This document shows, piece after piece, positions 1 to 64,000 of a stretch of DNA of 64,000 nt (its first letter is position 1; each line of letters opens with the position of its first letter). The notes under the pieces were generated by a model. It did no database searches. It was not told where the DNA came from and saw nothing but the letters and a program-made list of their open reading frames with translations. The DNA comes from Roseivirga sp. E12 (lineage in GTDB: Bacteria > Bacteroidota > Bacteroidia > Cytophagales > Cyclobacteriaceae), in the NCBI RefSeq assembly GCF_017592825.1, contig NZ_JAGFMD010000001.1, positions 868,001-932,000 on the forward strand, read 5' to 3'. The translations under genes were made by a program, and so were the position numbers.

Positions 1-1
1 G

Positions 2-103
2 CAGATGATGCGCATCACAAAAACGGGCGAAAGCAAAATCAAGAGCGAGGTCTTCAAGGATTTTAAGTTTGTGCCCCTACTCGGTGATGATGGGTGGAAG
101 TAA
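2..103 (+). CDS. pcm: Protein-L-isoaspartate O-methyltransferase, C-terminal fragment
   Basis: Only the last 33 codons lie in the window; the gene enters from the left edge and stops with TAA at 101-103. The visible tail contains RITKTGE and FKFVPLLG. This resembles the end of PCMT proteins, where a basic strand is followed by a Phe-x-Phe-Val-Pro motif. The family repairs isoaspartyl damage in proteins using SAM. The assignment rests on a short stretch and is moderate. A heptamer tandem array begins one base after the stop codon. Confidence 0.55.
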   Translation, partial: QMMRITKTGESKIKSEVFKDFKFVPLLGDDGWK

Positions 104-104
104 G

Positions 105-160
105 GCGTAGTACGTACTGAGTATTGCGTATTGCGTATTGCGTATTGCGTATTGCGAAGT
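105..160 (+). repeat. Heptamer tandem array, family A (8 units)
   Basis: Eight consecutive 7-nt units read gcgtagt, acgtact, gagtatt, four copies of gcgtatt, then gcgaagt. The array starts one base after the stop of the upstream gene. The same unit family reappears at 48873-48956. It has no spacers and no hairpin of its own. It is followed by very AT-rich DNA (about 165-245). Confidence 0.85.
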
Positions 161-284
161 AAAATGGGTATTGACTATATATTGAATAGTATTATATTAT
201 TATACATACATATTTATATTTATTCATATAAAATATTTAACTAAGATTCTCACTCCAGAACAAAGATATTATTGCTCCAATCGC

Positions 285-292
285 TAATTTTG
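285..292 (+). promoter_or_regulatory. Candidate Bacteroidota -7 element for the thioesterase gene
   Basis: TAATTTTG fits the Bacteroidota -7 consensus TAnnTTTG and lies 18 bases before the ATG at 311. No convincing -33 TTTG is visible at the usual distance, so this is only a candidate. The preceding 161-284 region holds no gene and is strongly AT-rich. Confidence 0.35.
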
Positions 293-310
293 CACTAGAC
301 AGAATTTACT

Positions 311-835
311 ATGGCGAAGAAGCAGAAAACTTGCAAGGACTCATGTGTTACCATGACAGAATTGGTGCTCCCTAATGACACCAATACACTCAACAATCTT
401 ATGGGTGGTCGTTTGATGCACTGGATGGATGTAGTTTCGGCAATTGCAGCACAAAAGCACTCTAATCGTATTGTAGTTACCGCTTCAGCAGATAACATAT
501 CATTCCGTAACCCTATCCAGTTAGGTGATGTAGTGACGCTCGAAGCCAAGGTGACGAGAGCATTCAGTTCTTCTATGGAAGTGTATGTAGAGGTCTATGC
601 GGAAAACATCCCCTCTGGAACGCGTTTCAAGAGCCATAGCGCCTTCTTTACCTTTGTAGCAGTTGATCAAGGTGGTCGCCCTATTGATGTGCCTGAGCTT
701 AAGCCAGAGACTTCTGAAGAGCAAGAACTGTTTGAAGGTGCATTAAGAAGAAGACAGCTAAGGTTAGTTCTCGCCAAGCGCATGAAGCCTGAGGATGCTA
801 CTGAGCTTAAAAGTATTTTTGAGACACAGGTATAA
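311..835 (+). CDS. Acyl-CoA thioesterase, hotdog fold (YciA/ACOT type)
   Basis: A 174-residue single-hotdog protein predicted to hydrolyse acyl-CoA thioesters in the cytoplasm. Near residues 28-40 it has the family hallmark NNLMGGRLMHWMD, in which Asn and Asp are the expected catalytic pair. This is followed by a central helix (VVSAIAAQKHS) and the strand SADNISFRNPIQLGDVV. The basic C-terminal tail from about residue 145 is typical of the Bacteroidota members. The gene stands alone: pcm ends 200 bases upstream and a palindromic repeat follows. Chain-length preference cannot be read from sequence. Confidence 0.85.
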   Translation: MAKKQKTCKDSCVTMTELVLPNDTNTLNNLMGGRLMHWMDVVSAIAAQKHSNRIVVTASADNISFRNPIQLGDVVTLEAKVTRAFSSSMEVYVEVYAENIPSGTRFKSHSAFFTFVAVDQGGRPIDVPELKPETSEEQELFEGALRRRQLRLVLAKRMKPEDATELKSIFETQV

Positions 836-843
836 AACCACAG

Positions 844-937
844 GTCATTCTGAGGGAGGCACGACCGAAAGAATCCCCTAATCGCTTCAGGGATTCGTTT
901 TATAATCAGGAGATTGCTTCGCTTCGCTCGCAATGAC
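844..937. repeat. Palindromic intergenic repeat with GTCATT/AATGAC ends
   Basis: The segment begins GTCATTCTGAGG and ends CGCTCGCAATGAC, so the termini are inverted. An internal hairpin pairs GAATCCC with GGGATTC around 871-896. It is non-coding. Elements with this general wording are frequent in Bacteroidota intergenic DNA; a related palindrome occurs at 58247-58295. Confidence 0.65.
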
Positions 938-1005
938 GAATAGGTCTCGGAATCTTTTCCATTCCAAGTCTGGGTAAATGTCCATTTCAACTTATCTTTG
1001 ATTAT

Positions 1006-1599
1006 ATGAGTGATCAGAACTTCCTAGCCCAGTTTATTGAAGAACCAATTTACCTGATCAAGGAAGATCAAGTGGCCACAACCGAAGATGCAGTAGCCGA
1101 AAGCCCTGTTGACACTTCTGAGCCTCCAAAGACTGAAGAAAAGAAGCCAGAGCCCACTCCTATTCAGACTGAAGTTCCAGAACCATTGGTTGCTAAAGAA
1201 CCTGAACCAGTCTATGTCAAACCTCTTCCGACAGCTGGTGATAATCTCAAACACTGTATTGTCTTGGTAGATTCTGATGAAGAGTTATTGGAAGAGCCTT
1301 TAAAAGAATTACTGTACAAGATTATAGGAGCTGTTAAGAGAAAGCCTGAGGATGTATTACTGACCAACTGTCGGAATGCCGGAAAGGATCAAATTGAGGC
1401 CTTGTTAGCCAATAACAACCACAAACACATCCTCGCCTTTGGTACAGATGTTCTAACGGAACTCAGCAGTGTTCAAGCTTACGAAATCCACAAACCAAAG
1501 TATGTAGCTATGCTTAAGGCTGACTCGCTGACCGAGATTGCTTCAAATGTGGACAAGAAAAAAGCGCTATGGAAAGCGCTTCAAGAGATGTTTTTGTAG
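1006..1599 (+). CDS. Hypothetical protein with acidic/proline-rich N-terminus and possible DNA polymerase III psi-like domain
   Basis: The 197-residue product has two parts. Residues about 20-75 are low-complexity, rich in Glu, Pro and Lys and probably disordered. Residues about 80-197 form a compact alpha/beta domain starting IVLVDSDEELLEEPLKELL and ending KKKALWKALQEMF. By eye this resembles E. coli HolD (psi), which has a similar strand, a DPL-x-x-D-x-L-like helix, a PDQVL-like strand and an ARAALW helix near its end. Psi belongs to the uracil-DNA-glycosylase-like fold. The relation is my inference, and no catalytic motif is evident. The gene is followed after 8 bases by a convergent lipoprotein gene. 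Confidence 0.5.
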   Translation: MSDQNFLAQFIEEPIYLIKEDQVATTEDAVAESPVDTSEPPKTEEKKPEPTPIQTEVPEPLVAKEPEPVYVKPLPTAGDNLKHCIVLVDSDEELLEEPLKELLYKIIGAVKRKPEDVLLTNCRNAGKDQIEALLANNNHKHILAFGTDVLTELSSVQAYEIHKPKYVAMLKADSLTEIASNVDKKKALWKALQEMFL

Positions 1600-1607
1600 A
1601 CTAAAGT

Positions 1608-2726
1608 CTATTCAGTCTCTCCGAATATACTCGCAAGCTTATTCTGCAAAGCTCTTCCTCTTAAGTTCTTGCCAATCACTCGTCCCTCTGGATCAAGCAA
1701 TAGTGCGAAAGGAATTGCATTCACCTTGTAAGTCATAGCAGCTGCAGATTGAAAGTATTTGAGATCTGACACATGTGTCGGCCAAACCAAACCGTCCTTT
1801 GCAATTGCATCTACCCATTGGTTTCTTGTTCTGTCTAAGCTTACACTAAAGACCTCGAAGCCCTTGTCATTATACTTGTTGTACATGTTGACCACATTAG
1901 GGTTTTCGGCTCTACAAGGCTTACACCAGCCTGCCCAGAAGTCTAACAGTACATATTTACCTCTCAGGTCCTCTAAGCTAGCCGTCTCGCCTGCTGGCGT
2001 GGGTAGTGTGATGTTAGGAGCAACCTCTCCCATTGCCACTGCAGGTCTAAAGAATTCAAGGTTTGAGGTAAAGTATTCTACATCCTGAGAATTAGGGATC
2101 TCTTTTTGAAGTTTAGTGGCTAATGAATCCAGAAAATTGAATTCATCTGACTTGTTCGGGATGTAATCAGTGATTAACAGCGAAACAAGCGATCCATCGA
2201 AGTCCCAAGCCATTTTCTTCAGCTTGTCGATCTTACCCGCCTCAAGGGCTAGACCTTCGGAAGTCAACTCTTCTAAAAGTGCTCCATCGCCCGAATTACG
2301 GGCATTGATATACTTTTGATTAAAAGCAGTTACAACTTCTCGATATTCACCTAAATAGTCATAAAGCTGCTCAATGTACTCGGCATCGTCAGAACCAGTA
2401 ACTTTAATCATGCTGCCGCCCTGTCCTTCAGCCTCAACATTTAAATCTTCTTTGTCCAAAACAATTGTCTCGAACTGTTGTCCATAAACATTGATTCGAT
2501 AAAATCCGGGGCCATCTATCTTGGTCTCGATTTCGAAATTGCCTTTGTGATCAGAATAGGCCGTAAGTACAGGCGTGATTTGCCCTGTCTCGTAACGTTC
2601 CAAAATCACCTCTCCCTGAGGAATTGGGTTTTCAATCTTCCCGGTAATTTTGATCATACCGTCTTTCGAGCTACCGCAAGCACTTACAATTGCTGTGAGT
2701 ATCAAAAGGCCTAAAAACTTCTTCAT
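1608..2726 (-). CDS. TlpA-family thiol-disulfide oxidoreductase lipoprotein with DUF4369 domain
   Basis: A 372-residue periplasmic lipoprotein. The signal peptide ends in a lipobox, IVSAC, with Cys at about 17. Residues 25-130 look like the DUF4369 beta domain (ITGKIENPIPQGEVILERY). A helical linker follows, and residues about 235-372 form a TlpA/ResA-like thioredoxin fold with WAGWCKPCR as the redox CxxC. Such proteins reduce or shuffle cysteines in the periplasm, for example in cytochrome c maturation; the partner is not evident here. It ends convergently with the psi-like gene and starts 2 bases after gatB ends, so it may be co-transcribed with alaS-gatB. Confidence 0.88.
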   Translation of the reverse strand: MKKFLGLLILTAIVSACGSSKDGMIKITGKIENPIPQGEVILERYETGQITPVLTAYSDHKGNFEIETKIDGPGFYRINVYGQQFETIVLDKEDLNVEAEGQGGSMIKVTGSDDAEYIEQLYDYLGEYREVVTAFNQKYINARNSGDGALLEELTSEGLALEAGKIDKLKKMAWDFDGSLVSLLITDYIPNKSDEFNFLDSLATKLQKEIPNSQDVEYFTSNLEFFRPAVAMGEVAPNITLPTPAGETASLEDLRGKYVLLDFWAGWCKPCRAENPNVVNMYNKYNDKGFEVFSVSLDRTRNQWVDAIAKDGLVWPTHVSDLKYFQSAAAMTYKVNAIPFALLLDPEGRVIGKNLRGRALQNKLASIFGETE

Positions 2727-2728
2727 TC

Positions 2729-4192
2729 CTATCCGTTTAACTTCTTATTCAATATTTCCTGGACCTGTTTTGCATCTGCTTTGCCCTGGCTTTTTTTCAT
2801 CACCTGGCCCATAAACAGTCCCATTAATTTCTTTTTGCCTTGTTTAAAGGCTTCCACTTCCTTCGGTAAAGATAACAATACATCGTTTACCATGTCCTCT
2901 AAAGTGTCTGCATTGTCAACAGAAAGCAAATCTTGGCTTTCTGCGATGTGCAAAGCACTCAAATCATTCTCCAGCATAGCAGGCAAAACGGTATGAGTGG
3001 CAACTGTATTATTCAAACGCCCTTCAGCCAGCAGATCAATCAATCCGGCCATTCGTTCTGCCGAGATACCCAGTTGATCAATAGTGAGGTCCTTTTCGTT
3101 CAACAAGCCTTTAACTGCACCATTGAGCCAGTTAGCGGCAGTTTTTTTATTGGCTACCAATTCACACAACGCATGAAAGTATAAAGCAGTTTCCCTCTCT
3201 TCTGTCAAAAGGCTCACATCGTAGTCAGACAGCTGATACTCTGTCTTAAATAACTTCCTGAAAGCCTGTGGTGCCTGGGCCATATTCGACCTTAACAACT
3301 CCAAATACGGGTCATCTATTACAACTGGCGGTAAATCTGGGCAAGGAAAGTATCGATAGTCGTTCATCGTTTCCTTGAATCGCATGCTAGCTGTTTTGCC
3401 TGTACTAGGGTCGAAGGTTCTTGTTTCGATATCAATATACTGATCGGAAAGAGCCATTTCTAGCTGTCGCTCCAGCTCATGTGTAATTGCCTTACGCACA
3501 TTACCGAAGGAGTTCATATTCTTTACTTCAACCTTGTTTCCCAATACAGTAGCACCAATGGGCATAATAGAGATATTGGCATCACATCGGAGCTCACCAT
3601 TTTCCATATTAGCCTCGCTAATCCCTAAAAAGCGTACAATCCTGCGGATTTCCTGTAAAAAGGCTGCCGCTTCGTCTGGACCCTTGATGCTAGGATTCGT
3701 CACAATTTCGATCAAAGGTGTCCCCGCCCTATTCAAGTCAATGAGCGTTGAACCTTCCTCATCGTGTATCGACTTGCCAGCATCCTCTTCCATATGGATA
3801 TGATGGAGTTCTACTCGGGGCTGCTGAAAATCTTCTCCAAACAGTTCTACCGTGCCTCCCATACAGATGGGTGTTTTGTCCTGAGTTGTTTGATAGCCTT
3901 TTGGTAAGTCAGGATAGAAGTAGCTCTTCCGTGCAAAGTGATTGACTCTGGTGATCTCACTCCCACAAGCCAAACCCATCAAAATGGACTTTTCTACTAC
4001 CTCTTTATTCAAAACAGGTAGTGTTCCAGGATGCCCCAGTGAGATTACACTGATATTCTCGTTTGGTGCTGCGTCTGATGTATTAGGATCTGACGAAAAA
4101 ATCTTGGAGGCCGTGTTGAGTTGCACATGAACTTCAAGACCAACAACAGTCTGAAAACCCGCCTTGGTTAATTTGGTAATGACTTTGTTCAC
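2729..4192 (-). CDS. gatB: Aspartyl/glutamyl-tRNA(Asn/Gln) amidotransferase subunit B
   Basis: A 487-residue GatB, the kinase/transamidation subunit of GatCAB, which converts Glu-tRNA(Gln) or Asp-tRNA(Asn) to the amide form. Visible family motifs are VGLEVHVQL near the start, HPGTLPVLN, NHFARKSYFYPDLPKGYQ, DLNRAGTPLIEIVT, and the C-terminal GatB/YqeY domain ending GQVMKKSQGKAD. The start is GTG, overlapping the alaS stop codon as GTGA, which suggests translational coupling. GatA and GatC are not in the window. Confidence 0.97.
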   Translation of the reverse strand: MNKVITKLTKAGFQTVVGLEVHVQLNTASKIFSSDPNTSDAAPNENISVISLGHPGTLPVLNKEVVEKSILMGLACGSEITRVNHFARKSYFYPDLPKGYQTTQDKTPICMGGTVELFGEDFQQPRVELHHIHMEEDAGKSIHDEEGSTLIDLNRAGTPLIEIVTNPSIKGPDEAAAFLQEIRRIVRFLGISEANMENGELRCDANISIMPIGATVLGNKVEVKNMNSFGNVRKAITHELERQLEMALSDQYIDIETRTFDPSTGKTASMRFKETMNDYRYFPCPDLPPVVIDDPYLELLRSNMAQAPQAFRKLFKTEYQLSDYDVSLLTEERETALYFHALCELVANKKTAANWLNGAVKGLLNEKDLTIDQLGISAERMAGLIDLLAEGRLNNTVATHTVLPAMLENDLSALHIAESQDLLSVDNADTLEDMVNDVLLSLPKEVEAFKQGKKKLMGLFMGQVMKKSQGKADAKQVQEILNKKLNG

Positions 4193-6819
4193 AAAGAAGC
4201 GATCATTTCTTTCGCCTTGATGGCTACCTGCTCGAGACCGAAAAGGTCTTTACCTCCGGCAGTCGCAAAGAAAGGCTGACCACCTCCACCACCTTTGATT
4301 TCCTTAGCCAGTTCTCTTACCATCTGACCAGCATTCAGGCCTTTATCTGCAACAAGGTTCTCTGCAATGATAACAGCAATTTGAGGCTTACCTTCAATAT
4401 CAGCACCAATGACGGCTACCAGGTTATCTACCTCGTTCTTCAATTCAAAAGCAAGCTTCTTCAGCACATCAGCATTTGGCAATAAAACATTAGCTACCAA
4501 TGAATTAAAGCCATCTTCTTTAACTATTTGACTAGCTAAATCTTGTTTAATTAAACCTGACTGTTTTTTGTGCAGCTCTTCGATTATTTTGGTCAGTCTT
4601 TTCTGATCATCGATCAAACTAGAAATGGCCTTGGTGACTTCTTTTGGATTCTTAAGCAAGCCTTTAATCTCACTCAACTCTTTGTCTTGACCCTGCACAT
4701 AAGCAAAGGCTTTAGGCCCAGTATAAGCTTCAATTCTTCTCACCCCTGCTGCAACAGCACTCTCGGATACAATCTTGAACAAACCGATATCTCCGGTAGC
4801 GCTCACATGAGTTCCTCCACAGAGCTCAACTGAATATTCTGGGCCGAAAGTGATTACTCGAACATTATCACCATACTTTTCACCAAAGAGTGCCATAGCA
4901 CCTAATGCCTTCGCATCGGCAATTGGCACATTCCTCTTTTCATCCAGTGCGATATTTTGACGGATGTGATCATTCACAATTCGCTCGATTTCCTCGATCT
5001 GCTCATCTTCTACCTTCGAGAAGTGTGAAAAATCAAACCTAAGCACATTATCAGAGACAAGTGACCCTTTTTGCTGTACATGAGTACCTAGTGTATCCCT
5101 CAAGGCTGCATGCAGTAAATGAGTAGCACTATGGTTACTTCTAATCAAAGTCCTCCTATCGCTGTTGATTTCTGCCTTGAAAGTTGTCTTCGGATCACTC
5201 GGTATTTTATCAGTATAGTGGACAATCAGGTCATTCTCCTTTAGCGTATTGATTACTTTGATCGTTTCCGCATCATTGGTCAAAACGCCAGTATCTCCAA
5301 TCTGACCACCACTCTCTCCATAGAAAGGAGTTTTGTTCAAAACAACTTGAAAGACTTTGCCCTTTTTCTCCTTAATCTCCCGGTACTTGATGATTTGGGT
5401 CTCTGACGTTTCCTGGTCATATCCCACAAACTCCACTGAGTCATCTCCATGTACTTCTATCCAATCGCCTTTCTCTGAAACTGCATCAGCCTTGGAGCGT
5501 TGCTTTTGGGTTTCCATAGCAGCCGTAAAGCCAGCCTCATCAATAGTCAAACCATTCTCACGGGCGATCAATGCAGTAAGATCCAATGGAAAACCGAAAG
5601 TATCATATAGCTCGAAAACTTCCTGACCATCAATAGTTTTAGTAGCACTTTCTTCAAGTCTTTGTTTTATTTGATCGAGTCGCTTCAAACCATTCTCCAA
5701 AGTTCTTAGGAATGAGGATTCTTCCTCTCGAATAACCTTAGCAATCAGGTCTTTTTGGCTTTCCAACTCATCGAAGAATCCTTTGTACTGACCAGCCAAA
5801 ACTTCTACAAGTTCGTGCATAAATGGCTCTTTCAAGTTGAGGAAAGTATAACCGTAGCGTACCGCTCTTCTAAGAATTCGCCTGATCACATAGCCCGCTT
5901 TGTTATTAGACGGCAACTGGTCATCGGCTATAGCAAATGAAATTGCTCTAATATGATCTACAATCACACGAAGGGCAATATCTGTTTCTTCCTTAACGCC
6001 ATACTTCACTCCTGCCTTTTGAGACAAGTGATCAATCAACGGCATAAAGATGTCGGTATCGTAGTTTGAAAGCTTTCCTTGTAAAGCCATCGCCAAACGC
6101 TCGAAGCCCATTCCAGTATCTATATGCTGTGCTGGAAGGTTATCTAAATGGCCATCAGCTTTGCGATCAAACTGCATGAAAACCAAGTTCCATACTTCAA
6201 CCACCTGTGGGTGATCCATGTTGACCAGGTCCTTTCCAGGAACCTTGGCTATCTCTTCCTCTGATCGAAGGTCGATATGGATCTCTGAGCAAGGACCACA
6301 GGGCCCTGTATCGCCCATTTCCCAGAAGTTATCCTTCTTATCGCCATTCAAGATTCTAGCTTCGTCAATAAAAGCCTTCCAATAGTCAAAGGCTTCTTGG
6401 TCAAAGGCTAAGTTATCGGCCTTATCCCCTTCAAAAACTGTTACATACAGTCTTTCTTTAGGTAAGCCATAAACCTCTGTCAATAACTCCCAAGCCCAGC
6501 TGATCGCATCTTTTTTGAAATAATCACCAAAAGACCAGTTCCCTAACATTTCGAACATGGTATGGTGATAAGTATCAATACCTACCTCTTCTAGGTCATT
6601 GTGCTTACCAGAAACACGTAAACACTTTTGACTATTAACAGCACGAGAATAATCAGCCTTGGCATTGCCTAGGAAAAGGTCCTTAAACTGGTTCATACCA
6701 GCATTAGTAAACATCAGCGTAGGGTCATTTTTCAACACCATAGGTGCCGAAGGGACATATTTATGCTGCTTCTTTTCGAAGAATTCTATGAACTTTGACC
6801 TTATCTCTCTCGACTGCAT
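4189..6819 (-). CDS. alaS: Alanyl-tRNA synthetase
   Basis: An 876-residue full-length class II synthetase that charges tRNA(Ala). The catalytic core spans residues 1-240 (FTNAGMNQFKDLFLG, DTYHHTMFEMLGNWSFGDYF). The tRNA-recognition helical domain and the editing domain with the zinc-type motifs HSATH and CGGTH follow (about 565-680). The C-Ala domain ends with a GGGGGQPFFATAGG segment. The start MQSREIRSKF is the usual AlaRS beginning. It is divergent from the M23 peptidase gene and heads a tight run with gatB and the TlpA gene. Confidence 0.98.
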   Translation of the reverse strand: MQSREIRSKFIEFFEKKQHKYVPSAPMVLKNDPTLMFTNAGMNQFKDLFLGNAKADYSRAVNSQKCLRVSGKHNDLEEVGIDTYHHTMFEMLGNWSFGDYFKKDAISWAWELLTEVYGLPKERLYVTVFEGDKADNLAFDQEAFDYWKAFIDEARILNGDKKDNFWEMGDTGPCGPCSEIHIDLRSEEEIAKVPGKDLVNMDHPQVVEVWNLVFMQFDRKADGHLDNLPAQHIDTGMGFERLAMALQGKLSNYDTDIFMPLIDHLSQKAGVKYGVKEETDIALRVIVDHIRAISFAIADDQLPSNNKAGYVIRRILRRAVRYGYTFLNLKEPFMHELVEVLAGQYKGFFDELESQKDLIAKVIREEESSFLRTLENGLKRLDQIKQRLEESATKTIDGQEVFELYDTFGFPLDLTALIARENGLTIDEAGFTAAMETQKQRSKADAVSEKGDWIEVHGDDSVEFVGYDQETSETQIIKYREIKEKKGKVFQVVLNKTPFYGESGGQIGDTGVLTNDAETIKVINTLKENDLIVHYTDKIPSDPKTTFKAEINSDRRTLIRSNHSATHLLHAALRDTLGTHVQQKGSLVSDNVLRFDFSHFSKVEDEQIEEIERIVNDHIRQNIALDEKRNVPIADAKALGAMALFGEKYGDNVRVITFGPEYSVELCGGTHVSATGDIGLFKIVSESAVAAGVRRIEAYTGPKAFAYVQGQDKELSEIKGLLKNPKEVTKAISSLIDDQKRLTKIIEELHKKQSGLIKQDLASQIVKEDGFNSLVANVLLPNADVLKKLAFELKNEVDNLVAVIGADIEGKPQIAVIIAENLVADKGLNAGQMVRELAKEIKGGGGGQPFFATAGGKDLFGLEQVAIKAKEMIASL

Positions 6820-6861
6820 ACCGGAACTGTTATCTGCTAAAGCGCGTTTGATTAATTTTAT

Positions 6862-6869
6862 TAATTTTG
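6862..6869 (+). promoter_or_regulatory. Candidate -7 element for the M23 peptidase gene
   Basis: TAATTTTG fits TAnnTTTG in the divergent alaS/peptidase spacer. A TTTG at 6847-6850 is closer than the usual -33 spacing, so the assignment is weak. The ATG chosen for the downstream gene is at 6930. Confidence 0.3.
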
Positions 6870-6929
6870 CTAGGTCTTGGCATTAAAAGCAAAGGCACAA
6901 AATTAGGAGAATTTCAAAAAGGATTCTTA

Positions 6930-7922
6930 ATGTCTAAAATAAAATATTACTACGATACCGAGACCTGCAAGTATGAGCGGGTAAAGGTGAAAAAAAGCGA
7001 TATTATCATCAATGCGTTGGGTTTTACATCCCTTGCAGTGGTGCTCGCTATAGGCATTATTGTAGTGCTCTCTAAGTACTTCGAATCCCCTAAAGAAATG
7101 GCTCTCATCAAAGAAAATGAGGAGCTAAAGCTCTACTATGATCTAATGCAGGAGCAATTAACCGGTATGGATGACATGCTGGGTGTTTTGCAAGAAAAGG
7201 ACGATCACGTTTACAGGACAGTTTTTGAGGCTGAACCTATTGCCAGTACGGTTCGGGAAGCCGGTTCTGGAGGTGTACTTAAATACAGGAACTTATTAGA
7301 AAGCGACCTTGACAACAAGGACCTTGTAGTAGGTACCTTGGAAAGAATCGATCGCGTAAAGAAAAAGATGTACATCCAGACTAAGTCTTATGACGAAATC
7401 TTGGACTTGGCCAGAAATAAAGAAGCTTATTATGCTGCAATGCCGGCAATTCAGCCAGTTTCGAATAAAGAGTTAAGAAGACTTTCTTCTGGGTTTGGAA
7501 GAAGAATTGACCCAATCCTCAAAGTAAAGAAGATGCACTATGGTACTGACTTCTCAGCAGAAAGAGGCACGCCTATCTATGCCACTGCCGATGGTACCGT
7601 GAATAGAGCAAGAAAAGACCTTAGTGGACTTGGACATCATATCAAGATTGATCACGGCTTTGGCTTTGAAACGTTATATGGACACATGAGTCAGTTTCTA
7701 GTCAAGAATGGACAGAAGGTAAAGCGAGGTGACATCATTGGATACGTTGGAAATACTGGAAAGTCTACTGCCCCTCACCTCCACTACGAGGTTCACATTA
7801 ATGGCAAAGCTGTTAACCCTGTGTATTATTTCTACAAAGACTTAGACGCAAACGAGTTTGAAGAAATCTTAAGGCTTTCTTCCATTGAAAACCAATCACT
7901 CGGTTCTTATTCTAATCGATAA
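6930..7922 (+). CDS. M23 family peptidoglycan endopeptidase, membrane-anchored
   Basis: A 330-residue inner-membrane-anchored LytM-type metallopeptidase. The start MSKIKYYYDTETCKYERV at 6930 is preferred because this N-terminus is characteristic of Bacteroidota M23 proteins, and AAAGGA precedes it; a longer in-frame extension begins at 6867. One membrane segment is visible at about residues 28-50, followed by a coiled-coil-like stretch. The C-terminal LytM domain (about 180-305) has HYGTDFSAERGTPIYA and HLHYEVHING, supplying the zinc ligands. It probably cleaves peptidoglycan cross-links or recruits amidases at the envelope. Confidence 0.9.
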   Translation: MSKIKYYYDTETCKYERVKVKKSDIIINALGFTSLAVVLAIGIIVVLSKYFESPKEMALIKENEELKLYYDLMQEQLTGMDDMLGVLQEKDDHVYRTVFEAEPIASTVREAGSGGVLKYRNLLESDLDNKDLVVGTLERIDRVKKKMYIQTKSYDEILDLARNKEAYYAAMPAIQPVSNKELRRLSSGFGRRIDPILKVKKMHYGTDFSAERGTPIYATADGTVNRARKDLSGLGHHIKIDHGFGFETLYGHMSQFLVKNGQKVKRGDIIGYVGNTGKSTAPHLHYEVHINGKAVNPVYYFYKDLDANEFEEILRLSSIENQSLGSYSNR

Positions 7923-7999
7923 TTACTTCTTTTGTAACGGTTGATATTTAATCTTTGGGATTAAAGTTATTCTTTCAACATATTTTGTAACTTTCTGAT

Positions 8000-8338
8000 A
8001 TGCCGTACAAAGAGAAGCCTATTGTCAAAAAATATTTCACCATTGGTGAAGTGGCAAAAGAGCTTGGCGTAGCTACTTCTTTGATCCGTTTTTGGGAAAC
8101 CCAATTCGATTTCATTCGACCCAAAAAGAATGCAAAAGGCAACCGAAAATTCACACAAGACGACCTCAAAAAACTAAAGTTGGTCTATCATTTAGTTAAA
8201 GAAAAGGGGTACACGCTTCAAGGTGCTCAAGACCACATTAAAAGCAGCAAAGATAGTATTGATGACAAGGCGGAATTGGTGGAATCTCTTCAGAGAGTTC
8301 GAACTTTCCTTGAAGAGATGAAAAATAACTTGCCTTGA
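8000..8338 (+). CDS. MerR-family transcriptional regulator
   Basis: A short 112-residue DNA-binding protein. Residues 10-80 form a MerR winged helix-turn-helix (YFTIGEVAKELGVATSLIRFW, then the wing RKFTQDDLKKL). A short helical tail ends at residue 112, so there is no sensory or metal-binding C-terminal domain. It is constitutively similar to the small MerR proteins found between M23 peptidases and dprA in related genomes. Its stop overlaps the TTG start of dprA (TTGA), indicating coupling. The regulated genes are unknown. Confidence 0.88.
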   Translation: MPYKEKPIVKKYFTIGEVAKELGVATSLIRFWETQFDFIRPKKNAKGNRKFTQDDLKKLKLVYHLVKEKGYTLQGAQDHIKSSKDSIDDKAELVESLQRVRTFLEEMKNNLP

Positions 8339-9441
8339 ATTCCGAGCAGCGCTACCAAGTGGCGCTATCGCTTATCTCTGGTATAGGCCCTGTCCTATCC
8401 AAACAACTCATTAATCATTTTGGAAGTACAATAGAGGTCTTTAAGGCATCTAAAGGTAAGGTTGCCAAAGTAAGCGGCTTTGGAAACAAGCTGTCCTCCC
8501 TACTTTCGAATGAGAATAAGCTCCTCGCTTCGGCCGATGCTATTATAGAGCAATCGCTAAAGGCTGGCATTGCCATTCATTGCTTCACAGATCCTAGTTA
8601 TCCCAGAAGACTCTTACAAATATCAGATGCACCGATTGTTCTCTATAGCAAGGGTAATATTGATCTGAACCCAAAGAAAACAACCGGAATAGTCGGAACA
8701 CGGAAAGCTACGAAATATGGACTTTCAACCACTGAGCGCATTATAGCAGACGCTAAATCCAATAGCCCAACTATTATTTCTGGTCTAGCCTATGGAATTG
8801 ATGTAAAAGCTCATGAAGTAGCGCTGTCCGAAGGCCTACCCACCGTTGCGGTTTTAGCTTGCGGTCTGGACACTATATATCCAGCGGGCAATCGAGCAAC
8901 GGCAAAGAAAATGCTAAAGTTTGGAGGACTTGTGAGCGAATACCCAATAGGCACAAAAGCCGACCCTCGGTATTTCCCTGCGCGCAACAGAATCATTGCT
9001 GGGCTTTCAGATGCCTTAATTGTGGTAGAAGCAGCTAAGAAAGGTGGTGCCTTGATCACTGGCAACATTGCCCATAGCTATGAACGACCAGTATTTGCTG
9101 TACCCGGTCAGCTTGATAAATCTAACTCAGAGGGCTGTAATCAATTGATTAGAAACTTTAAGGCCTCTATCTACACAGGTTTTCGAGATGTTGCCGAGGC
9201 CTTGAACTGGGATAGGGAAAAAGAACAAAAGGTACAGATCATAGCGTCCAAACTAGAAAAGCTAACTGGCTTGGAAAAGAAAGTTGTTAACACCCTTTTA
9301 ACCAATGGTCAACAAATGCAACTAGATGACCTTAGCTGGCAAAGCCAGATTCCTTTGAATCAATTAGCGTCTCTACTCCTACAGTTAGAGTTTGAAGGTA
9401 TTATTAAGCCATTACCAGGGAAAGAATACAGACTAGGCTAA
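8335..9441 (+). CDS. dprA: DNA-processing protein DprA
   Basis: A 368-residue DprA/Smf protein that loads RecA on incoming single-stranded DNA during natural transformation. An N-terminal helix-hairpin-helix region (LSLISGIGPVLSKQLINHFG) precedes the Rossmann domain with GTRKATKYG, SGLAYGIDVKAH, GLDTIYPAGN, SEYPIGTKADPRYFPARNRIIAGLS and GGALITGNIA. A winged-helix C-terminal domain occupies about 300-368. The start is TTG, overlapping the merR stop. Other competence genes are not in the window. Confidence 0.96.
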   Translation: MNSEQRYQVALSLISGIGPVLSKQLINHFGSTIEVFKASKGKVAKVSGFGNKLSSLLSNENKLLASADAIIEQSLKAGIAIHCFTDPSYPRRLLQISDAPIVLYSKGNIDLNPKKTTGIVGTRKATKYGLSTTERIIADAKSNSPTIISGLAYGIDVKAHEVALSEGLPTVAVLACGLDTIYPAGNRATAKKMLKFGGLVSEYPIGTKADPRYFPARNRIIAGLSDALIVVEAAKKGGALITGNIAHSYERPVFAVPGQLDKSNSEGCNQLIRNFKASIYTGFRDVAEALNWDREKEQKVQIIASKLEKLTGLEKKVVNTLLTNGQQMQLDDLSWQSQIPLNQLASLLLQLEFEGIIKPLPGKEYRLG

Positions 9442-9473
9442 CACATTTCTTCGTTGTTTACTAAAATTCAACC

Positions 9474-10007
9474 ATGAGCAGGCTCTTTGCACTTCTCCTT
9501 CTCGCTGTTTTTCCCGTGGCCTTACAAGGCCAAGAGGCGACTGACAAACCTTATAGGGAAGACTGGGGTAAATTTGATCATTTAGACCTTGCCGTAGGCT
9601 TCAACAGAAATCCTTCACCCACTACAGAGTCCGTTGCTTATCATTCGTTAGAAGTATCTCTATGGCAGTCTGTCAACTTCAGGTACAATCATCCGGCCAG
9701 CTCTACATTCTACATTAGCCAAGAACTTGGCTTAGCCTCTAACAAAGTCATACATGGTTCTAAAGCCGGTTTATGGCTGGGTTTCTGGGGCTTTATTTTA
9801 GGTGGAGAGGCCAAATACCTGACGGATTACCAAGACCAGACCTTTATCCTATCGCCCTTCATGGGGTTTGGTAATTACCCGTTTAGGTTTACAATTGGCT
9901 ATTCTGGTAGAATATCAGGCTCAGGAAGCCTAAGAGATATCAGTAAGGTAAGCATGAATTTATCCATTGCGATACTTCCTCTGAGAAAGTCAAAGAAGAT
10001 AGACTAA
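9474..10007 (+). CDS. Hypothetical secreted beta-strand-rich protein
   Basis: A 177-residue product with a clear signal peptide (MSRLFALLLLAVFPVALQG). Its alternating aromatic/hydrophobic strands (VNFRYNHP, AGLWLGFWGFILGGEAKYL, FRFTIGYSGRI) are typical of a small outer-membrane beta-barrel. I do not recognise a named family. It lies 32 bases after dprA and converges on the serine hydrolase gene. Localisation at the outer membrane is inferred from composition only. Confidence 0.65.
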   Translation: MSRLFALLLLAVFPVALQGQEATDKPYREDWGKFDHLDLAVGFNRNPSPTTESVAYHSLEVSLWQSVNFRYNHPASSTFYISQELGLASNKVIHGSKAGLWLGFWGFILGGEAKYLTDYQDQTFILSPFMGFGNYPFRFTIGYSGRISGSGSLRDISKVSMNLSIAILPLRKSKKID

Positions 10008-10011
10008 CATA

Positions 10012-11400
10012 CTACTCCCAGTGCATGCCCATGGTGTAAGTCCCTTCTTTCACCCGTAGCAACTCATAGACAAGATTATGGATATTAGGCCTCACATTAA
10101 GCTGATAGATCTTACTATTATTCCTGGTAGGATGCACTCGATTGGAAAGAAAGACAAAAAGCAAATCGTTGGCAGGGTCTGCCCAAACTAGCGTACCGGT
10201 ATATCCCGTATGACCGAAACTAGCTTCACTGGCTCCTTTTGCCACACTACTCAAATTGGCATTGTATTCTACCAAAGGTTTATCAAAGCCCAGTCCTCTT
10301 CTATTGCCCACCTCGCAGAACTGGCAGTCAGTAAACTCTTTGATTGTACCTTCCTTCAAATAGGTATTACCTTCGAACCTGCCCCCATTCAGGAGCATTT
10401 GATATACTTTTGCTAGGTCACTTGCGCTACTGAAAAGACCGGCATTTCCTGAAATCCCGAGCATCATAGCGGCCCCCTCATCGTGCACAACACCATGAAG
10501 CGTCTGCATTCTAAAGAAACTATCTACTTCGGTCGGCACTATTTTTTCCAACTCAAACTCTTCAGTGGGATTAAAGCGCAAGGTCTTTGCTTCCATTGGA
10601 ACGTAGAACTCATCATATAAAAACTGATCGAAAGACTTACCCGTCAATCGCCTTACAAGCTCAGGAATTAGGTAGAAGGTCAAGCCAGAATACACATATC
10701 GCTTATCCTTGCTGACTTTCGACTTGCGGATCATTTTGTAGATCTTCTTTTGTATAAAGTCTTTGTGCATGAACAATCCCGTCTCAGAAATTCGATAGGG
10801 ATAATTGGCAGAAGAATCCTTACTCACTGTCTTATTTCGGTATTTCCCGTTTCTTTTTTGTGACTCGGACCAATAAGGAATCCATGCCCTAAGCCCTGCC
10901 TGATGAGCCAATACATCACGCATGATCAAGTTCTTCTTCTTGCCTTTAGCAACATCAGGAAAGTAGTACCCCATCGTTTTGTCCGGATCGAATAGACCCA
11001 TGTCGTAGAGCTTCATCAAAGCCAAAGTCGATGCTGTAGTCTTGGTAACCGAAGCGAGATCATAAATATCAGTGGTATCAACCGGATTGACCTTGTCATA
11101 AGTATGATATCCAAAAGCTTGATGATAGAAGACCAATCCACTTTTGGCAATCAAAACCTGAGCACCAGGAAAAGCCATCGAGTCAATTGCTTGCTTCATT
11201 ATGCGTTCTATCCCCGCATTCAACTTATCCCCATCAATCTGAAAAACATCGGGGAGCCCCAAGCGAAGACCATCTCCCGCCCTATTGATACCACGTACTA
11301 CTTGCTTCTGCGTAATAAATACAGGTTCGTCTTGTGACCAAACCTGAAAGCCGGTAGTACATAGTACAAACAACAAAAAGACGCTTCTAATACCCATCAT
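10012..11400 (-). CDS. Serine hydrolase, class C beta-lactamase family
   Basis: A 462-residue secreted protein of the beta-lactamase/penicillin-binding-like family. After a signal peptide (about 1-22) it carries the nucleophile motif SVTKT (Ser-x-x-Lys) near residue 117, then YSGLTFYLIPELV (YxN-like region), and a late GHTGYTG replacing the usual KTG-like box. Family members hydrolyse beta-lactams, D-amino-acid peptides or esters; the Bacteroidota homologues are often fused to GH3 glucosaminidases, and this one is free-standing. Its ATG overlaps the HMG-CoA lyase stop (TAATG), so the two form a coupled pair. Confidence 0.85.
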   Translation of the reverse strand: MMGIRSVFLLFVLCTTGFQVWSQDEPVFITQKQVVRGINRAGDGLRLGLPDVFQIDGDKLNAGIERIMKQAIDSMAFPGAQVLIAKSGLVFYHQAFGYHTYDKVNPVDTTDIYDLASVTKTTASTLALMKLYDMGLFDPDKTMGYYFPDVAKGKKKNLIMRDVLAHQAGLRAWIPYWSESQKRNGKYRNKTVSKDSSANYPYRISETGLFMHKDFIQKKIYKMIRKSKVSKDKRYVYSGLTFYLIPELVRRLTGKSFDQFLYDEFYVPMEAKTLRFNPTEEFELEKIVPTEVDSFFRMQTLHGVVHDEGAAMMLGISGNAGLFSSASDLAKVYQMLLNGGRFEGNTYLKEGTIKEFTDCQFCEVGNRRGLGFDKPLVEYNANLSSVAKGASEASFGHTGYTGTLVWADPANDLLFVFLSNRVHPTRNNSKIYQLNVRPNIHNLVYELLRVKEGTYTMGMHWE

Positions 11401-12251
11401 TAGTTTTGAGGAAATACATCTAAACTCATTAACATCGCTTGATCAAACGCTTGTTTATCTAAACCGGTTTCTTGACTAATGGAATGCATATAGCTCAGTA
11501 GACGCTCGGTAGCAATATTACCCGTGAGATCATCTTTAGCCATAGGGCAACCACCGAAACCTTTAATTGCCGTATCGAATCGTCTGCAGCCTGCAGCATA
11601 GGCCGCTTCAAGTTTCTCCAAAGTCTTGTCTGGAGTAGAATGAAAGTGCGCTCCAAACTCAGTGCTTGGGTAAGCCGAAATACTCCTACCAAAGACATTT
11701 TCAATCACATCAGGCTCGGCAACACCGATGGTATCAGACAAACTGATAATCCCAATACCTAGAGCCGTTAGCTTTTCGACAAATTCGGCTACAATTTCTT
11801 CATTAAAAGGTTCGCCATAGGGGTTTCCAAAACCCATAGAGATATAGGCAACTAGTTCCTTATTATGCTTTACACAAAGGTTTTGAATATCAGCCACCGT
11901 TTGGAGAGCCTCTTGGATCGACTTGTTGGTGTTTCTTAGTTGAAATTGCTCAGAAATCGACAGCGGAAAGCCCAAGTAGTCTATTTCCTCAAATTGAATG
12001 GCTTGTTCAGCCCCTCGAACATTGGCAATTATGGCAAGAAGCTTTGTTGGAGTATCAGAAAGATTGAGTTGGTCTAATACCTCAGCCGTATCTCTAAGCT
12101 GCGGAATGGCCTTTGGTGAAACAAAACTCCCAAAGTCGATTGTATCAAAGCCTACCTTCAAAAGCTGATTGATGTACAGCGCTTTTTTCTCAGTCGGTAT
12201 AAACTCATGCAAACCTTGCATGGCATCTCTAGGACACTCAATTATTTTCAT
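11400..12251 (-). CDS. mvaB: Hydroxymethylglutaryl-CoA lyase
   Basis: A 283-residue TIM-barrel lyase that cleaves HMG-CoA to acetoacetate and acetyl-CoA in leucine degradation. The start region ECPRDAMQG carries the catalytic Arg-Asp pair. FGAHFHSTPD supplies the metal-binding His-x-His, and KGFGGCPMAKDDLTGN contains the catalytic loop Cys. Length matches the family. Other leucine-degradation genes are not adjacent; the co-transcribed partner is a serine hydrolase with no obvious link. Confidence 0.93.
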   Translation of the reverse strand: MKIIECPRDAMQGLHEFIPTEKKALYINQLLKVGFDTIDFGSFVSPKAIPQLRDTAEVLDQLNLSDTPTKLLAIIANVRGAEQAIQFEEIDYLGFPLSISEQFQLRNTNKSIQEALQTVADIQNLCVKHNKELVAYISMGFGNPYGEPFNEEIVAEFVEKLTALGIGIISLSDTIGVAEPDVIENVFGRSISAYPSTEFGAHFHSTPDKTLEKLEAAYAAGCRRFDTAIKGFGGCPMAKDDLTGNIATERLLSYMHSISQETGLDKQAFDQAMLMSLDVFPQN

Positions 12252-12415
12252 TGAGTAAGTTTATGCCCTTGATAGGTTACATCCAAACTAATCGAATGAT
12301 TTAGTCATTAAAACATGTTACTTGAACATTCGAGTTCTTCCGAAGGCAAAACAGTTTAAACCTAATAGTAAACCTATCTTCTCTACTGACCAAAGTTAGA
12401 AATTCATTCTATTAC

Positions 12416-12471
12416 TTCTACTAAATAGAACTAATACGAAGTTTTTCAATATATTTGATCTACTTAGTAGA
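12416..12471 (+). promoter_or_regulatory. Candidate PadR operators bracketing the promoter
   Basis: Two related palindromes lie in the padR leader. TTCTACTAAATAGAA spans 12416-12430, with 5-bp arms. TCTACTTAGTAGA spans 12459-12471, a 13-bp palindrome with 6-bp arms that ends 10 bases before the ATG. They flank the candidate -7 element at 12450-12457, a layout suited to autorepression. Binding by the adjacent PadR protein is inferred. Confidence 0.6.
12450..12457 (+). promoter_or_regulatory. Candidate -7 element of the padR-permease operon
   Basis: TATATTTG matches the Bacteroidota TAnnTTTG consensus exactly. It is placed between two palindromic operator candidates and 24 bases upstream of the chosen ATG at 12482. 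Confidence 0.5.
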
Positions 12472-12481
12472 ACATATCACT

Positions 12482-12808
12482 ATGGAAAAAGAATACATCG
12501 GAGAACTGGAAGAGCTCATACTTCTTCTAATCGTTACCCTTAAAGATGATGCTTACGGACTCTCAATCAGAAGGGCATTAAAGGAACAAGCCAATAGAAC
12601 CATGACCATAGGGTCTGTACATGGCACTTTGAATCGACTGGAAAAAAAGGGACTCGTAACTTCCTGTTACAGTGATGCTACAGAGGTAAGAGGCGGTCGG
12701 AGTAAAAGGATTTTTACCATCACAGCTTCTGGGAAGAAGGCATTGGAAAGAAGCCGTGATATCAAAGTGAATCTCTGGATGCAAATACCTGAACTTGCCA
12801 TAAAGTGA
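12482..12808 (+). CDS. PadR-family transcriptional regulator
   Basis: A 108-residue winged-helix repressor. The start MEKEYIGELEELILL at 12482 is preferred to an upstream in-frame start at 12455, because PadR domains begin with this helix and the earlier start would lie in the operator. The fold runs LILLLIVTLKDDAYGLSIRRAL, TIGSVHGTLNRLEKKGLV, then the wing GGRSKRIFTITASG. In Bacteroidota this family is typically encoded just before FtsX-like permeases, and its stop overlaps the permease start (GTGA). It probably represses its own operon. Confidence 0.88.
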   Translation: MEKEYIGELEELILLLIVTLKDDAYGLSIRRALKEQANRTMTIGSVHGTLNRLEKKGLVTSCYSDATEVRGGRSKRIFTITASGKKALERSRDIKVNLWMQIPELAIK

Positions 12809-15417
12809 ATAAGAGCTCTAAAATACCGAAAGCCGCTAGGCTAATTCTGAATTGGATTTGCAAAGAGGAATATATAGAAGAGATAATTGGTGATCTCCAT
12901 GAATACAGCTCTGAGATAAAAGGAAAACCAGCATGGAAAAGAAAGGTCTTCTTCTGGTTTCAAGTGTTCAATTTCATCAAGCCCTGGTCAATAAAAAACC
13001 TCAAAATAAATCAACGTATAAATCAAACCGCAATGTTCAAAAACTTCATAATATCAGCTCTCAGGTCAATTAAGAGGCAAAAAGCATTCTCGTTTATTAA
13101 TATCATAGGACTTGCAGTTGGAATCTCGGTCTCACTAATGTTATTCCTGTTCATACAAAATGAAATACAATACGATAAATTCCACGAGAACCGAGAAGAC
13201 ATCTTTAGAGTAGTATCTCGCTATACAACGACAAAAGGTAATACCAATAGTTCTGCAATTACTTTCGGCTCGGTTGTACCTGAAATGGTCAAAGCAATTC
13301 CAGAGATACAATACGCCACCAGGATATACAACTTTGGGAATGTGGAAATCTCCTTAAACCAAACCAAGTTTAAGGATCAGACAATGTACTTTTCTGATCA
13401 TGATTTTTTTGAGATTTTCTCCTTCAAACCTCTCTATAGCCAACAAATTAGTGAAACGGCATTCGGAAATAATGGAGTAGTTGTCAGTGCCATCCTAGCC
13501 AAAACGCTCTTCGGAGACTCCTCACCTATTGGAGAAGTAATCAAGATCCTTGAACAAGACTATACCATAGTATCAGTAGTTGATGTACCGAAAAAGTCAC
13601 ACCTGAAGTTTGACTTGATAGTTTCACTCAATGGGTTTCCAGATCTGCATGACTGGGCATATAAAAGTGGATTAGATTTTCACAGTTATGGTATGTATGC
13701 AGATGGTGTTGATCATTCAACCGTAGACACAAAAATCTGTGAACTATACAATGATCAAATGGACCAACGTTTTGCAGACTTTACATCGGCCTCGGACAAT
13801 TACGTTCAACCATTTAACGACATATACCTTAACTCTCAAGGTATTGCTAACAATATAAAAGTAGGCAGTAGGCAAACCATGTATGTCTTGACCGGAATTA
13901 ACATTCTTATCCTGCTTATAGCAATTATAAATTATGTCAACCTTACCACGGCTCAGTACGAAAAACGGATTAAGGAAATAGGTGTCAGAAAGGTCATTGG
14001 GGCTAATAGAAACAGCTTAATTGTGCAGTTTCTTGGTGAATCTACTGTAATAACTTTGCTAGCCTTCGCTATTGCCCTGGGCATCACACAATTCTTGATT
14101 GAACCATTCGGAAAAATCATGCAGATAGAGGCCGAAGTGACTTACTGGTCTCAACCTTTGGTTATACTCGGGATGGTCTGTGCTGTTATTTTGATCGGTA
14201 TTATTTCAGGGATTTACCCTGCCCTATTCATCTCTAAATTTAAACCATCGAAAATCTTAAAGAAAGACTTCTCAAGCCTTAAGAGAGGAACAATAGGAAG
14301 CAAAGTTCTAGTCACCCTTCAGTTTGTGATTGCCATCGTGCTGGTCATTAATTTTACTTTCATCCACAAACAGATATCCTATATCAAAAACATTGATTTG
14401 GGGTTCTCAAAGGATCAAATTTTGGTTGTAAATAACCTTTCCACCAAAATCAGGAGCTCTTATGAAACTGTTGAAGCTGAAATACTGAACTCTCCAAATG
14501 TTTTGGAATTGACCTCTTCACAGTCAGCCCTCGGCAGGGGATCAAGTGGTCAAACTGCACATTTGGCAAGTGAAAGCCCAAATACCGCTCAACCCATAGG
14601 GGAGCTGAGAACGGGTCATAACTTTATTAAAACCTATGGTTTGGAAATCACAGAAGGAAGAGACTTTTCAAAAAACTTACTTACCGACAAGGACGCATTC
14701 CTAATCAACGAATCGGGAAAAAAACTGCTATTCGCTGGAGAAGAAAGCCCTGTCGGTAAGTCAATTGTGGTTGCTGGAAGAAAAGGCCAAGTCATTGGCG
14801 TAGTAAAGGACTTCAACTACACTAATTTGAAAAGGCAAATCTCACCAGTGGTTATAAGTCTTGGAAGCCCATATAGGCTTGAATTATCTCTAAAAATCAA
14901 CACATCTAACATTCAAGAGACCATTGCCCATGTTGAGTCTTCATTAAAAAAAGTAGACCCGGATTATGAAATCGGCTATTATTTCCTTGATGACTACTTC
15001 AACAATATGTTTGAAGCTGACGAAAGAAATGCCTCTCTAATTTCTTATGCCAGCATATTGACCATTTTAATTTCTCTTGTTGGCTTAGTCGCACTCATTG
15101 GCCATGGCCTTACCAAAAGGATGAAAGAAGTGGCTATTAGAAAAGTACTCGGGGCTAAAATAAAGCAGATACTTTGGGGCTTGATTAAAGAGTATTACTG
15201 GATCATTATCATTTCCAATATACTGGCCATTCCTCTTGCCTTGGTAGCCATGAACAAATGGCTTCCTACTTTTGCCTATCGAATTGACCCTGCTGACTAT
15301 TGGATGTTGTTTGTCAAGATCAGCTGCTTATCGCTTTTACTTGCTTTGGTGATCATTCTCATTCAGGTTTATAAACGTTCGAGGATGAACCCAGTGGAGA
15401 TTTTAGGGAACGAGTAA
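12805..15417 (+). CDS. FtsX-like ABC transporter permease with permease-prefix domain
   Basis: An 870-residue inner-membrane protein of the MacB/FtsX permease type, starting with GTG. Residues 1-75 look like the permease prefix domain (RLILNWICKEEYIEEIIGDLHEYS). Then come a membrane helix at about 95-115 and a large periplasmic MacB core (about 120-340). Three further helices follow, bearing the cytoplasmic signature KEIGVRKVIGANR. The architecture is then duplicated in the C-terminal half (KEVAIRKVLGAKIKQI). No ATPase gene is adjacent, as is common for this family, so the partner must be encoded elsewhere. Substrate unknown. Confidence 0.9.
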   Translation: MNKSSKIPKAARLILNWICKEEYIEEIIGDLHEYSSEIKGKPAWKRKVFFWFQVFNFIKPWSIKNLKINQRINQTAMFKNFIISALRSIKRQKAFSFINIIGLAVGISVSLMLFLFIQNEIQYDKFHENREDIFRVVSRYTTTKGNTNSSAITFGSVVPEMVKAIPEIQYATRIYNFGNVEISLNQTKFKDQTMYFSDHDFFEIFSFKPLYSQQISETAFGNNGVVVSAILAKTLFGDSSPIGEVIKILEQDYTIVSVVDVPKKSHLKFDLIVSLNGFPDLHDWAYKSGLDFHSYGMYADGVDHSTVDTKICELYNDQMDQRFADFTSASDNYVQPFNDIYLNSQGIANNIKVGSRQTMYVLTGINILILLIAIINYVNLTTAQYEKRIKEIGVRKVIGANRNSLIVQFLGESTVITLLAFAIALGITQFLIEPFGKIMQIEAEVTYWSQPLVILGMVCAVILIGIISGIYPALFISKFKPSKILKKDFSSLKRGTIGSKVLVTLQFVIAIVLVINFTFIHKQISYIKNIDLGFSKDQILVVNNLSTKIRSSYETVEAEILNSPNVLELTSSQSALGRGSSGQTAHLASESPNTAQPIGELRTGHNFIKTYGLEITEGRDFSKNLLTDKDAFLINESGKKLLFAGEESPVGKSIVVAGRKGQVIGVVKDFNYTNLKRQISPVVISLGSPYRLELSLKINTSNIQETIAHVESSLKKVDPDYEIGYYFLDDYFNNMFEADERNASLISYASILTILISLVGLVALIGHGLTKRMKEVAIRKVLGAKIKQILWGLIKEYYWIIIISNILAIPLALVAMNKWLPTFAYRIDPADYWMLFVKISCLSLLLALVIILIQVYKRSRMNPVEILGNE

Positions 15418-15454
15418 TCACATCTAGAGCGACCCAGCTCATTAGCATATAAAT

Positions 15455-15483
15455 AAAAAAGGCTCCGATAAATCGGAGCCCTT
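15455..15483 (-). terminator. Intrinsic terminator for the fasciclin gene
   Basis: A GC-rich hairpin pairs GGCTCCGA with TCGGAGCC (15461-15480). Read on the minus strand it is followed by six T residues, making a good terminator for the fasciclin gene. On the plus strand the downstream CTTTC is poorer but might serve the permease operon. Confidence 0.8.
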
Positions 15484-15502
15484 TCAACCTTAAACTTCAC
15501 GC

Positions 15503-16000
15503 TTACATGTTAGGTGGTAAAATCACCTTGTCAATAATGTGAACAACACCATTTGAAGCTTTAACATCTGCAGCGATAACTTTCGCTCCACTTATCTTAA
15601 CGGTACCTCCACTAATAGATACAGATACATTTTGTCCTTGTACAGTTTTCGCTTTTTGTCCATTGGATAAATCTGTAGACATAACCTTACCACCAACGAC
15701 ATGGTAGGTAAGAATAGCTACTAATTTGTCTTTATTCTCTGGCTTTAAAAGCATCTCTAAAGTACCGGCAGGAAGTGCTGCGAATGCTTCGTCAGTTGGA
15801 GCGAATACTGTGAATGGGCCGTCTCCTTGAAGAGTTTCTACCAAGCCCCCAGCCTTTACAGCTGCCACCAAAGTTTTTAAATTGTCAGCACCAACGGCTA
15901 ACTCTACAATATTCTTTGACTGTGCTTGCGCAACAGAAACTGTTAATAAGAGTGCAAAGAAGGATGCAGCAAGTGATCTAAATATTTTTTGAGTTTTCAT
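15503..16000 (-). CDS. Secreted fasciclin-domain protein
   Basis: A 165-residue secreted protein: a signal peptide ending at AQAQ, then one FAS1 domain. Hallmarks are [23 protein letters not shown] (H1 region) and [12 protein letters not shown] (H2 region), with YHVV between them. The start MKTQKIF at 16000 is chosen over an upstream in-frame Met at 16018 because it gives a clean signal peptide. FAS1 proteins mediate adhesion or surface interactions. It lies immediately downstream of, and in the same orientation as, an ECF sigma/RskA-like anti-sigma pair. Confidence 0.93.
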
Positions 16001-16074
16001 AATTGGATAATTTTTCAATGTTTGATTAAAACTATCCTAGATACGACCTGCCAAGGCGGCTTGGATTTCGGTTG

Positions 16075-16893
16075 TTAACTTTTTTTCAAAAAACCTTTAA
16101 CAAAGGTTTTATCAACAGTAGCAATTGGACTGCCACCCTCCTTCTCGAGCGTCACGGCAAAGGCTTCGACATTGCCTCTTACGATCTTCAGTTCTTGAAC
16201 TAATTGATTGTGGTCAAAGATTCCTGCATCAATCGGAGCAACCCCAGGCTTGATCGCCCAAAGTTGGTATTGATGACCATGTGGTGGTTCTGGTAGGTTG
16301 TCAACACTGATGAACACAGCATTGCTCTTTTTATTCCAGAAGACATTAGCAAAGGACTCAGGTGCCAAATCAAGTCCATCCATTCTAATATGAATATTGT
16401 CCTCACTCATAAAATGGGCAATTCTCAACTCGGCATACTGCAGTTGTTCATTCGTTTCGCTTACTCTATTGGCGAGTGATGTCTGATCAGATTGCAATGC
16501 CGCCAATTGATCTTTAGTATTCTTAAACTGAGAATAAAAGACGTAGTTGAATCCCAAACTAAGGAATAGAAGAATGGTGGCTGCAATCGTCCAAACAGGT
16601 ACGATATTCACCCGTTGTATCCTTACTTCAGGTTCATCATCGAGTACCTCGAAAAATTTCTCTTTCTCAATTTCCTGAATGGATTTGAGGGCACCATCTA
16701 AAACTTCTTGTCTTGGAGCCTTTGATTCCACTTGAGCATATTTCAAAAGACTCTCTCTTAGTGCATCTAATTCTATGCGCACCTCATTATACTCTGTTGC
16801 TACTCGATCAACCTCAAGCATTTCCTGCTCGTTAAGCTCACCCGCTAGGTAGGCTTCTAATATTCCTGATGATATGTACGCTTGGATATCCAT
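16075..16893 (-). CDS. RskA-like anti-sigma factor
   Basis: A 272-residue membrane protein. An N-terminal cytoplasmic region (about 1-95) begins with a helical anti-sigma-like domain (ILEAYLAGELNEQEMLEVDRV). A single membrane helix lies at about 100-120, followed by a coiled coil at about 125-155. A periplasmic RskA-type domain contains NVFWNKKSNAVFISVDNLPEPPHGHQY and AVTLEKEGG. It should sequester the sigma factor encoded directly upstream; its ATG overlaps the sigma stop (TAATG). No zinc-binding HxxxCxxC is seen, so it is not a ZAS-type protein. Confidence 0.87.
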   Translation of the reverse strand: MDIQAYISSGILEAYLAGELNEQEMLEVDRVATEYNEVRIELDALRESLLKYAQVESKAPRQEVLDGALKSIQEIEKEKFFEVLDDEPEVRIQRVNIVPVWTIAATILLFLSLGFNYVFYSQFKNTKDQLAALQSDQTSLANRVSETNEQLQYAELRIAHFMSEDNIHIRMDGLDLAPESFANVFWNKKSNAVFISVDNLPEPPHGHQYQLWAIKPGVAPIDAGIFDHNQLVQELKIVRGNVEAFAVTLEKEGGSPIATVDKTFVKGFLKKS

Positions 16894-17423
16894 TATATGA
16901 TCGATCTCAAGTGTTTTATAGCTGTCCTAATTCTGGTCTTGACGGTACCTAGTGGTATACCAAGGTTTTCACAAATCTCTTTGTGCGAATATCCCTCAAA
17001 GAAAGACATATTAATTAAAACCTTCTGATCTCCAGGAAGCTGAGCAATCAGTTGTTTAGCATACAATTTCTCGATCTCATCACCAGTCGAAATACTCTCT
17101 GCTATACTTACGACTTCAACACCATTCTTAGATTCCTGAGAGAGTCGATAGTCTTTAGTTCTCGTCTTATCAATTGCAGCGTTTTTGCTAACGCGAACAA
17201 GCCAAGTAAAAAGAGAGCCTTTTGAACTATCAAAATTATGTCCATTCTGCCATATTTTCAACAAAACGGATTGTAAAACGTCTTCAGACATTTCATCATC
17301 GCGCAGAACTCGGTTGATTATATTGAGCAGTAATGAACCATAGTGGGTGAAAACCAATTCGATTGCCTCCTTATTCCTTTCTGCAAGCAGATGGCTTATT
17401 TTACTTTCGATTGTGGGGGTCAT
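16893..17423 (-). CDS. ECF RNA polymerase sigma factor, SigK-like
   Basis: A 176-residue group IV sigma factor. Region 2 includes NRVLRDDEMSEDVLQSVLLKIWQNG and the region 2.4-like GSLFTWLVRVSKNAAID. Region 4 has VLINMSFFEGYSHKEICENLGIPLGTVKTRI, a helix-turn-helix. The start MTPTIESKISHLL at 17423 is preferred over a longer frame reaching 17480. It is coupled to the RskA-like gene and is therefore probably held inactive at the membrane until a signal releases it. Confidence 0.92.
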   Translation of the reverse strand: MTPTIESKISHLLAERNKEAIELVFTHYGSLLLNIINRVLRDDEMSEDVLQSVLLKIWQNGHNFDSSKGSLFTWLVRVSKNAAIDKTRTKDYRLSQESKNGVEVVSIAESISTGDEIEKLYAKQLIAQLPGDQKVLINMSFFEGYSHKEICENLGIPLGTVKTRIRTAIKHLRSII

Positions 17424-17531
17424 CGTAAGTTGTTGAACTGAGAGTGACAAGGTTTTGCGATTTCTATGACAAACACACAAGCCATTATTTTTGTTTACTC
17501 TTTTTATTCATTAGCCAAACAAAAAGCACAA

Positions 17532-18812
17532 TCAACGCCTCTTCTTTCTTCTAGGTTTCTGATCAGGGTTATTGAAACTCCCTTTTCCCTTGTAGCGATT
17601 TTTCTTCTGACCATTCTGCCCTCCTTCCTTTTTCTTCCAGTTTATGGGGTCCTTTTTAGGCTTTTGTTCGACCGGTGCATTTGCCACTTTATAACCTTCA
17701 GGAATTTCAGATGGAATTCTTTCTCCCAATAGTTTTTCGATTCCTCTAACCAACGGTATGTCTTCGGCAGAAACCAGAGAAATGGCCTCGCCACTGGCTC
17801 CAGCACGCCCTGTTCTGCCTATTCTATGCACATAGTCTTCGGCAACTTTGGGCAAATCAAAATTAATAACATGAGGTAGTAATGGGATGTCGAGTCCTCT
17901 TGCTGCTATATCTGTTGCCACCAAGACTCTGACGGTTCCTTTCTTAAAGCCAGCTAAGGCATTGGTTCTGGCCCCTTGACTCTTGTCACCATGAATTGCC
18001 GCAGAGGTAATTCCTCTCTTATCTAGTTTTTTACTCAACCGGTTAGCACCATGCTTGGTTTTAGAAAACACCAACACCTGCTGCCATTCACCATCAGCTA
18101 TAAGCTTGATTAGAAATTCTGCTTTGTCCTCACGGTTCAACCTATAAATCTTCTGAACAATTATTTCTACTGCTGTATTCTCTGGAGTGGCTTCAACAGT
18201 CACGGGATCGGTCATAAACGACCCCGCTAATAGCTTTATCTCTTTAGAGAAAGTAGCTGAGAAAAGAAGATTTTGTCTCCTTTGAGGAATCAGGGACATG
18301 ATCTTCTTGATGTCGCGAAGAAAACCCATATCCAACATTCTGTCGGCTTCGTCTAAAACGAAAACCTGAATATGTGCTAATGATACAAGGCCCTGCTGAT
18401 GCAAGTCCAAGAGTCTACCAGGTGTGGCCACCAAAATGTCGACACCATTCCTCAATTCTTTTACCTGGGCGCCTTGCTTCACCCCCCCGAAGATTACAGT
18501 CGAGTCTAAATGAAGAAATTCGCTATAGGCAATAACATTTTCTTGAATTTGTGCCGCCAGCTCTCTTGTTGGAGTGAGAATTAACGACCTGATTGGTTTT
18601 CTTCGAAGCTGCTTCTCTTCAGAAAGGATTTGAAGAATTGGCAGAACGAAACCAGCTGTTTTTCCAGTACCTGTTTGGGCCGATGCAAGAACATCTTTTC
18701 GTTCTAGAATAACAGGAATGGCTTTTTGCTGAATGGGTGATGGTGAATCATACCCAACTTTGTTGATAGCATGAAGCAAAGAGGTCGAAAGACCCAATGA
18801 TTTAAATGTCAT
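17532..18812 (-). CDS. DEAD-box ATP-dependent RNA helicase, RhlE-like
   Basis: A 426-residue RNA helicase. The Q motif (FKSLGLSTSLLHAINKVGYDSPSPIQQKAIP) precedes Walker A ASAQTGTGKT, then PTRELAAQI, DEAD in VLDEADRMLDMGF, SAT in LFSATFS, and motif VI HRIGRTGRAG. The C-terminal 60 residues are basic and low-complexity (Lys/Arg/Gly/Asn), probably binding RNA. Such enzymes unwind structured RNA in ribosome assembly or mRNA decay. It appears monocistronic. Confidence 0.95.
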   Translation of the reverse strand: MTFKSLGLSTSLLHAINKVGYDSPSPIQQKAIPVILERKDVLASAQTGTGKTAGFVLPILQILSEEKQLRRKPIRSLILTPTRELAAQIQENVIAYSEFLHLDSTVIFGGVKQGAQVKELRNGVDILVATPGRLLDLHQQGLVSLAHIQVFVLDEADRMLDMGFLRDIKKIMSLIPQRRQNLLFSATFSKEIKLLAGSFMTDPVTVEATPENTAVEIIVQKIYRLNREDKAEFLIKLIADGEWQQVLVFSKTKHGANRLSKKLDKRGITSAAIHGDKSQGARTNALAGFKKGTVRVLVATDIAARGLDIPLLPHVINFDLPKVAEDYVHRIGRTGRAGASGEAISLVSAEDIPLVRGIEKLLGERIPSEIPEGYKVANAPVEQKPKKDPINWKKKEGGQNGQKKNRYKGKGSFNNPDQKPRRKKRR

Positions 18813-18924
18813 AAGAGTTGTTAATGAAATGACAACTCTTTCTGAAGCTCCATTTCCGGGTGAGCCACAAAGGTAGACTAATTCTAACCAAGTCTATTGT
18901 ACATAGCTTGATATATAGATAGCC

Positions 18925-19758
18925 TTACTTAAATACTTCTTGGAAAAGAGATGTCATTTTGGCCCAAGAATCTTCATCTGCCTCTTTCTGATACTTTAAA
19001 GGCATATTGAACTGAACCCCTAAAGTATCAGCATCTGGGTTAGTAAATCCGTGCACAGCTCCTTCGTAAGACACATATTCGTAGTTGGCGTTTACGGCAT
19101 CCATTGCGGCTTTGTAGGCTTCCACCGTTCGCAATGGGACAAATGGATCATCGGCACCATTTGCTACTAATACGCGCGCTGTTAAAGCATCCGAAGGTGC
19201 GATAGGCAATTGCACACCCGCATGAAAGGCCGCAACAGCGTCTAAGTCATAACCGGCATTTGCCATGCTGAGAATCACACTTCCACCAAAACAATAACCA
19301 ATTGCGCCTATCTTATCTGGATCAACATCTGGATGGTTTTGAAGAACTTCAATGGCCTTTTCAAACCTAGCCTTTGCCTCATCCATGTTGGAAAATGTCT
19401 GTCTCATAAACTTTTGGGCATCCCCTGGGTGCTCCGCTACCTTTCCATCACCGTACATATCGACAGCGATCGCCACATAACCTAGTTCAGCCAACATTTC
19501 AGCTCTCTTTCTCATGTAAGGAGTATGTCCCCACCACTCGTGAACTACTAGAATACCAGGACGCTTACCACTCTGATTTTCATCCAAAACCAGGTAGCCT
19601 TCCAGATTAGTAGAGTCAGTTGAATAGGAAACTTCTTCTCCAACAATTTTTGGAGTCAAGACCTCATTAGATGACTCTGCTTTTTTATTACCAGCACAAG
19701 CAACTATAAGAACTGACAGGAAGAACAGGAATGCGAATTTTGTGACAGAATTTCTCAT
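18925..19758 (-). CDS. Dienelactone hydrolase family lipoprotein
   Basis: A 277-residue alpha/beta hydrolase exported as a lipoprotein (lipobox VACAG, Cys near 21). The DLH core shows the nucleophile elbow GAIGYCFGGS with Cys as nucleophile, an Asp in ADDPFVPL, and the catalytic His in EGAVHGFTNP, giving the Cys-Asp-His triad of dienelactone hydrolases. The conserved HEWWGHTPYMR precedes it. The natural substrate is unknown; in Bacteroidota these lipoproteins are not usually part of chlorocatechol pathways. Confidence 0.9.
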   Translation of the reverse strand: MRNSVTKFAFLFFLSVLIVACAGNKKAESSNEVLTPKIVGEEVSYSTDSTNLEGYLVLDENQSGKRPGILVVHEWWGHTPYMRKRAEMLAELGYVAIAVDMYGDGKVAEHPGDAQKFMRQTFSNMDEAKARFEKAIEVLQNHPDVDPDKIGAIGYCFGGSVILSMANAGYDLDAVAAFHAGVQLPIAPSDALTARVLVANGADDPFVPLRTVEAYKAAMDAVNANYEYVSYEGAVHGFTNPDADTLGVQFNMPLKYQKEADEDSWAKMTSLFQEVFK

Positions 19759-19915
19759 TTTCTTAAATTTCCCATGAAGATAATAAAATCAATACTTAAG
19801 CATTGAGAAACAGCTCTCCTCTTATGATATACTTTCTTATTTAGCCAGTTGTGAATCGAAGAGGTTATTATACTATTCAATTGAATTACATTAACTTAAG
19901 AGAAATCATACTGAT

Positions 19916-21175
19916 ATGGACAAGCGCAATTTTCTGAAGAAAGCCTCTCTTCTTGGCCTGAGCACTTCACCATTTATTGACAGTCTTGAGAAGCTGTTAT
20001 CATCTGTCGAGTCTTTGAACCCCAATCGACTTGCCAGTGATGAGGACTTCTGGGGGAAAATCAGGGCTTCATATAGACTCAAACCAGACTACATTAATCT
20101 GGAAAATGGTTACTACTGTTTTCTTCCACAGGACACATTAGAACATTATATTGAGCACGTGAGAGAGGTCAATTATCAAGGATCATATTACATGAGAACT
20201 GTTCAATGGGAAAACAAAAAGAAAATTGCTGCTAAACTGGCTCAAATGGCAGGCTGTAGTGATGATGAGCTCATAATCACAAGAAACACCACAGAATCTT
20301 TGGACACTGTGATTGGTGGCATCCATTGGAATAAAGGAGATGAAGCGGTAATGGCCAATACCGACTATGGTGCCATGCGCAATATGTTCAAGCTAGTCGA
20401 AAAGCGATATGGCATTAAAACCATGAGTATTGATGTGCCTCTTCACCCCAACAGTGATGAGGATATTGTTTCTGCTTATGAAAAAGCCATTACCGACAAA
20501 ACAAGGCTGTTAATGGTCTGTCATATCATCAATGTCACGGGTCAGATTCTGCCTATTCGAAAAATATGCGATATGGCTCACTCAAAAGGAGTTGATGTAA
20601 TGGTAGACGGTGCACATGCCTTCGGACACTTCGACTTCTCTATCAATGATTTAAACTGTGATTATTATGGCACCAGCCTGCATAAATGGCTAAGTGTGCC
20701 TTTAGGAGCTGGGTTTCTGTATGTTAAGAAAGAGAATATACCCAAGGTCTGGCCCATGTTTGCCGAAGACCCGAGAGAGCCTGATGATATTTCTATACTA
20801 AACCATACAGGTACTCATCCCTGCCACACTGACCTTGCCATTGCCGATGCCATTGACTATCACAACACAATTGGTTCTGAAAGAAAAGAAGCTCGTCTGA
20901 GATACCTTCAGAACTACTGGACTGACCGGGTCCGTGAATTAGAACACATCATTGTCAATACACCGAAAGAGCGTCAGCGGTCATGCGGTATTGCAAACGT
21001 GGGTATCAAGGGCATGAAACCAGCAGAAATGGCAAAAACCCTCATGGATGAACATAGAATATTCACAGTAGCTATCGATGGTGCCGGTGTTCATGGGTGT
21101 CGTATTTCACCCAATGTTTATACTATCACAAATGAACTGGATGTATTTGTAGACGCATTGAAAGACATGGCCTAA
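19916..21175 (+). CDS. Class V aminotransferase-fold PLP enzyme, possibly exported
   Basis: A 419-residue PLP-dependent enzyme of the aminotransferase class V/isopenicillin-N-epimerase-like group. TRNTTESLDTVIGG binds the cofactor phosphate, VMVDGAHAFGHFDF provides the PLP Asp, and TSLHKWLSVPLGAGFLY carries the Schiff-base Lys. The N-terminus MDKRNFLKKASLLGLS resembles a Tat signal but has Lys-Arg instead of Arg-Arg, so export is uncertain. Members include cysteine desulfurase-like enzymes, epimerases and kynureninase-like proteins; the substrate cannot be stated. Its end overlaps the convergent metF end by 4 bases. Confidence 0.85.
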   Translation: MDKRNFLKKASLLGLSTSPFIDSLEKLLSSVESLNPNRLASDEDFWGKIRASYRLKPDYINLENGYYCFLPQDTLEHYIEHVREVNYQGSYYMRTVQWENKKKIAAKLAQMAGCSDDELIITRNTTESLDTVIGGIHWNKGDEAVMANTDYGAMRNMFKLVEKRYGIKTMSIDVPLHPNSDEDIVSAYEKAITDKTRLLMVCHIINVTGQILPIRKICDMAHSKGVDVMVDGAHAFGHFDFSINDLNCDYYGTSLHKWLSVPLGAGFLYVKKENIPKVWPMFAEDPREPDDISILNHTGTHPCHTDLAIADAIDYHNTIGSERKEARLRYLQNYWTDRVRELEHIIVNTPKERQRSCGIANVGIKGMKPAEMAKTLMDEHRIFTVAIDGAGVHGCRISPNVYTITNELDVFVDALKDMA

Positions 21176-22125
21176 AAAAGTGCTTCGGCAATCTTTTTAG
21201 TCACCAGCGACTTACTCATGGTATAGTAGTGCAAGCAAGGCACTCCTGCTTCTTTTAATTCCTTAGACTGCTGGATGGCCCACTCTACTCCCACTTCTCT
21301 AGCCGTGGCATTGTCCTTGCATCCTTCGAGTGCATCTACCAAATCGTCTGGAAGATCTACATGGAAGATACTCGGCAATACATTCATTTGCTTAAGGGTT
21401 GTAATAGGTTTTAAACCTGGAATGATCGGCACATTGATATCGTTCTCTCGACACTTTTCAACAAAATCGAAATACTTCTTATTGTCGAAAAACATTTGAG
21501 TGACAATGTATTCAGCACCCATTTCAACCTTCATTTTTAGGTATTTCAAATCCGACTTCAAGCTTGGAGCTTCAAAGTGTTTTTCTGGATATCCTGCTAT
21601 ACCTATGCAAAAGTTCGTTTTGTTACGCTTAACTTCCTCATGCAGGTAGGCACCATCGTTTAGATCTAACACTTGTTGTAATAGATCACTGGCATATGAG
21701 TGTCCATTAGGATCTGCCTCAAAACGACCTTCAGACTTAATCGCGTCTCCCCTTAGCACCAACACATTGTCAATGCCTAGAAAGTCTAAATCGATAAGAG
21801 CATTTTCGGTTTCTTCCTTGCTGAACCCTCCACATATGATATGAGGCACGGCATCAACTCCATACTTGTTGATAATAGCGGCACAAATACCAACCGTACC
21901 AGGGCGCTTCCTTGTGGAAACCTTTTCTAACAGACCGTTCTCTCTTTTCTTATATATGTACTCTTCGCGATGGTAGGTCACATCGATAAAAGGGGGCTTA
22001 AACTCCATCAGAGGATCGATAGCATTGAAGATACTCTGCACGCTCTCTCCCTTTTGTGGAGGAAGTATTTCAAAACTGAAGAGCGTCTTTCCCTTGGCCT
22101 TTTTTATATGTTCGATGACTTTCAT
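21172..22125 (-). CDS. metF: Methylenetetrahydrofolate reductase
   Basis: A 317-residue FAD-dependent TIM-barrel enzyme reducing 5,10-methylene-THF to 5-methyl-THF, the methyl donor for MetH. FSFEILPPQKG contains the catalytic Glu, DVTYH follows, and NVLVLRGD is the family signature. It lies 33 bases downstream of metH2 in the same orientation and so probably belongs to the SAM-riboswitch transcript. This makes a complete methyl-supply unit. Confidence 0.96.
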   Translation of the reverse strand: MKVIEHIKKAKGKTLFSFEILPPQKGESVQSIFNAIDPLMEFKPPFIDVTYHREEYIYKKRENGLLEKVSTRKRPGTVGICAAIINKYGVDAVPHIICGGFSKEETENALIDLDFLGIDNVLVLRGDAIKSEGRFEADPNGHSYASDLLQQVLDLNDGAYLHEEVKRNKTNFCIGIAGYPEKHFEAPSLKSDLKYLKMKVEMGAEYIVTQMFFDNKKYFDFVEKCRENDINVPIIPGLKPITTLKQMNVLPSIFHVDLPDDLVDALEGCKDNATAREVGVEWAIQQSKELKEAGVPCLHYYTMSKSLVTKKIAEALF

Positions 22126-22158
22126 AAGTGTCTTAATTCTAAGGAGTAGTGTGAATAT

Positions 22159-25100
22159 TTAGATATCGTAACTAAGATTTGGAGCTAACCATTTTTCAGC
22201 TTTCTCTAAGGAGAAGCCCTTTCTACTGGCGTAATCTTCCACTTGATCTTTTTCAATTTTACCTAAGCCGAAGTATTTGGCTTCTTCATGCATGAAATAG
22301 AAGCCTGAAACCGAAGAAGCAGGATACATAGCGAAGGATTCTGTGAGACTAATTCCAGTATTTTTTTCAGCCTCTAGTAAAGAGAAAAGAGTCTCTTTCT
22401 CCGTATGATCTGGACAGGCCGGGTATCCCGGTGCAGGTCTAATGCCTTGGTAAGCCTCTTTGATCAAAGTATCATTGTCAAAAGACTCATTGGCGGCATA
22501 TGCCCAAAGCTCTTTTCTAACCTTCTCATGCATTAGTTCAGCGAAAGCCTCTGCAAGACGATCAGCCACAGCCTTGATCATTATAGAGTTATAATCGTCA
22601 TGATCCTTTTCGTATTTCTCGATCAATGATTCGATACCAATGCCAGCAGTGACCGCAAATGCTCCCATGTAATCATGTTTACCAGTTTCTTTAGGTGCTA
22701 CAAAATCAGCTAATGATAAATTGGGTAATCCGGCACCCTTCTTTCCTTGTTGGCGTAGCATATGGAAAGTCTTCAGTACCTCCTGACGAGATTCACCTGT
22801 ATATATTTCCACGTCATCTCCAACAGCATTAGCTGGGTAAAGCCCTATGACCGCATTGGCATAGAGCGAGTCTTTCTCGATGATCTCGTCCAAAACACGT
22901 TGAGCATCTTCAAAAAGCTTCCGAGCCTCCTCCCCAACAACTTGATTATCAAAAATTGCTGGATACTTCCCCTTCAACATCCATGTATTGAAAAATGGAG
23001 TCCAATCTATGTAATGACGAATTTCTTGAATTGAGTAGTCTTTAAAGACCTGATTACCCAATTGTCTAGGCTTCGCAAATTCCTTGGTGTCCCAATCTAC
23101 TTTGACTTTATTCTTCTGAGCATCAGCAAACGGAATATAGTTTTTGACTTGCTTACGGTTTGCGTGATCTTCTCTTAGCTTGGCATATTGTTCTTTGGTT
23201 CTACCATGAAACTCCTCATAAGTCTCTTTACTGATTAATTCTCCAGCTACTGGAACACTTTTGGAAGCATCTAAAACATGCACAACTGAACCTGAATAAA
23301 CTGGATCGATTTTAACGGCTGTATGAATTCTGGATGTAGTCGCTCCACCAATCATGAGCGGAAGTTTCATGTCTCTACGTTCCATTTCTTTTGCTACAGT
23401 GACCATTTCATCCAACGAAGGCGTGATGAGGCCACTGAGGCCTATGGCATCAACATTCTCTTCAATAGCCTTGTCTAGAATCTTATCGGCTGGTACCATA
23501 ACCCCCATGTCGACAATATCATAGTTGTTACAAGCCAGCACTACGCCTACAATGTTCTTTCCTATATCATGAACATCTCCTTTTACTGTTGCTAACAGTA
23601 CCTTGCGAGCCCCCTCTAAATCTCCCCCTAAGGGTGAGACTTTTTGCAGAGCAGTTTTTATTTCTGACTCAACCCAATCTATGTCAGCCAAGACTTCATC
23701 ATTGGTAAACCTGATAACACTAAAACCTTGCTCTTCTAGCCACGCTGTTCTCACCTCATCATTCTCCGCAACATCAGGTAATTGATGAATACCACCATCC
23801 ACTTCTACAACTAAAGCCCTAGTCAGACATACAAAATCTGCTATATACTGACCTATTATATGTTGTCTTCTAAACTTATAGCCGTCCAGTTGTTTGTTTC
23901 TCAGTCTTTCCCAAAGTACTGATTCAGCTAAAGTTTCTTTCTTTTTAAGCTCTCTCACGAATTCCTTCAAACGCCTATAGAGCATTGGGTCTGCTGTTTG
24001 ATATGCAGGCTTGCCGTCCTCCCTCTTGGGGAGGATTGAGGAGGGGCGATTTTTTCGTTTCTCCTCCTCTAAATATGGAAGAAGATAGGCCACGGCTTTT
24101 TTCATAACCCGAGCACTCTTTACTACCTGCGGTAAAAACATTTTGCCACTTCCAAAAAGATCACCTACTACATTCATCCCATCCATCAATGGACCCTCAA
24201 TCACATGCAGAGGCTTTTCATGCTGTTGCCGAGCTTCTTCCGTATCTATCTCAATAAACTCAACAATACCTTTAACTAAAGCATGCTCCAGTCTTTTGGC
24301 AACAGGTTCTTTTCTCCATGAATCGTCCTTTACCTGCTTTTTTCCATCACCTTTTACAGTTTCAGCAAATTCAAGTAGCCTTTCGGTGGCATCAGACCTT
24401 CGGTTTAACAAAACGTCTTCAACACGCTCTAATAGGTCCTTGGGAATATCATCGTATACCTCCAGCATTGTCGGATTAACAATACCCATATCCATACCTT
24501 CCTTGATGGCATGATATAGAAAGGCTGAATGCATTGCTTCACGTACAGGATTATTGCCGCGAAAAGAGAATGACACATTAGAAACGCCCCCACTCACATG
24601 TGCTCCTGGTAAGTTTTCTCGAATCCACCGCGTAGCGCGAAAGAAATCAGTAGCATTGTCATTATGCTCTTCAATCCCGGTAGCTACTGGAAATATATTA
24701 GGATCGAAAATGATGTCTTCCTTAGGGAAATTAACCTTGTCCACTAGGACTCTATAAGACTTCTCGCAAATCTCAATTCTACGCTCATAGGAATCAGCTT
24801 GGCCGTCTTCATCAAAAGCCATCACAATGACAGCAGCACCATACCGCTTAACCTTTTGCGCCTGCTCAATAAACTTTTCTTCTCCTTCTTTCAGCGAAAT
24901 TGAGTTTACAACTCCCTTTCCTTGAATACATTTAAGCCCCGCCTCGATGATCTCCCACTTAGAAGAGTCTATCATAATTGGAATGCGAGCGATGTCTGGT
25001 TCAGCGGCAATTAAGTTCAAAAATTTCACCATTGCCTCTTTACCATCGAGCATTCCTTCGTCCATATTGACATCAAGGATCTGTGCTCCTCCTTCCACTT

Positions 25101-25266
25101 GATTTCTCGCCACTTCGAGCGCTTCATCATATTTTTCCTCTTTGATAAGTCGTGCAAACCTTAGAGAACCTGTAACATTGGTTCGCTCTCCAACATTGAC
25201 AAAGTTTGTCTCTGGAGTAACAATTAGCGGCTCAAGGCCAGAAAGTCTTAGTGTAACTCTACTCAT
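22159..25266 (-). CDS. metH: Cobalamin-dependent methionine synthase, folate/cap/B12/activation part, interrupted in frame by a DUF559 domain
   Basis: A 1035-residue second half of MetH transferring a methyl group from methyl-THF through cobalamin to homocysteine. Domains in order: pterin-binding barrel (about 15-300, [14 protein letters not shown]), helical cap (about 315-400, ending [30 protein letters not shown]), a foreign DUF559 domain (about 408-554), B12-binding fold with DVHDIG at 564-569 (cobalt-ligand His566), and the SAM-binding activation domain (about 690-1035, [15 protein letters not shown]). The start [14 protein letters not shown] at 25266 lies 4 bases after the metH1 stop; a longer frame to 25329 would overlap metH1. 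Without the insert the length would fit a split MetH. All visible catalytic motifs are intact. Confidence 0.95.
23605..24045 (-). mobile_element. In-frame DUF559 nuclease-like element inserted in metH2
   Basis: A 441-bp segment (147 codons) interrupts metH2 between the cap and B12 domains. It encodes a complete DUF559 (Vsr/PD-(D/E)XK-like) domain: [45 protein letters not shown], then [12 protein letters not shown]. Its ends are G/C-rich inverted repeats: the left end starts GCCCCTCCTCAATCC, and the complement of the right end starts GCCCCCTCTAAATCT, with 15 of 20 positions matching. Each end also contains a small hairpin. TCGC occurs on both sides (24046-24049 and 23605-23608), a candidate target duplication. 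The unit is coordinated here as the element plus one TCGC. Mobility is inferred. Confidence 0.7.
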
Positions 25267-25270
25267 CTGA

Positions 25271-26281
25271 TTAAGCTTCAATAAGGTTTTCGATAGGACG
25301 TGGTTGATGTTTTGAAGCGACCTCTGCAATCATTCGAATATGATCAGGTGTAGTTCCGCAACATCCTCCTACAATATTTAAGAAGTTGTCTGACAAGAAG
25401 CCATCGATTAACTCGGCCATCTCTTCTGGAGATTGGTCATACTCACCAAACTCATTAGGTAACCCAGCATTCGGGTGTGCACTAACATGGAACGGGGCCT
25501 TTTGGGCAAGCGTCTGTAAATAAGGCCTCAGCTGCTCCGCACCTAACGCACAGTTCAGGCCAATACTTAACAGAGGTATATGTGATAGAGAGACTAAGAA
25601 TGCCTCCGTAGTCTGCCCCGACAGAGTTCTTCCACTAGCATCCGTAATGGTACCCGAAACCATTACCGGCCACTCTTGCTCTCTTTCGTCATACACTTCT
25701 TGGATGGCAAAAACTGCGGCCTTGGCATTTAGAGTATCGAATACTGTTTCTACCAATAAGATATCCGCTCCTCCATCTAACAATGCTTCTGCCTGTTGTT
25801 TATATGCCCTTACAAGATCGTCAAAGGTGACCGCGCGAAAGCCCGGGTCATTGACATCTGGAGAAAGAGAAGCAGTTCTATTTGTAGGTCCCATTGACCC
25901 TGCCACAAACCTTGGTTTATGTGGCTCCCGAGCTGTAAATTCATCCGCTACTTCACGAGCAATCTTGGCAGATTGATAGTTGATATCGTATACTGCATCT
26001 TCCAAGTGGTAGTCCGCTTGGGCTATAGTTGTACCACTAAAAGTGTTGGTTTCTGCTATATCCGCACCTGCATCATAGTAAAGGCTGTGAACCTCTCTGA
26101 TTATATCAGGTCGCGTTATGGAAAGTAAATCATTATTCCCTTTCAAGGGATGTTCATGATCCTTAAATCTTTCTCCTCTGAAATCCTCCTCTTCTAAGGA
26201 ATGCCTTTGAATCATGGTACCCATCGCACCATCTAACACTAATACCCTTTCTCTAAGGGCTTCTTGAATCTTTGTTGCCAT
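25271..26281 (-). CDS. metH: Methionine synthase homocysteine-binding subunit (split MetH N-terminal part)
   Basis: A 336-residue homocysteine S-methyltransferase-type barrel corresponding to the first domain of Met[11 protein letters not shown] begins the fold, and the zinc-binding cysteines are in [11 protein letters not shown] and [11 protein letters not shown]. It binds and activates homocysteine for methylation by methylcobalamin held on metH2. The stop is 4 bases before the metH2 start, so the two halves are translated side by side. The gene starts 17 bases after the 3' strand of a SAM-I riboswitch. Separate genes for the two halves are normal in many Bacteroidota. Confidence 0.95.
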
Positions 26282-26298
26282 CCTTTTTTATTATGGCG

Positions 26299-26426
26299 TA
26301 TCAAGAAAGTTGGAGAGTTATCTATCCTCATCTTTTCCTCGATGGCTCGAGGCTAGGAGTTAGCACCAGGTATTACCCAGGTTGCTAAGACATCTTAGGG
26401 CCTAGTCCCTCCGTCTTTCTTGATAA
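26299..26426 (-). promoter_or_regulatory. SAM-I (S-box) riboswitch
   Basis: Read on the minus strand, TTATCAAGAAAG (26415-26426) pairs with CTTTCTTGATA (26299-26309) as helix P1. Between them lie the S-box core pieces GGAGGGACTAGGCCCT, then TTAGCAACCTGG, then CCTGGTGCTAACTCC. A P4-like hairpin follows, CCTCGA/TCGAGG with a GCCA loop. It precedes metH1-metH2-metF. No U-tract terminator lies between P1 and the ATG 17 bases on, which suggests control of translation initiation or another mechanism rather than simple intrinsic termination. Confidence 0.92.
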
Positions 26427-26475
26427 GCACTGCAAATAAAATGATTTAAGCTAAATACTTTACAGAGTTTCCTGA

Positions 26476-27195
26476 TTATTTCAAGGAATACATCAGTTTC
26501 ATACTCAAGTTGAGTGAAGGGACAATTCCATTAAACTCTTCATCGTAATTTCTTCCGTACATACGATCAAAGTTCTTGGGCCTTCTACTATCTGGCGTGT
26601 AATCTTGATTGACGAAACCCACAGCACCGGACATTTCAATATTTAAGGACCCAATTAACTTGGCTATAAACCCTAGGTTCCAACGAATACCAATTTCTTG
26701 CCTAGAGACTCCATAAGTTGCCTTCTCAAAATACTCACAACCGTTATTACAGTCTATTCTGAAGATTCTCGTCCTGTCGAAATTGATCTCATTGAAAAGT
26801 AGTTCAAAACCTATAAAAGGTAAGATAGATGAGTTTTGTCCATCACCATAGAACCAACTACTCATCCCAGAAAGGTTCCTGGTTTCACTCGCGTACATTT
26901 TCAATGTGATAGCACTTTTAAACCCTGATTTATCAGCAAAATAAATCGCATCATCCTCAAAAACGTCCCAACCTTTGACCAAGCCATACTTGTACTCAAC
27001 ACTAAAGTTTTCACCAATTCGGTGCTCCAATGCTGCCGTATATGCAGGGAACCTCCAGGCTAGTTGCGTGGGTACGATCTTGATAGCAAATCTCGGTCTA
27101 ACAAGCTGACTATCCCTTTCAACCTCAAAATACTCTTGAGCGTGCAGGTTAAAAGCCAGCAAGGTTAAGATGACAAACAGAACGCTTCGTGCCAT
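26476..27195 (-). CDS. Hypothetical outer-membrane beta-barrel-like protein
   Basis: A 239-residue product with a signal peptide (MARSVLFVILTLLAFNLHA). Many amphipathic strands with aromatic ends (FSVEYKYGLVKGW, SAITLKMYAS, LPFIGFELLFNEI) and the final strand LNLSMKLMYSLK suggest an outer-membrane barrel of the DUF3575-like kind. A CNNGCEYF segment could form a disulfide. It starts one base after the stop of an LVIVD-like lipoprotein gene, forming a three-gene envelope operon. Function unknown. Confidence 0.65.
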   Translation of the reverse strand: MARSVLFVILTLLAFNLHAQEYFEVERDSQLVRPRFAIKIVPTQLAWRFPAYTAALEHRIGENFSVEYKYGLVKGWDVFEDDAIYFADKSGFKSAITLKMYASETRNLSGMSSWFYGDGQNSSILPFIGFELLFNEINFDRTRIFRIDCNNGCEYFEKATYGVSRQEIGIRWNLGFIAKLIGSLNIEMSGAVGFVNQDYTPDSRRPKNFDRMYGRNYDEEFNGIVPSLNLSMKLMYSLK

Positions 27196-27196
27196 A

Positions 27197-27943
27197 TCAA
27201 TCCGCAGTAATTCCTCCTAATACTGAACTAAGACCTGTATCGCCATAAGACAGGTTATAAAAACCATTATCAGTTCTAATAACTAGATGGGTATCCGAGA
27301 CTATTATATCCAAGGGTACAGCATTGGGAAGCTCTTTGAAATCCATCTCCGTCAAAGTTCCGCTATCTGTATAACTGTACATGGTCAGGCCTCCTTTCTC
27401 ACAAACAAACAGTCGTGACTCTCTTATAGCCAAGCCAAAAGGTGATGAGGTTTCATATACTTTCAGTACTGTTGGGTTTTCAATATCGGTAATATCAATT
27501 GCCTCTAAGAAATCAATAGTCCCCGATCTGCAGTCGGAAATTTTCAAGGTTGAAAATGCGATACCATTTCGTGCTACCACAGGATCGCAGGCAGTCAGAT
27601 GCTCATAAGCTGACAGGTAAGCTATTCTATCATCATTTAGAATAGTTAAGAAGTGTACAGCATTGCTGCTACCAACAAGAATGTTATCACTTCCATAAGG
27701 AAAAATGGTTTCCAATTGCCCTCCTACTATGATGTCATTGACAAATGTTAATTGTCCATCAGACTCAATGGTATAGTTACTAACATTCTGACCATTGAGT
27801 ATCACTAAATGATTACCCAAGACCGTGAATTTTGCGAGCGACCCTCCTGAGCCGGTCCCAGATAAGTTTGGAGAAAAGTCATTGGCATCATTGTCACATG
27901 CGAAACAAAGAAGTAGGAATAAGAATAGTGTTACTTTCTTCAT
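27197..27943 (-). CDS. LVIVD-repeat-like lipoprotein (beta-propeller type)
   Basis: A 248-residue lipoprotein: signal MKKVTLFLFLLLCFAC with a Cys lipobox, followed by repeating beta units such as LAKFTVLGNHLVILNGQNVSNYTIESDG and VLKVYETSSPFGLAIRESRLFVCEKGGLTMY. These match the pattern of LVIVD/choice-of-anchor beta-propellers. The start at 27943 overlaps the upstream stop (TGATG), which decides against the longer frame to 27955. It is probably exposed on the envelope and paired with the neighbouring lipoprotein. No catalytic residues are seen. Confidence 0.72.
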   Translation of the reverse strand: MKKVTLFLFLLLCFACDNDANDFSPNLSGTGSGGSLAKFTVLGNHLVILNGQNVSNYTIESDGQLTFVNDIIVGGQLETIFPYGSDNILVGSSNAVHFLTILNDDRIAYLSAYEHLTACDPVVARNGIAFSTLKISDCRSGTIDFLEAIDITDIENPTVLKVYETSSPFGLAIRESRLFVCEKGGLTMYSYTDSGTLTEMDFKELPNAVPLDIIVSDTHLVIRTDNGFYNLSYGDTGLSSVLGGITAD

Positions 27944-28482
27944 CACCTGTAGCATTTAGGGTTTGAAATTGTAGTCAAGCGCCAGCCGACTATTGTGCCC
28001 AATGACTCATCTGGGCATTCGAAGTAGTAACCAGAAAGTGGTGGCAATAGATCATCATACTGTCCCGACTTCAACACATCTACATCTCTAGATATTACCT
28101 GAATGTTCTCTGGGTCATTCACATCAATAGCTAGCAAAGAGTTGTATTGATTGACATATACAATCCCATTTCGGATGACCATATTCTCACTACCCTGTAC
28201 TTGAAGAAAACCTTGGTTAACAGGGTTTGATGGATCAGTATTGTCGACAATATGAATTCCTTTACCCACATCATTGATAAAAACCAAGTCTCCCAAAACA
28301 TAGATTTGACCTGGGTCTTCGACAGCACGAGCACTTGTCAACTCAATACTATTATCAATCTCTGTCAGGTAAACGGGTTCATACCCTACCACATCTCCTT
28401 CTGGAAAACTGGGAGGAGGACTATTAAAGCAGCTTGTGAGGCCAAAAAAAGCAACAAGTGCGAAGAGATGAGAATGCTTCAT
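27943..28482 (-). CDS. LVIVD-repeat lipoprotein
   Basis: A 179-residue lipoprotein (MKHSHLFALVAFFGLTSCFN). It contains LVIVD-like repeats: YVLGDLVFINDVGKGIHIVDNTDPSNPVNQGFL and IVYVNQYNSLLAIDVNDPENIQVI, recurring about every 40 residues. The start at 28482 is chosen because it gives a lipoprotein signal; an in-frame extension reaches 28527. It is too short for a full propeller and may pair with the next protein, which has the same repeat type. First gene of a three-gene envelope operon. Confidence 0.75.
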   Translation of the reverse strand: MKHSHLFALVAFFGLTSCFNSPPPSFPEGDVVGYEPVYLTEIDNSIELTSARAVEDPGQIYVLGDLVFINDVGKGIHIVDNTDPSNPVNQGFLQVQGSENMVIRNGIVYVNQYNSLLAIDVNDPENIQVISRDVDVLKSGQYDDLLPPLSGYYFECPDESLGTIVGWRLTTISNPKCYR

Positions 28483-28597
28483 ATATGAATAACTAACATT
28501 TTTAAAAAAGGCGCAACAATGTTGCATTAATAATTTACAATGCTCAATCAGAAAAGAAACGCGAAATGAATAAATTCATAGCTGTAAACTATAATAT

Positions 28598-29494
28598 TTG
28601 AAATTAGCCGCAATTGACATTGGCTCAAATGCCATCAGATTTCAGGTTACCAATGTGATTAATTATGATGGAGAACTATCCTATAAACGGTTAGAGTACA
28701 TCAGGTTTCCCTTAAGACTGGGGGATGATGTTTTTAAACATCATATAATTGGGACTGAAAAGGAAGATCGATTTTTCAGATTGATGAATGCTTTCAAGTT
28801 ATTGATCGATTTATATGAAGTCGATGATTACTATGCTTGTGCAACTTCTGCCATGAGAGAATCTAACAATGGTCGAAATATTGTTCAAAAAGTCAGAGAA
28901 CTGTTAGGCCTTCACATACACATCATTGATGGCGATGAGGAAGCTAAATTCATTAACAATGTTGTCCTAAAAGACCTGAGCCAAGATACTTTTCTCCATA
29001 TTGACGTTGGTGGCGGTAGCACCGAACTCAACATCATTCAAAATAGAGTAAACCTTGACTCTCAATCATTTAAACTAGGATCTGTAAGAACCCTCGAACA
29101 GACTTCTGCTCACTCTGAAACGGGTAAAATGACCGCTTGGATAAGCGTTAAACTAGGTGAACATGCTACAAACATTCAAGCGATCGGTACTGGAGGTAAT
29201 ATTCAAAAGCTCTATGAATTGAGTTACAAATCGACAAAAGAAAGGCTAGCCGATATCACCAAGCTGGAACCGACATTGGAGTACTTAAAAAACCTATCAC
29301 ATCACGATAAAATTAATAAGCTAAGGTTAAACCCCGACAGGGCTGATGTTATCGTTCCCGCTGGAAACATCTACCTAAATGCTATGAAAGCTGCTAATGC
29401 CAAAACAATACTCATTCCAGATGTCGGCCTTAAAGATGGCATAATGCAAATGCTCTATGAGAAACACATTCCCGACTCCCTACTTGGGCTTTAA
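28598..29494 (+). CDS. Ppx/GppA-family phosphatase (exopolyphosphatase-like)
   Basis: A 298-residue protein of the sugar-kinase/Hsp70/actin superfamily. AAIDIGSNAIRFQV is the first phosphate-binding motif, ATSAMRESNNG the second, and HIDVGGGSTELNI the third; GTGGNIQKL follows. It lacks the C-terminal HD-like domain of long Ppx enzymes, so it is a short type that hydrolyses polyphosphate or the pppGpp 5'-phosphate. Translation appears to start at TTG (28598), since the family N-terminus begins there and no ATG fits. It converges on gyrB at a shared terminator. Confidence 0.88.
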   Translation: MKLAAIDIGSNAIRFQVTNVINYDGELSYKRLEYIRFPLRLGDDVFKHHIIGTEKEDRFFRLMNAFKLLIDLYEVDDYYACATSAMRESNNGRNIVQKVRELLGLHIHIIDGDEEAKFINNVVLKDLSQDTFLHIDVGGGSTELNIIQNRVNLDSQSFKLGSVRTLEQTSAHSETGKMTAWISVKLGEHATNIQAIGTGGNIQKLYELSYKSTKERLADITKLEPTLEYLKNLSHHDKINKLRLNPDRADVIVPAGNIYLNAMKAANAKTILIPDVGLKDGIMQMLYEKHIPDSLLGL

Positions 29495-29500
29495 GGACAT

Positions 29501-29524
29501 AAAAAAAGGGGCTAAAGCCCCTTT
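29501..29524. terminator. Bidirectional terminator between ppx and gyrB
   Basis: The hairpin GGGGCT-AA-AGCCCC is flanked by A and T runs (AAAAAAA before, TTT after). It therefore reads as an intrinsic terminator on both strands, between two convergent genes. Confidence 0.85.
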
Positions 29525-29542
29525 CATCTATTCTTAAGAATA

Positions 29543-31573
<2,031 letters not shown>

Positions 31574-31611
31574 CTACCCAAAAACAAAGCACGAATATAA
31601 GGAAAAAAAGC

Positions 31612-31977
31612 TTAGTAAACGCCAGTTGAAAGCATAACTAAAGTGCAAGCTTCTATACATTCGATGCCTGCTTTTTGAGCCATTAATTTAAACTCCTGAT
31701 TCTCAGTACCAGGGTTGAAAATTATGCGCTTTGGAGCGAGTGAAAGCATGTAGTCATACCAGTCTTTTTGCCTTGTAGGATTAATGTATAAAGTCAAAGT
31801 TTCTACGCCTTCGATATTGGGCTTATCATTGACGTTTAAAATCTCTCTGCCGAGCACTTCTCCTTCTTGAATTCCTAATGGAATAAAGTCAAAATCTCTT
31901 TCTTCTAACATTACCGCGGCCTGATGTGCATACCTGTATGGCTTTGGCACACTACCTATGATCACCGTTTTACCCAT
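31612..31977 (-). CDS. CoA-binding domain protein (YccU-like)
   Basis: A 121-residue Rossmann-type CoA-binding domain protein. It begins KTVIIGSVPKPYRYAHQAAVML in the nucleotide/CoA-binding position, continues with EVLGREILNVND, and ends GIECIEACTLVMLSTG, a conserved end of this family. It stands alone downstream of a divergent spacer. Biochemical role unknown; binding of CoA is by family analogy. Confidence 0.8.
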   Translation of the reverse strand: MGKTVIIGSVPKPYRYAHQAAVMLEERDFDFIPLGIQEGEVLGREILNVNDKPNIEGVETLTLYINPTRQKDWYDYMLSLAPKRIIFNPGTENQEFKLMAQKAGIECIEACTLVMLSTGVY

Positions 31978-32013
31978 TAACCTAAATTAACAACAGATGG
32001 AACTATTTCTGGC

Positions 32014-32021
32014 TATTTTTG
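32014..32021 (+). promoter_or_regulatory. Candidate -7 element for the thioredoxin-family gene
   Basis: TATTTTTG fits TAnnTTTG in the divergent spacer between the CoA-binding and thioredoxin-family genes, 58 bases before the chosen ATG. No clear -33 TTTG is seen. Confidence 0.3.
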
Positions 32022-32079
32022 TCACTGATTATAATCAATGTAAACACTTAACGTTGATTGTGAAACATTGAGAGGAGTT

Positions 32080-33291
32080 ATGAAAGTTCACCTGGTTGGA
32101 ATATTACTGTTACTATGTAGCCTTGTCAGAGCAAATGACATGGCTCAGATTCCATTTCTTGAGGTAACCAATACGGAGGAATGGCAGGCAGCATTCGCTC
32201 AGGCCAAGGCTGAAAACAAGTTGGTATTTGTAGATGCCTATACCGATTGGTGTAGCTATTGCCATAAACTGGACAAAGAGGTTTATACCGATCAATCTGT
32301 GGTAGACTATTACTCAGAGAATTTCATCAATGTCAAGTTTGATGCTGAGAGTGATTTTGGGTACCCAAAAGCCGACCAACTCAATATCTCAGGTTATCCT
32401 ACTTTGCTTTTTATGACCGCTCATGACCAAGTCTTTAAAGTGGTTGATGGCTTTGTGCCAGCCGAGGCACTCTTGGCCTATGGTAAAGGCATATCTCGCA
32501 TGATCTCTACACTGCCCGATCTTGAAGCAAAATTCGATGCTGGTGAGATTACCAAAGACGAGCACCTGGAATTGATTGGCATTTTAGAAGGCACAGATGA
32601 AATCAAGGCAAAGCGTATTGCAAAGGCTTATGTGGAAAAGATGAAGGAGGAAGACTTTCTTGACATTCAAAACATCTGGCTCCTATCTAGACATCAAAAT
32701 CAGTTGAACGGCTATCCATACCTCTACATCTCAACTCACAAAGAGCTGATGGTTGCTGCACATGGCCAGAACGAACTCAATGATTATATGAGTGCTGTCT
32801 ATAACGACAACCTTCAATTGGCGATAAAATACGGAGATGATAAACTCATGAACGACATCGTCACCAACGTTCTACCTCAGTTTGTAGATAACGATCAATT
32901 ACCTAGTGCCAGATATTCGACCAAGTCGGTGTATTACGGACAGCGAGGAGAGTTTGACAATTTCAAATTGGAGGTTAACTCCTATATGAATAATCATCTC
33001 TCGAAAGACAGCAAAGCCGACTTTGCCTTATCAACCGCCTATGATATAATTGAGAATTATGCATCTGAGGAGATGATCGTATTCTCGACCCAGCTATTGA
33101 AACAAGCCTTGGATATAGATGAAAAGAACTTTGAATTAAACTCGATTATTGGCTATGCCAAAGGACTATTGGGTGACTACAAAGATGCAGACAAGTATAT
33201 CGAAATCGCCAAATCATTAGCCAAAGGCGAAGAAGAACTGGAAATTATTCAGAGCCTATCCGATGCCGTCAAAATGATGAAGGAAGGATAA
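32080..33291 (+). CDS. Secreted thioredoxin-family protein with helical C-terminal repeats
   Basis: A 403-residue periplasmic protein. The start MKVHLVGILLLLCSLVRA at 32080 gives a signal peptide and is preceded by AGAGGAG; an upstream TTG at 32068 is less likely. Residues about 28-140 form a thioredoxin fold with WCSYCHKL as the CxxC site and SGYPTLLFM as the cis-Pro loop. The remaining about 250 residues are helical, TPR-like (FELNSIIGYAKGLLGDYKDADKYIEIAK). It likely acts in periplasmic thiol chemistry; the partner is unknown. A tandem repeat begins right after its stop. Confidence 0.86.
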   Translation: MKVHLVGILLLLCSLVRANDMAQIPFLEVTNTEEWQAAFAQAKAENKLVFVDAYTDWCSYCHKLDKEVYTDQSVVDYYSENFINVKFDAESDFGYPKADQLNISGYPTLLFMTAHDQVFKVVDGFVPAEALLAYGKGISRMISTLPDLEAKFDAGEITKDEHLELIGILEGTDEIKAKRIAKAYVEKMKEEDFLDIQNIWLLSRHQNQLNGYPYLYISTHKELMVAAHGQNELNDYMSAVYNDNLQLAIKYGDDKLMNDIVTNVLPQFVDNDQLPSARYSTKSVYYGQRGEFDNFKLEVNSYMNNHLSKDSKADFALSTAYDIIENYASEEMIVFSTQLLKQALDIDEKNFELNSIIGYAKGLLGDYKDADKYIEIAKSLAKGEEELEIIQSLSDAVKMMKEG

Positions 33292-33315
33292 GATTAGGTG
33301 ATTAGGTGATTAGGT
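33292..33315 (+). repeat. Octamer tandem array (3 units)
   Basis: Three perfect copies of gattaggt begin at the base directly after the TAA stop (33289-33291) of the thioredoxin-family gene. The spacer beyond it also holds a short period-7 run of tctgact near 33387-33400. Confidence 0.85.
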
Positions 33316-33411
33316 GAAGTTCAAAACTTAGAACCCCTTGGCAACTATTCATTATTAATCCCTCATTAAGCATTCGAGAGAGTTTCTGACTTCTGACTTC
33401 TAGAAAAGAAC

Positions 33412-33467
33412 AATTCTTAATTCTTAATTCTTAATTCTTAATTCTTAATTCTTAATTCTTAATTCTT
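33412..33467 (-). repeat. Heptamer tandem array, family B (8 perfect units)
   Basis: Eight perfect copies of aattctt (AAGAATT on the minus strand). On the minus strand the first unit supplies the last two codons (Lys, Asn) and the first base of the stop codon of the COG2509 flavoprotein gene. The array therefore starts at the gene's end and runs into the intergenic spacer. Confidence 0.9.
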
Positions 33468-35042
33468 TCTAACCTTCCCGTAAGCAGCGATCAATCGATC
33501 GGCACACTTTTCTCCATCCATGGCGGCTGATAGGATTCCACCAGCATAACCTGCCCCTTCGCCACAAGGAAACAACCTTTTGATTTGGAGATGTTCACAT
33601 GATTCTTTGTCCCTTGGAATTCGCACTGGTGATGAGGTTCTACTCTCCACTCCTACGATTTGTGCTTCATTCGAAAGGTAACCCTTCATCTTCTTCCCGA
33701 AAGCTCTTAAGCCTTCCTTCATACGCATATGCACGGCTTCTGGGAGGACTTCACTCATGTCTACTGAAACAAGGCCGGGTTGATACGAAGTCTCATTCAG
33801 CTTGCCTGAAACATGCCCATTGATGTAATCCGACATTTTTTGAGCCGGAGCGGCCTGTGTTCCGCCAACCATCACACAGGCACGCTGTTCGACTTCCTGT
33901 TGGAAGGCGAGCCCGGCCAAATTGCCGTGTTGCTGATATTCTTTTAAATCTTCTAATTCTATAGCCGTTACAATGCCTGAATTGGCAAACTTAGAGTCTC
34001 TTCTGGATGGACTCATGCCATTGACCACCACTTCTCCCGGAGCTGTAGCTGAAGGCACAATAAAGCCTCCCGGACACATACAGAAGCTAAAAACACCTCT
34101 TTGCTTCCCATCATATTTGGTCTGATGTACCATTGCGTAGGATGAAGCCGGCAGCCATGGACCACGATCGGTTGCGCAGTGATATTGAATTTTGTCAATC
34201 AACTGTTGTGGGTGCTCAATTCTTATACCTAGTGCAAAAGGTTTAGCCTCAATCAGTACCTTTTTCTTGTCCAATAGCTGGAAAATATCTCTAGCCGAAT
34301 GGCCAGTGGCTAAAATCACACCTAGGCCTTCAACCTTGGCACCATCTTCCAAAACCACGCCCTTCATCTCATCATCCTTTACAATAAAGTCAGCGACTTT
34401 AGTATCGAAATGAATTTCTCCCCCTGCTCCTAAAACAGACTCGCGAATCTCTTGAACTACTTTTGGGAGTTTGTTAGTACCAATATGTGGATGTGCATCC
34501 ACCAAAATATCTTCGGTAGCGCCATGAGCTACAAGAATCTCTAATGACTTTTGAATATCACCTCGCTTCTTAGATCGTGTATAGAGCTTACCATCTGAAT
34601 AGGTACCAGCTCCACCCTCACCGAAACAGTAGTTCGATTCTGGGTTGACAACATGATCCTTATTAATCGCAGCAATGTCCCTTCGCCTCTTCTGTACATC
34701 ACTACCACGTTCTATAACGATCGGCTTGTACCCCAGCTCTATTAGTCTTAAGGCAGCAAACATACCAGCAGGACCAAAACCAACAATGACAACAGGCTCA
34801 GCATTGGTTACATTTGGATAGTCTCGCCTGTAGGAAATCAATGGTGGCAGATCTTCTTTCACCGATACGATGGCCTCCACATTAACCTTCACGCGCTGAG
34901 AACGAGCATCAATCGATCTTCTGATAGGTCTTACCTCCGCATCAGGCGAGTGAACTTGGGCTCTTTTAAGAATAGTTTCTTCGAAAAGCTCTGGATTGTA
35001 AGCCTGTTCTGGGCTTAAGATGGTTTTTACTGTCTTTATCAT
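33459..35042 (-). CDS. FAD-dependent dehydrogenase, COG2509 family
   Basis: A 527-residue flavoprotein. The N-terminal about 80 residues form a small domain ending in LPPLISYRRDYPN. The FAD-binding Rossmann motif VVIVGFGPAGMFAALRLIELGYKPIVIERG follows, then NYCFGEGGAGTYSDGKL, and the C-terminal FAD motif LFPCGEGAGYAGGILSAAMDG. The family is conserved and annotated as NAD(FAD)-utilising dehydrogenase with no established substrate. Its last two codons and stop lie inside a heptamer array, so slippage there could alter the C-terminus. Confidence 0.9.
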   Translation of the reverse strand: MIKTVKTILSPEQAYNPELFEETILKRAQVHSPDAEVRPIRRSIDARSQRVKVNVEAIVSVKEDLPPLISYRRDYPNVTNAEPVVIVGFGPAGMFAALRLIELGYKPIVIERGSDVQKRRRDIAAINKDHVVNPESNYCFGEGGAGTYSDGKLYTRSKKRGDIQKSLEILVAHGATEDILVDAHPHIGTNKLPKVVQEIRESVLGAGGEIHFDTKVADFIVKDDEMKGVVLEDGAKVEGLGVILATGHSARDIFQLLDKKKVLIEAKPFALGIRIEHPQQLIDKIQYHCATDRGPWLPASSYAMVHQTKYDGKQRGVFSFCMCPGGFIVPSATAPGEVVVNGMSPSRRDSKFANSGIVTAIELEDLKEYQQHGNLAGLAFQQEVEQRACVMVGGTQAAPAQKMSDYINGHVSGKLNETSYQPGLVSVDMSEVLPEAVHMRMKEGLRAFGKKMKGYLSNEAQIVGVESRTSSPVRIPRDKESCEHLQIKRLFPCGEGAGYAGGILSAAMDGEKCADRLIAAYGKVRKN

Positions 35043-35071
35043 AATGGTGTAGCCTATTTATGGCTAAAGTC

Positions 35072-35166
35072 TAATTTCCTTCCCTAGGGAAGGTGTCCGA
35101 AGGACAGAAGGGGGTTTTACAGTTGAATTAGAGTCTTACCCACAACCCCCAGCGGGGATATTTTTT
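35072..35166. repeat. Intergenic palindromic element with nested G/C-rich hairpins
   Basis: The stretch contains CCTTCCCTAGGGAAGG (hairpin), TGTCCGAAGGACA (hairpin), then AGGGGGTT matched about 40 bases on by AACCCCC. It is non-coding and fills the gap between the COG2509 and tryptophan dioxygenase genes. In wording it recalls the G/C-rich termini of the DUF559 element in metH2, but homology is not established. Confidence 0.55.
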
Positions 35167-35167
35167 T

Positions 35168-36136
35168 CTAATGCTTTCCCCCTAATTGCTTAATTACCCA
35201 GTGTTTACCCCAATCTCTTTTCTCCTCTTCACTCCACAATTCGGGAAAGAAAATAACGCCTTGAAAACGAGGTGGCAAATACTTTTGCCAATTGGTTCCG
35301 CCCGTAGCAGCAATGTCAACAGGGTCTTTATGTAAGTAGCGTACTGCACTTCGATAATGCGCTAATGGCCAATCGACATTGGCCAGTAGATCAAATTTTC
35401 TTAGTTCCTCTTTTAAGTCTTCGTTGCCTTCAGCATTAGCGTAATGCTTCAAGTAGAGTGCATATAGATTTGTAGATTCTACATCTTCGGCCAATCGCAT
35501 AAACTCTTTCGAGTACTTTTCCTCGAAATGCTCAAGGGTCAAAGTCTTCTTGCCTGACTTTAGTTCAGTAGCTCCAGTCTTCCAATAAATCGCCTCATAA
35601 AGCTCTTCCAAAGAAGAATCTACATTGATTTCATTTCGCTTGTCCCTATTGACAAGGTTAAACAGACTGGTAGAACCAATTTCAATCATCCTATACTGAC
35701 CTGATTGAAAGCCCGAAGATGGCAATAATGACATCCTAAATTGAAGGAATTGTTCCCGCTCCATCCCATCCGTCATAATGCTAAAGGAGTGGCATAAGTG
35801 CTCGAAATAATTATTCAAACGCTTCACTCTGGCAGTAAAGAATTTTATGTCAGGATGAGCATGCTCATGAAGTTGTTTCAGCTCCCATAAGGCTAACTTA
35901 AAGTACAACTCAGTCGACTGATGATAGATGATAAAGATCATTTCATCAGGAAAGTCAGTCTTCGGTTGCTGAAGCCCTAGAAGCGAATCAAGATTGATAT
36001 AATCCCAGTATTTTAAGAAGTCAGCATGCAACAAGCCATCCAGATAAGACGACATGTCTTGACCCATCGCCTCATACTTAGCTTCCAGCTTCTTAATTCT
36101 GTCAATTATGTCTTGGTCGATTTCCGAGTTGTTCAT
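35168..36136 (-). CDS. kynA: Tryptophan 2,3-dioxygenase
   Basis: A 322-residue heme enzyme opening the indole ring of tryptophan to N-formylkynurenine. FIIYHQSTELYFKLALWEL near the start and REQFLQFRMSLLPSSGFQSGQYRMIEIGS are the substrate and heme-pocket signatures. The start MNNSEIDQDI at 36136 is chosen because the longer frame to 36193 would leave only six bases to the divergent gcdH start. It is divergent from glutaryl-CoA dehydrogenase, a later step of the same catabolic route in organisms that have it. Confidence 0.92.
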   Translation of the reverse strand: MNNSEIDQDIIDRIKKLEAKYEAMGQDMSSYLDGLLHADFLKYWDYINLDSLLGLQQPKTDFPDEMIFIIYHQSTELYFKLALWELKQLHEHAHPDIKFFTARVKRLNNYFEHLCHSFSIMTDGMEREQFLQFRMSLLPSSGFQSGQYRMIEIGSTSLFNLVNRDKRNEINVDSSLEELYEAIYWKTGATELKSGKKTLTLEHFEEKYSKEFMRLAEDVESTNLYALYLKHYANAEGNEDLKEELRKFDLLANVDWPLAHYRSAVRYLHKDPVDIAATGGTNWQKYLPPRFQGVIFFPELWSEEEKRDWGKHWVIKQLGGKH

Positions 36137-36199
36137 ACGTTTGCATACATTAAAAAGTGGCTCAAAATTGACCACATTTAATTCAGAAAACAAATCACT

Positions 36200-37414
36200 A
36201 TGAGCACTGATTCATCTTCAAAAATCCAAAAATCTGCTAAGCAAGACGTTTTTGAACATCCGGACTTCTATGGCATGGATGACTTACTAACAGAAGAGCA
36301 CATTATGGTGCGCGGTGCAGTGCGTGATTTTGTAAAAAGAGAAATCTCTCCTTACATCGAAAGCTGGGCTGAGAACAACCACTTTCCTTACGAAATGGTT
36401 AAGAAGTTTGGAGAAATCGGTGCCTTCGGTCCTCAACTGCCTGTTGAGTACGGCTGCGGTGGCATGGATTATATCTCCTACGGATTGATCATGCAAGAAA
36501 TTGAGCGTGGCGATTCGGGTATGCGATCTACAGCTTCTGTTCAGGGCTCTCTAGTGATGTACCCTATTTACAAGTTTGGTAACGAAGAGCAGCGCAACAA
36601 ATATTTGCCAAAACTTGCTTCTGGCGAGTGGCTAGGCTGCTTTGGTTTAACAGAGCCAGACCATGGCTCTAACCCTTCAGGCATGACCACCAACTTCAAG
36701 GATATGGGTGACCACTATCTTTTGAATGGTGCCAAAATGTGGATTTCAAACGCCCCGAAGGCTGATGTCGCGGTTGTTTGGGCCAAAGATGAAACAGGTC
36801 GAATTCATGGCTTGATCGTAGAACGTGGCATGGAAGGTTTCTCAACGCCCGAAACCCATGGCAAATGGTCTTTAAGAGCCAGTACCACTGGTGAGCTTGT
36901 TTTCGATAATGTGAAAGTTCCTAAAGAAAACCTCCTCCCTAACAAAAGTGGCCTAGGTGCACCGATGATGTGCCTGGATTCTGCTCGTTACGGCATTGCC
37001 TGGGGAGCGATTGGCGCAGCAATGGACTGTTACGAATCAGCGAGAAGATACTGCGCGGAGCGTATTCAATTCGATAAGCCGATTGGGTCTTTCCAGTTGC
37101 AGCAAAAGAAACTGTCTGAAATGCTCACTGAAATCACCAAGGCACAGTTACTCAACCTCCGCTTAGGTCAGCTTTTCAATGAAGGCAAACAAACCACTCC
37201 GCAAATCTCCATGGCAAAGCGTAATGCGGTGGAAGTAGCCTTGAACATTGCAAGAGAAGCTAGACAAATCCATGGCGGCATGGGAATCACTGGTGAATAC
37301 CCAATGATGCGCCATATGGCCAACCTAGAATCAGTAGTTACCTACGAAGGAACGCATGACATTCACTTGCTAATTCTTGGTGCTGAGATTACTGGAATAC
37401 CTGCTTTTAAGTAA
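36200..37414 (+). CDS. gcdH: Glutaryl-CoA dehydrogenase
   Basis: A 404-residue acyl-CoA dehydrogenase. Close resemblance to glutaryl-CoA dehydrogenases is seen in GMRSTASVQGSLVMYPIYKFG (substrate-binding Arg and Ser), LGCFGLTEPDHGSNP (FAD loop), KWSLRASTTGE, and VTYEGTHDIHLLILG with the catalytic Glu. It oxidatively decarboxylates glutaryl-CoA to crotonyl-CoA in lysine/tryptophan breakdown. It is divergent from tryptophan dioxygenase, supporting a catabolic role. Confidence 0.93.
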   Translation: MSTDSSSKIQKSAKQDVFEHPDFYGMDDLLTEEHIMVRGAVRDFVKREISPYIESWAENNHFPYEMVKKFGEIGAFGPQLPVEYGCGGMDYISYGLIMQEIERGDSGMRSTASVQGSLVMYPIYKFGNEEQRNKYLPKLASGEWLGCFGLTEPDHGSNPSGMTTNFKDMGDHYLLNGAKMWISNAPKADVAVVWAKDETGRIHGLIVERGMEGFSTPETHGKWSLRASTTGELVFDNVKVPKENLLPNKSGLGAPMMCLDSARYGIAWGAIGAAMDCYESARRYCAERIQFDKPIGSFQLQQKKLSEMLTEITKAQLLNLRLGQLFNEGKQTTPQISMAKRNAVEVALNIAREARQIHGGMGITGEYPMMRHMANLESVVTYEGTHDIHLLILGAEITGIPAFK

Positions 37415-37781
37415 ACCCCTCTGAATCTAAATAATGACGCTCGATAAGGAGTTTAATGCTAATTATTTCCCTCCAACTAGTCTCAGATTTTGAGTTTATT
37501 AAACATAAGGCTTGAATAATTAGCTAGAGCAATCATTAAAAAAGTATTAGCATTGAATTAACACTATCAAATATTTTATCTATTCCCTCCTGAATAACAA
37601 TCTGGCATCTGTTTGAAGCAAGTACGTTCTCGTACTGCGAGGAGATTACCAAATCAAACTAGAGAAAAATACCTGTAAATGGGTATTCCAACTCAGCATC
37701 TACCTGACTATCATTAGAACACACTAAGTCAGCCATAATCCGCATCAGTGGATAAACTGACAATCACTAAAAGACTCAAAA
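37415..37781. other. Gene-free spacer before the helicase-nuclease gene
   Basis: This 367-base AT-rich spacer holds no supportable ORF. The only structure I see is the small hairpin GTACG-TTCT-CGTAC at 37622-37635. It probably contains the promoter of the downstream gene, but no clear TAnnTTTG element could be fixed. Confidence 0.5.
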
Positions 37782-40310
37782 ATGGTAGATTTCAAAAAAA
37801 GGCTCTCAACCCCCAGTATTGCGAAAAAGACTAATCCTATTGAAATCTATGAGACACTTGACCGTAGAAGCCAAGCGGGCCCACTTAGGCAACCTCAAAT
37901 TGAAGTACTGACTGAATGGTACACCAACTACTTAAACAAAAAAGACATTGTTCTTAAGCTGCATACTGGTGAAGGCAAAACATTAATTGGATTGCTCATT
38001 TTACAATCAAGAATTAATGCGGGTAAAGGCCCATCTTTATATATATGCCCAAATAAGTTTTTGGTAACTCAAGCTTGCTTAGAAGCGAAAAAGTTTGGAA
38101 TCTCATATACAACGATTGCCGCAGACAATACTATTCCTGCTGAGTTCATTGATGGCGAAAAAATCCTAATCACTCACGTACAAAAAGCTTTCAATGGAAA
38201 AAGTATATTTGGAATAAATAACAATTATACCCACTCTGAATCCATTATACTTGATGATTCGCATGCATGCATTGATTCAATTAAGAAAGCCTTTACAATT
38301 AGACTAAACCGAGAAGATGAGGCATTCTTTAAGATATTTGATCTTTTCGAAGAAGATATAAGAACTCAAGGTGAAGGTACTTTTCTAGAAATCTTAGGAG
38401 GTGAACATAATAGTTACCTTCCGATCCCTTACTGGTCATGGGTTGACAAAGCAGAAAAAGTCCTAGAAGTATTATCGGAACATAGAGAAACCATGGCCCT
38501 GGCCTTCACCTGGCCACTTCTTAAGGATATGATCAATTCCTGTACTTGCTTTATTTCAGGACAATTCTTAGAGATCACCCCGCTTCACCTTCCCATTGAG
38601 AAATTCGCCACATTTCACAATTCTCGTCATCGAATTCTCATGTCGGCAACTACTCAAGATGATTCATTTTTTATAAAAGGCCTCGGTTTTAGCGAAGAAT
38701 CCATCAAGTCACCTATTACCAATCCGAAAAGAAAATGGTCTGGAGAAAAAATGTTGGTAATCCCCTCTTTGATAGATGAAAGACTAGAACGGGAGGGAAT
38801 AGTTAGAGCAATTGCACAGCCATTTAAAAAACAATATGGAATAGCTGCCTTGGTGTCCTCCTTCCAAAAAGCAAAATTCTATACAGAGTATGGTGCCAAA
38901 GGTGTGGACAATAATAATATATGGAAGATTGTTGAGCACCTGAAGAAAGGAAATTTCTCCGAGACTGTTGTTTTCGCAAATAGGTATGATGGGATAGACC
39001 TTCCTGATGAAACGTGTCGTATTCTTGTTGTCGATGGTAAACCTTTTTTTAACTCCTTATCAGATAAATATGAAGAAGAGAACAGAAAAGAAAGTGATTC
39101 TGTAAACATTAAAATTGCCCAAAGAATTGAGCAAGGTTTAGGAAGAAGTGTGAGGGGTGAAAAGGATTATTGTCTGATCCTAGTCATTGGGAATGATCTC
39201 ATCAGGTTCATAAAGGGTTCAAATACAAAAAAATACTTTTCTGGCCAAACTCGTAAACAGATTGACATAGGAATGGAAATTGCCGAAATGGCAAAGAATG
39301 ACATAGCGAAAGATGAACAACCCTTTCTAGTTGTACAAAGCCTAATTAAGCAGTCCCTAGAGAGAGATGAGGGGTGGAAAGAATTTTATAAAGAAGAAAT
39401 GAACCAGATTGAGGATGAAACTAATGAATACAACCTAGCGTCACTTCTTAGTCTAGAGCGAAAAGCTCTCATGTCTTACTACCAGAATGACTATGAGAAG
39501 GCGTCCAAATTATTTCAAAGTATTATCGATTCTCATTGTGACGAGGATGAAGAAAAAGGTTGGTACTTGCAGCTGTTAGCCCGATCTCAGTACTCTTTAA
39601 GTAAAAGCGATTCCAACCGTTCTCAAAAGAGTGCATTTCGTAAAAACCATGGACTGATGGTCCCTCGCGAAGGTATTTCTTACGAGAAATTGGAGTTCAT
39701 AAATGAGGATAGAATAAAACGCATCAAGAACTGGATTAAAAATGGTACGATCTATTCATTCGATGATTTGATGTTAAAAATCAATGAAGTAGACTCCAAC
39801 TTAAAATTCGGTACCTCTGCAGAGCAATTTGAGGAAGCACTGAAAGATCTAGGAATCATGTTAGGTTTTTTAAGTGAAAGACCCGATAAGGAGATCAAAA
39901 AAGGTCCTGACAACCTATGGTGTGGTGTCAATAATCATTATTTTCTTTTTGAATGCAAGAGCCAAGTCAACACCAATAGAGAGGTGATTAATAAGTCAGA
40001 AGCTAGCCAAATGAATACGCATTGTGCTTGGTTTGATTCTGAGTATAAGACTTCAAGCGTAACCAGAGTTCTGGTTATACCTACAAAAACAATTTCTCAT
40101 GATTCAAATTTTGCTTACGATATCAAAATTCTACGACCTAATGGATTAAGAAAGATTAAGGTGAACATGAAGTCCTTCTTCAAAGAGTTCAAGGTCTATC
40201 AACTTGATTCAATATCTGATACTAAAGTACAGGAATTACTCGTGACACATCAATTAGACTTGGAGAGCTTACAGAAAAACTATTTTGAAGAATTCAGAGT
40301 GAAAAGATAA
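37782..40310 (+). CDS. SF2 helicase fused to a C-terminal PD-(D/E)XK nuclease-like domain
   Basis: An 842-residue protein with an N-terminal superfamily 2 helicase: Walker A HTGEGKT at 61-67, Walker B-type DDSH at 158-161, motif III MSATTQD, and motif VI IEQGLGRSVRGEKD. The middle is helical (TPR-like around 575-610). Near the C-terminus, GPDNLW (Asp710) and FLFECKS (Glu724, Lys726) fit the D...ExK core of restriction-endonuclease-like domains. The combination suggests nucleic-acid translocation coupled to cleavage, as in phage-defence proteins. I cannot assign it to a named system. Isolated gene on a small island; it converges with a nucleotide-processing-like gene. Confidence 0.75.
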   Translation: MVDFKKRLSTPSIAKKTNPIEIYETLDRRSQAGPLRQPQIEVLTEWYTNYLNKKDIVLKLHTGEGKTLIGLLILQSRINAGKGPSLYICPNKFLVTQACLEAKKFGISYTTIAADNTIPAEFIDGEKILITHVQKAFNGKSIFGINNNYTHSESIILDDSHACIDSIKKAFTIRLNREDEAFFKIFDLFEEDIRTQGEGTFLEILGGEHNSYLPIPYWSWVDKAEKVLEVLSEHRETMALAFTWPLLKDMINSCTCFISGQFLEITPLHLPIEKFATFHNSRHRILMSATTQDDSFFIKGLGFSEESIKSPITNPKRKWSGEKMLVIPSLIDERLEREGIVRAIAQPFKKQYGIAALVSSFQKAKFYTEYGAKGVDNNNIWKIVEHLKKGNFSETVVFANRYDGIDLPDETCRILVVDGKPFFNSLSDKYEEENRKESDSVNIKIAQRIEQGLGRSVRGEKDYCLILVIGNDLIRFIKGSNTKKYFSGQTRKQIDIGMEIAEMAKNDIAKDEQPFLVVQSLIKQSLERDEGWKEFYKEEMNQIEDETNEYNLASLLSLERKALMSYYQNDYEKASKLFQSIIDSHCDEDEEKGWYLQLLARSQYSLSKSDSNRSQKSAFRKNHGLMVPREGISYEKLEFINEDRIKRIKNWIKNGTIYSFDDLMLKINEVDSNLKFGTSAEQFEEALKDLGIMLGFLSERPDKEIKKGPDNLWCGVNNHYFLFECKSQVNTNREVINKSEASQMNTHCAWFDSEYKTSSVTRVLVIPTKTISHDSNFAYDIKILRPNGLRKIKVNMKSFFKEFKVYQLDSISDTKVQELLVTHQLDLESLQKNYFEEFRVKR

Positions 40311-40434
40311 TTGAGCCATGTAGGCATTGTCATCCAATTAAATATTTACTATGTTCGTTAAATCAGCTCATTTACTCAGCAGATCAAATGAATTGATCAT
40401 ATCTTTAGCTCCAACATCCGGCACCAACCTACAC

Positions 40435-41187
40435 CTACCTCTGGGTTAAACCGAAAACATCAGAAACTCTTGAAAATCTCTTTTTTAGCTTATCCTCTAG
40501 CTCCTCAAAATGTTCCCATTCGATAAACCTATGATTCGCCAAATCAAAATGTTTTTTTTCACCTTTTTTGATTGTCAGGATAATCTCCTTGCCCATTGCA
40601 TGGGCAAAACCGGCTTCATAGTAGCAATTAGGACGTTCACCTGTTAAATCAGCGATGATTATTTTGCTCCTAGCAATCAATTCAAGGATTTGATCATTGA
40701 TTGGACCGGAATCTTCAATTTCATCAACCCGTATAGCCCTAAGGCCATATTGAGCTGCTAGTGGTTTGATAATTTTATCATGCACAAACTTCAAATCTTT
40801 ATTGTCAAATTGCATAATAACAAAAAGGAAATTCTCAGGCTCTACAACTGAAAGCTCCAGAAGTGACTTGGCATCTGGTCCCCTAATCTCCGATTGAATC
40901 TCATTCAAAATCATATCCGTACAATCTTCTACATAAGATGGTGGACCATTTCTACCAAACCCAAAATCCGCTTCGTTTATTTCACGATCAGAGCGATAGA
41001 GCTTGACTGATGAAACTGCAGACATATTAATCAAGTTTCTACTTGTATTTAAGTCAATCAAAACAACTTGTTTCCTAAGAAAAGGAAGAAGAATTCTGCT
41101 AACAATCTCTTCTTTGTCTTTATTAAGTGCTAATTCAGAAACTTCAATTCCTGTACGCCAAATTTCTGCATGGTATTTTTTGGACAT
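40435..41187 (-). CDS. Protein with nucleoside 2-deoxyribosyltransferase/TIR-like domain
   Basis: A 250-residue protein. Residues about 1-115 are not recognised. Residues about 120-235 resemble the nucleoside 2-deoxyribosyltransferase-like/TIR-like Rossmann group: FVIMQFDN, then SKIIIADLTGERPNCYYEAGFAHAMGKEIILTI, with Glu in YYEAG as the probable catalytic position. Such domains cleave N-glycosidic bonds of nucleotides or sense small molecules, and they occur in defence proteins. It is convergent with the helicase-nuclease gene, 124 bases apart, so co-operation is speculative. Confidence 0.65.
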   Translation of the reverse strand: MSKKYHAEIWRTGIEVSELALNKDKEEIVSRILLPFLRKQVVLIDLNTSRNLINMSAVSSVKLYRSDREINEADFGFGRNGPPSYVEDCTDMILNEIQSEIRGPDAKSLLELSVVEPENFLFVIMQFDNKDLKFVHDKIIKPLAAQYGLRAIRVDEIEDSGPINDQILELIARSKIIIADLTGERPNCYYEAGFAHAMGKEIILTIKKGEKKHFDLANHRFIEWEHFEELEDKLKKRFSRVSDVFGLTQR

Positions 41188-41406
41188 AGTCCAAAAGAAC
41201 TAAATCCCAAGCAATTAAAAAATAATCCAACTAGTCAAAGCCTCAGTTAGAAACATTTTTAGAAGGACCCTATCCGATCTTATCTACAAATTAAGACCTT
41301 GTATCCCATACCTCGCTCCCATTTCAGTTGCTTATTCCTGAGGTTTTAATCATCTTCCTGATATCGATGAATTACAAACTAGAACACTATCATTGATCAG
41401 CCCAAG

Positions 41407-43245
41407 ATGAAGGTTTACCAAGACAATATTGAGCAGTATGAAAAAGAGGTCTCAGCACTAGACGAACAGACAAAGAATTTTTCGTTTCTGAGGTTAGTAG
41501 CTTTTATCCTCTCCTTTATTCTGATTATCGTTCTGGCCAATGAAAAGCTATTAGAAGTTGTTTGGATTGTAGCCCCTATCTGCATTTTAGCCTTTGTGTC
41601 CTTGTTGAAGCATTACAATGAATTGATGCAGAAAAAGCAAAGGGCAGCTTTCTTAAAACAGGTCAACGAAAACGAGCTACTCAGACTTAAAAATGAGCTT
41701 TCAGGCTTCCAAAAGGGCTCATCACAGCTTAACGAGGAACACGCCTATATGGCTGATCTGGATGTTTTTGGATCGCACTCTCTGTTCCAACTTTTAAACA
41801 GAACTACGACAGAGTCAGGAAGTCTTTGTCTGGCACAATGGTTATCAACTCCTGCAGCTACACCCATAATTCTCAAGAGGCAGGAAGCCATCAAAGAATT
41901 AAAGCCTAAGCTGGACTGGCGGCAGCAATTTGAAGCAGCTGGTCTACCCTTTGTAAATGCTAATAGCGAATATCAAAAGCTGCTACAATGGGCTTCTGGA
42001 GAGAATCAATTGCTTTCAAAAAAGAGAATCTACCTCGCTGGTAGTGTGGTCTTGGGATTACTAGCTCTAGTGCTAGGGCTCTTTTCCTTTTTCAACTCCA
42101 CCTCAGAAGACCTAAAGTTCTTTCTTCCTCCCTTTCTGATTGTGATGTTCATCAATTTTAAGGTTCTGAGAAAAGTAGCGCCTCTGGCAGAAGACATCAT
42201 AGATAGTACGCATCAAAATGTTCAAACCTTAGGGGGCTATCAAATGCTGGCGCAAACTATATTGTCAGAGCAGTTTAGTTCAGAAAGACTTCAAGCACTA
42301 CAAGCAGATTTGCAAAAAGATTCATCTGCCATTGAAGAAATCGGAAACCTGAGGAAAATACTGACCTTCTTTCAACTGAGAGGCACTAAACGGAGCGACA
42401 ACAACAAGTTTTATAGCTTTTTCAATCTGTTCTTACTCTTCGATATCTATTGCATTCTCAAGGCCGAAGAATGGAAGAATAGAAACAGGGAACATATCCA
42501 ACTATGGGTTGAGGCCATCAGTGAGTTCGAAGCACTCAATAGCCTAGCAGGTTTTGCCTATTCCAACCCAGAGTTCTCATTCCCCGAGGTCAAAGAAGAA
42601 CCTTTTCATATCAAATTCGAAACGCTCGGTCATCCATTGATCCAGTCTAAAAACAGGATTTGTAATGACTTCAACCTAACAGGGCGTGGACAGATCACTA
42701 TGATTACTGGGTCCAATATGGCCGGAAAAAGTACTTTTCTTAGAACCGTGGGCACAAACCTCGTTTTGGCCTTGATGGGTGCCCCCTGCTGCGCCAAATC
42801 AGGGCAAGTATCGCATATGAAGATGTTTACCAGTATGCGCACAAAAGACAACCTTGAAGAAGGTGTTTCTTCCTTCTATGCCGAACTTCAAAGGGTTGAA
42901 CAGCTGCTGGTTTTGATCAAAAGTGGTGAACCTATCTTCTTTATGTTGGACGAGATGTTCAAGGGCACCAATTCGGAGGATCGCTATAAAGGTGGAGTAT
43001 CCTTAATAAAGCAACTCAATGAGTTAAATGCATTTGGCATTGTGTCTACACACGATCTGGAGTTGGCAAAACTATCGGGTAAGCATATGATTGTTTCCAA
43101 CCTCAGCTTCAATAGCAAAATAGCAGGTGGAGAATTGAGCTTTAACTACAAACTCGAAGAAGGCATTTGCACAGACTTTAACGCCAGTGAGTTAATGAAA
43201 AGAAGTGGTATTAAGGTGTTAAAGGATATAGAAACGCTTGAGTAG
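41407..43245 (+). CDS. MutS-family ATPase with transmembrane segments
   Basis: A 612-residue membrane-associated MutS relative. Four hydrophobic helices are visible at about 28-44, 50-67, 209-228 and 237-253. The MutS lever/clamp-like middle and the MutS domain V ATPase follow: Walker A GSNMAGKST at 435-443, then LEEGVSSFYAEL, Walker B FFMLDEMFKGTNSEDR, and STHDLELA. It has no mismatch-recognition N-domain with the Phe-x-Glu motif. This branch is common in Bacteroidota but its function is unknown. It may couple ATP hydrolysis to a membrane process rather than mismatch repair. Confidence 0.85.
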   Translation: MKVYQDNIEQYEKEVSALDEQTKNFSFLRLVAFILSFILIIVLANEKLLEVVWIVAPICILAFVSLLKHYNELMQKKQRAAFLKQVNENELLRLKNELSGFQKGSSQLNEEHAYMADLDVFGSHSLFQLLNRTTTESGSLCLAQWLSTPAATPIILKRQEAIKELKPKLDWRQQFEAAGLPFVNANSEYQKLLQWASGENQLLSKKRIYLAGSVVLGLLALVLGLFSFFNSTSEDLKFFLPPFLIVMFINFKVLRKVAPLAEDIIDSTHQNVQTLGGYQMLAQTILSEQFSSERLQALQADLQKDSSAIEEIGNLRKILTFFQLRGTKRSDNNKFYSFFNLFLLFDIYCILKAEEWKNRNREHIQLWVEAISEFEALNSLAGFAYSNPEFSFPEVKEEPFHIKFETLGHPLIQSKNRICNDFNLTGRGQITMITGSNMAGKSTFLRTVGTNLVLALMGAPCCAKSGQVSHMKMFTSMRTKDNLEEGVSSFYAELQRVEQLLVLIKSGEPIFFMLDEMFKGTNSEDRYKGGVSLIKQLNELNAFGIVSTHDLELAKLSGKHMIVSNLSFNSKIAGGELSFNYKLEEGICTDFNASELMKRSGIKVLKDIETLE

Positions 43246-43362
43246 GAGCAACAAAAGTGGCAAACTTAGGCTTCCAAACGGGCTTATTGACATTCTAGGT
43301 GTTTTCGACCCTAGGAACTTGATAACCTACCTTTTTCAGTGATACCATACACCTATTAAAGT

Positions 43363-44025
43363 TTACCTATCGGATTTAAGACTTTCATTTATTTCAGTCT
43401 TAGGCCAAATCAGTAAACCTGCCGGAGTGTTTTTTTCCGAAGCCCGAACCATCAAATTATGGAAAGTTCCGTTCAGTCGTTTTCGGATTCTATTAATGAT
43501 AATGCCATTGATATTAATGAGCATCTTCTGATCCTGATAAACACCCAGATAAGTGACTTTTACATCATTCTCCTCGTGCTTTTGTAGCCTCCATTGTGCT
43601 GAGTAGAAATCCACCAGGTCGTAGTCTTCGTCTCTATCGTATTCCCTAATCTGATGTGATTTTGTATAGAGAGTCTCGTCTTTATAATGTACATCGACTT
43701 TTACTCGCCCAGTTTTCTTTACAAAGAGCCATGGAATTCTAACAAAGAAGTCAAACGTGAAAGAAGAATCTGCTTCATCAACCAAAAGCATCTTCGATTT
43801 GCTCTCTCCCTCTACCCAGTCATAGCCATCTACATCTAGTATCAGGTTCATAACCTCGTAAATGCTGGAATTCTCAATAATGAAAGAGCCCCTCAATGCT
43901 TCATAGCCATCGGCTAAGGTATCGAGCTTAGTTATAGTCACGCCTTCATCCACCCATGTTTTCTGAGCCTGTACAAGACTGCAAAAAGCACAGCACAATA
44001 GTATGGCAAATACAAATCTCGTCAT
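43363..44025 (-). CDS. Secreted START/SRPBCC-like domain protein
   Basis: A 220-residue secreted protein (signal MTRFVFAILLCCAFCSLVQA). The pattern of a lipid-binding START-like fold is visible: INENSS-type helix, ILDVDGYDWVEGESKSKML, then alternating strands (SFTFDFFVRIPWLFV, ETLYTKSHQIREYD), and a long C-terminal helix (IIINRIRKRLNGTFHNLMVRA). Bacteroidota homologues are unassigned. It stands alone, downstream-convergent to the MutS-like gene. Confidence 0.65.
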   Translation of the reverse strand: MTRFVFAILLCCAFCSLVQAQKTWVDEGVTITKLDTLADGYEALRGSFIIENSSIYEVMNLILDVDGYDWVEGESKSKMLLVDEADSSFTFDFFVRIPWLFVKKTGRVKVDVHYKDETLYTKSHQIREYDRDEDYDLVDFYSAQWRLQKHEENDVKVTYLGVYQDQKMLININGIIINRIRKRLNGTFHNLMVRASEKNTPAGLLIWPKTEINESLKSDR

Positions 44026-44158
44026 AGGTCAATAATCCTTTCGGGATGACAAAACTATCAAGAATGACGACACCCAAAGGCTCTCGCAGCCAAATTTGGC
44101 AAACTTTAACTTTGAGCTTATCCAAGGTTCATAACAGGTGATTCATTACAAGAGATTA

Positions 44159-45016
44159 TTAGTTGCTCGTATGAGGGTGAAGTTTGGTGTTTGGGAATTT
44201 CAATTTTCCGTTCTTCTTACATACCCAATAAAGGTAAATGGCCAATATTGAAATAAAGAGAAAGGAGAAAAATGAATCTTCTATCCCAAATTCAGAGCCT
44301 ATGAAAAATGCAGAGCCATTAAACTCAGTATATAAAAAGGCATCAAAACTCGTGTCTCCGGAAAGGGTTGTCCCATAAACTGTCTGGGCAAAATTCCATC
44401 CTAAGTGAAAGGAAAACGGTAGCCAAAGTTTTTGGGTATAGGTATACATCAGACTCAGGACTACGCCAAACAAAATCACGAATCCCACCGAAGAGACAGT
44501 AGCATTTACATTAGCATAGTGAACCACTCCAAAGATCAAAGCCTGAAATAATGCGATATTCGTTCCAAAACGTTCTTCTAGAATCCTGTAAATCACGCCA
44601 CGAAATACAAACTCTTCTAATAGTGCGGCTGATACTAAGAGTGTAAAAGGAAGTAAAATAACAGAAGGTGAATTCATGCCATTTATCTGGTAATAACCCA
44701 GTCCATATAAGATTAACATACAAAGTGAAATGAGCCCAAATCCGATTAAAAGACCCAAAGACATATCTTTTCCAAACGTATCTAAACCCAACTCTTGAAG
44801 CTTTCTTTTCTCCAACCCTTTATAAACAAAGTAGTAGATGGCAATAATTAGAACCCCGGATAGTAATTGTTGTATCCCGTTTCTCAGCTCTTCAGAATCC
44901 AACATTAGTTGAAGTAAAGGTTGTGTCACAAACTCTTTAATAACAAACGTGCCCAAGACGCAGGCAATAATTCCCAGGACAATTCTGGAAATCCAGTAAT
45001 CAATGATTTTTTTCAT
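44159..45016 (-). CDS. CPBP-family intramembrane metalloprotease
   Basis: A 285-residue polytopic membrane protein with about seven helices. The CPBP (Abi) motifs are LEEFVFRGVIYRIL (EExxxR), FGVVHYAN (FxxxH) and FHLGWNFAQ (HxxxN), which form the glutamate/histidine active site of CaaX-processing-like proteases. It starts 13 bases downstream of the cupin gene, so the two may be co-transcribed. Substrate unknown. Confidence 0.9.
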   Translation of the reverse strand: MKKIIDYWISRIVLGIIACVLGTFVIKEFVTQPLLQLMLDSEELRNGIQQLLSGVLIIAIYYFVYKGLEKRKLQELGLDTFGKDMSLGLLIGFGLISLCMLILYGLGYYQINGMNSPSVILLPFTLLVSAALLEEFVFRGVIYRILEERFGTNIALFQALIFGVVHYANVNATVSSVGFVILFGVVLSLMYTYTQKLWLPFSFHLGWNFAQTVYGTTLSGDTSFDAFLYTEFNGSAFFIGSEFGIEDSFFSFLFISILAIYLYWVCKKNGKLKFPNTKLHPHTSN

Positions 45017-45029
45017 ATTCTCTTAAGGG

Positions 45030-45389
45030 TTAAACCCATTTAAATGTGGACACTGTTTGTTCGCAATGTTGATCCCCGGTATGTTTTGTCCCAGATGGCT
45101 CAAACAGTATTAGCCAGCATTCATTCTTAGCAATCGGCTTATGCTCTACCCCTTTAGGAACCGTAAACAACTCTCCTTCTTTGATAATCACTTCAGAGTC
45201 CTCTAAACAGATTTTGAGTTCCCCTTTAATAACATAAAACAGCTCATCTTCGAGTTCATGTTTATGCCAAATAAGCTCTCCCTTTACCTTCACTAGTTTA
45301 AGCTGTTGACCATTCAATTCCGTCACAACTCTGGGGTTCCAGTAATCGTGAAACGAGTTATATTTCTCTATAAGGTTGATTGCTTTCAT
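45030..45389 (-). CDS. Small cupin-domain protein
   Basis: A 119-residue single-domain cupin. Motif 1 is WHKHELEDELFYVIKGELKICL (His-x-His, Glu metal ligands) and motif 2 is GELFTVPKGVEHKPIAKNEC with the last His. It probably binds a divalent metal. It is divergent from an HxlR regulator and shares its spacer, so it is likely that regulator's target. Substrate unknown. Confidence 0.88.
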   Translation of the reverse strand: MKAINLIEKYNSFHDYWNPRVVTELNGQQLKLVKVKGELIWHKHELEDELFYVIKGELKICLEDSEVIIKEGELFTVPKGVEHKPIAKNECWLILFEPSGTKHTGDQHCEQTVSTFKWV

Positions 45390-45437
45390 TATGGTTTTTT
45401 CATTACTTTAGTTCAAGGTTAGATAATAGCCTCAGTA

Positions 45438-45463
45438 TTTACAAGTAGTTACTTTTACAAGTA
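45438..45463 (+). promoter_or_regulatory. Candidate HxlR operator, direct repeats TTTACAAGTA
   Basis: Two perfect copies of TTTACAAGTA (45438-45447 and 45454-45463), spaced 16 bases start to start, lie in the divergent cupin/hxlR spacer. Partial inverted half-sites (TTACTT and AAGTA) overlap them. HxlR proteins often bind paired TACTT/AAGTA-type sites. Binding is inferred. Confidence 0.5.
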
Positions 45464-45519
45464 CCTAGTCTTTAAAATAGACTAATAGAATTAAATATGT
45501 TTTAAGTGACATAAAAATT

Positions 45520-45837
45520 ATGACTGATGACAAAATAATTTATGAAAGTTGCCCGGTTGTCTACTGCATGTCAAAGATTGGAGGAAAGTGGAAGCCAATA
45601 GTTCTCTATCTAATTTCTAGAAAACTCAATCGCTTTGGTAAGCTGCATAAAAGAATTCAAGGGATCAGTAAACAAATGTTAACCACACAACTTCGGGAAC
45701 TCGAAAGAGACGAAATAATTGTCAGAAAAATCTATGCAGAGATCCCTCCAAGAGTTGAATATTATTTGACCGAAACGGGTGAGTCTGTAATGCCAATTAT
45801 TCAGGGAATGCAGACGTGGGGAAAAGAGAATAGATAA
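45520..45837 (+). CDS. HxlR-family transcriptional regulator
   Basis: A 105-residue winged-helix regulator of the HxlR (DUF24) family. The family's conserved N-terminal Cys is at residue 11 (SCPVVYC, a second Cys at 16), followed by GGKWKPIVLYLI, RFGKLHKRIQGISKQMLTTQLRELE and the wing RVEYYLTETG. Family members such as YodB and HypR sense reactive electrophiles through this cysteine. It is divergent from the cupin gene and probably controls it and itself. Confidence 0.92.
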   Translation: MTDDKIIYESCPVVYCMSKIGGKWKPIVLYLISRKLNRFGKLHKRIQGISKQMLTTQLRELERDEIIVRKIYAEIPPRVEYYLTETGESVMPIIQGMQTWGKENR

Positions 45838-45960
45838 AGGGAGTTCTCCAACACCACAACCCGGTCATTTAAGTTGATTATCTAACAACTTTTAGGCAAC
45901 TTTCTACGATCAGTGGATCAAGTAGCATTCGCCACAAGGACAATAGTAAAAGCACACAAC

Positions 45961-47184
45961 ATGAACTCAAATTCCTGGAGCAATTTCCTGAATGATTCTA
46001 ACCAGTTAAGTAAACCAGCCAGAGCACAGCAAATTATATCAGAGCAAGATGTCACAGAAACCAAACTGTTACTCAATGATGTCCTAAAAGGCTTTTTAAC
46101 ACAAGAAAATCTGCACATGGGCTTAAAAACCTATGTCAATGGTGAACTCCGAAATGATTTCATTGATCAAATGGCAATGAATCCACCATCGGCAGAGGCT
46201 TCTTTAAAAGATTGGTCCCATGAGATTTTTGGCGATCAAAAGTTCGGTATGATCCTCATTGGCTTGGAGCAATACAGTAATGCCTTTGCTGAAAAAGCGG
46301 CTACCATTGTTCGTCCCTTACTAGAAACTGCAGGCCTACCACTTAATGGACTTTCTTTCCTTTTCTTTATGGGCAATTATGGCTTCACGCCTTTTGGAAT
46401 TCATAAGGAAGCTACCGGAGAGGATGGTGTTCTTTTTCATTTAGGGCCAGAGCATAAACATTTCTATACATGGGATGACCCAAAGTACAACGCCATAGAA
46501 CATAACACAGAAGTTTTTCATAATATCCCTGAAATGCTTCCAGAAGGTAAAGCGCATGAGTTGGCACCTGGTGATGCCATGTTCATTCCACATTATGTCT
46601 ATCATGTGGCCAATACACCCAAATTCTCCATGAGTTTTGTATTGGACTATATTAATCCTCCAAAAGATCGGTTCGAGAATGAGCTTCTTAAAGAAACTGG
46701 AGAAGAAGGGCTCGTAAATCAAAATGAATACGAGAACCCTTTAAAACTGGAGGCACCCCTGTCTGACTTATCTAGCATACTCAATTTCAATTCAATTCAG
46801 AAAAAACTCGAAACCTCTCTGAGAAGAAAAATGATGGGCTTAAAAAGCAATGGTGGCATTGGAAGAAAATCAAAAATCTCAACTACCACTATTCCCTCAA
46901 TGGGTACCTTCTCCATCAAAGGCAAGAAAGTATTCCCTATCCACTTAGAGATTCAAACCCCTGAAAAAGTATTGCTCTTTGCAAGAGGTCACCGCATTCC
47001 TATAAAGGACCATCCGGGACTAACGGAATTAGTCAAACAGTTAAACAGTAGTGAAGTACTTTCACTGGATAGAATAAAACGACTAATGGCCCCAATGAAT
47101 CTGGGCGAGGTCTATGGTTTGATACAAGAACTCTTGCTAACTGAAGCTGTGACTTTAGAAGAGATTCAAAAGGAGAAAGGCTAG
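45961..47184 (+). CDS. Cupin-4/JmjC-like protein
   Basis: A 407-residue protein. The start MNSNSWSNFLNDS at 45961 is chosen over a GTG at 45913. Residues about 125-235 look like a double-stranded beta-helix: FGIHKEATGEDGVLFHLGP, then DAMFIPHYVYHVANT, giving candidate iron ligands His-x-Glu...His. This fits 2-oxoglutarate-dependent JmjC/cupin-4-like oxygenases, but the rest of the protein (about 250-407) is a helical/winged tail I do not recognise. Substrate unknown; it may modify a protein or be a peptide-tailoring enzyme. Confidence 0.65.
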   Translation: MNSNSWSNFLNDSNQLSKPARAQQIISEQDVTETKLLLNDVLKGFLTQENLHMGLKTYVNGELRNDFIDQMAMNPPSAEASLKDWSHEIFGDQKFGMILIGLEQYSNAFAEKAATIVRPLLETAGLPLNGLSFLFFMGNYGFTPFGIHKEATGEDGVLFHLGPEHKHFYTWDDPKYNAIEHNTEVFHNIPEMLPEGKAHELAPGDAMFIPHYVYHVANTPKFSMSFVLDYINPPKDRFENELLKETGEEGLVNQNEYENPLKLEAPLSDLSSILNFNSIQKKLETSLRRKMMGLKSNGGIGRKSKISTTTIPSMGTFSIKGKKVFPIHLEIQTPEKVLLFARGHRIPIKDHPGLTELVKQLNSSEVLSLDRIKRLMAPMNLGEVYGLIQELLLTEAVTLEEIQKEKG

Positions 47185-47510
47185 CTACAACTGTCTCCTG
47201 ACTACTAGGTAGGGTGAATAACTTGCAGCTGTATATACTCATGAACCATCCAAAACACTCATGAGACATATTAGACCATTCGGAATTTCAAAAACACAAA
47301 TCCAAAAGCTCTGTTCCTGCTAACATCGAGCTATCAGTGCAATTCAAGTTCAGATCAAATATTGGTCGAAGCACATAAACTTATGTTTAAGACTCTAAAA
47401 CATTACATCAAATTGACTCTTGAGTATTTATACACTCTATTGAAGATAGAAATATGAATCAGATATTTCGGTTGTCCTTCATACGGTACTTATTACTTTC
47501 GCTTCTACCC
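47185..47510. other. Gene-free spacer before the MATE transporter gene
   Basis: About 326 bases with no supportable ORF apart from the possible N-terminal extension of the MATE gene (47454-47510). Two copies of actcatga occur near 47240-47265. No terminator or promoter could be fixed. Confidence 0.4.
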
Positions 47511-48872
47511 ATGAAGCAAGCTAAAGCATCGCTCACCGAAGGCAATATCTTAAAGGCTTTAATTGCCCTTGCCTTCCCTATTATTGGAGCGAACCTCTTG
47601 CAAACTGGCTACCAGCTAGTGGATGCTTTTTGGGTGGGACGACTAGGTGCAAATGCTGTAGCAGCCGTTTCGGTGAGCTATCCGGTCAACTTTCTATTGA
47701 TATCTCTGACCTCTGGTTTTGCCTTTGCCGGAACCATTCTTGTTGCCCAATATGCAGGTGCCAAAAACTTAAAAATGGTTAACCATGTAGCCATTCAGTC
47801 TATGGTGATGGTTTTCATAATGTCATTGGTTCTATCAGCTGTAGCTTATGGCCTTTCCCCACAAATACTGACTTGGCTTGGGGTCGAACAAGAGATTTTT
47901 GCCGAAGCAAACCTATTCCAACGTGTCATTTTTATCGGCCTCGTTTTCAATTTTAGCTTTATCCTCTTTCAATCACTCTTAAGAGGTATCGGAGAGGTTC
48001 GGGTTCCATTGTATATCAACGCCCTTAGCCTGAGCCTCAATTTCCTCCTCGATCCGCTCTTTATCTACGGTTGGGGACCGATTCCGGCCTATGGGGTTGC
48101 GGGTGCTGCCTACTCCACTTTAGCCACCTTGGGGCTTTCTGCCTTGATTGGTCATTATATTTTGTTCTATGGCAAGACCGGCTTCAACTTAAAACTCAAG
48201 GGCTTTCGATTCGATTTTCCTCTGTTAAAAAAGGCATTCAAATTAGGTATGCCCTCCTCTATGGAAATCTCCGCCAGAGCATTAGGATTGACATTATTAA
48301 CCGGTGTCGCGGCCAAATTCGGAACTGAGGTGCTAGCTGCCTATGGTGTAGGTGCTCGGCTGATCAGTTTCGTTGTTATAGTGGCATTAGGACTCATGAA
48401 GGCAAATGCCACTTTAGTAGGCCAGAATATTGGAGCACAAAAAATGGGGCGTGCCGAGAAGACCTCTAATTATGCAGCCACTATTGCATTTGTCTCTATG
48501 AGTTTGATAGGTATCCTATTCTTTGCCTTTGCTGAACCCATCGTTAGAACCTTCCTCGATTCGACAGACGAAGTAGTTTTAATGGGTGTGTCCTTCGTAA
48601 AAATCACGGCACCTTCTTTCGGGTTCATGGGTGTACAGTTAGCCCTAGTCGGAACCCTGAGGGGATCTGGTAATACAGTCGAATCAATGCTCTTCACCAT
48701 CATTGGTATTTGGGTGATTCAGTTTCCTTTCGCTTGGATGGTGTCTAACATGGAATCTATGGGCTACCTAGGCATTTGGTGGTCATTTCCCGTTTCTTAT
48801 GTACTACCAGCCATTATCACCTTTATTTGGTATAAGACAGGCACCTGGAAGAAGAAGCAGATTATTGCGTGA
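47511..48872 (+). CDS. MATE-family multidrug/toxin efflux transporter
   Basis: A 453-residue, about twelve-helix inner-membrane antiporter. The start MKQAKASLTEGNILKALI at 47511 matches the family N-terminus; an in-frame extension starts at 47454. Conserved MATE segments include LVDAFWVGRLGANAVAAVSVSYP, LRGIGEVRVPLYINALSLSLNFLLDPLFIYG and GLMKANATLVGQNIGAQKMGRAEKTS. It probably exports cationic compounds using Na+ or H+. A heptamer array begins at the base after its stop. Confidence 0.93.
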   Translation: MKQAKASLTEGNILKALIALAFPIIGANLLQTGYQLVDAFWVGRLGANAVAAVSVSYPVNFLLISLTSGFAFAGTILVAQYAGAKNLKMVNHVAIQSMVMVFIMSLVLSAVAYGLSPQILTWLGVEQEIFAEANLFQRVIFIGLVFNFSFILFQSLLRGIGEVRVPLYINALSLSLNFLLDPLFIYGWGPIPAYGVAGAAYSTLATLGLSALIGHYILFYGKTGFNLKLKGFRFDFPLLKKAFKLGMPSSMEISARALGLTLLTGVAAKFGTEVLAAYGVGARLISFVVIVALGLMKANATLVGQNIGAQKMGRAEKTSNYAATIAFVSMSLIGILFFAFAEPIVRTFLDSTDEVVLMGVSFVKITAPSFGFMGVQLALVGTLRGSGNTVESMLFTIIGIWVIQFPFAWMVSNMESMGYLGIWWSFPVSYVLPAIITFIWYKTGTWKKKQIIA

Positions 48873-48956
48873 GCGTAGTGCGTAATACGTATGGCGTAGC
48901 GAGTATTGGGTATTGCGTAGTGCGTAGTGCGTAGTGTGTAATACGTAGCGCGTACG
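48873..48956 (+). repeat. Heptamer tandem array, family A (12 units)
   Basis: Twelve consecutive 7-nt units start exactly at the base after the MATE stop (48870-48872). They include gcgtagt (four times), gcgtaat, acgtatg, gcgtagc, gagtatt, gggtatt, gtgtaat, acgtagc and gcgtacg. They follow the GTA-centred consensus seen at 105-160, and units gcgtagt and gagtatt are identical at both loci. Confidence 0.85.
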
Positions 48957-48972
48957 TTATAATTAATATTGA

Positions 48973-49021
48973 GTTCTTGGTTCATGGTACGTGATACTTG
49001 GTACGCAATACTCAATACCCA
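48973..49021 (-). repeat. Inverted degenerate heptamer array, family A (7 units)
   Basis: Seven 7-nt units on the plus strand read gttcttg, gttcatg, gtacgtg, atacttg, gtacgca, atactca, ataccca. On the minus strand they contain gggtatt, gagtatt and gcgtacc, the family-A words in reverse orientation. Together with the array 16 bases upstream they form a long imperfect inverted repeat in the MATE-fhs spacer. Confidence 0.75.
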
Positions 49022-49118
49022 CAAGAAGCCGTTCAGATAAAATTACTGAAGCTCATTCTGCAAACGATTGAAATGTCAGCGAAAACATTAACTTCAGGCC
49101 CGTAAACTACTTTTTCGA

Positions 49119-50807
49119 ATGGATAAGAAAACCCACAACCTAACTGATATTGACATTGCCCAAGCAGCGGAGATCAGGCACATTAATGAAATTGCAGCCA
49201 AACTAAGTCTTTCACCAGACGATTTAGAGCACTACGGTAAATACAAGGCCAAGCTTCCAATGAAGCTGATGAATCAAGACAATATTGATTCGGCTAATCT
49301 CATACTGGTCACAGCCATGACCCCTACTCCGGCAGGAGAAGGCAAAACAACCACATCAATTGGCCTTTCTGAAGGTCTGAACAAAATTGGCAAGAAGACT
49401 TGCGTAGTACTTCGCGAACCTTCTTTGGGTCCTGTTTTTGGTATTAAAGGGGGTGCTGCCGGTGGTGGTTATTCTCAGGTAATTCCTATGGAGGATATCA
49501 ATCTCCATTTTACTGGTGACTTCTCTGCAGTAGAAAAAGCCAACAACCTGCTTTCTGCATTGATTGACAACAACATTCAAAGCAAAACCAATAACCTTAA
49601 CATCGACCCTAGAACCATTGCCTGGAAACGAGTAATGGATATGAATGACCGATCGTTACGTCAAATCACTATAGGTTTAGGCGGAACAACTAACGGCATT
49701 CCTAGAGAAGATGGTTTTAACATTACACCAGCTTCTGAGGTAATGGCAATTCTGTGTATGGCAGAGAACTTCACAGACCTAAAGAGTAGGCTAGGCAATA
49801 TCTTTATTGGCTACACATTCACAAAGGAGCCGGTTTATGCGCGTGACTTAAAAGCTGAGAACGCTATGGCTATTCTATTGAAAGATGCTATTCAGCCTAA
49901 CCTAGTTCAAACCCTTGAAGGCAACCCTGCTATTATCCATGGCGGCCCTTTTGCCAATATTGCTCAAGGAACCAACACTGTTATTGCTACTAAAATGGGA
50001 ATGTCACTTTCAGACTATGTCGTAACTGAGGCAGGCTTTGGAGCAGATTTAGGAGCGGAAAAGTTCTTCGATATCAAGTGTGCATCATCGGGGCTTAAGC
50101 CAAAGGCAGTAGTCTTAGTAGCTACAATTAGAGCTCTGAGACACCATGGTGGAGCACCGAAAGAAGAGTACAATACACCAAGCATGGATCGTGTGAAAAC
50201 TGGATTCGCTAACCTTGGAAAGCACATCGAAAATCTTCAGAAATTTGGATTCAGCCCTGTGGTAGCAATTAATGCCTTTCCATCTGACACTGAGAATGAG
50301 GTTGAATTGATTAAGAAAATGTGTGCGAGTCAGGGAGTACATGCCGTAGTTGCCAGAGGCTGGGCCGAAGGTGGTGATGGTATGATAGAACTTGCCGAAG
50401 CAGTAGTGAGCACCATCGATAATTATGACAACGGTTTTCAGCCGTTATACAATTGGGACTCTCCTATTAAAGACAAAATTGAAATCATTGCAAAAGAGAT
50501 TTATGGCGCTGACGCTGTCGAGTTTTCCAAGAAAGCAAAGTTGCAGATGAAGCGCATTGAGAAGCTAGGTTTTAGTGACCTTCCTATTTGTATGGCTAAG
50601 ACCCAGAAATCATTAAGCGACAATGAATTCAGACATGGACGTCCTGAGAATTTCGTTGTAAATGTGAGAGAGTTTGAATATGCCACCGGTGCGGGTTTTA
50701 TTATCCCAATACTCGGTCAAATGATGCGTATGCCTGGCTTACCAGCAATACCTGCTTCAGAAGGCATGTCCATTGATGACAATGGAGTAATATCTGGATT
50801 GTCATAG
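49119..50807 (+). CDS. fhs: Formate--tetrahydrofolate ligase
   Basis: A 562-residue enzyme joining formate to THF with ATP to give 10-formyl-THF. ATP-binding TPTPAGEGKTTTSIGLSEGL, the metal/formyl-phosphate loop REPSLGPVFGIKGGAAGGGYSQV, and GLGGTTNGIPRE are typical. It is immediately upstream of the formate dehydrogenase genes (17 bases to fdhD). This places formate at a branch between assimilation through folate and oxidation to CO2. Confidence 0.96.
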   Translation: MDKKTHNLTDIDIAQAAEIRHINEIAAKLSLSPDDLEHYGKYKAKLPMKLMNQDNIDSANLILVTAMTPTPAGEGKTTTSIGLSEGLNKIGKKTCVVLREPSLGPVFGIKGGAAGGGYSQVIPMEDINLHFTGDFSAVEKANNLLSALIDNNIQSKTNNLNIDPRTIAWKRVMDMNDRSLRQITIGLGGTTNGIPREDGFNITPASEVMAILCMAENFTDLKSRLGNIFIGYTFTKEPVYARDLKAENAMAILLKDAIQPNLVQTLEGNPAIIHGGPFANIAQGTNTVIATKMGMSLSDYVVTEAGFGADLGAEKFFDIKCASSGLKPKAVVLVATIRALRHHGGAPKEEYNTPSMDRVKTGFANLGKHIENLQKFGFSPVVAINAFPSDTENEVELIKKMCASQGVHAVVARGWAEGGDGMIELAEAVVSTIDNYDNGFQPLYNWDSPIKDKIEIIAKEIYGADAVEFSKKAKLQMKRIEKLGFSDLPICMAKTQKSLSDNEFRHGRPENFVVNVREFEYATGAGFIIPILGQMMRMPGLPAIPASEGMSIDDNGVISGLS

Positions 50808-50823
50808 TATCGTAATCTAATAT

Positions 50824-51666
50824 ATGGGCGTTCCTGTTCAGCCAGTAGAAGTAATAAGAGTAGGATCTCAGTCGCCTGAGACCAAACCTGACTTGGTGGT
50901 TTCTGAAGAACCCTTAGAAATTCGGATTGGACATGGCGAGAGTGATGATCGTAAGCAATTCAGCGTTTCTGTGACGATGCGAACTCCGGGTAACGATGAG
51001 GCCCTTTGTCTGGGTTTTCTTTTTACTGAAGGAATTATCAACTCTATGGACGAAGTGATCAGTGTAAAGTATTGCGAAGACCTTGGTCGTGCTGAAGGCA
51101 TGGAAAACCTGATGCGGGTTGAGTTACAACCTTTTGTAGAGATTAGCGATGAGCAATTCAAAAGAAATTTCTACACTACCTCTAGTTGTGGCGTTTGCGG
51201 AAAGGCATCGATAGATTCAATTAAAGTAAGCTGCGAGGCCTTATCCAGCGAGTCTATTCAGGTAGATAAGAAAGTACTCTTTGGCCTCCCCGATAGCCTG
51301 CGGTCGGCCCAGGACGTATTCAAGCATACAGGTGGCTTACATGCGTCCGGATTGTTTGATACTGAAGGTCAATTAATTGCCCATCAAGAGGATGTTGGCA
51401 GACACAATGCACTGGATAAATTGATCGGAGAAGGACTAATCAAGAAGACACTGCCATTATCAAAATCCGTATTGGTTTTGAGTGGCCGCATAAGTTTCGA
51501 GCTGGTACAAAAGGCATTAAGAGCAGGGATTCAAATGATTGCGGCTGTAGGAGCTCCTTCAAGTTTGGCCGTCAATCTTGCTGAAGAGTTCGGCATGACC
51601 TTGATCGGCTTTCTGAAAGATGATCGGTTTAACGTTTATACAGGTAAAGAACGAGTGACCTTATGA
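50824..51666 (+). CDS. fdhD: Formate dehydrogenase accessory sulfurtransferase FdhD
   Basis: A 280-residue FdhD that transfers sulfur from a cysteine desulfurase to the molybdenum cofactor of formate dehydrogenase. The redox/transfer site is in TSSCGVCGKAS, a Cys-x-x-Cys loop, and GRHNALDKLIG is the family signature. Its stop overlaps the start of the DUF7009 gene by 4 bases. Genomic linkage to fds genes matches its role. Confidence 0.95.
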   Translation: MGVPVQPVEVIRVGSQSPETKPDLVVSEEPLEIRIGHGESDDRKQFSVSVTMRTPGNDEALCLGFLFTEGIINSMDEVISVKYCEDLGRAEGMENLMRVELQPFVEISDEQFKRNFYTTSSCGVCGKASIDSIKVSCEALSSESIQVDKKVLFGLPDSLRSAQDVFKHTGGLHASGLFDTEGQLIAHQEDVGRHNALDKLIGEGLIKKTLPLSKSVLVLSGRISFELVQKALRAGIQMIAAVGAPSSLAVNLAEEFGMTLIGFLKDDRFNVYTGKERVTL

Positions 51667-52025
51667 AGTTGAGAATCCAAGGAAATAGCATTCGACTGAG
51701 GCTCACGCAAACCGAGGTAAGCAACTTCGGAAAGGAAGGAGTCTGTTCAGCAAGGTTAGAGTTCCCTAACGGAAAATCGTTGACCTATCGACTTGTCACA
51801 CAGGCTGAATTAGGAAGTTATTTTAATGATGAAGTCATCACCATTAACCTCCCTCAAGCAAGCGTTGAAAGCTGGATTGAATCAGATCAAGTGGGAATCA
51901 AGGGAGAACTACCCCTAGAAAACGGGGATAAATTGAGTATTTTAGTTGAAAAGGATTTCAAGTGTTTGACGGCACGCTCCGAAGATGAGAGCGATATGTT
52001 TCCAAACCCAAAAGAAAGTCATTAA
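51663..52025 (+). CDS. Small conserved protein, DUF7009 type
   Basis: A 120-residue protein beginning MKLRIQGNSIRLRLTQTEV and ending with an acidic tail. It is overlap-coupled to fdhD and precedes the NuoEF-like subunit gene by 15 bases. The sequence looks like DUF7009, found near formate dehydrogenases in Bacteroidota. Its position suggests a maturation or assembly role for the enzyme, but no function is known. No catalytic motif is apparent. Confidence 0.6.
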   Translation: MKLRIQGNSIRLRLTQTEVSNFGKEGVCSARLEFPNGKSLTYRLVTQAELGSYFNDEVITINLPQASVESWIESDQVGIKGELPLENGDKLSILVEKDFKCLTARSEDESDMFPNPKESH

Positions 52026-52040
52026 CAGTTATAAAATAAG

Positions 52041-53690
52041 ATGTCAGAAAATCTTAGTGCACTATCAGGTAGAAAAGGATTAGAAGATAACCTCTTCGAG
52101 CAACTGGTGGAAAAGTCCAAAGTGACAGGGTCCCCAGACAATGAAGAGTTAAAGGCTCTGGCCGAAAAATACCTTATGGGTGATGCAATTACCTATGGTA
52201 CAGCTTCATTTTATGACTTCATGAAGAAAGAACATGAAGGCGTAAAAGTCCATGTCTGCAACGGAAGTGCCTGTCTGGTCGCTGGAACACAAGACAGTGT
52301 CAAAGGAAAACTCTCAAGACACTTTAAAGACGAAGAAGTTGGTCATATGTGCTGCCTTGGTCGCTGTCATGAAAACAGTGCCTTCAATTATAATGGCACC
52401 AACTATTCCGGAGATGCCATCAATGATCTGGAAACAATCATTGAAAAAAAAGACAAAGATCTTAGTGATACCTATGCTGTTGGCGCCACAGGCGAGCGTG
52501 TACTAACTGGTGCGGCCATGACGGCCGAGCAGTTTAAAGAAGAATTCTCAAAAATCTTAGCCAATGGGCCTGAATGGGCCTTAAAACAAATCAAAGCTTC
52601 AAATATTCGTGGCCGAGGTGGCGCTGGCTTCCCAATGAGCTTCAAGCTTAATGCCTGCCGAAATGAAGCAGAGCCTCAGAAATACATTGTCTGTAATGCA
52701 GATGAAGGCGACCCTGGAGCCTATTCAGACCGCTACCTTTTAGAAGAGCAACCCATGTTAGTCCTCTTTGGAATGATGACTGCCGGATACATTGTAGGAG
52801 CTGACCACGGAGCCGTTTACATTCGAGGTGAGTATCCTGAATCGGTGAAAGCATGTGCTGATGCTGTCAAAGCACTTGAGGCTATCGGTATGCATGGCGA
52901 TAATATTGGCGGCACAGATTTCAGCTATAGATTTAAAGTAATTGAAGGTGCGGGAGCCTATATCTGTGGTGAAGAAACCGCCCTTCTCTCCTCTTTAGAA
53001 GGTCAACGACCTGAGGTTCGAGTAAGACCACCATTCCCAGCACAAAAAGGACTCTTTAACAAACCGACTATTGTCAACAATGTTGAGACATTAGCTGCGG
53101 TTCCTTGGATCATTAGAAACGGTGGAGATCAGTATGCCAAGCTTGGAACAGAAAAGTCCACAGGAACCAAATTGGTTTGTCTCGATTCATTCTTCAATAA
53201 ACCGGGAATGTATGAAGTCGAAATGGGTCACTCCTTCAAATCACTTGTTTATGAAACTGGAGGCGGATTTAAAGAGCCTGTTAAGGCTGTTCATGTCGGT
53301 GGCCCATTGGGTGGAATTGTGCCGACCCATAAGATAGATGATCTGAACATTGACTTTGAAAGCTTTGCAAATGGTGGCTTTCTTTTAGGTCATGCCGGAA
53401 TCGTCTCGGTTCCTGAGAAATTTCCAATGATCGAGTACCTAGAACACCTTTTCGAGTTTACTGCTGATGAATCCTGCGGCAAATGTTTTCCATGCAGTAT
53501 AGGCTCGGTTCGCGGTAAGGAAATGATCGCCAACTCTAGAAATGGAGAGAAAATGGATCGCCAGTTAATGGATGACTTACTCGAAACCTTAGAAATAGGC
53601 TCACTATGTGCCTTAGGTGGAGGATTGCCATTAGGTATAAAGAATGCTTTAGAATATTTTGAAGAAGAACTTAGAAGCTACTTTCTATAA
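52041..53690 (+). CDS. fdsB: NAD-linked formate dehydrogenase beta subunit, NuoE-NuoF fusion
   Basis: A 549-residue diaphorase subunit transferring electrons to NAD+. The N-terminal NuoE-like [2Fe-2S] domain has CNGSAC and CCLGRC. The NuoF-like part has RGRGGAGFPMSFKL (FMN/NADH), GAYICGEETALLSSLEGQRPEVR and DESCGKCFPCSIGSVRG...CALGGG for a [4Fe-4S] cluster. Fusion of the two modules means no separate small subunit gene is needed. It pairs with the molybdenum subunit 11 bases downstream. Confidence 0.92.
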   Translation: MSENLSALSGRKGLEDNLFEQLVEKSKVTGSPDNEELKALAEKYLMGDAITYGTASFYDFMKKEHEGVKVHVCNGSACLVAGTQDSVKGKLSRHFKDEEVGHMCCLGRCHENSAFNYNGTNYSGDAINDLETIIEKKDKDLSDTYAVGATGERVLTGAAMTAEQFKEEFSKILANGPEWALKQIKASNIRGRGGAGFPMSFKLNACRNEAEPQKYIVCNADEGDPGAYSDRYLLEEQPMLVLFGMMTAGYIVGADHGAVYIRGEYPESVKACADAVKALEAIGMHGDNIGGTDFSYRFKVIEGAGAYICGEETALLSSLEGQRPEVRVRPPFPAQKGLFNKPTIVNNVETLAAVPWIIRNGGDQYAKLGTEKSTGTKLVCLDSFFNKPGMYEVEMGHSFKSLVYETGGGFKEPVKAVHVGGPLGGIVPTHKIDDLNIDFESFANGGFLLGHAGIVSVPEKFPMIEYLEHLFEFTADESCGKCFPCSIGSVRGKEMIANSRNGEKMDRQLMDDLLETLEIGSLCALGGGLPLGIKNALEYFEEELRSYFL

Positions 53691-53701
53691 ACACGATTTA
53701 T

Positions 53702-56494
53702 ATGAGTGATTCAAAAAACATCGCCTACATCAATAATGAGCCCTTCGAGTTCGAGAGTGGTGAAACCATTCTTTCACTATTAAGGAGAAACTTTGGTGAC
53801 AATCCTGTTCCCACCTTATGTGATGCGCCCAACTTAGACCCCTTCGGTTCTTGCCGAGTGTGTAGCGTAGAAGTAGCCAGAGAGCAAGATGGTCCAACCA
53901 GAGTACAGGCATCATGTCATACACCAGTAATGGAAGGCTCTTTCATCTATACTCATACTGAGAAGATGGAGCGCCTGCGAAAAAATATTGTTGAGCTTGT
54001 TTTGACGGACTATCCAAAGGAGAAATTCGAGACTGACAACCCCAAAAACAATGAGTTAAAGCGGGTGGCCTACGATGTCGGAATCAAAATGGAGGAAGTA
54101 CGCTATGCTCCTGGAAGAAACCACTTAGATCGCACGGCCGATACTGCACATCCTTATATGCGAGCCAACTTGTCTTCTTGCATCAATTGCTTCCGTTGTG
54201 TGAGAGCATGCGATGAGGTCCAAGGAGAAATGGTATTGACAATGGAAGGTCGGGGCTTCGATAGTAAGATTGTCATGGGAATGAATGAAGGCTTTATGGA
54301 GTCCGATTGCGTCTCCTGCGGAGCCTGCTCACAGGCTTGTCCCACGGGAGCCATTACCGATGTTTTTGATTCCAAGACAAATGAGGCTGAAGAAACTACT
54401 AGGACAGTCTGTACTTATTGCGGAGTGGGCTGTAACCTGGATGTAGCAACTTCGAGTGGTGATATCGTAAGTATTACCGCTCCTTATGATGCAGAAGTAA
54501 ACCAAGGCCATACTTGCCTTAAAGGCAGATATGCATTCAAATTCTATGATCATCCCGAGCGACTACGCTCACCAATGGTGAGAAAGAAAGGTCAGCTAGA
54601 AAATGTGTCCTGGGACGAAGCGTATGATTACATAGTCGATAAGATTACCAATATCAGAGAAGAACATGGTCCAGATTCTATAGCGGGTATTTCTTCTGCC
54701 AGATGTACGAATGAAGAGAATTACCTCATGCAAAAATTCATTCGCGCTGTAGTCGGCACAAACAATATTGATTGCTGTGCTCGTGTGTGCCACTCCCCTA
54801 CAGCATTGGGTATGCAGCGCTCATTTGGAACTGGTGCTGCCACCAACTCGGTGATCGACATTAAGTATACTGATTGTATGATGGTGATCGGTGCCAACCC
54901 GACAGCAGCACACCCAGTTACAGGTGCCAAAATGAAGCAAGCTGCTATGAAAGGCACTAAGCTTATAGTGATTGACCCTAGAGAAATTGAACTAGCTAAG
55001 TATGCCGATCACTTCCTGCAATTGAGGCCAGGTACTAACGTGGCACTATTGAACATGCTACTCTATTACATCATTGATGAAGGACTAGCAGATAAAGCAT
55101 TCATTGATAACCGTACTGAAGGCTATGATGACTTTGTAGCTAACATTAAGAAGCTCGATATCAATGCAATGGAAGCCATTACGGGTGTAGACCGTGAAGA
55201 AGTACGAGCTGCAGCCATCACTTATGCTTCTGCACCAAATGCCATGTCTTTCCATGGGCTTGGCGTTACAGAACATTCTCAAGGAACGTTCACCGTTCAG
55301 CAGATTGCAGATCTTGCAATGATCACCGGTAACATTGGTCGAAGAGGTGTTGGTGTAAATCCACTTCGTGGACAAAATAATGTTCAAGGAGCTGCGGATA
55401 TGGGCGCTCAGCCTCATCAAGGAGCAGGCTACTTAGATATTACAGATCCAATGATCAACCAGAAGTATATCGACTTCTATAAGACTGATAAGATCCCATC
55501 CCACATAGGTTATAAAATTCCTGAAATGTTCGATGCAGCTATAGCAGGTGACTTGAAGGTCATGTGGATTATTGGTGAAGATGTAGTTCAGACTGATCCT
55601 AATACCAGCAAAGTCAAAAAAGCATTAACCAGCTTAGATCTTTTCATTGTCCAAGAACTCTTTATGACTGAGACAGCAATGCTTGCCGATGTAGTCCTTC
55701 CAGGAGCTTCCTTCCTTGAGAAATCAGGAACATTTACGAATGGGGAAAGACGAGTTCAGCGAGTCAACAAAGTGGTTGAGCCTGTTCCAGGCACCAAAGC
55801 TGATGGCCAAATCATTGTTGATGTAATGCAACGCATGGGCTACGATCAAGCAGATTATGCACCAGATACTATGCTAGAGGAGATCTCTCAGATCGTTCCT
55901 TTCTTCAGAGGAATCAAATGGGAAGAACTAGCTGAGAATGGTAAGCAATGGCCAGTGCCTGAGGATGGATCTAGTACCGAAATCATCCATATTGAAGAGT
56001 TCAAACGAGGAAAGGGTCTCTTTACCTACTTCGATTGGCGTGAATCCGAAGAGATCGTGGAGCATGGCGAAGAGTATCCTTATATCATCACTACCAACCG
56101 TGAGCTTGAGCATTACAATTGTGGTGCAATGACGCGTAGAACAGGTAATGGTGAAATCCTCAAAGAGGATGTGCTTCTTATCAATGAAAAAGACGCGTCT
56201 GACAATGGTATTTCGGATGGAGATATGGTATGTGTGACCTCAGCCCGAGGCAAAGTTGATATCAAAGCACGCATTACCGATGAGGTTAAACCTGGGGTAA
56301 TGAGTACTACCTTCCACTTCCCTGAGATCATGGTCAACTTAATCACCTCAGACGTTCATGACTCTGAAGCAAAATGCCCTGAATACAAGGTAGTGGCCGT
56401 TAAGATTAGGAAATCTAAAGGTGTGAATAAGTTGATGAAGACTTCTCAAAGTGCAGGTATGGAAACAGCCCCACTAGACAAGCTTAAAGATTGA
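53702..56494 (+). CDS. fdsA: Formate dehydrogenase alpha subunit, molybdenum/iron-sulfur
   Basis: A 930-residue catalytic subunit oxidising formate to CO2. The N-terminus has a [2Fe-2S] domain (Cys40, 51, 54, 72). Two ferredoxin-type [4Fe-4S] clusters follow (Cys160/163/166/170 and 203/206/209/213). The molybdopterin domain's [4Fe-4S] uses Cys237/240/244/272. The active-site metal ligand is Cys363 in ARVCHSPTALG, so this is a cysteine, not selenocysteine, enzyme. C-terminal bis-MGD-binding segments are present. It works with the NuoEF-like protein as an NAD-reducing, cytoplasmic complex. Confidence 0.95.
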   Translation: MSDSKNIAYINNEPFEFESGETILSLLRRNFGDNPVPTLCDAPNLDPFGSCRVCSVEVAREQDGPTRVQASCHTPVMEGSFIYTHTEKMERLRKNIVELVLTDYPKEKFETDNPKNNELKRVAYDVGIKMEEVRYAPGRNHLDRTADTAHPYMRANLSSCINCFRCVRACDEVQGEMVLTMEGRGFDSKIVMGMNEGFMESDCVSCGACSQACPTGAITDVFDSKTNEAEETTRTVCTYCGVGCNLDVATSSGDIVSITAPYDAEVNQGHTCLKGRYAFKFYDHPERLRSPMVRKKGQLENVSWDEAYDYIVDKITNIREEHGPDSIAGISSARCTNEENYLMQKFIRAVVGTNNIDCCARVCHSPTALGMQRSFGTGAATNSVIDIKYTDCMMVIGANPTAAHPVTGAKMKQAAMKGTKLIVIDPREIELAKYADHFLQLRPGTNVALLNMLLYYIIDEGLADKAFIDNRTEGYDDFVANIKKLDINAMEAITGVDREEVRAAAITYASAPNAMSFHGLGVTEHSQGTFTVQQIADLAMITGNIGRRGVGVNPLRGQNNVQGAADMGAQPHQGAGYLDITDPMINQKYIDFYKTDKIPSHIGYKIPEMFDAAIAGDLKVMWIIGEDVVQTDPNTSKVKKALTSLDLFIVQELFMTETAMLADVVLPGASFLEKSGTFTNGERRVQRVNKVVEPVPGTKADGQIIVDVMQRMGYDQADYAPDTMLEEISQIVPFFRGIKWEELAENGKQWPVPEDGSSTEIIHIEEFKRGKGLFTYFDWRESEEIVEHGEEYPYIITTNRELEHYNCGAMTRRTGNGEILKEDVLLINEKDASDNGISDGDMVCVTSARGKVDIKARITDEVKPGVMSTTFHFPEIMVNLITSDVHDSEAKCPEYKVVAVKIRKSKGVNKLMKTSQSAGMETAPLDKLKD

Positions 56495-56501
56495 TTCAAC
56501 G

Positions 56502-57050
56502 ATGTCTGAATCAGCCGTCAAAGGCTTAATTCTTATCGGGGGTCGGAGCTCCCGCATGGGAAGCGATAAGGCTTTTGTGACTTGGAAAGACATGTCGCTT
56601 TTAGAGCATTCAGTAGAAATACTTAGTGGCATTACTGATCAAGTGTACTTGTCTGTCAATTCAGATCAACACAAAGTTCTGAGTGCTGAATACGAGTGCA
56701 TTGAGGATCGTTATGAAAACATGGGGCCATTGGGAGGCATACTTTCGGCCCTGGAATTTCTTCAGGAAGATCTCATAGTAATGGCAGTGGATATGCCACA
56801 GGTAGGAGCTCAATTACTTGAAGAATTAATCATTCCCGGAAAATTCGTTCGAGCATATCAAACAGATGACAATAAGTGGGAACCTCTGCCCTCTTATTGG
56901 CCTAAAACTTCCATCCGTGAACTTAAATCACATTTCTCTACCAACCAGTTGTCCATTAAAAGCTTTTTAGATCTTCATGGACAAGGCGTCTCCATACAAA
57001 CTGACTCAGGATCTTTCAAGAACCTTAATCGTCCCTCAGATTTGACTTAA
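56502..57050 (+). CDS. mobA: Molybdenum cofactor guanylyltransferase
   Basis: A 182-residue MobA that attaches GMP to molybdopterin, making the guanine dinucleotide form needed by formate dehydrogenase. The nucleotide-binding start LILIGGRSSRMGSDKAFV, the metal Asp in VMAVDMPQV and the closing NRPSDL segment are family hallmarks. It lies 7 bases after fdsA and closes the cluster. Confidence 0.93.
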   Translation: MSESAVKGLILIGGRSSRMGSDKAFVTWKDMSLLEHSVEILSGITDQVYLSVNSDQHKVLSAEYECIEDRYENMGPLGGILSALEFLQEDLIVMAVDMPQVGAQLLEELIIPGKFVRAYQTDDNKWEPLPSYWPKTSIRELKSHFSTNQLSIKSFLDLHGQGVSIQTDSGSFKNLNRPSDLT

Positions 57051-57097
57051 TTCCAACCCTTTTAATCTAATCTGGGTCAAAGAAGGAAAGGTCAATT

Positions 57098-57433
57098 ATG
57101 AAAAAGGTCATCCTAAGCTTATCAGTTATTCTACTTGTCTTTTCTTCATGTGAGAATGAACAAGGACTAGAAGATATTCCATCTTGCATTCAAGCAGATA
57201 TTGAAAATGCTTCTAAAAATGGATCTAGCGAAGCCTCCGTTACTCAATACTTATATAATGGGCAAAACGTCTTTTCCTTCGATCCAGGGGTGGTCTATCC
57301 AGATATTATGACGACAGTAGTCAATGAAAACTGCGAAGTTGTATGCCAGTTTGGTGGTATTGCCGGAATGAATACCTGCCCAGACTTTAGCCAAAATGCT
57401 CAAGTGATCGGTGTAGTCTGGAAGAACAATTAG
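57098..57433 (+). CDS. Small cysteine-containing lipoprotein, DUF6970-like
   Basis: A 111-residue lipoprotein: MKKVILSLSVILLVFSSC lipobox, then a small domain with four further Cys (CIQAD, CEVVC, NTCPDF) that could pair as disulfides. The text CEVVCQFGGIAGMNTCPDF resembles DUF6970-type proteins of Bacteroidota. It is separated from mobA by 47 bases and is probably an independent gene. Function unknown. Confidence 0.65.
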   Translation: MKKVILSLSVILLVFSSCENEQGLEDIPSCIQADIENASKNGSSEASVTQYLYNGQNVFSFDPGVVYPDIMTTVVNENCEVVCQFGGIAGMNTCPDFSQNAQVIGVVWKNN

Positions 57434-57506
57434 AATCTTCCCTAATGCCAAACTAAAACCATTTCAAATCACGCGAATTCATTATCTTAGGGCAAAACCT
57501 TAACAA

Positions 57507-58238
57507 ATGAATTCAAGATTATCCACTCTCCTATTATTAGCCATATCAGTTCTATTGTCAAGCTGCATGGCAGATAAAAAAAGTAATGAAACCGAAAGTA
57601 CAGAAGCGCCTTCTGAATGGGTCTCTCTATTCGATGGTGAAAGTTTCAATGGGTGGGAAATGTATGGAGAAGAGCCATTCACTGAACATTGGTCCATTGT
57701 TGACGGAGCAATAGCTTGTAACGCTGGTATTGGCGAGGAAAATGTAGGTTTTTTTAGGTCCGTTATGACCAAAGCAGACTATGGTAATTTTGAATTAGAA
57801 TTGGAATACAAGATTGCCAAAGGAGGCAACAGTGGTATCTTCTATCATGTCGTGGAAAAAGAAGAATGGGGACATGACTATGCGAGTGGCCCAGAGTATC
57901 AAGTCCTTGACGATGAGTTTTCTCGCTCAGAAACTGAGCCTTATAAAATGGTAGCTTCAAGCTACGCCATGTATCCAGCAGCAGCTACTAAGAAGCCCAA
58001 CCCTCACATGCAATGGAATAAAGTAAAAATTATTTATAACGAAGGTCATGTAGAGCACTGGCTAAATGGAGAAAAAGTATTGGAGTTTGAGGAAGGCAGC
58101 GAAGACTGGTTAGCAAAAAAAGCGGCCGGAAAATGGGCAAATGCTGACTCTTACGCAGCTTCGACAACTGGAAGAATTAGCCTTCAAAATCATGGAGACG
58201 AGGTCTATTATCGTAATATCCGTATCAAGGAGCTCTAA
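57507..58238 (+). CDS. DUF1080 (3-keto-disaccharide hydrolase-type) lipoprotein
   Basis: A 243-residue lipoprotein (MNSRLSTLLLLAISVLLSSCM). Its DUF1080 concanavalin-like domain starts WVSLFDGESFNGWEMYG and includes GNFELELEYKIAKGGNSGIFYHV, GPEYQVLDDEF, YNEGHVEHWLNGEKVLEFE and RISLQNHGDEVYYRNIRIKEL. The family includes 3-keto-glycoside hydrolases acting on oxidised glycosides in the periplasm. No sugar operon surrounds it. Confidence 0.88.
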   Translation: MNSRLSTLLLLAISVLLSSCMADKKSNETESTEAPSEWVSLFDGESFNGWEMYGEEPFTEHWSIVDGAIACNAGIGEENVGFFRSVMTKADYGNFELELEYKIAKGGNSGIFYHVVEKEEWGHDYASGPEYQVLDDEFSRSETEPYKMVASSYAMYPAAATKKPNPHMQWNKVKIIYNEGHVEHWLNGEKVLEFEEGSEDWLAKKAAGKWANADSYAASTTGRISLQNHGDEVYYRNIRIKEL

Positions 58239-58246
58239 ACCCTCCC

Positions 58247-58295
58247 TCATTCCGGAATTCTAAAGATTATGAGATTCCCACCTTGGCGGGAATGA
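58247..58295. repeat. Palindromic intergenic repeat, TCATTCC/GGAATGA ends
   Basis: The spacer between DUF1080 and the pseudouridine synthase gene begins with TCATTCC (58247-58253) and ends with GGAATGA (58289-58295), a perfect 7-bp inverted terminal match. The inside contains GAATTC and GATTCCC words similar to the element at 844-937. Confidence 0.55.
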
Positions 58296-58307
58296 CCAAT
58301 TGAATAG

Positions 58308-59087
58308 ATGAAAAGTAAGCACTACTATCTTCTGCATATTCAATACCTAGGGTTTCGGTTCCACGGATGGGCCAAGCAGCCTCAGGTTAAGACTGTTCAC
58401 CATATGGTGGATCGTACACTTAACTATGTATTCGACCATTCTGAATTTAAAACTCTAGGAGGAAGCCGTACAGATGCAATGGTATCTGCAGACCACTTTG
58501 TACTTGAGTTGTTTCTAAACACTCCCATTGAGAGCGAAGAGAAGTTCCTAAAAGTCTTCAACCTTAATTTACCTGCTGACATAAGAGCTTTGGCCATAGA
58601 GGAAACAGATGCTGAGTTTAACATCATCCAAAACTCAAAGTCTAAAACATACCTCTATCTCTTCTCTTACGGAGAGAAGGCGCATCCCTTTTCAGCACCT
58701 TTCTTAACAACCCTAACTGACCAGCTCGATATACCACTTATGAAAAAAGGTGCAAGGTTATTCGAGGGTACACATGAGTATAAGGCCTATTGCAAAAAAC
58801 CTTCAGAAAAGACCAATACTAAAAGGACCATTGACACTTGTGAGATAATACCCAATACTTTCTACACAGCTAGCTTCTTCCCCAGTCCATCTTATGCCTT
58901 AAAAGTCAGTGGTAAAGGATTTATGCGCAATCAAATACGTATCATGATGGGACAACTGATTAGATTGGGAAGAAATGAAATCTCACTAGAAGATCTTAAA
59001 GCATCACTTTTACCAAACTTCTCGGAGCATTTGAGTCTTATAGCGCCTGCATCTGGATTGATCTTAGACAAGGTAGATTTCAATTAA
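58308..59087 (+). CDS. TruA-family tRNA pseudouridine synthase paralogue with divergent active-site motif
   Basis: A 259-residue TruA-type protein. The fold is recognisable from HIQYLGFRFHGWAKQP, the catalytic region SRTDAMVS with Asp56, TKRTIDTC, KVSGKGFMRNQIRIMMG and a short C-terminal end. Canonical TruA has GRTDxGVHA; here Gly, Gly, His and Ala are replaced by Ser, Met, Ser and Ala while the Asp stays. It is probably a second, specialised paralogue of this widespread family. Target RNA unknown. Confidence 0.82.
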   Translation: MKSKHYYLLHIQYLGFRFHGWAKQPQVKTVHHMVDRTLNYVFDHSEFKTLGGSRTDAMVSADHFVLELFLNTPIESEEKFLKVFNLNLPADIRALAIEETDAEFNIIQNSKSKTYLYLFSYGEKAHPFSAPFLTTLTDQLDIPLMKKGARLFEGTHEYKAYCKKPSEKTNTKRTIDTCEIIPNTFYTASFFPSPSYALKVSGKGFMRNQIRIMMGQLIRLGRNEISLEDLKASLLPNFSEHLSLIAPASGLILDKVDFN

Positions 59088-59163
59088 ATTCAAAAGCTTG
59101 TAATGAATCAGGCACAACTCCGTATTACTCTCAAATCGATCAATTGGATGAATTCTATTCTTG

Positions 59164-59649
59164 ATGAGTGAAAAAGAGTTTTGGGACATTATTGCTCCCC
59201 TAAACCCGTCCATTTTAGGCTTTGCCTTTCGACTGTTGAATGATCAGGAGAAAGCCAAGGATATTCATCAGGATACGCTTGAAAAGCTTTGGAAAAGAAG
59301 ACGAAAACTTAAGAAGGAAGGGAATATAAAATCACTGGCCATGACAATCACTAAAAACAAGTGTATTGACTTGATAAGGCTTGAGGGGCGATACATCGAT
59401 CGAAGCATAAATGAGCTTGAACTTCATACAAAACAAGACTTTGAGTCGAAAGACCTGATTCACCAAATAAAGGTCCGCATGAAGCAGCTACCGACTAAAC
59501 AGCAAATGATCATTGAATTGAAAGATTTTCAAGGTTTCAGTAATAGTGAAATCGGAGCAATAATGGATATGACAGTCAACAATGTGAGGGTTAACCTCTC
59601 CCGGGCAAGGAAATTTCTGACCGAACAACTAAGACATGAGTGGCAATAG
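59164..59649 (+). CDS. ECF-type RNA polymerase sigma factor
   Basis: A 161-residue sigma factor. Region 2 shows FRLLNDQEKAKDIHQDTLEKLWKRR and region 4 shows LPTKQQMIIELKDFQGFSNSEIGAIMDMTVNNVRVNLSRARK. The ATG at 59164 is preferred over a TTG three bases earlier. Its end overlaps the next gene by 14 bases, which indicates tight coupling with a candidate anti-sigma protein. Confidence 0.9.
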   Translation: MSEKEFWDIIAPLNPSILGFAFRLLNDQEKAKDIHQDTLEKLWKRRRKLKKEGNIKSLAMTITKNKCIDLIRLEGRYIDRSINELELHTKQDFESKDLIHQIKVRMKQLPTKQQMIIELKDFQGFSNSEIGAIMDMTVNNVRVNLSRARKFLTEQLRHEWQ

Positions 59650-60127
59650 ACTAGATATACTGGAGGAAAGATTTGAAGAAGGTACTCTTAATGAGAAAGA
59701 GACTCAGGAACTGAAGGGATTATTGAAGGAGAACCCTTCCCACCCTCTTGGAGCTTATTTTCTATGGGTAGACAGAACCAAAAATGATACTGATATCAAG
59801 GTAAGTCGTCAGGAGGTATTGCAAGGGCTTAAGACAAGACAGCGCCACAGCTCTTGGCGCTATGCGGCTATCCTTCTAGTCATTGTAAGTGCGGGATACC
59901 TTCTGATTCCAAAACTCAATACCGAAAAGATGGAACTCTTGAGCAACAAAGAATTAGATAAAACCTATGCGGAATCCTTAAAGACACTTTCAGCCTTTTC
60001 AACCATGCTGAATGAAGGAATTAATGATATCTATTCCGGAGCAGACTTTTCTACTCCTTTTAAGGATTTTAAACAACTCAATGAAACAACAAAACAAATA
60101 CTCGATGATGAAAATGATGACAAATAA
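59636..60127 (+). CDS. Candidate anti-sigma membrane protein
   Basis: A 163-residue protein with a cytoplasmic N-terminus (about 1-75; DILEERFEEGTLNEKETQELKGLLKENPSHPLGAYFLWVDR), one membrane helix (about 82-96, YAAILLVIVSAGYLLI) and a periplasmic tail to 163. The layout and its overlap with the ECF gene suggest an anti-sigma factor, but no zinc-binding motif is visible. It also overlaps the start of the DUF4252 gene. Confidence 0.65.
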   Translation: MSGNRLDILEERFEEGTLNEKETQELKGLLKENPSHPLGAYFLWVDRTKNDTDIKVSRQEVLQGLKTRQRHSSWRYAAILLVIVSAGYLLIPKLNTEKMELLSNKELDKTYAESLKTLSAFSTMLNEGINDIYSGADFSTPFKDFKQLNETTKQILDDENDDK

Positions 60128-60626
60128 GCTAATTAGATCAGCCATCCTTTTGGCATTAATTTTTACTTTCCAAAGTTCCACCATGGGGCAAACCAGAAAT
60201 GAGAAACTCATAAAGGTTATAGAAGGCTATGCCGATAATAAAGAGTGCAGCTTCTTTGAAACCACCGAAGAGATGTTCAAGTTAATGTCCAAAAGAGCCG
60301 AAAAAGAAGCAGACCCGAGGATGCTCGAGTACTTCAAGAAGACTAAATATGTGGTCAACATTCAAGCAAGCATTCGTAACGGTAACGACTGGTTCATTGA
60401 TTCCTTCATTAAAAAGGCAAACCTCGATGACTACACACTCCTAATGAGGGCTAAATCCAATACCCGAAACTATAAGTTCTTCAAAAGGGACCTTGCTCAA
60501 AATTTGAGTGAGTATCTGCTAGTTCACAGAAGGGGTCTATATTTTATGGTCACGGCAATGGACATTTCAACGCTAGAAGAGATGGCTGGCGTTGTAGAAA
60601 TGGTAAGTGAGGCAGGTGGTCAGTAA
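60114..60626 (+). CDS. DUF4252 secreted protein
   Basis: A roughly 170-residue secreted protein (MMTNKLIRSAILLALIFTFQSSTMGQ signal). The mature part resembles DUF4252: ECSFFETTEEMFKLM, KYVVNIQASIRNG, YTLLMRAKSNTRNYKFFKRDL, GLYFMVTAMDISTLEEMAGV. Several adjacent ATGs occur (60105, 60108, 60114, 60117); 60114 is taken as a compromise, and a longer frame to 60012 is rejected. It is the third gene of the sigma cluster and ends at a strong terminator. Role unknown. Confidence 0.7.
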   Translation: MMTNKLIRSAILLALIFTFQSSTMGQTRNEKLIKVIEGYADNKECSFFETTEEMFKLMSKRAEKEADPRMLEYFKKTKYVVNIQASIRNGNDWFIDSFIKKANLDDYTLLMRAKSNTRNYKFFKRDLAQNLSEYLLVHRRGLYFMVTAMDISTLEEMAGVVEMVSEAGGQ

Positions 60627-60649
60627 GCGATAAAGCATAAATGTCAGAG

Positions 60650-60674
60650 GCACTTTGAAAAAAGTGCTTTTTTT
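60650..60674 (+). terminator. Intrinsic terminator after the ECF/DUF4252 cluster
   Basis: GCACTTT pairs with AAAGTGC around the loop GAAA and is followed by seven T residues (60668-60674). It is one of the clearest terminators in the window. Confidence 0.9.
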
Positions 60675-60740
60675 CTGCCCATTAGTGGGGATTTGGCATC
60701 CGATTTGCCACAAGAAGATTGGTTAAAAACTCAATCTGAA

Positions 60741-61169
60741 ATGAAGAAAATTCTCTCTACTTCCCTAATCGTTTTATGTCTTTCAGGCTGCATCGGCTAC
60801 GGCAATGGCATTATGTCCTACGCCATCAATGGCAGTTCTTCCAAAGACAGAAACTTCACCCAAGAAGAACTCGATAAGATCGAAATCTTCTTTGGAGTCA
60901 ACACAAAACCTTCCCAGCCCTATATTCAACTCTCTTACCTCGAGGCAACAGGTGAACATGCCGCCTCAATGGATGAGCTTGTTCTATTGCTTAAAAAGGA
61001 AGCCGCTAAATATGGAGCTGATGCTATTATTGAAGTCAGCAGAATCGCTGAGGCCAGAGAAGCTGGCTCAGTGGTATTCACAGAAGGAAATTATGTCTAT
61101 GATGCTATGGTACTTACTGGTATCGCAGTAAAATATACTGAGAAGGCTAAAAAACTTGGTGGCAAATAA
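60741..61169 (+). CDS. Hypothetical lipoprotein
   Basis: A 142-residue lipoprotein: MKKILSTSLIVLCLSGCIGYG lipobox. The start at 60741 is chosen because the upstream in-frame stretch from 60693 is not signal-like. The mature part (YIQLSYLEATGEHAASMDELVLLLKKEAAKYGADAIIEV) recalls the YbjQ-like/heavy-metal-binding fold pattern, in which a GADAI segment follows a helix, but the match is loose. Function unknown. Confidence 0.6.
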   Translation: MKKILSTSLIVLCLSGCIGYGNGIMSYAINGSSSKDRNFTQEELDKIEIFFGVNTKPSQPYIQLSYLEATGEHAASMDELVLLLKKEAAKYGADAIIEVSRIAEAREAGSVVFTEGNYVYDAMVLTGIAVKYTEKAKKLGGK

Positions 61170-61265
61170 CAGCACGATAATTGCTTATTACTTTAAAGAA
61201 ATGATATCTACTAATTATTAATTAATTTCTCTTTCTGAATCATTGAGAAAGATTCAACTCAACCA

Positions 61266-62255
61266 ATGACAACTATGGATAGACTAAGTAAATTTGCAAT
61301 AATAGTCTCTTTCAATCTGGTAATTGTAAGTTGTCAACCCGAAGAATTCACTCCAGTATTCGACCGGCCTGGAAATGAGTTGGAAGACTATCTCAAATCC
61401 ACAATAAACCTGATGCAAATCAACTCTATTAATAGGAAAACTATTGACTGGGATAATCTGCGGACCAGAGTATTAAATGTGATGGGAACAGACAGTCTTA
61501 TATCCGAGGCAAACGCTCCGCTTAAAGAGGCGCTTCGCTTGCTCAATGACAATCATAGTCTTATAGTAAGGCCAGATGGCACTCACCTATTTGCTCGCAC
61601 TGTCGGTTGCTCAGGAACTAATGCTAATACTCATAATCTACCCGACAATATTGGCTATGTAAAGGTCAGGACGTTCAGTGGCAGCTCTGATACTCAAGAG
61701 GGTCAGTTTTACATACAGGAAATTAGAAACCAAATAAGAGCACAGGACAAGGAAAACCTAATTGGATGGGTAGTTGATATTCGGGGCAACCTGGGTGGCA
61801 GTATGTATCCGATGATTGCAGGTATTGGCCCTATTTTAGGTGAGGGTACCGCAGGTCATTTCATTGACCCTGATGGGTCTGCCACAACTTGGGGATATAC
61901 AGATCACAAATCTACATTAGATGGAAGACCTGTCGCAGAAGCAAGTGACAGATACGAACTCCTTAATTCAACACCCAGAGTCGCTGTACTTATTGATGGC
62001 GCGGTGGCTAGTTCGGGAGAAGCAGTAGCCATTAGCTTTATTGGAAGAGAAGACACCAAACTGTTTGGCTCAGCCTCTTGTGGTGCTAGTACAGCCAACA
62101 AAAGTTTCACACTTAAGGATGACTCATCGTTACACCTTACTGTGTCTTATATGGCAGACCGTAATACGAACAAGTTCGGTGAGGAGATAATACCAGACCA
62201 AGTCAGCTCACCTGAAAAGATTGTTGAAGATGTCGTTGTTTGGATGAATCAGTGA
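61266..62255 (+). CDS. S41-family peptidase lipoprotein
   Basis: A 329-residue lipoprotein (FNLVIVSC lipobox near residue 23). The S41 tail-specific protease core is visible: DNHSLIVRPDG, IGYVKVRTF, GWVVDIRGNLGGSMYPMIAG, and the nucleophile region DGAVASSGEAVAISF. The usual PDZ domain is absent. The catalytic Ser is the one in ASSGEA; the general-base partner is not clear. It probably processes periplasmic peptides. The first or fourth codon (61266 or 61275) may start it. Confidence 0.87.
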   Translation: MTTMDRLSKFAIIVSFNLVIVSCQPEEFTPVFDRPGNELEDYLKSTINLMQINSINRKTIDWDNLRTRVLNVMGTDSLISEANAPLKEALRLLNDNHSLIVRPDGTHLFARTVGCSGTNANTHNLPDNIGYVKVRTFSGSSDTQEGQFYIQEIRNQIRAQDKENLIGWVVDIRGNLGGSMYPMIAGIGPILGEGTAGHFIDPDGSATTWGYTDHKSTLDGRPVAEASDRYELLNSTPRVAVLIDGAVASSGEAVAISFIGREDTKLFGSASCGASTANKSFTLKDDSSLHLTVSYMADRNTNKFGEEIIPDQVSSPEKIVEDVVVWMNQ

Positions 62256-62306
62256 GACATTAGAATTTCATTTTTCCTATCTTAGAACGAACGCAAGTTT
62301 CTAGAT

Positions 62307-62846
62307 ATGGAGAAGAAAAACAGTGTTTACATTGGGACAAGTCTTGACGGCTATATAGCCGATTCAGACGGAAAAATTGATTTCTTAGACACCTTTACAT
62401 TCCCTGAAGGTGAAGACATGGGCTACTATGCTTTTATGGATCGCATTGATGCCCTGGTCATGGGACGCGTTACATTTGAGACAGTCTTAGGTTTTAATGT
62501 TCCATGGCCTTACCAAAAGCCTGTTTACGTGCTAAGTAATACACTGGAACAACTTCCTGCAGATTATGAAGACAAAGCCCACCTGATTAAAGGACCACTT
62601 AAGGAAGTGCTTGCGAATATTCACAAACAAGGGCATTCACGACTGTACATTGATGGAGGAAGTACAATTCAAAGCTTTCTAAAGGAAGACCTCATTGATG
62701 AAATGATCATCACAACCATCCCAGTCTTGGTAGGTGGTGGTCACCCCCTATTTGGCGAAGTGAATCAAACTCTCATTTTTGAGTGTGCTAACACACAGCG
62801 ATTTGCAGACAAGGTTGTTCAAAATCGATTTCTTCGGATCAAATAA
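62307..62846 (+). CDS. RibD C-terminal/dihydrofolate reductase-fold protein
   Basis: A 179-residue protein of the RibD_C family: NSVYIGTSLDGYIADSDGKIDFL, DALVMGRVTFETVLGF, RLYIDGGSTIQSFLKEDLIDEMIITTIPVLVGGGHPLFG. This fold uses NADPH to reduce pterin or flavin-pathway intermediates; free-standing members in Bacteroidota have no fixed substrate. It stands alone. Confidence 0.9.
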   Translation: MEKKNSVYIGTSLDGYIADSDGKIDFLDTFTFPEGEDMGYYAFMDRIDALVMGRVTFETVLGFNVPWPYQKPVYVLSNTLEQLPADYEDKAHLIKGPLKEVLANIHKQGHSRLYIDGGSTIQSFLKEDLIDEMIITTIPVLVGGGHPLFGEVNQTLIFECANTQRFADKVVQNRFLRIK

Positions 62847-62962
62847 GTCAAAGCCTGCATTAGAGGCACCTTTCTCAAGGTGACGTAGAGATGACGGTAT
62901 CATGTCGTAAGAAACTATTCACCTACAATCTACTTTTGCTCTAGACGATAACTACAATTGAT

Positions 62963-63628
62963 ATGAACACCAATACTTTAGCAAAGAGATTAAGAGAATT
63001 CAGAGTTCTTAGAGGAATGTCACAAGAGTTTCTCGCTGAAGAATCACAAGTCAGCCTAAGAACTATTCAGAGAATAGAGAATGAAGAATCAATACCCACT
63101 GGTGAGACTATAAAGAGGATATCCACAGCACTTGATGTCGAAATGCACGAGCTTGTAGGTACTGACACTGCTACCCCAACCAGTGACCTAAAGGGAACGA
63201 TTGTCTACTTGAAAAGGCAACTATCTAAAACACACGTCAAATCTGAACAGCGTACCCTGAAAAGGTTTATTACTATTCTTGTCGACTTAAAATCAAAGGA
63301 ACTAAGTAAAGAAAAGCAGGGAGAGATTGAGGCATATATTGTGTTTTTAGAACTCGATAAAATCCCCTCTCACAGCAACGAATTATTTGATGAAAAATTG
63401 ATAAAATTCAAAAGGTACTTAAAAACTAAACTCAGATATGTTCCTCATCGATTCTATACTGCCATTACGCTAATGTTTGCTATACCTTTCGCAAGTGGTT
63501 TTATAGTAAATGATCACTTTGATTTAAATACTAGAATTGGAATTGCCGCTTTAGCGATTACCTTGATAGGTTTAGGCACATTGCTAGATCTAAGAATGAA
63601 GAAAAATGGACGCTCGCTTAGATTGTAA
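62963..63628 (+). CDS. XRE-family regulator with membrane segments
   Basis: A 221-residue protein. Residues 5-65 form a Cro/C1 helix-turn-helix (LAKRLREFRVLRGMSQEFLAEESQVSLRTIQRIENEESIPTGETIKRIS). Two hydrophobic helices lie near the end (about 168-184 and 191-210), so it may be a membrane-bound transcription factor. Targets are unknown and no operator is visible. Confidence 0.82.
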   Translation: MNTNTLAKRLREFRVLRGMSQEFLAEESQVSLRTIQRIENEESIPTGETIKRISTALDVEMHELVGTDTATPTSDLKGTIVYLKRQLSKTHVKSEQRTLKRFITILVDLKSKELSKEKQGEIEAYIVFLELDKIPSHSNELFDEKLIKFKRYLKTKLRYVPHRFYTAITLMFAIPFASGFIVNDHFDLNTRIGIAALAITLIGLGTLLDLRMKKNGRSLRL

Positions 63629-63757
63629 GTAGAATCCATATTTAATCTGCCCTATTCTATAGACGTCTTAAGGCTCTTAATCTGTCATAACAACAAGCGT
63701 TCACTTGGGGAAGACACAGATGTCGCAGAGTCAAAGAATCACCAAATACCCTTTCTA

Positions 63758-63777
63758 CCCTGAGCATAGCCGAAGGG
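63758..63777. repeat. Short intergenic repeat word CCCTGAGC...GAAGGG
   Basis: CCCTGAGCATAGCCGAAGGG lies just before the end of the transporter gene. Its wording matches a common Bacteroidota intergenic repeat and has CCCT/AGGG inverted ends. It may be a degraded half-copy. Confidence 0.4.
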
Positions 63778-63778
63778 A

Positions 63779-64000
63779 CTAAAACAAATACCCTACAATC
63801 AATATTACTGCTCCTAAAACTGCCAACGGAATCAGCAGTTTGAATACAAACTTTAGCCAGATATTGTAAGGCACATTGACCATGGCCAAAGATGGCAGAA
63901 TTAGACCGGAGGGGGTAATAAATTGCATTAAGCCAAAGCCGAAGAGATAGGCGTTGACAATCTCCTCTGTTGGTACACCCACAACTACTCCAAGTGCTCC
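63779..64000 (-). CDS. YfcC-like transporter, C-terminal fragment
   Basis: Only the last about 73 residues are inside the window; the gene runs off the right edge. The visible piece (EEIVNAYLFGFGLMQFITPSGLILPSLAMVNVPYNIWLKF, then a hydrophobic end) matches the final helices of YfcC/DcuC-type carriers. Substrate cannot be told from this portion. Confidence 0.6.
   Translation of the reverse strand, partial: GALGVVVGVPTEEIVNAYLFGFGLMQFITPSGLILPSLAMVNVPYNIWLKFVFKLLIPLAVLGAVILIVGYLF

What the first reader, a model, noticed from the sequence alone, without database searches (positions are those of the whole stretch)
23605..24045. DUF559 nuclease-like domain inserted in frame inside methionine synthase
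Seen: metH2 contains 147 extra codons between cap (ending YLEEEKRKN) and B12 domain ([15 protein letters not shown]). They spell a full DUF559 domain with intact charged residues (LVVEVDG). Known: canonical MetH, such as E. coli, has only a short linker there. Inference: a nuclease-carrying element inserted in frame at a permissive linker; it persists because the protein still works, and the nuclease may be made only as part of MetH. There are no intein splicing residues, so it is probably not removed.
Basis: partly seen in the sequence, partly recalled or inferred. Interest (0 to 1): 0.88.

Follow-up and report, generated by a model that had tools for sequence, protein, structure and literature searches.

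The report
Unspliced nuclease elements inside essential enzymes
A small DNA element with an intact nuclease domain sits in frame inside this bacterium's methionine synthase, and elements of the same kind sit inside other core enzymes of related bacteria with no sign of being spliced out, which points to an overlooked kind of mobile DNA.

Summary
metH2 (22159-25266, minus) is one open frame with an intact DUF559 nuclease domain between its Cap and B12-binding domains. It is the only MetH found in the genome, and no MetE was found.

It is not an ordinary MetH domain. In the genus, 4 of 18 metH loci carry it, 2 keep only end-repeat sequence, and 12 lack it. On the trees each carrier lineage sits beside an empty relative.

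It is not a one-off. One DUF559 lineage sits in frame inside MetH, IleS, LeuS, MetG, ValS, RecG, UvrA, MutS and others, often in the same gap. In 395 class genomes, 68 of 72 top matches lie in frames of 359 aa or more, none with a stop. The carrier is the only IleS or LeuS gene above cut-off in 14 of 14 genomes checked.

Best reading: a homing-endonuclease-like element living as a permanent domain insert, an intein without splicing. In-frame residence and recurrence are shown; nuclease-driven homing is inferred. The inverted-repeat ends are clear for the family (86 of 133 above 99% of controls) but not significant for the window's own copy. Ten searches found no report of it.

The parts
22159..25266 (-). 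metH2: methionine synthase, folate, Cap, B12-binding and activation domains, with the in-frame insert
   Evidence: the only Met_synt_B12 match in the genome
23609..24047 (-). inserted element (439 bp) bounded by repeat-like ends
   Evidence: ends inferred from the repeat-like sequences, no close empty allele fixes them exactly
24016..24047 (-). 5' end repeat (32 bp): outer tail plus inner palindrome
   Evidence: Its pairing with the 3' end scores 25, a score reached by 15% of control positions
23609..23640 (-). 3' end repeat (32 bp), approximate inverted copy of the 5' end
23647..23973 (-). DUF559 (PF04480) PD-(D/E)XK-type nuclease domain with D, E-x-D-G, H and D present
25271..26281 (-). upstream frame read as metH1, the homocysteine-binding half of the split methionine synthase
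   Evidence: frame; identity from its sequence as I read it, not scanned with Pfam
26325..26429 (-). SAM riboswitch leading metH1-metH2
   Evidence: RF00162, 74.5 bits

Best explanation
The block is a selfish element that encodes a Vsr-type, homing-endonuclease-like nuclease (DUF559), usually between short palindromic inverted repeats, and lives as a lasting, translated insert in a tolerant loop of a core enzyme. Shown here: the insert is in frame, patchy among close relatives, recurs in the same gap of the same enzymes across Bacteroidota, belongs to a DUF559 lineage found almost only inside larger proteins, and is under purifying selection. Inferred: the nuclease, made as part of the host enzyme, cuts the empty allele of the conserved host gene, and repair copies the element in (homing). 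The essential host gene gives a conserved target and keeps the frame open. Where the nuclease is lost only the repeat peptides remain, as in G004 and G006. It works like an intein with a homing domain, except that nothing appears to be spliced out, so it can persist only where the enzyme tolerates a domain of about 110 residues on two flexible linkers.
For: In the genus the insert-bearing metH genes do not group: own with empty G001, G018 with empty G003, G013+G015 with empty G016, and the empty ones share a conserved 13-residue linker. At similar host identity the inserts differ widely (G000-G013 56% against G013-G018 81%). Host and insert identity correlate at only 0.44 over 666 pairs. G018 and G006 metH are 71.7% identical outside the linker, yet share an exact 40-nt run over the 3' repeat unit; the next longest run is 23 nt. 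68 of 72 class-wide top matches lie in frames of 359 aa or more, none with a stop, and 39 of the top 40 order-wide matches lie in frames of 436 aa or more. The DUF559 tree clusters by host site, 46 changes against a shuffled mean of 113. D, E-x-D-G, H and D are kept in 135 of 135 long-frame copies. dN/dS is about 0.05-0.12 in six pairs. The carrier is the only IleS (6 of 6) or LeuS (8 of 8) gene above cut-off. The profile matches PDB 3r3p, 'Mobile intron protein', E 2e-7.
Against: No cleavage or movement has been shown. The window's own end repeats are not significant alone (score 25, reached by 15% of control positions), nor are G018's (score 20); G013 scores 28 (6%) and G015 31 (2%). There is no co-conversion signal beside the insert. 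A single Flavobacteriales clade among the MetH inserts is not rejected (p-AU 0.061), so the insert tree partly follows taxonomy. The excess of 4-fold-site identity in inserts is weak (Fisher p 0.107, 0.028, 0.067). Insert-bearing metH genes of the genus share a K-R before the insert, which could mean shared descent. Free-standing DUF559 copies match 3r3p about as well. All profiles were built from in-gene copies.
Confidence: 0.6

Rival explanations
1. Old domain insertions (one in MetH, others in IleS, LeuS and so on), inherited vertically and lost many times, by deletion or by replacement with an empty allele. The nuclease has no homing role.
For: The five MetH inserts first seen form one clade (99/87). 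Within Flavobacteriales and within the own order, inserts often group by genus or family, and one Flavobacteriales clade is not rejected. Carriers of the genus share a K-R before the insert.
Against: Empty sisters of all three carrier lineages in the genus have the conserved 13-residue linker, so losses would have to restore it at least three times. Insert and host identity are poorly coupled. The 3' repeat unit is far better conserved than the host gene between G018 and G006.
Confidence: 0.22
2. A Rickettsia-palindrome-like repeat element that spreads by an unknown route; the nuclease domain is a passenger or spreads the repeat without site-specific homing.
For: Palindromic inverted ends in 86 of 133 long-frame inserts above 99% of controls. 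Repeat-only forms in G004 and G006. Insertions into many unrelated genes. Some genes carry two inserts.
Against: The same gaps are hit again and again (37 in the MetH linker, 11 and 5 at two IleS sites). The matching repeat unit is found five times in 19 genus genomes, four of them in metH (the pattern was made from the metH units, so other units are missed).
Confidence: 0.12
3. A functional fusion: the nuclease gives the host a benefit such as defence or DNA repair, and placing it in a core enzyme ensures expression.
For: Purifying selection on the nuclease. DUF559 also sits in modification enzymes (Eco57I-like, type ISP, HsdM). The DUF559 protein VsrA of Caulobacter is predicted to act in mismatch repair (PMC12907096, passages).
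Against: The hosts share no common function, presence is patchy, and sister species do without it.
Confidence: 0.05

Closest known systems
Rickettsia palindromic elements (RPE)
   Same: Palindromic elements inserted in frame in unrelated protein genes and translated, as described in the MITE review PMC10969869 (passages)
   Different: RPEs are about 150 bp and code for a short peptide; this element is 439 bp, encodes a nuclease domain, and recurs at defined sites of defined enzymes
Inteins with a homing endonuclease domain
   Same: A nuclease domain carried in frame in conserved essential genes, patchy, recurring at the same site (general knowledge of inteins)
   Different: No intein/Hint family in the Pfam scan and, by eye, no splice residues at the ends; hosts carry it in loops and the protein appears to keep it
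3r3p, 'Mobile intron protein'; recalled to be I-Bth0305I, a Vsr-fold phage homing endonuclease (paper not held)
   Same: Sequence kinship over the catalytic stretch, E 2e-7
   Different: That match covers 73 residues only, and free-standing DUF559 copies match about as well (E 2.8e-6); the intron context is recalled, and no intron is seen here
Free-standing DUF559 / Vsr-like proteins such as Caulobacter VsrA
   Same: Same Pfam domain and conserved residues (PMC12907096, passages)
   Different: Stand-alone genes; in-gene copies mostly form separate branches and 100 of 135 have a T in an N-terminal 'TAD' stretch against 8 of 54 short-frame copies
REPIN/RAYT repeat systems
   Same: The G004 remnant has two inverted repeat units in one small insert; the comparison with REPIN is from recall and a search listing
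   Different: No RAYT-type enzyme in the element and low copy number of the units searched

Membership tests
DUF559 (PF04480) | Profile match above the curated cut-off, with conserved D, E-x-D-G and H | tested here: met
   123.1 bits against cut-off 20.6; residues present
Intein | Hint/intein splicing domain | tested here: not met
   Pfam scan of the whole protein lists seven families at E<=0.001, none an intein family
Intein | Removal from the mature protein | not testable with these tools
   Needs proteomics
Homing endonuclease element | Nuclease related to a known homing endonuclease | tested here: met
   3r3p at E 2e-7; that 3r3p is a homing endonuclease is recalled, the chain name says 'Mobile intron protein'
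Homing endonuclease element | Cuts the empty site and is copied into it | not testable with these tools
   Indirect signs only; the co-conversion test was negative
Rickettsia palindromic element | Palindromic element inserted in frame in unrelated genes | tested here: met
   For the family. For the window copy alone the inverted ends are not significant
Rickettsia palindromic element | About 150 bp with a short peptide only | tested here: not met
   439 bp with a nuclease domain
Group I or II intron | Catalytic intron RNA | tested here: not met
   Rfam scan of 22000-27000 lists only the SAM riboswitch
Insertion sequence | Encoded transposase | tested here: not met
   No transposase family among the Pfam matches of metH2
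Insertion sequence | Target-site duplication | tested here: inconclusive
   No empty allele close enough to read the junction; the linkers differ
REPIN/RAYT | RAYT (HUH) enzyme linked to many dispersed repeat pairs | tested here: not met
   No such domain in the element. The CCCCTCCT palindrome has six sites in the genome, three of them beside one free-standing DUF559 gene

The most novel reading that the evidence does not exclude
A previously unrecognised class of mobile element, in effect an intein without splicing: a Vsr-type nuclease between palindromic repeats that homes into defined loops of core enzymes (MetH, IleS, LeuS, MetG, RecG and others), is translated as a lasting domain of the host protein, and uses host essentiality to keep its own frame open, with a cycle of gain, decay to a repeat scar, and regain across Bacteroidota.
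Probability: 0.5. Interest if true: 0.93.

Novelty: new variant of a known kind. Interest (0 to 1): 0.86.

Why it matters
Selfish nucleases inside essential genes are generally taken to need a way out of the product, by intein or intron splicing (general knowledge). Here one lineage appears to do without, by residing in loops that tolerate a domain of about 110 residues. That offers a natural experiment in domain insertion for methionine synthase and tRNA synthetases, a possible source of new multidomain proteins, and a map of insertion-tolerant loops for protein engineering. It also gives the DUF559 family, still named a domain of unknown function in Pfam, a biological role that can be tested directly.

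Tried and rejected
Artefact or frameshift: rejected (one open frame; same site filled in separate assemblies). Ordinary MetH domain: rejected by its absence from most of the genus. Intein: no intein family. Intron: no Rfam match. Ribosome bypass or RNA-level removal: thought unlikely, since removal would not need a stop-free in-frame length, yet none of the 72 class-wide matches has a stop; not tested directly. Internal start giving a free nuclease: the possible Met is not conserved. Dispersed REP family in this genus: not supported for the units searched. Co-conversion tracts beside the insert: looked for, not seen. Transfer between orders: not claimed, since one Flavobacteriales clade is not rejected. 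In that test I put the Nitrotoga MAG contig L149 and the unclassified L125 in the Flavobacteriales group by eye.

End repeats: the first control used block-shuffled flanks and random positions that could overlap inserts. I repeated it with 1000 positions kept away from DUF559. There 86 of 133 long-frame inserts and 22 of 52 short-frame copies exceed the 99th percentile (102 and 28 exceed the 95th), but the window copy does not exceed even the 95th. Four of 189 domains were left out for short flanks.

Pair L185/L186 (insert 95%, host 79%) was set aside as evidence of transfer because both frames are unusually long and may hold other insertions in the compared part; it is still one of the six dN/dS pairs. 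Two further pairs gave saturated dS. Duplicate domains were dropped before counting (201 rows to 189). Site labels come from text patterns and miss some members (for example L135 and L169 were left as 'other').

Structure: one AlphaFold model of the Cap-insert-B12 stretch (mean pLDDT 66.6, pTM 0.50; nuclease blocks 70-91; under 50 in residues 1-10, 28-32, 81-96 and 222-228). A model of the nuclease alone and all fold searches could not be run.

Literature: ten searches. Judged by titles and abstract starts, none of the listed papers reports in-frame DUF559 inserts; 'DUF559' itself occurs in 14 held papers. Only passages of PMC12907096 and PMC10969869 were read. The library is open-access papers only.

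Full report
What is there. metH2 (22159-25266, minus strand) is one uninterrupted frame of 1035 aa. Pfam reads it as folate domain, Cap, DUF559, B12-binding and activation domain, and it passes the methionine synthase cut-offs of NCBIfam. The upstream frame 25271-26281 reads as the homocysteine half, and a SAM riboswitch lies at 26325-26429. The genome has one Met_synt_B12 match, this gene, and no match to the MetE family PF01717, a search that rings in 10 of 14 control genomes. MetH is therefore probably needed, and probably works.

Anatomy of the block. Judged by its ends, the element runs from 24047 to 23609. Each 32-bp end is an outer tail plus an inner palindrome, and the two look like inverted copies of each other. 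For this copy alone the pairing is not beyond chance: its score of 25 is reached by 15% of 1000 control positions; G018 scores 20, G013 28 and G015 31. For the family it is clear: 86 of 133 long-frame inserts exceed the 99th percentile of controls, 53 exceed the highest control, and the median is 40 against 20; of 52 short-frame DUF559 genes 22 exceed the 99th percentile. In translation the ends become Pro/Gly-rich linkers.

Distribution in the genus. Of 19 genus genomes searched (own included), 18 gave a metH2 locus. Four carry DUF559 (own, G013, G015, G018), two have only end-repeat sequence in the same linker (G006 one unit, G004 both), ten have a 13-residue linker and two a 21-residue linker. 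On MetH trees built without the linker, own pairs with empty G001 (100/100 in both trees), G018 with empty G003 (99/95 protein, 84/97 DNA), and G013+G015 with empty G016 (95/98 protein, 99/97 DNA). The protein tree of 21 rows, which includes carrier G095 of another genus, needs at least four changes. The 13-residue linkers of the empty genes are alike. The simplest account is repeated gain at one site, with decay.

Not tracking the host. G000 and G013 inserts are 56% identical while the flanking MetH parts are 81 and 90%; G013 and G018 inserts are 81% with flanks of 79 and 91%. Over 666 pairs of MetH-linker carriers, insert and host identity correlate at 0.44. G018 and G006 metH are 71.7% identical outside the linker over 2649 nt, yet share an exact 40-nt run over the 3' repeat unit; the next longest shared run is 23 nt. 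In 19 genus genomes a pattern made from that unit is found five times, four of them in metH; more diverged units would be missed. Results that do not help: the excess of 4-fold-site identity in inserts is weak (p 0.107, 0.028, 0.067), there is no co-conversion signal, and one Flavobacteriales clade among the MetH inserts is not rejected (p-AU 0.061).

A family with many hosts. PF04480 matches 99 of 148 genomes of the family, mostly in short frames but with a set in long ones. Reading those showed DUF559 in frame inside MetH, LeuS, IleS, type ISP and Eco57I-like modification enzymes and HsdM, and fused at an end of N-formylglutamate amidohydrolase, histidinol dehydrogenase, inositol phosphatase, QueG and a methyltransferase. 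A profile of ten in-gene copies (A1) puts 39 of its top 40 matches in 390 order genomes in frames of 436 aa or more. A profile of 73 (A3) gives 72 matches at E<=1e-43 in 55 of 395 class genomes; 68 are in frames of 359 aa or more, four in frames of 129-235 aa, and none has a stop. Both profiles were made from in-gene copies and so select that lineage; the point is that the lineage is nearly always part of a larger protein. Pfam confirms further hosts: RecG, MetG, UvrA, ValS, CoA transferase, CinA, MutS, a MeaB/methylmalonyl-CoA-mutase protein, and a MetH with two inserts.

Same sites again and again. Of 189 distinct DUF559 domains in fetched loci, text patterns place 37 in the MetH Cap-B12 linker, 16 in IleS (11 shortly after WFDSGAMPYAQ, 5 at a second site), 13 and 5 at two LeuS sites, 6 in RecG, 4 in MetG, 3 in the MetH activation domain, 3 in UvrA and 1 in the MetH homocysteine domain, with 47 other long frames and 54 short frames. 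These counts reflect how the loci were chosen. The tree of all domains clusters by site (46 changes, shuffled mean 113), which related hosts alone could partly cause. The three free-standing copies of the window's genome fall on other branches than its MetH insert.

The hosts must work. In 6 of 6 genomes with an insert in IleS and 8 of 8 with one in LeuS, the insert-bearing gene is the only one above the family cut-off. The AlphaFold model of Cap-insert-B12 is of moderate quality (mean pLDDT 66.6); it shows the nuclease as its own folded unit (blocks 70-91), with low confidence in the two stretches that join it (residues 81-96 and 222-228).

The nuclease is kept. D, E-x-D-G, H and the following D are present in 135 of 135 long-frame copies. 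Of these, 69 came from the scan, whose patterns partly ask for these residues. Of the other 66, 60 fit a stricter pattern, and the six that do not still show E-x-D-G-x-x-H. Insert dN/dS is about 0.05-0.12 in six pairs, two of them with dS above 1; host values are 0.03-0.11 in five of these pairs and 0.24 in L185/L186. The profile matches PDB 3hrl (E 3.8e-33) and 3r3p, 'Mobile intron protein' (E 2e-7). Free-standing copies match 3r3p at E 2.8e-6, so this kinship belongs to DUF559 as a whole.

How it most likely works. Shown: in-frame residence, patchy and site-specific recurrence, repeat ends in the family, selection on the nuclease. Inferred: the host-borne nuclease cuts the empty allele and the break is repaired from the filled one; the mature protein keeps the insert. 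The role of the palindromes (end recognition, or hairpins at a break) is a guess. It resembles RPEs in being palindromic and in frame (PMC10969869, passages) and inteins in being a nuclease in a conserved gene, but it differs from each in a tested feature.

Noticed in passing
window 35078-35093: Another pyrimidine/purine palindrome with a one-sided tail (CCTTCCCTAGGGAAGG followed by TGTCCGAAGGACAGAAGG), unlike the DUF559 end repeats.
   Followed up: no
window 26325-26429, minus strand: SAM riboswitch ahead of the metH1-metH2 pair.
   Followed up: yes
L003, around 1260-1990: A free-standing DUF559 gene of the same genome lies between two pairs of inverted palindromic units; three of the genome's six CCCCTCCT palindrome sites are here.
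   Followed up: partly
L140, L146, L181, L198: Single long frames that carry two DUF559 inserts each; for L140 Pfam shows both inside one MetH.
   Followed up: partly
L064, L067, L071, L073 and L057, L062, L063, L069, L072, L075: DUF559 inside type ISP-like and Eco57I-like modification enzymes or related long frames, mostly on DUF559 branches other than the MetH/LeuS/IleS one.
   Followed up: partly
G048:C3:46049-46429 (L076): A long frame with a DUF559 match and one TAA inside; could be a broken carrier gene.
   Followed up: no
L149 (Candidatus Nitrotoga MAG contig): A MetH with a DUF559 insert that groups with Flavobacterium inserts; the contig may be mis-binned.
   Followed up: no
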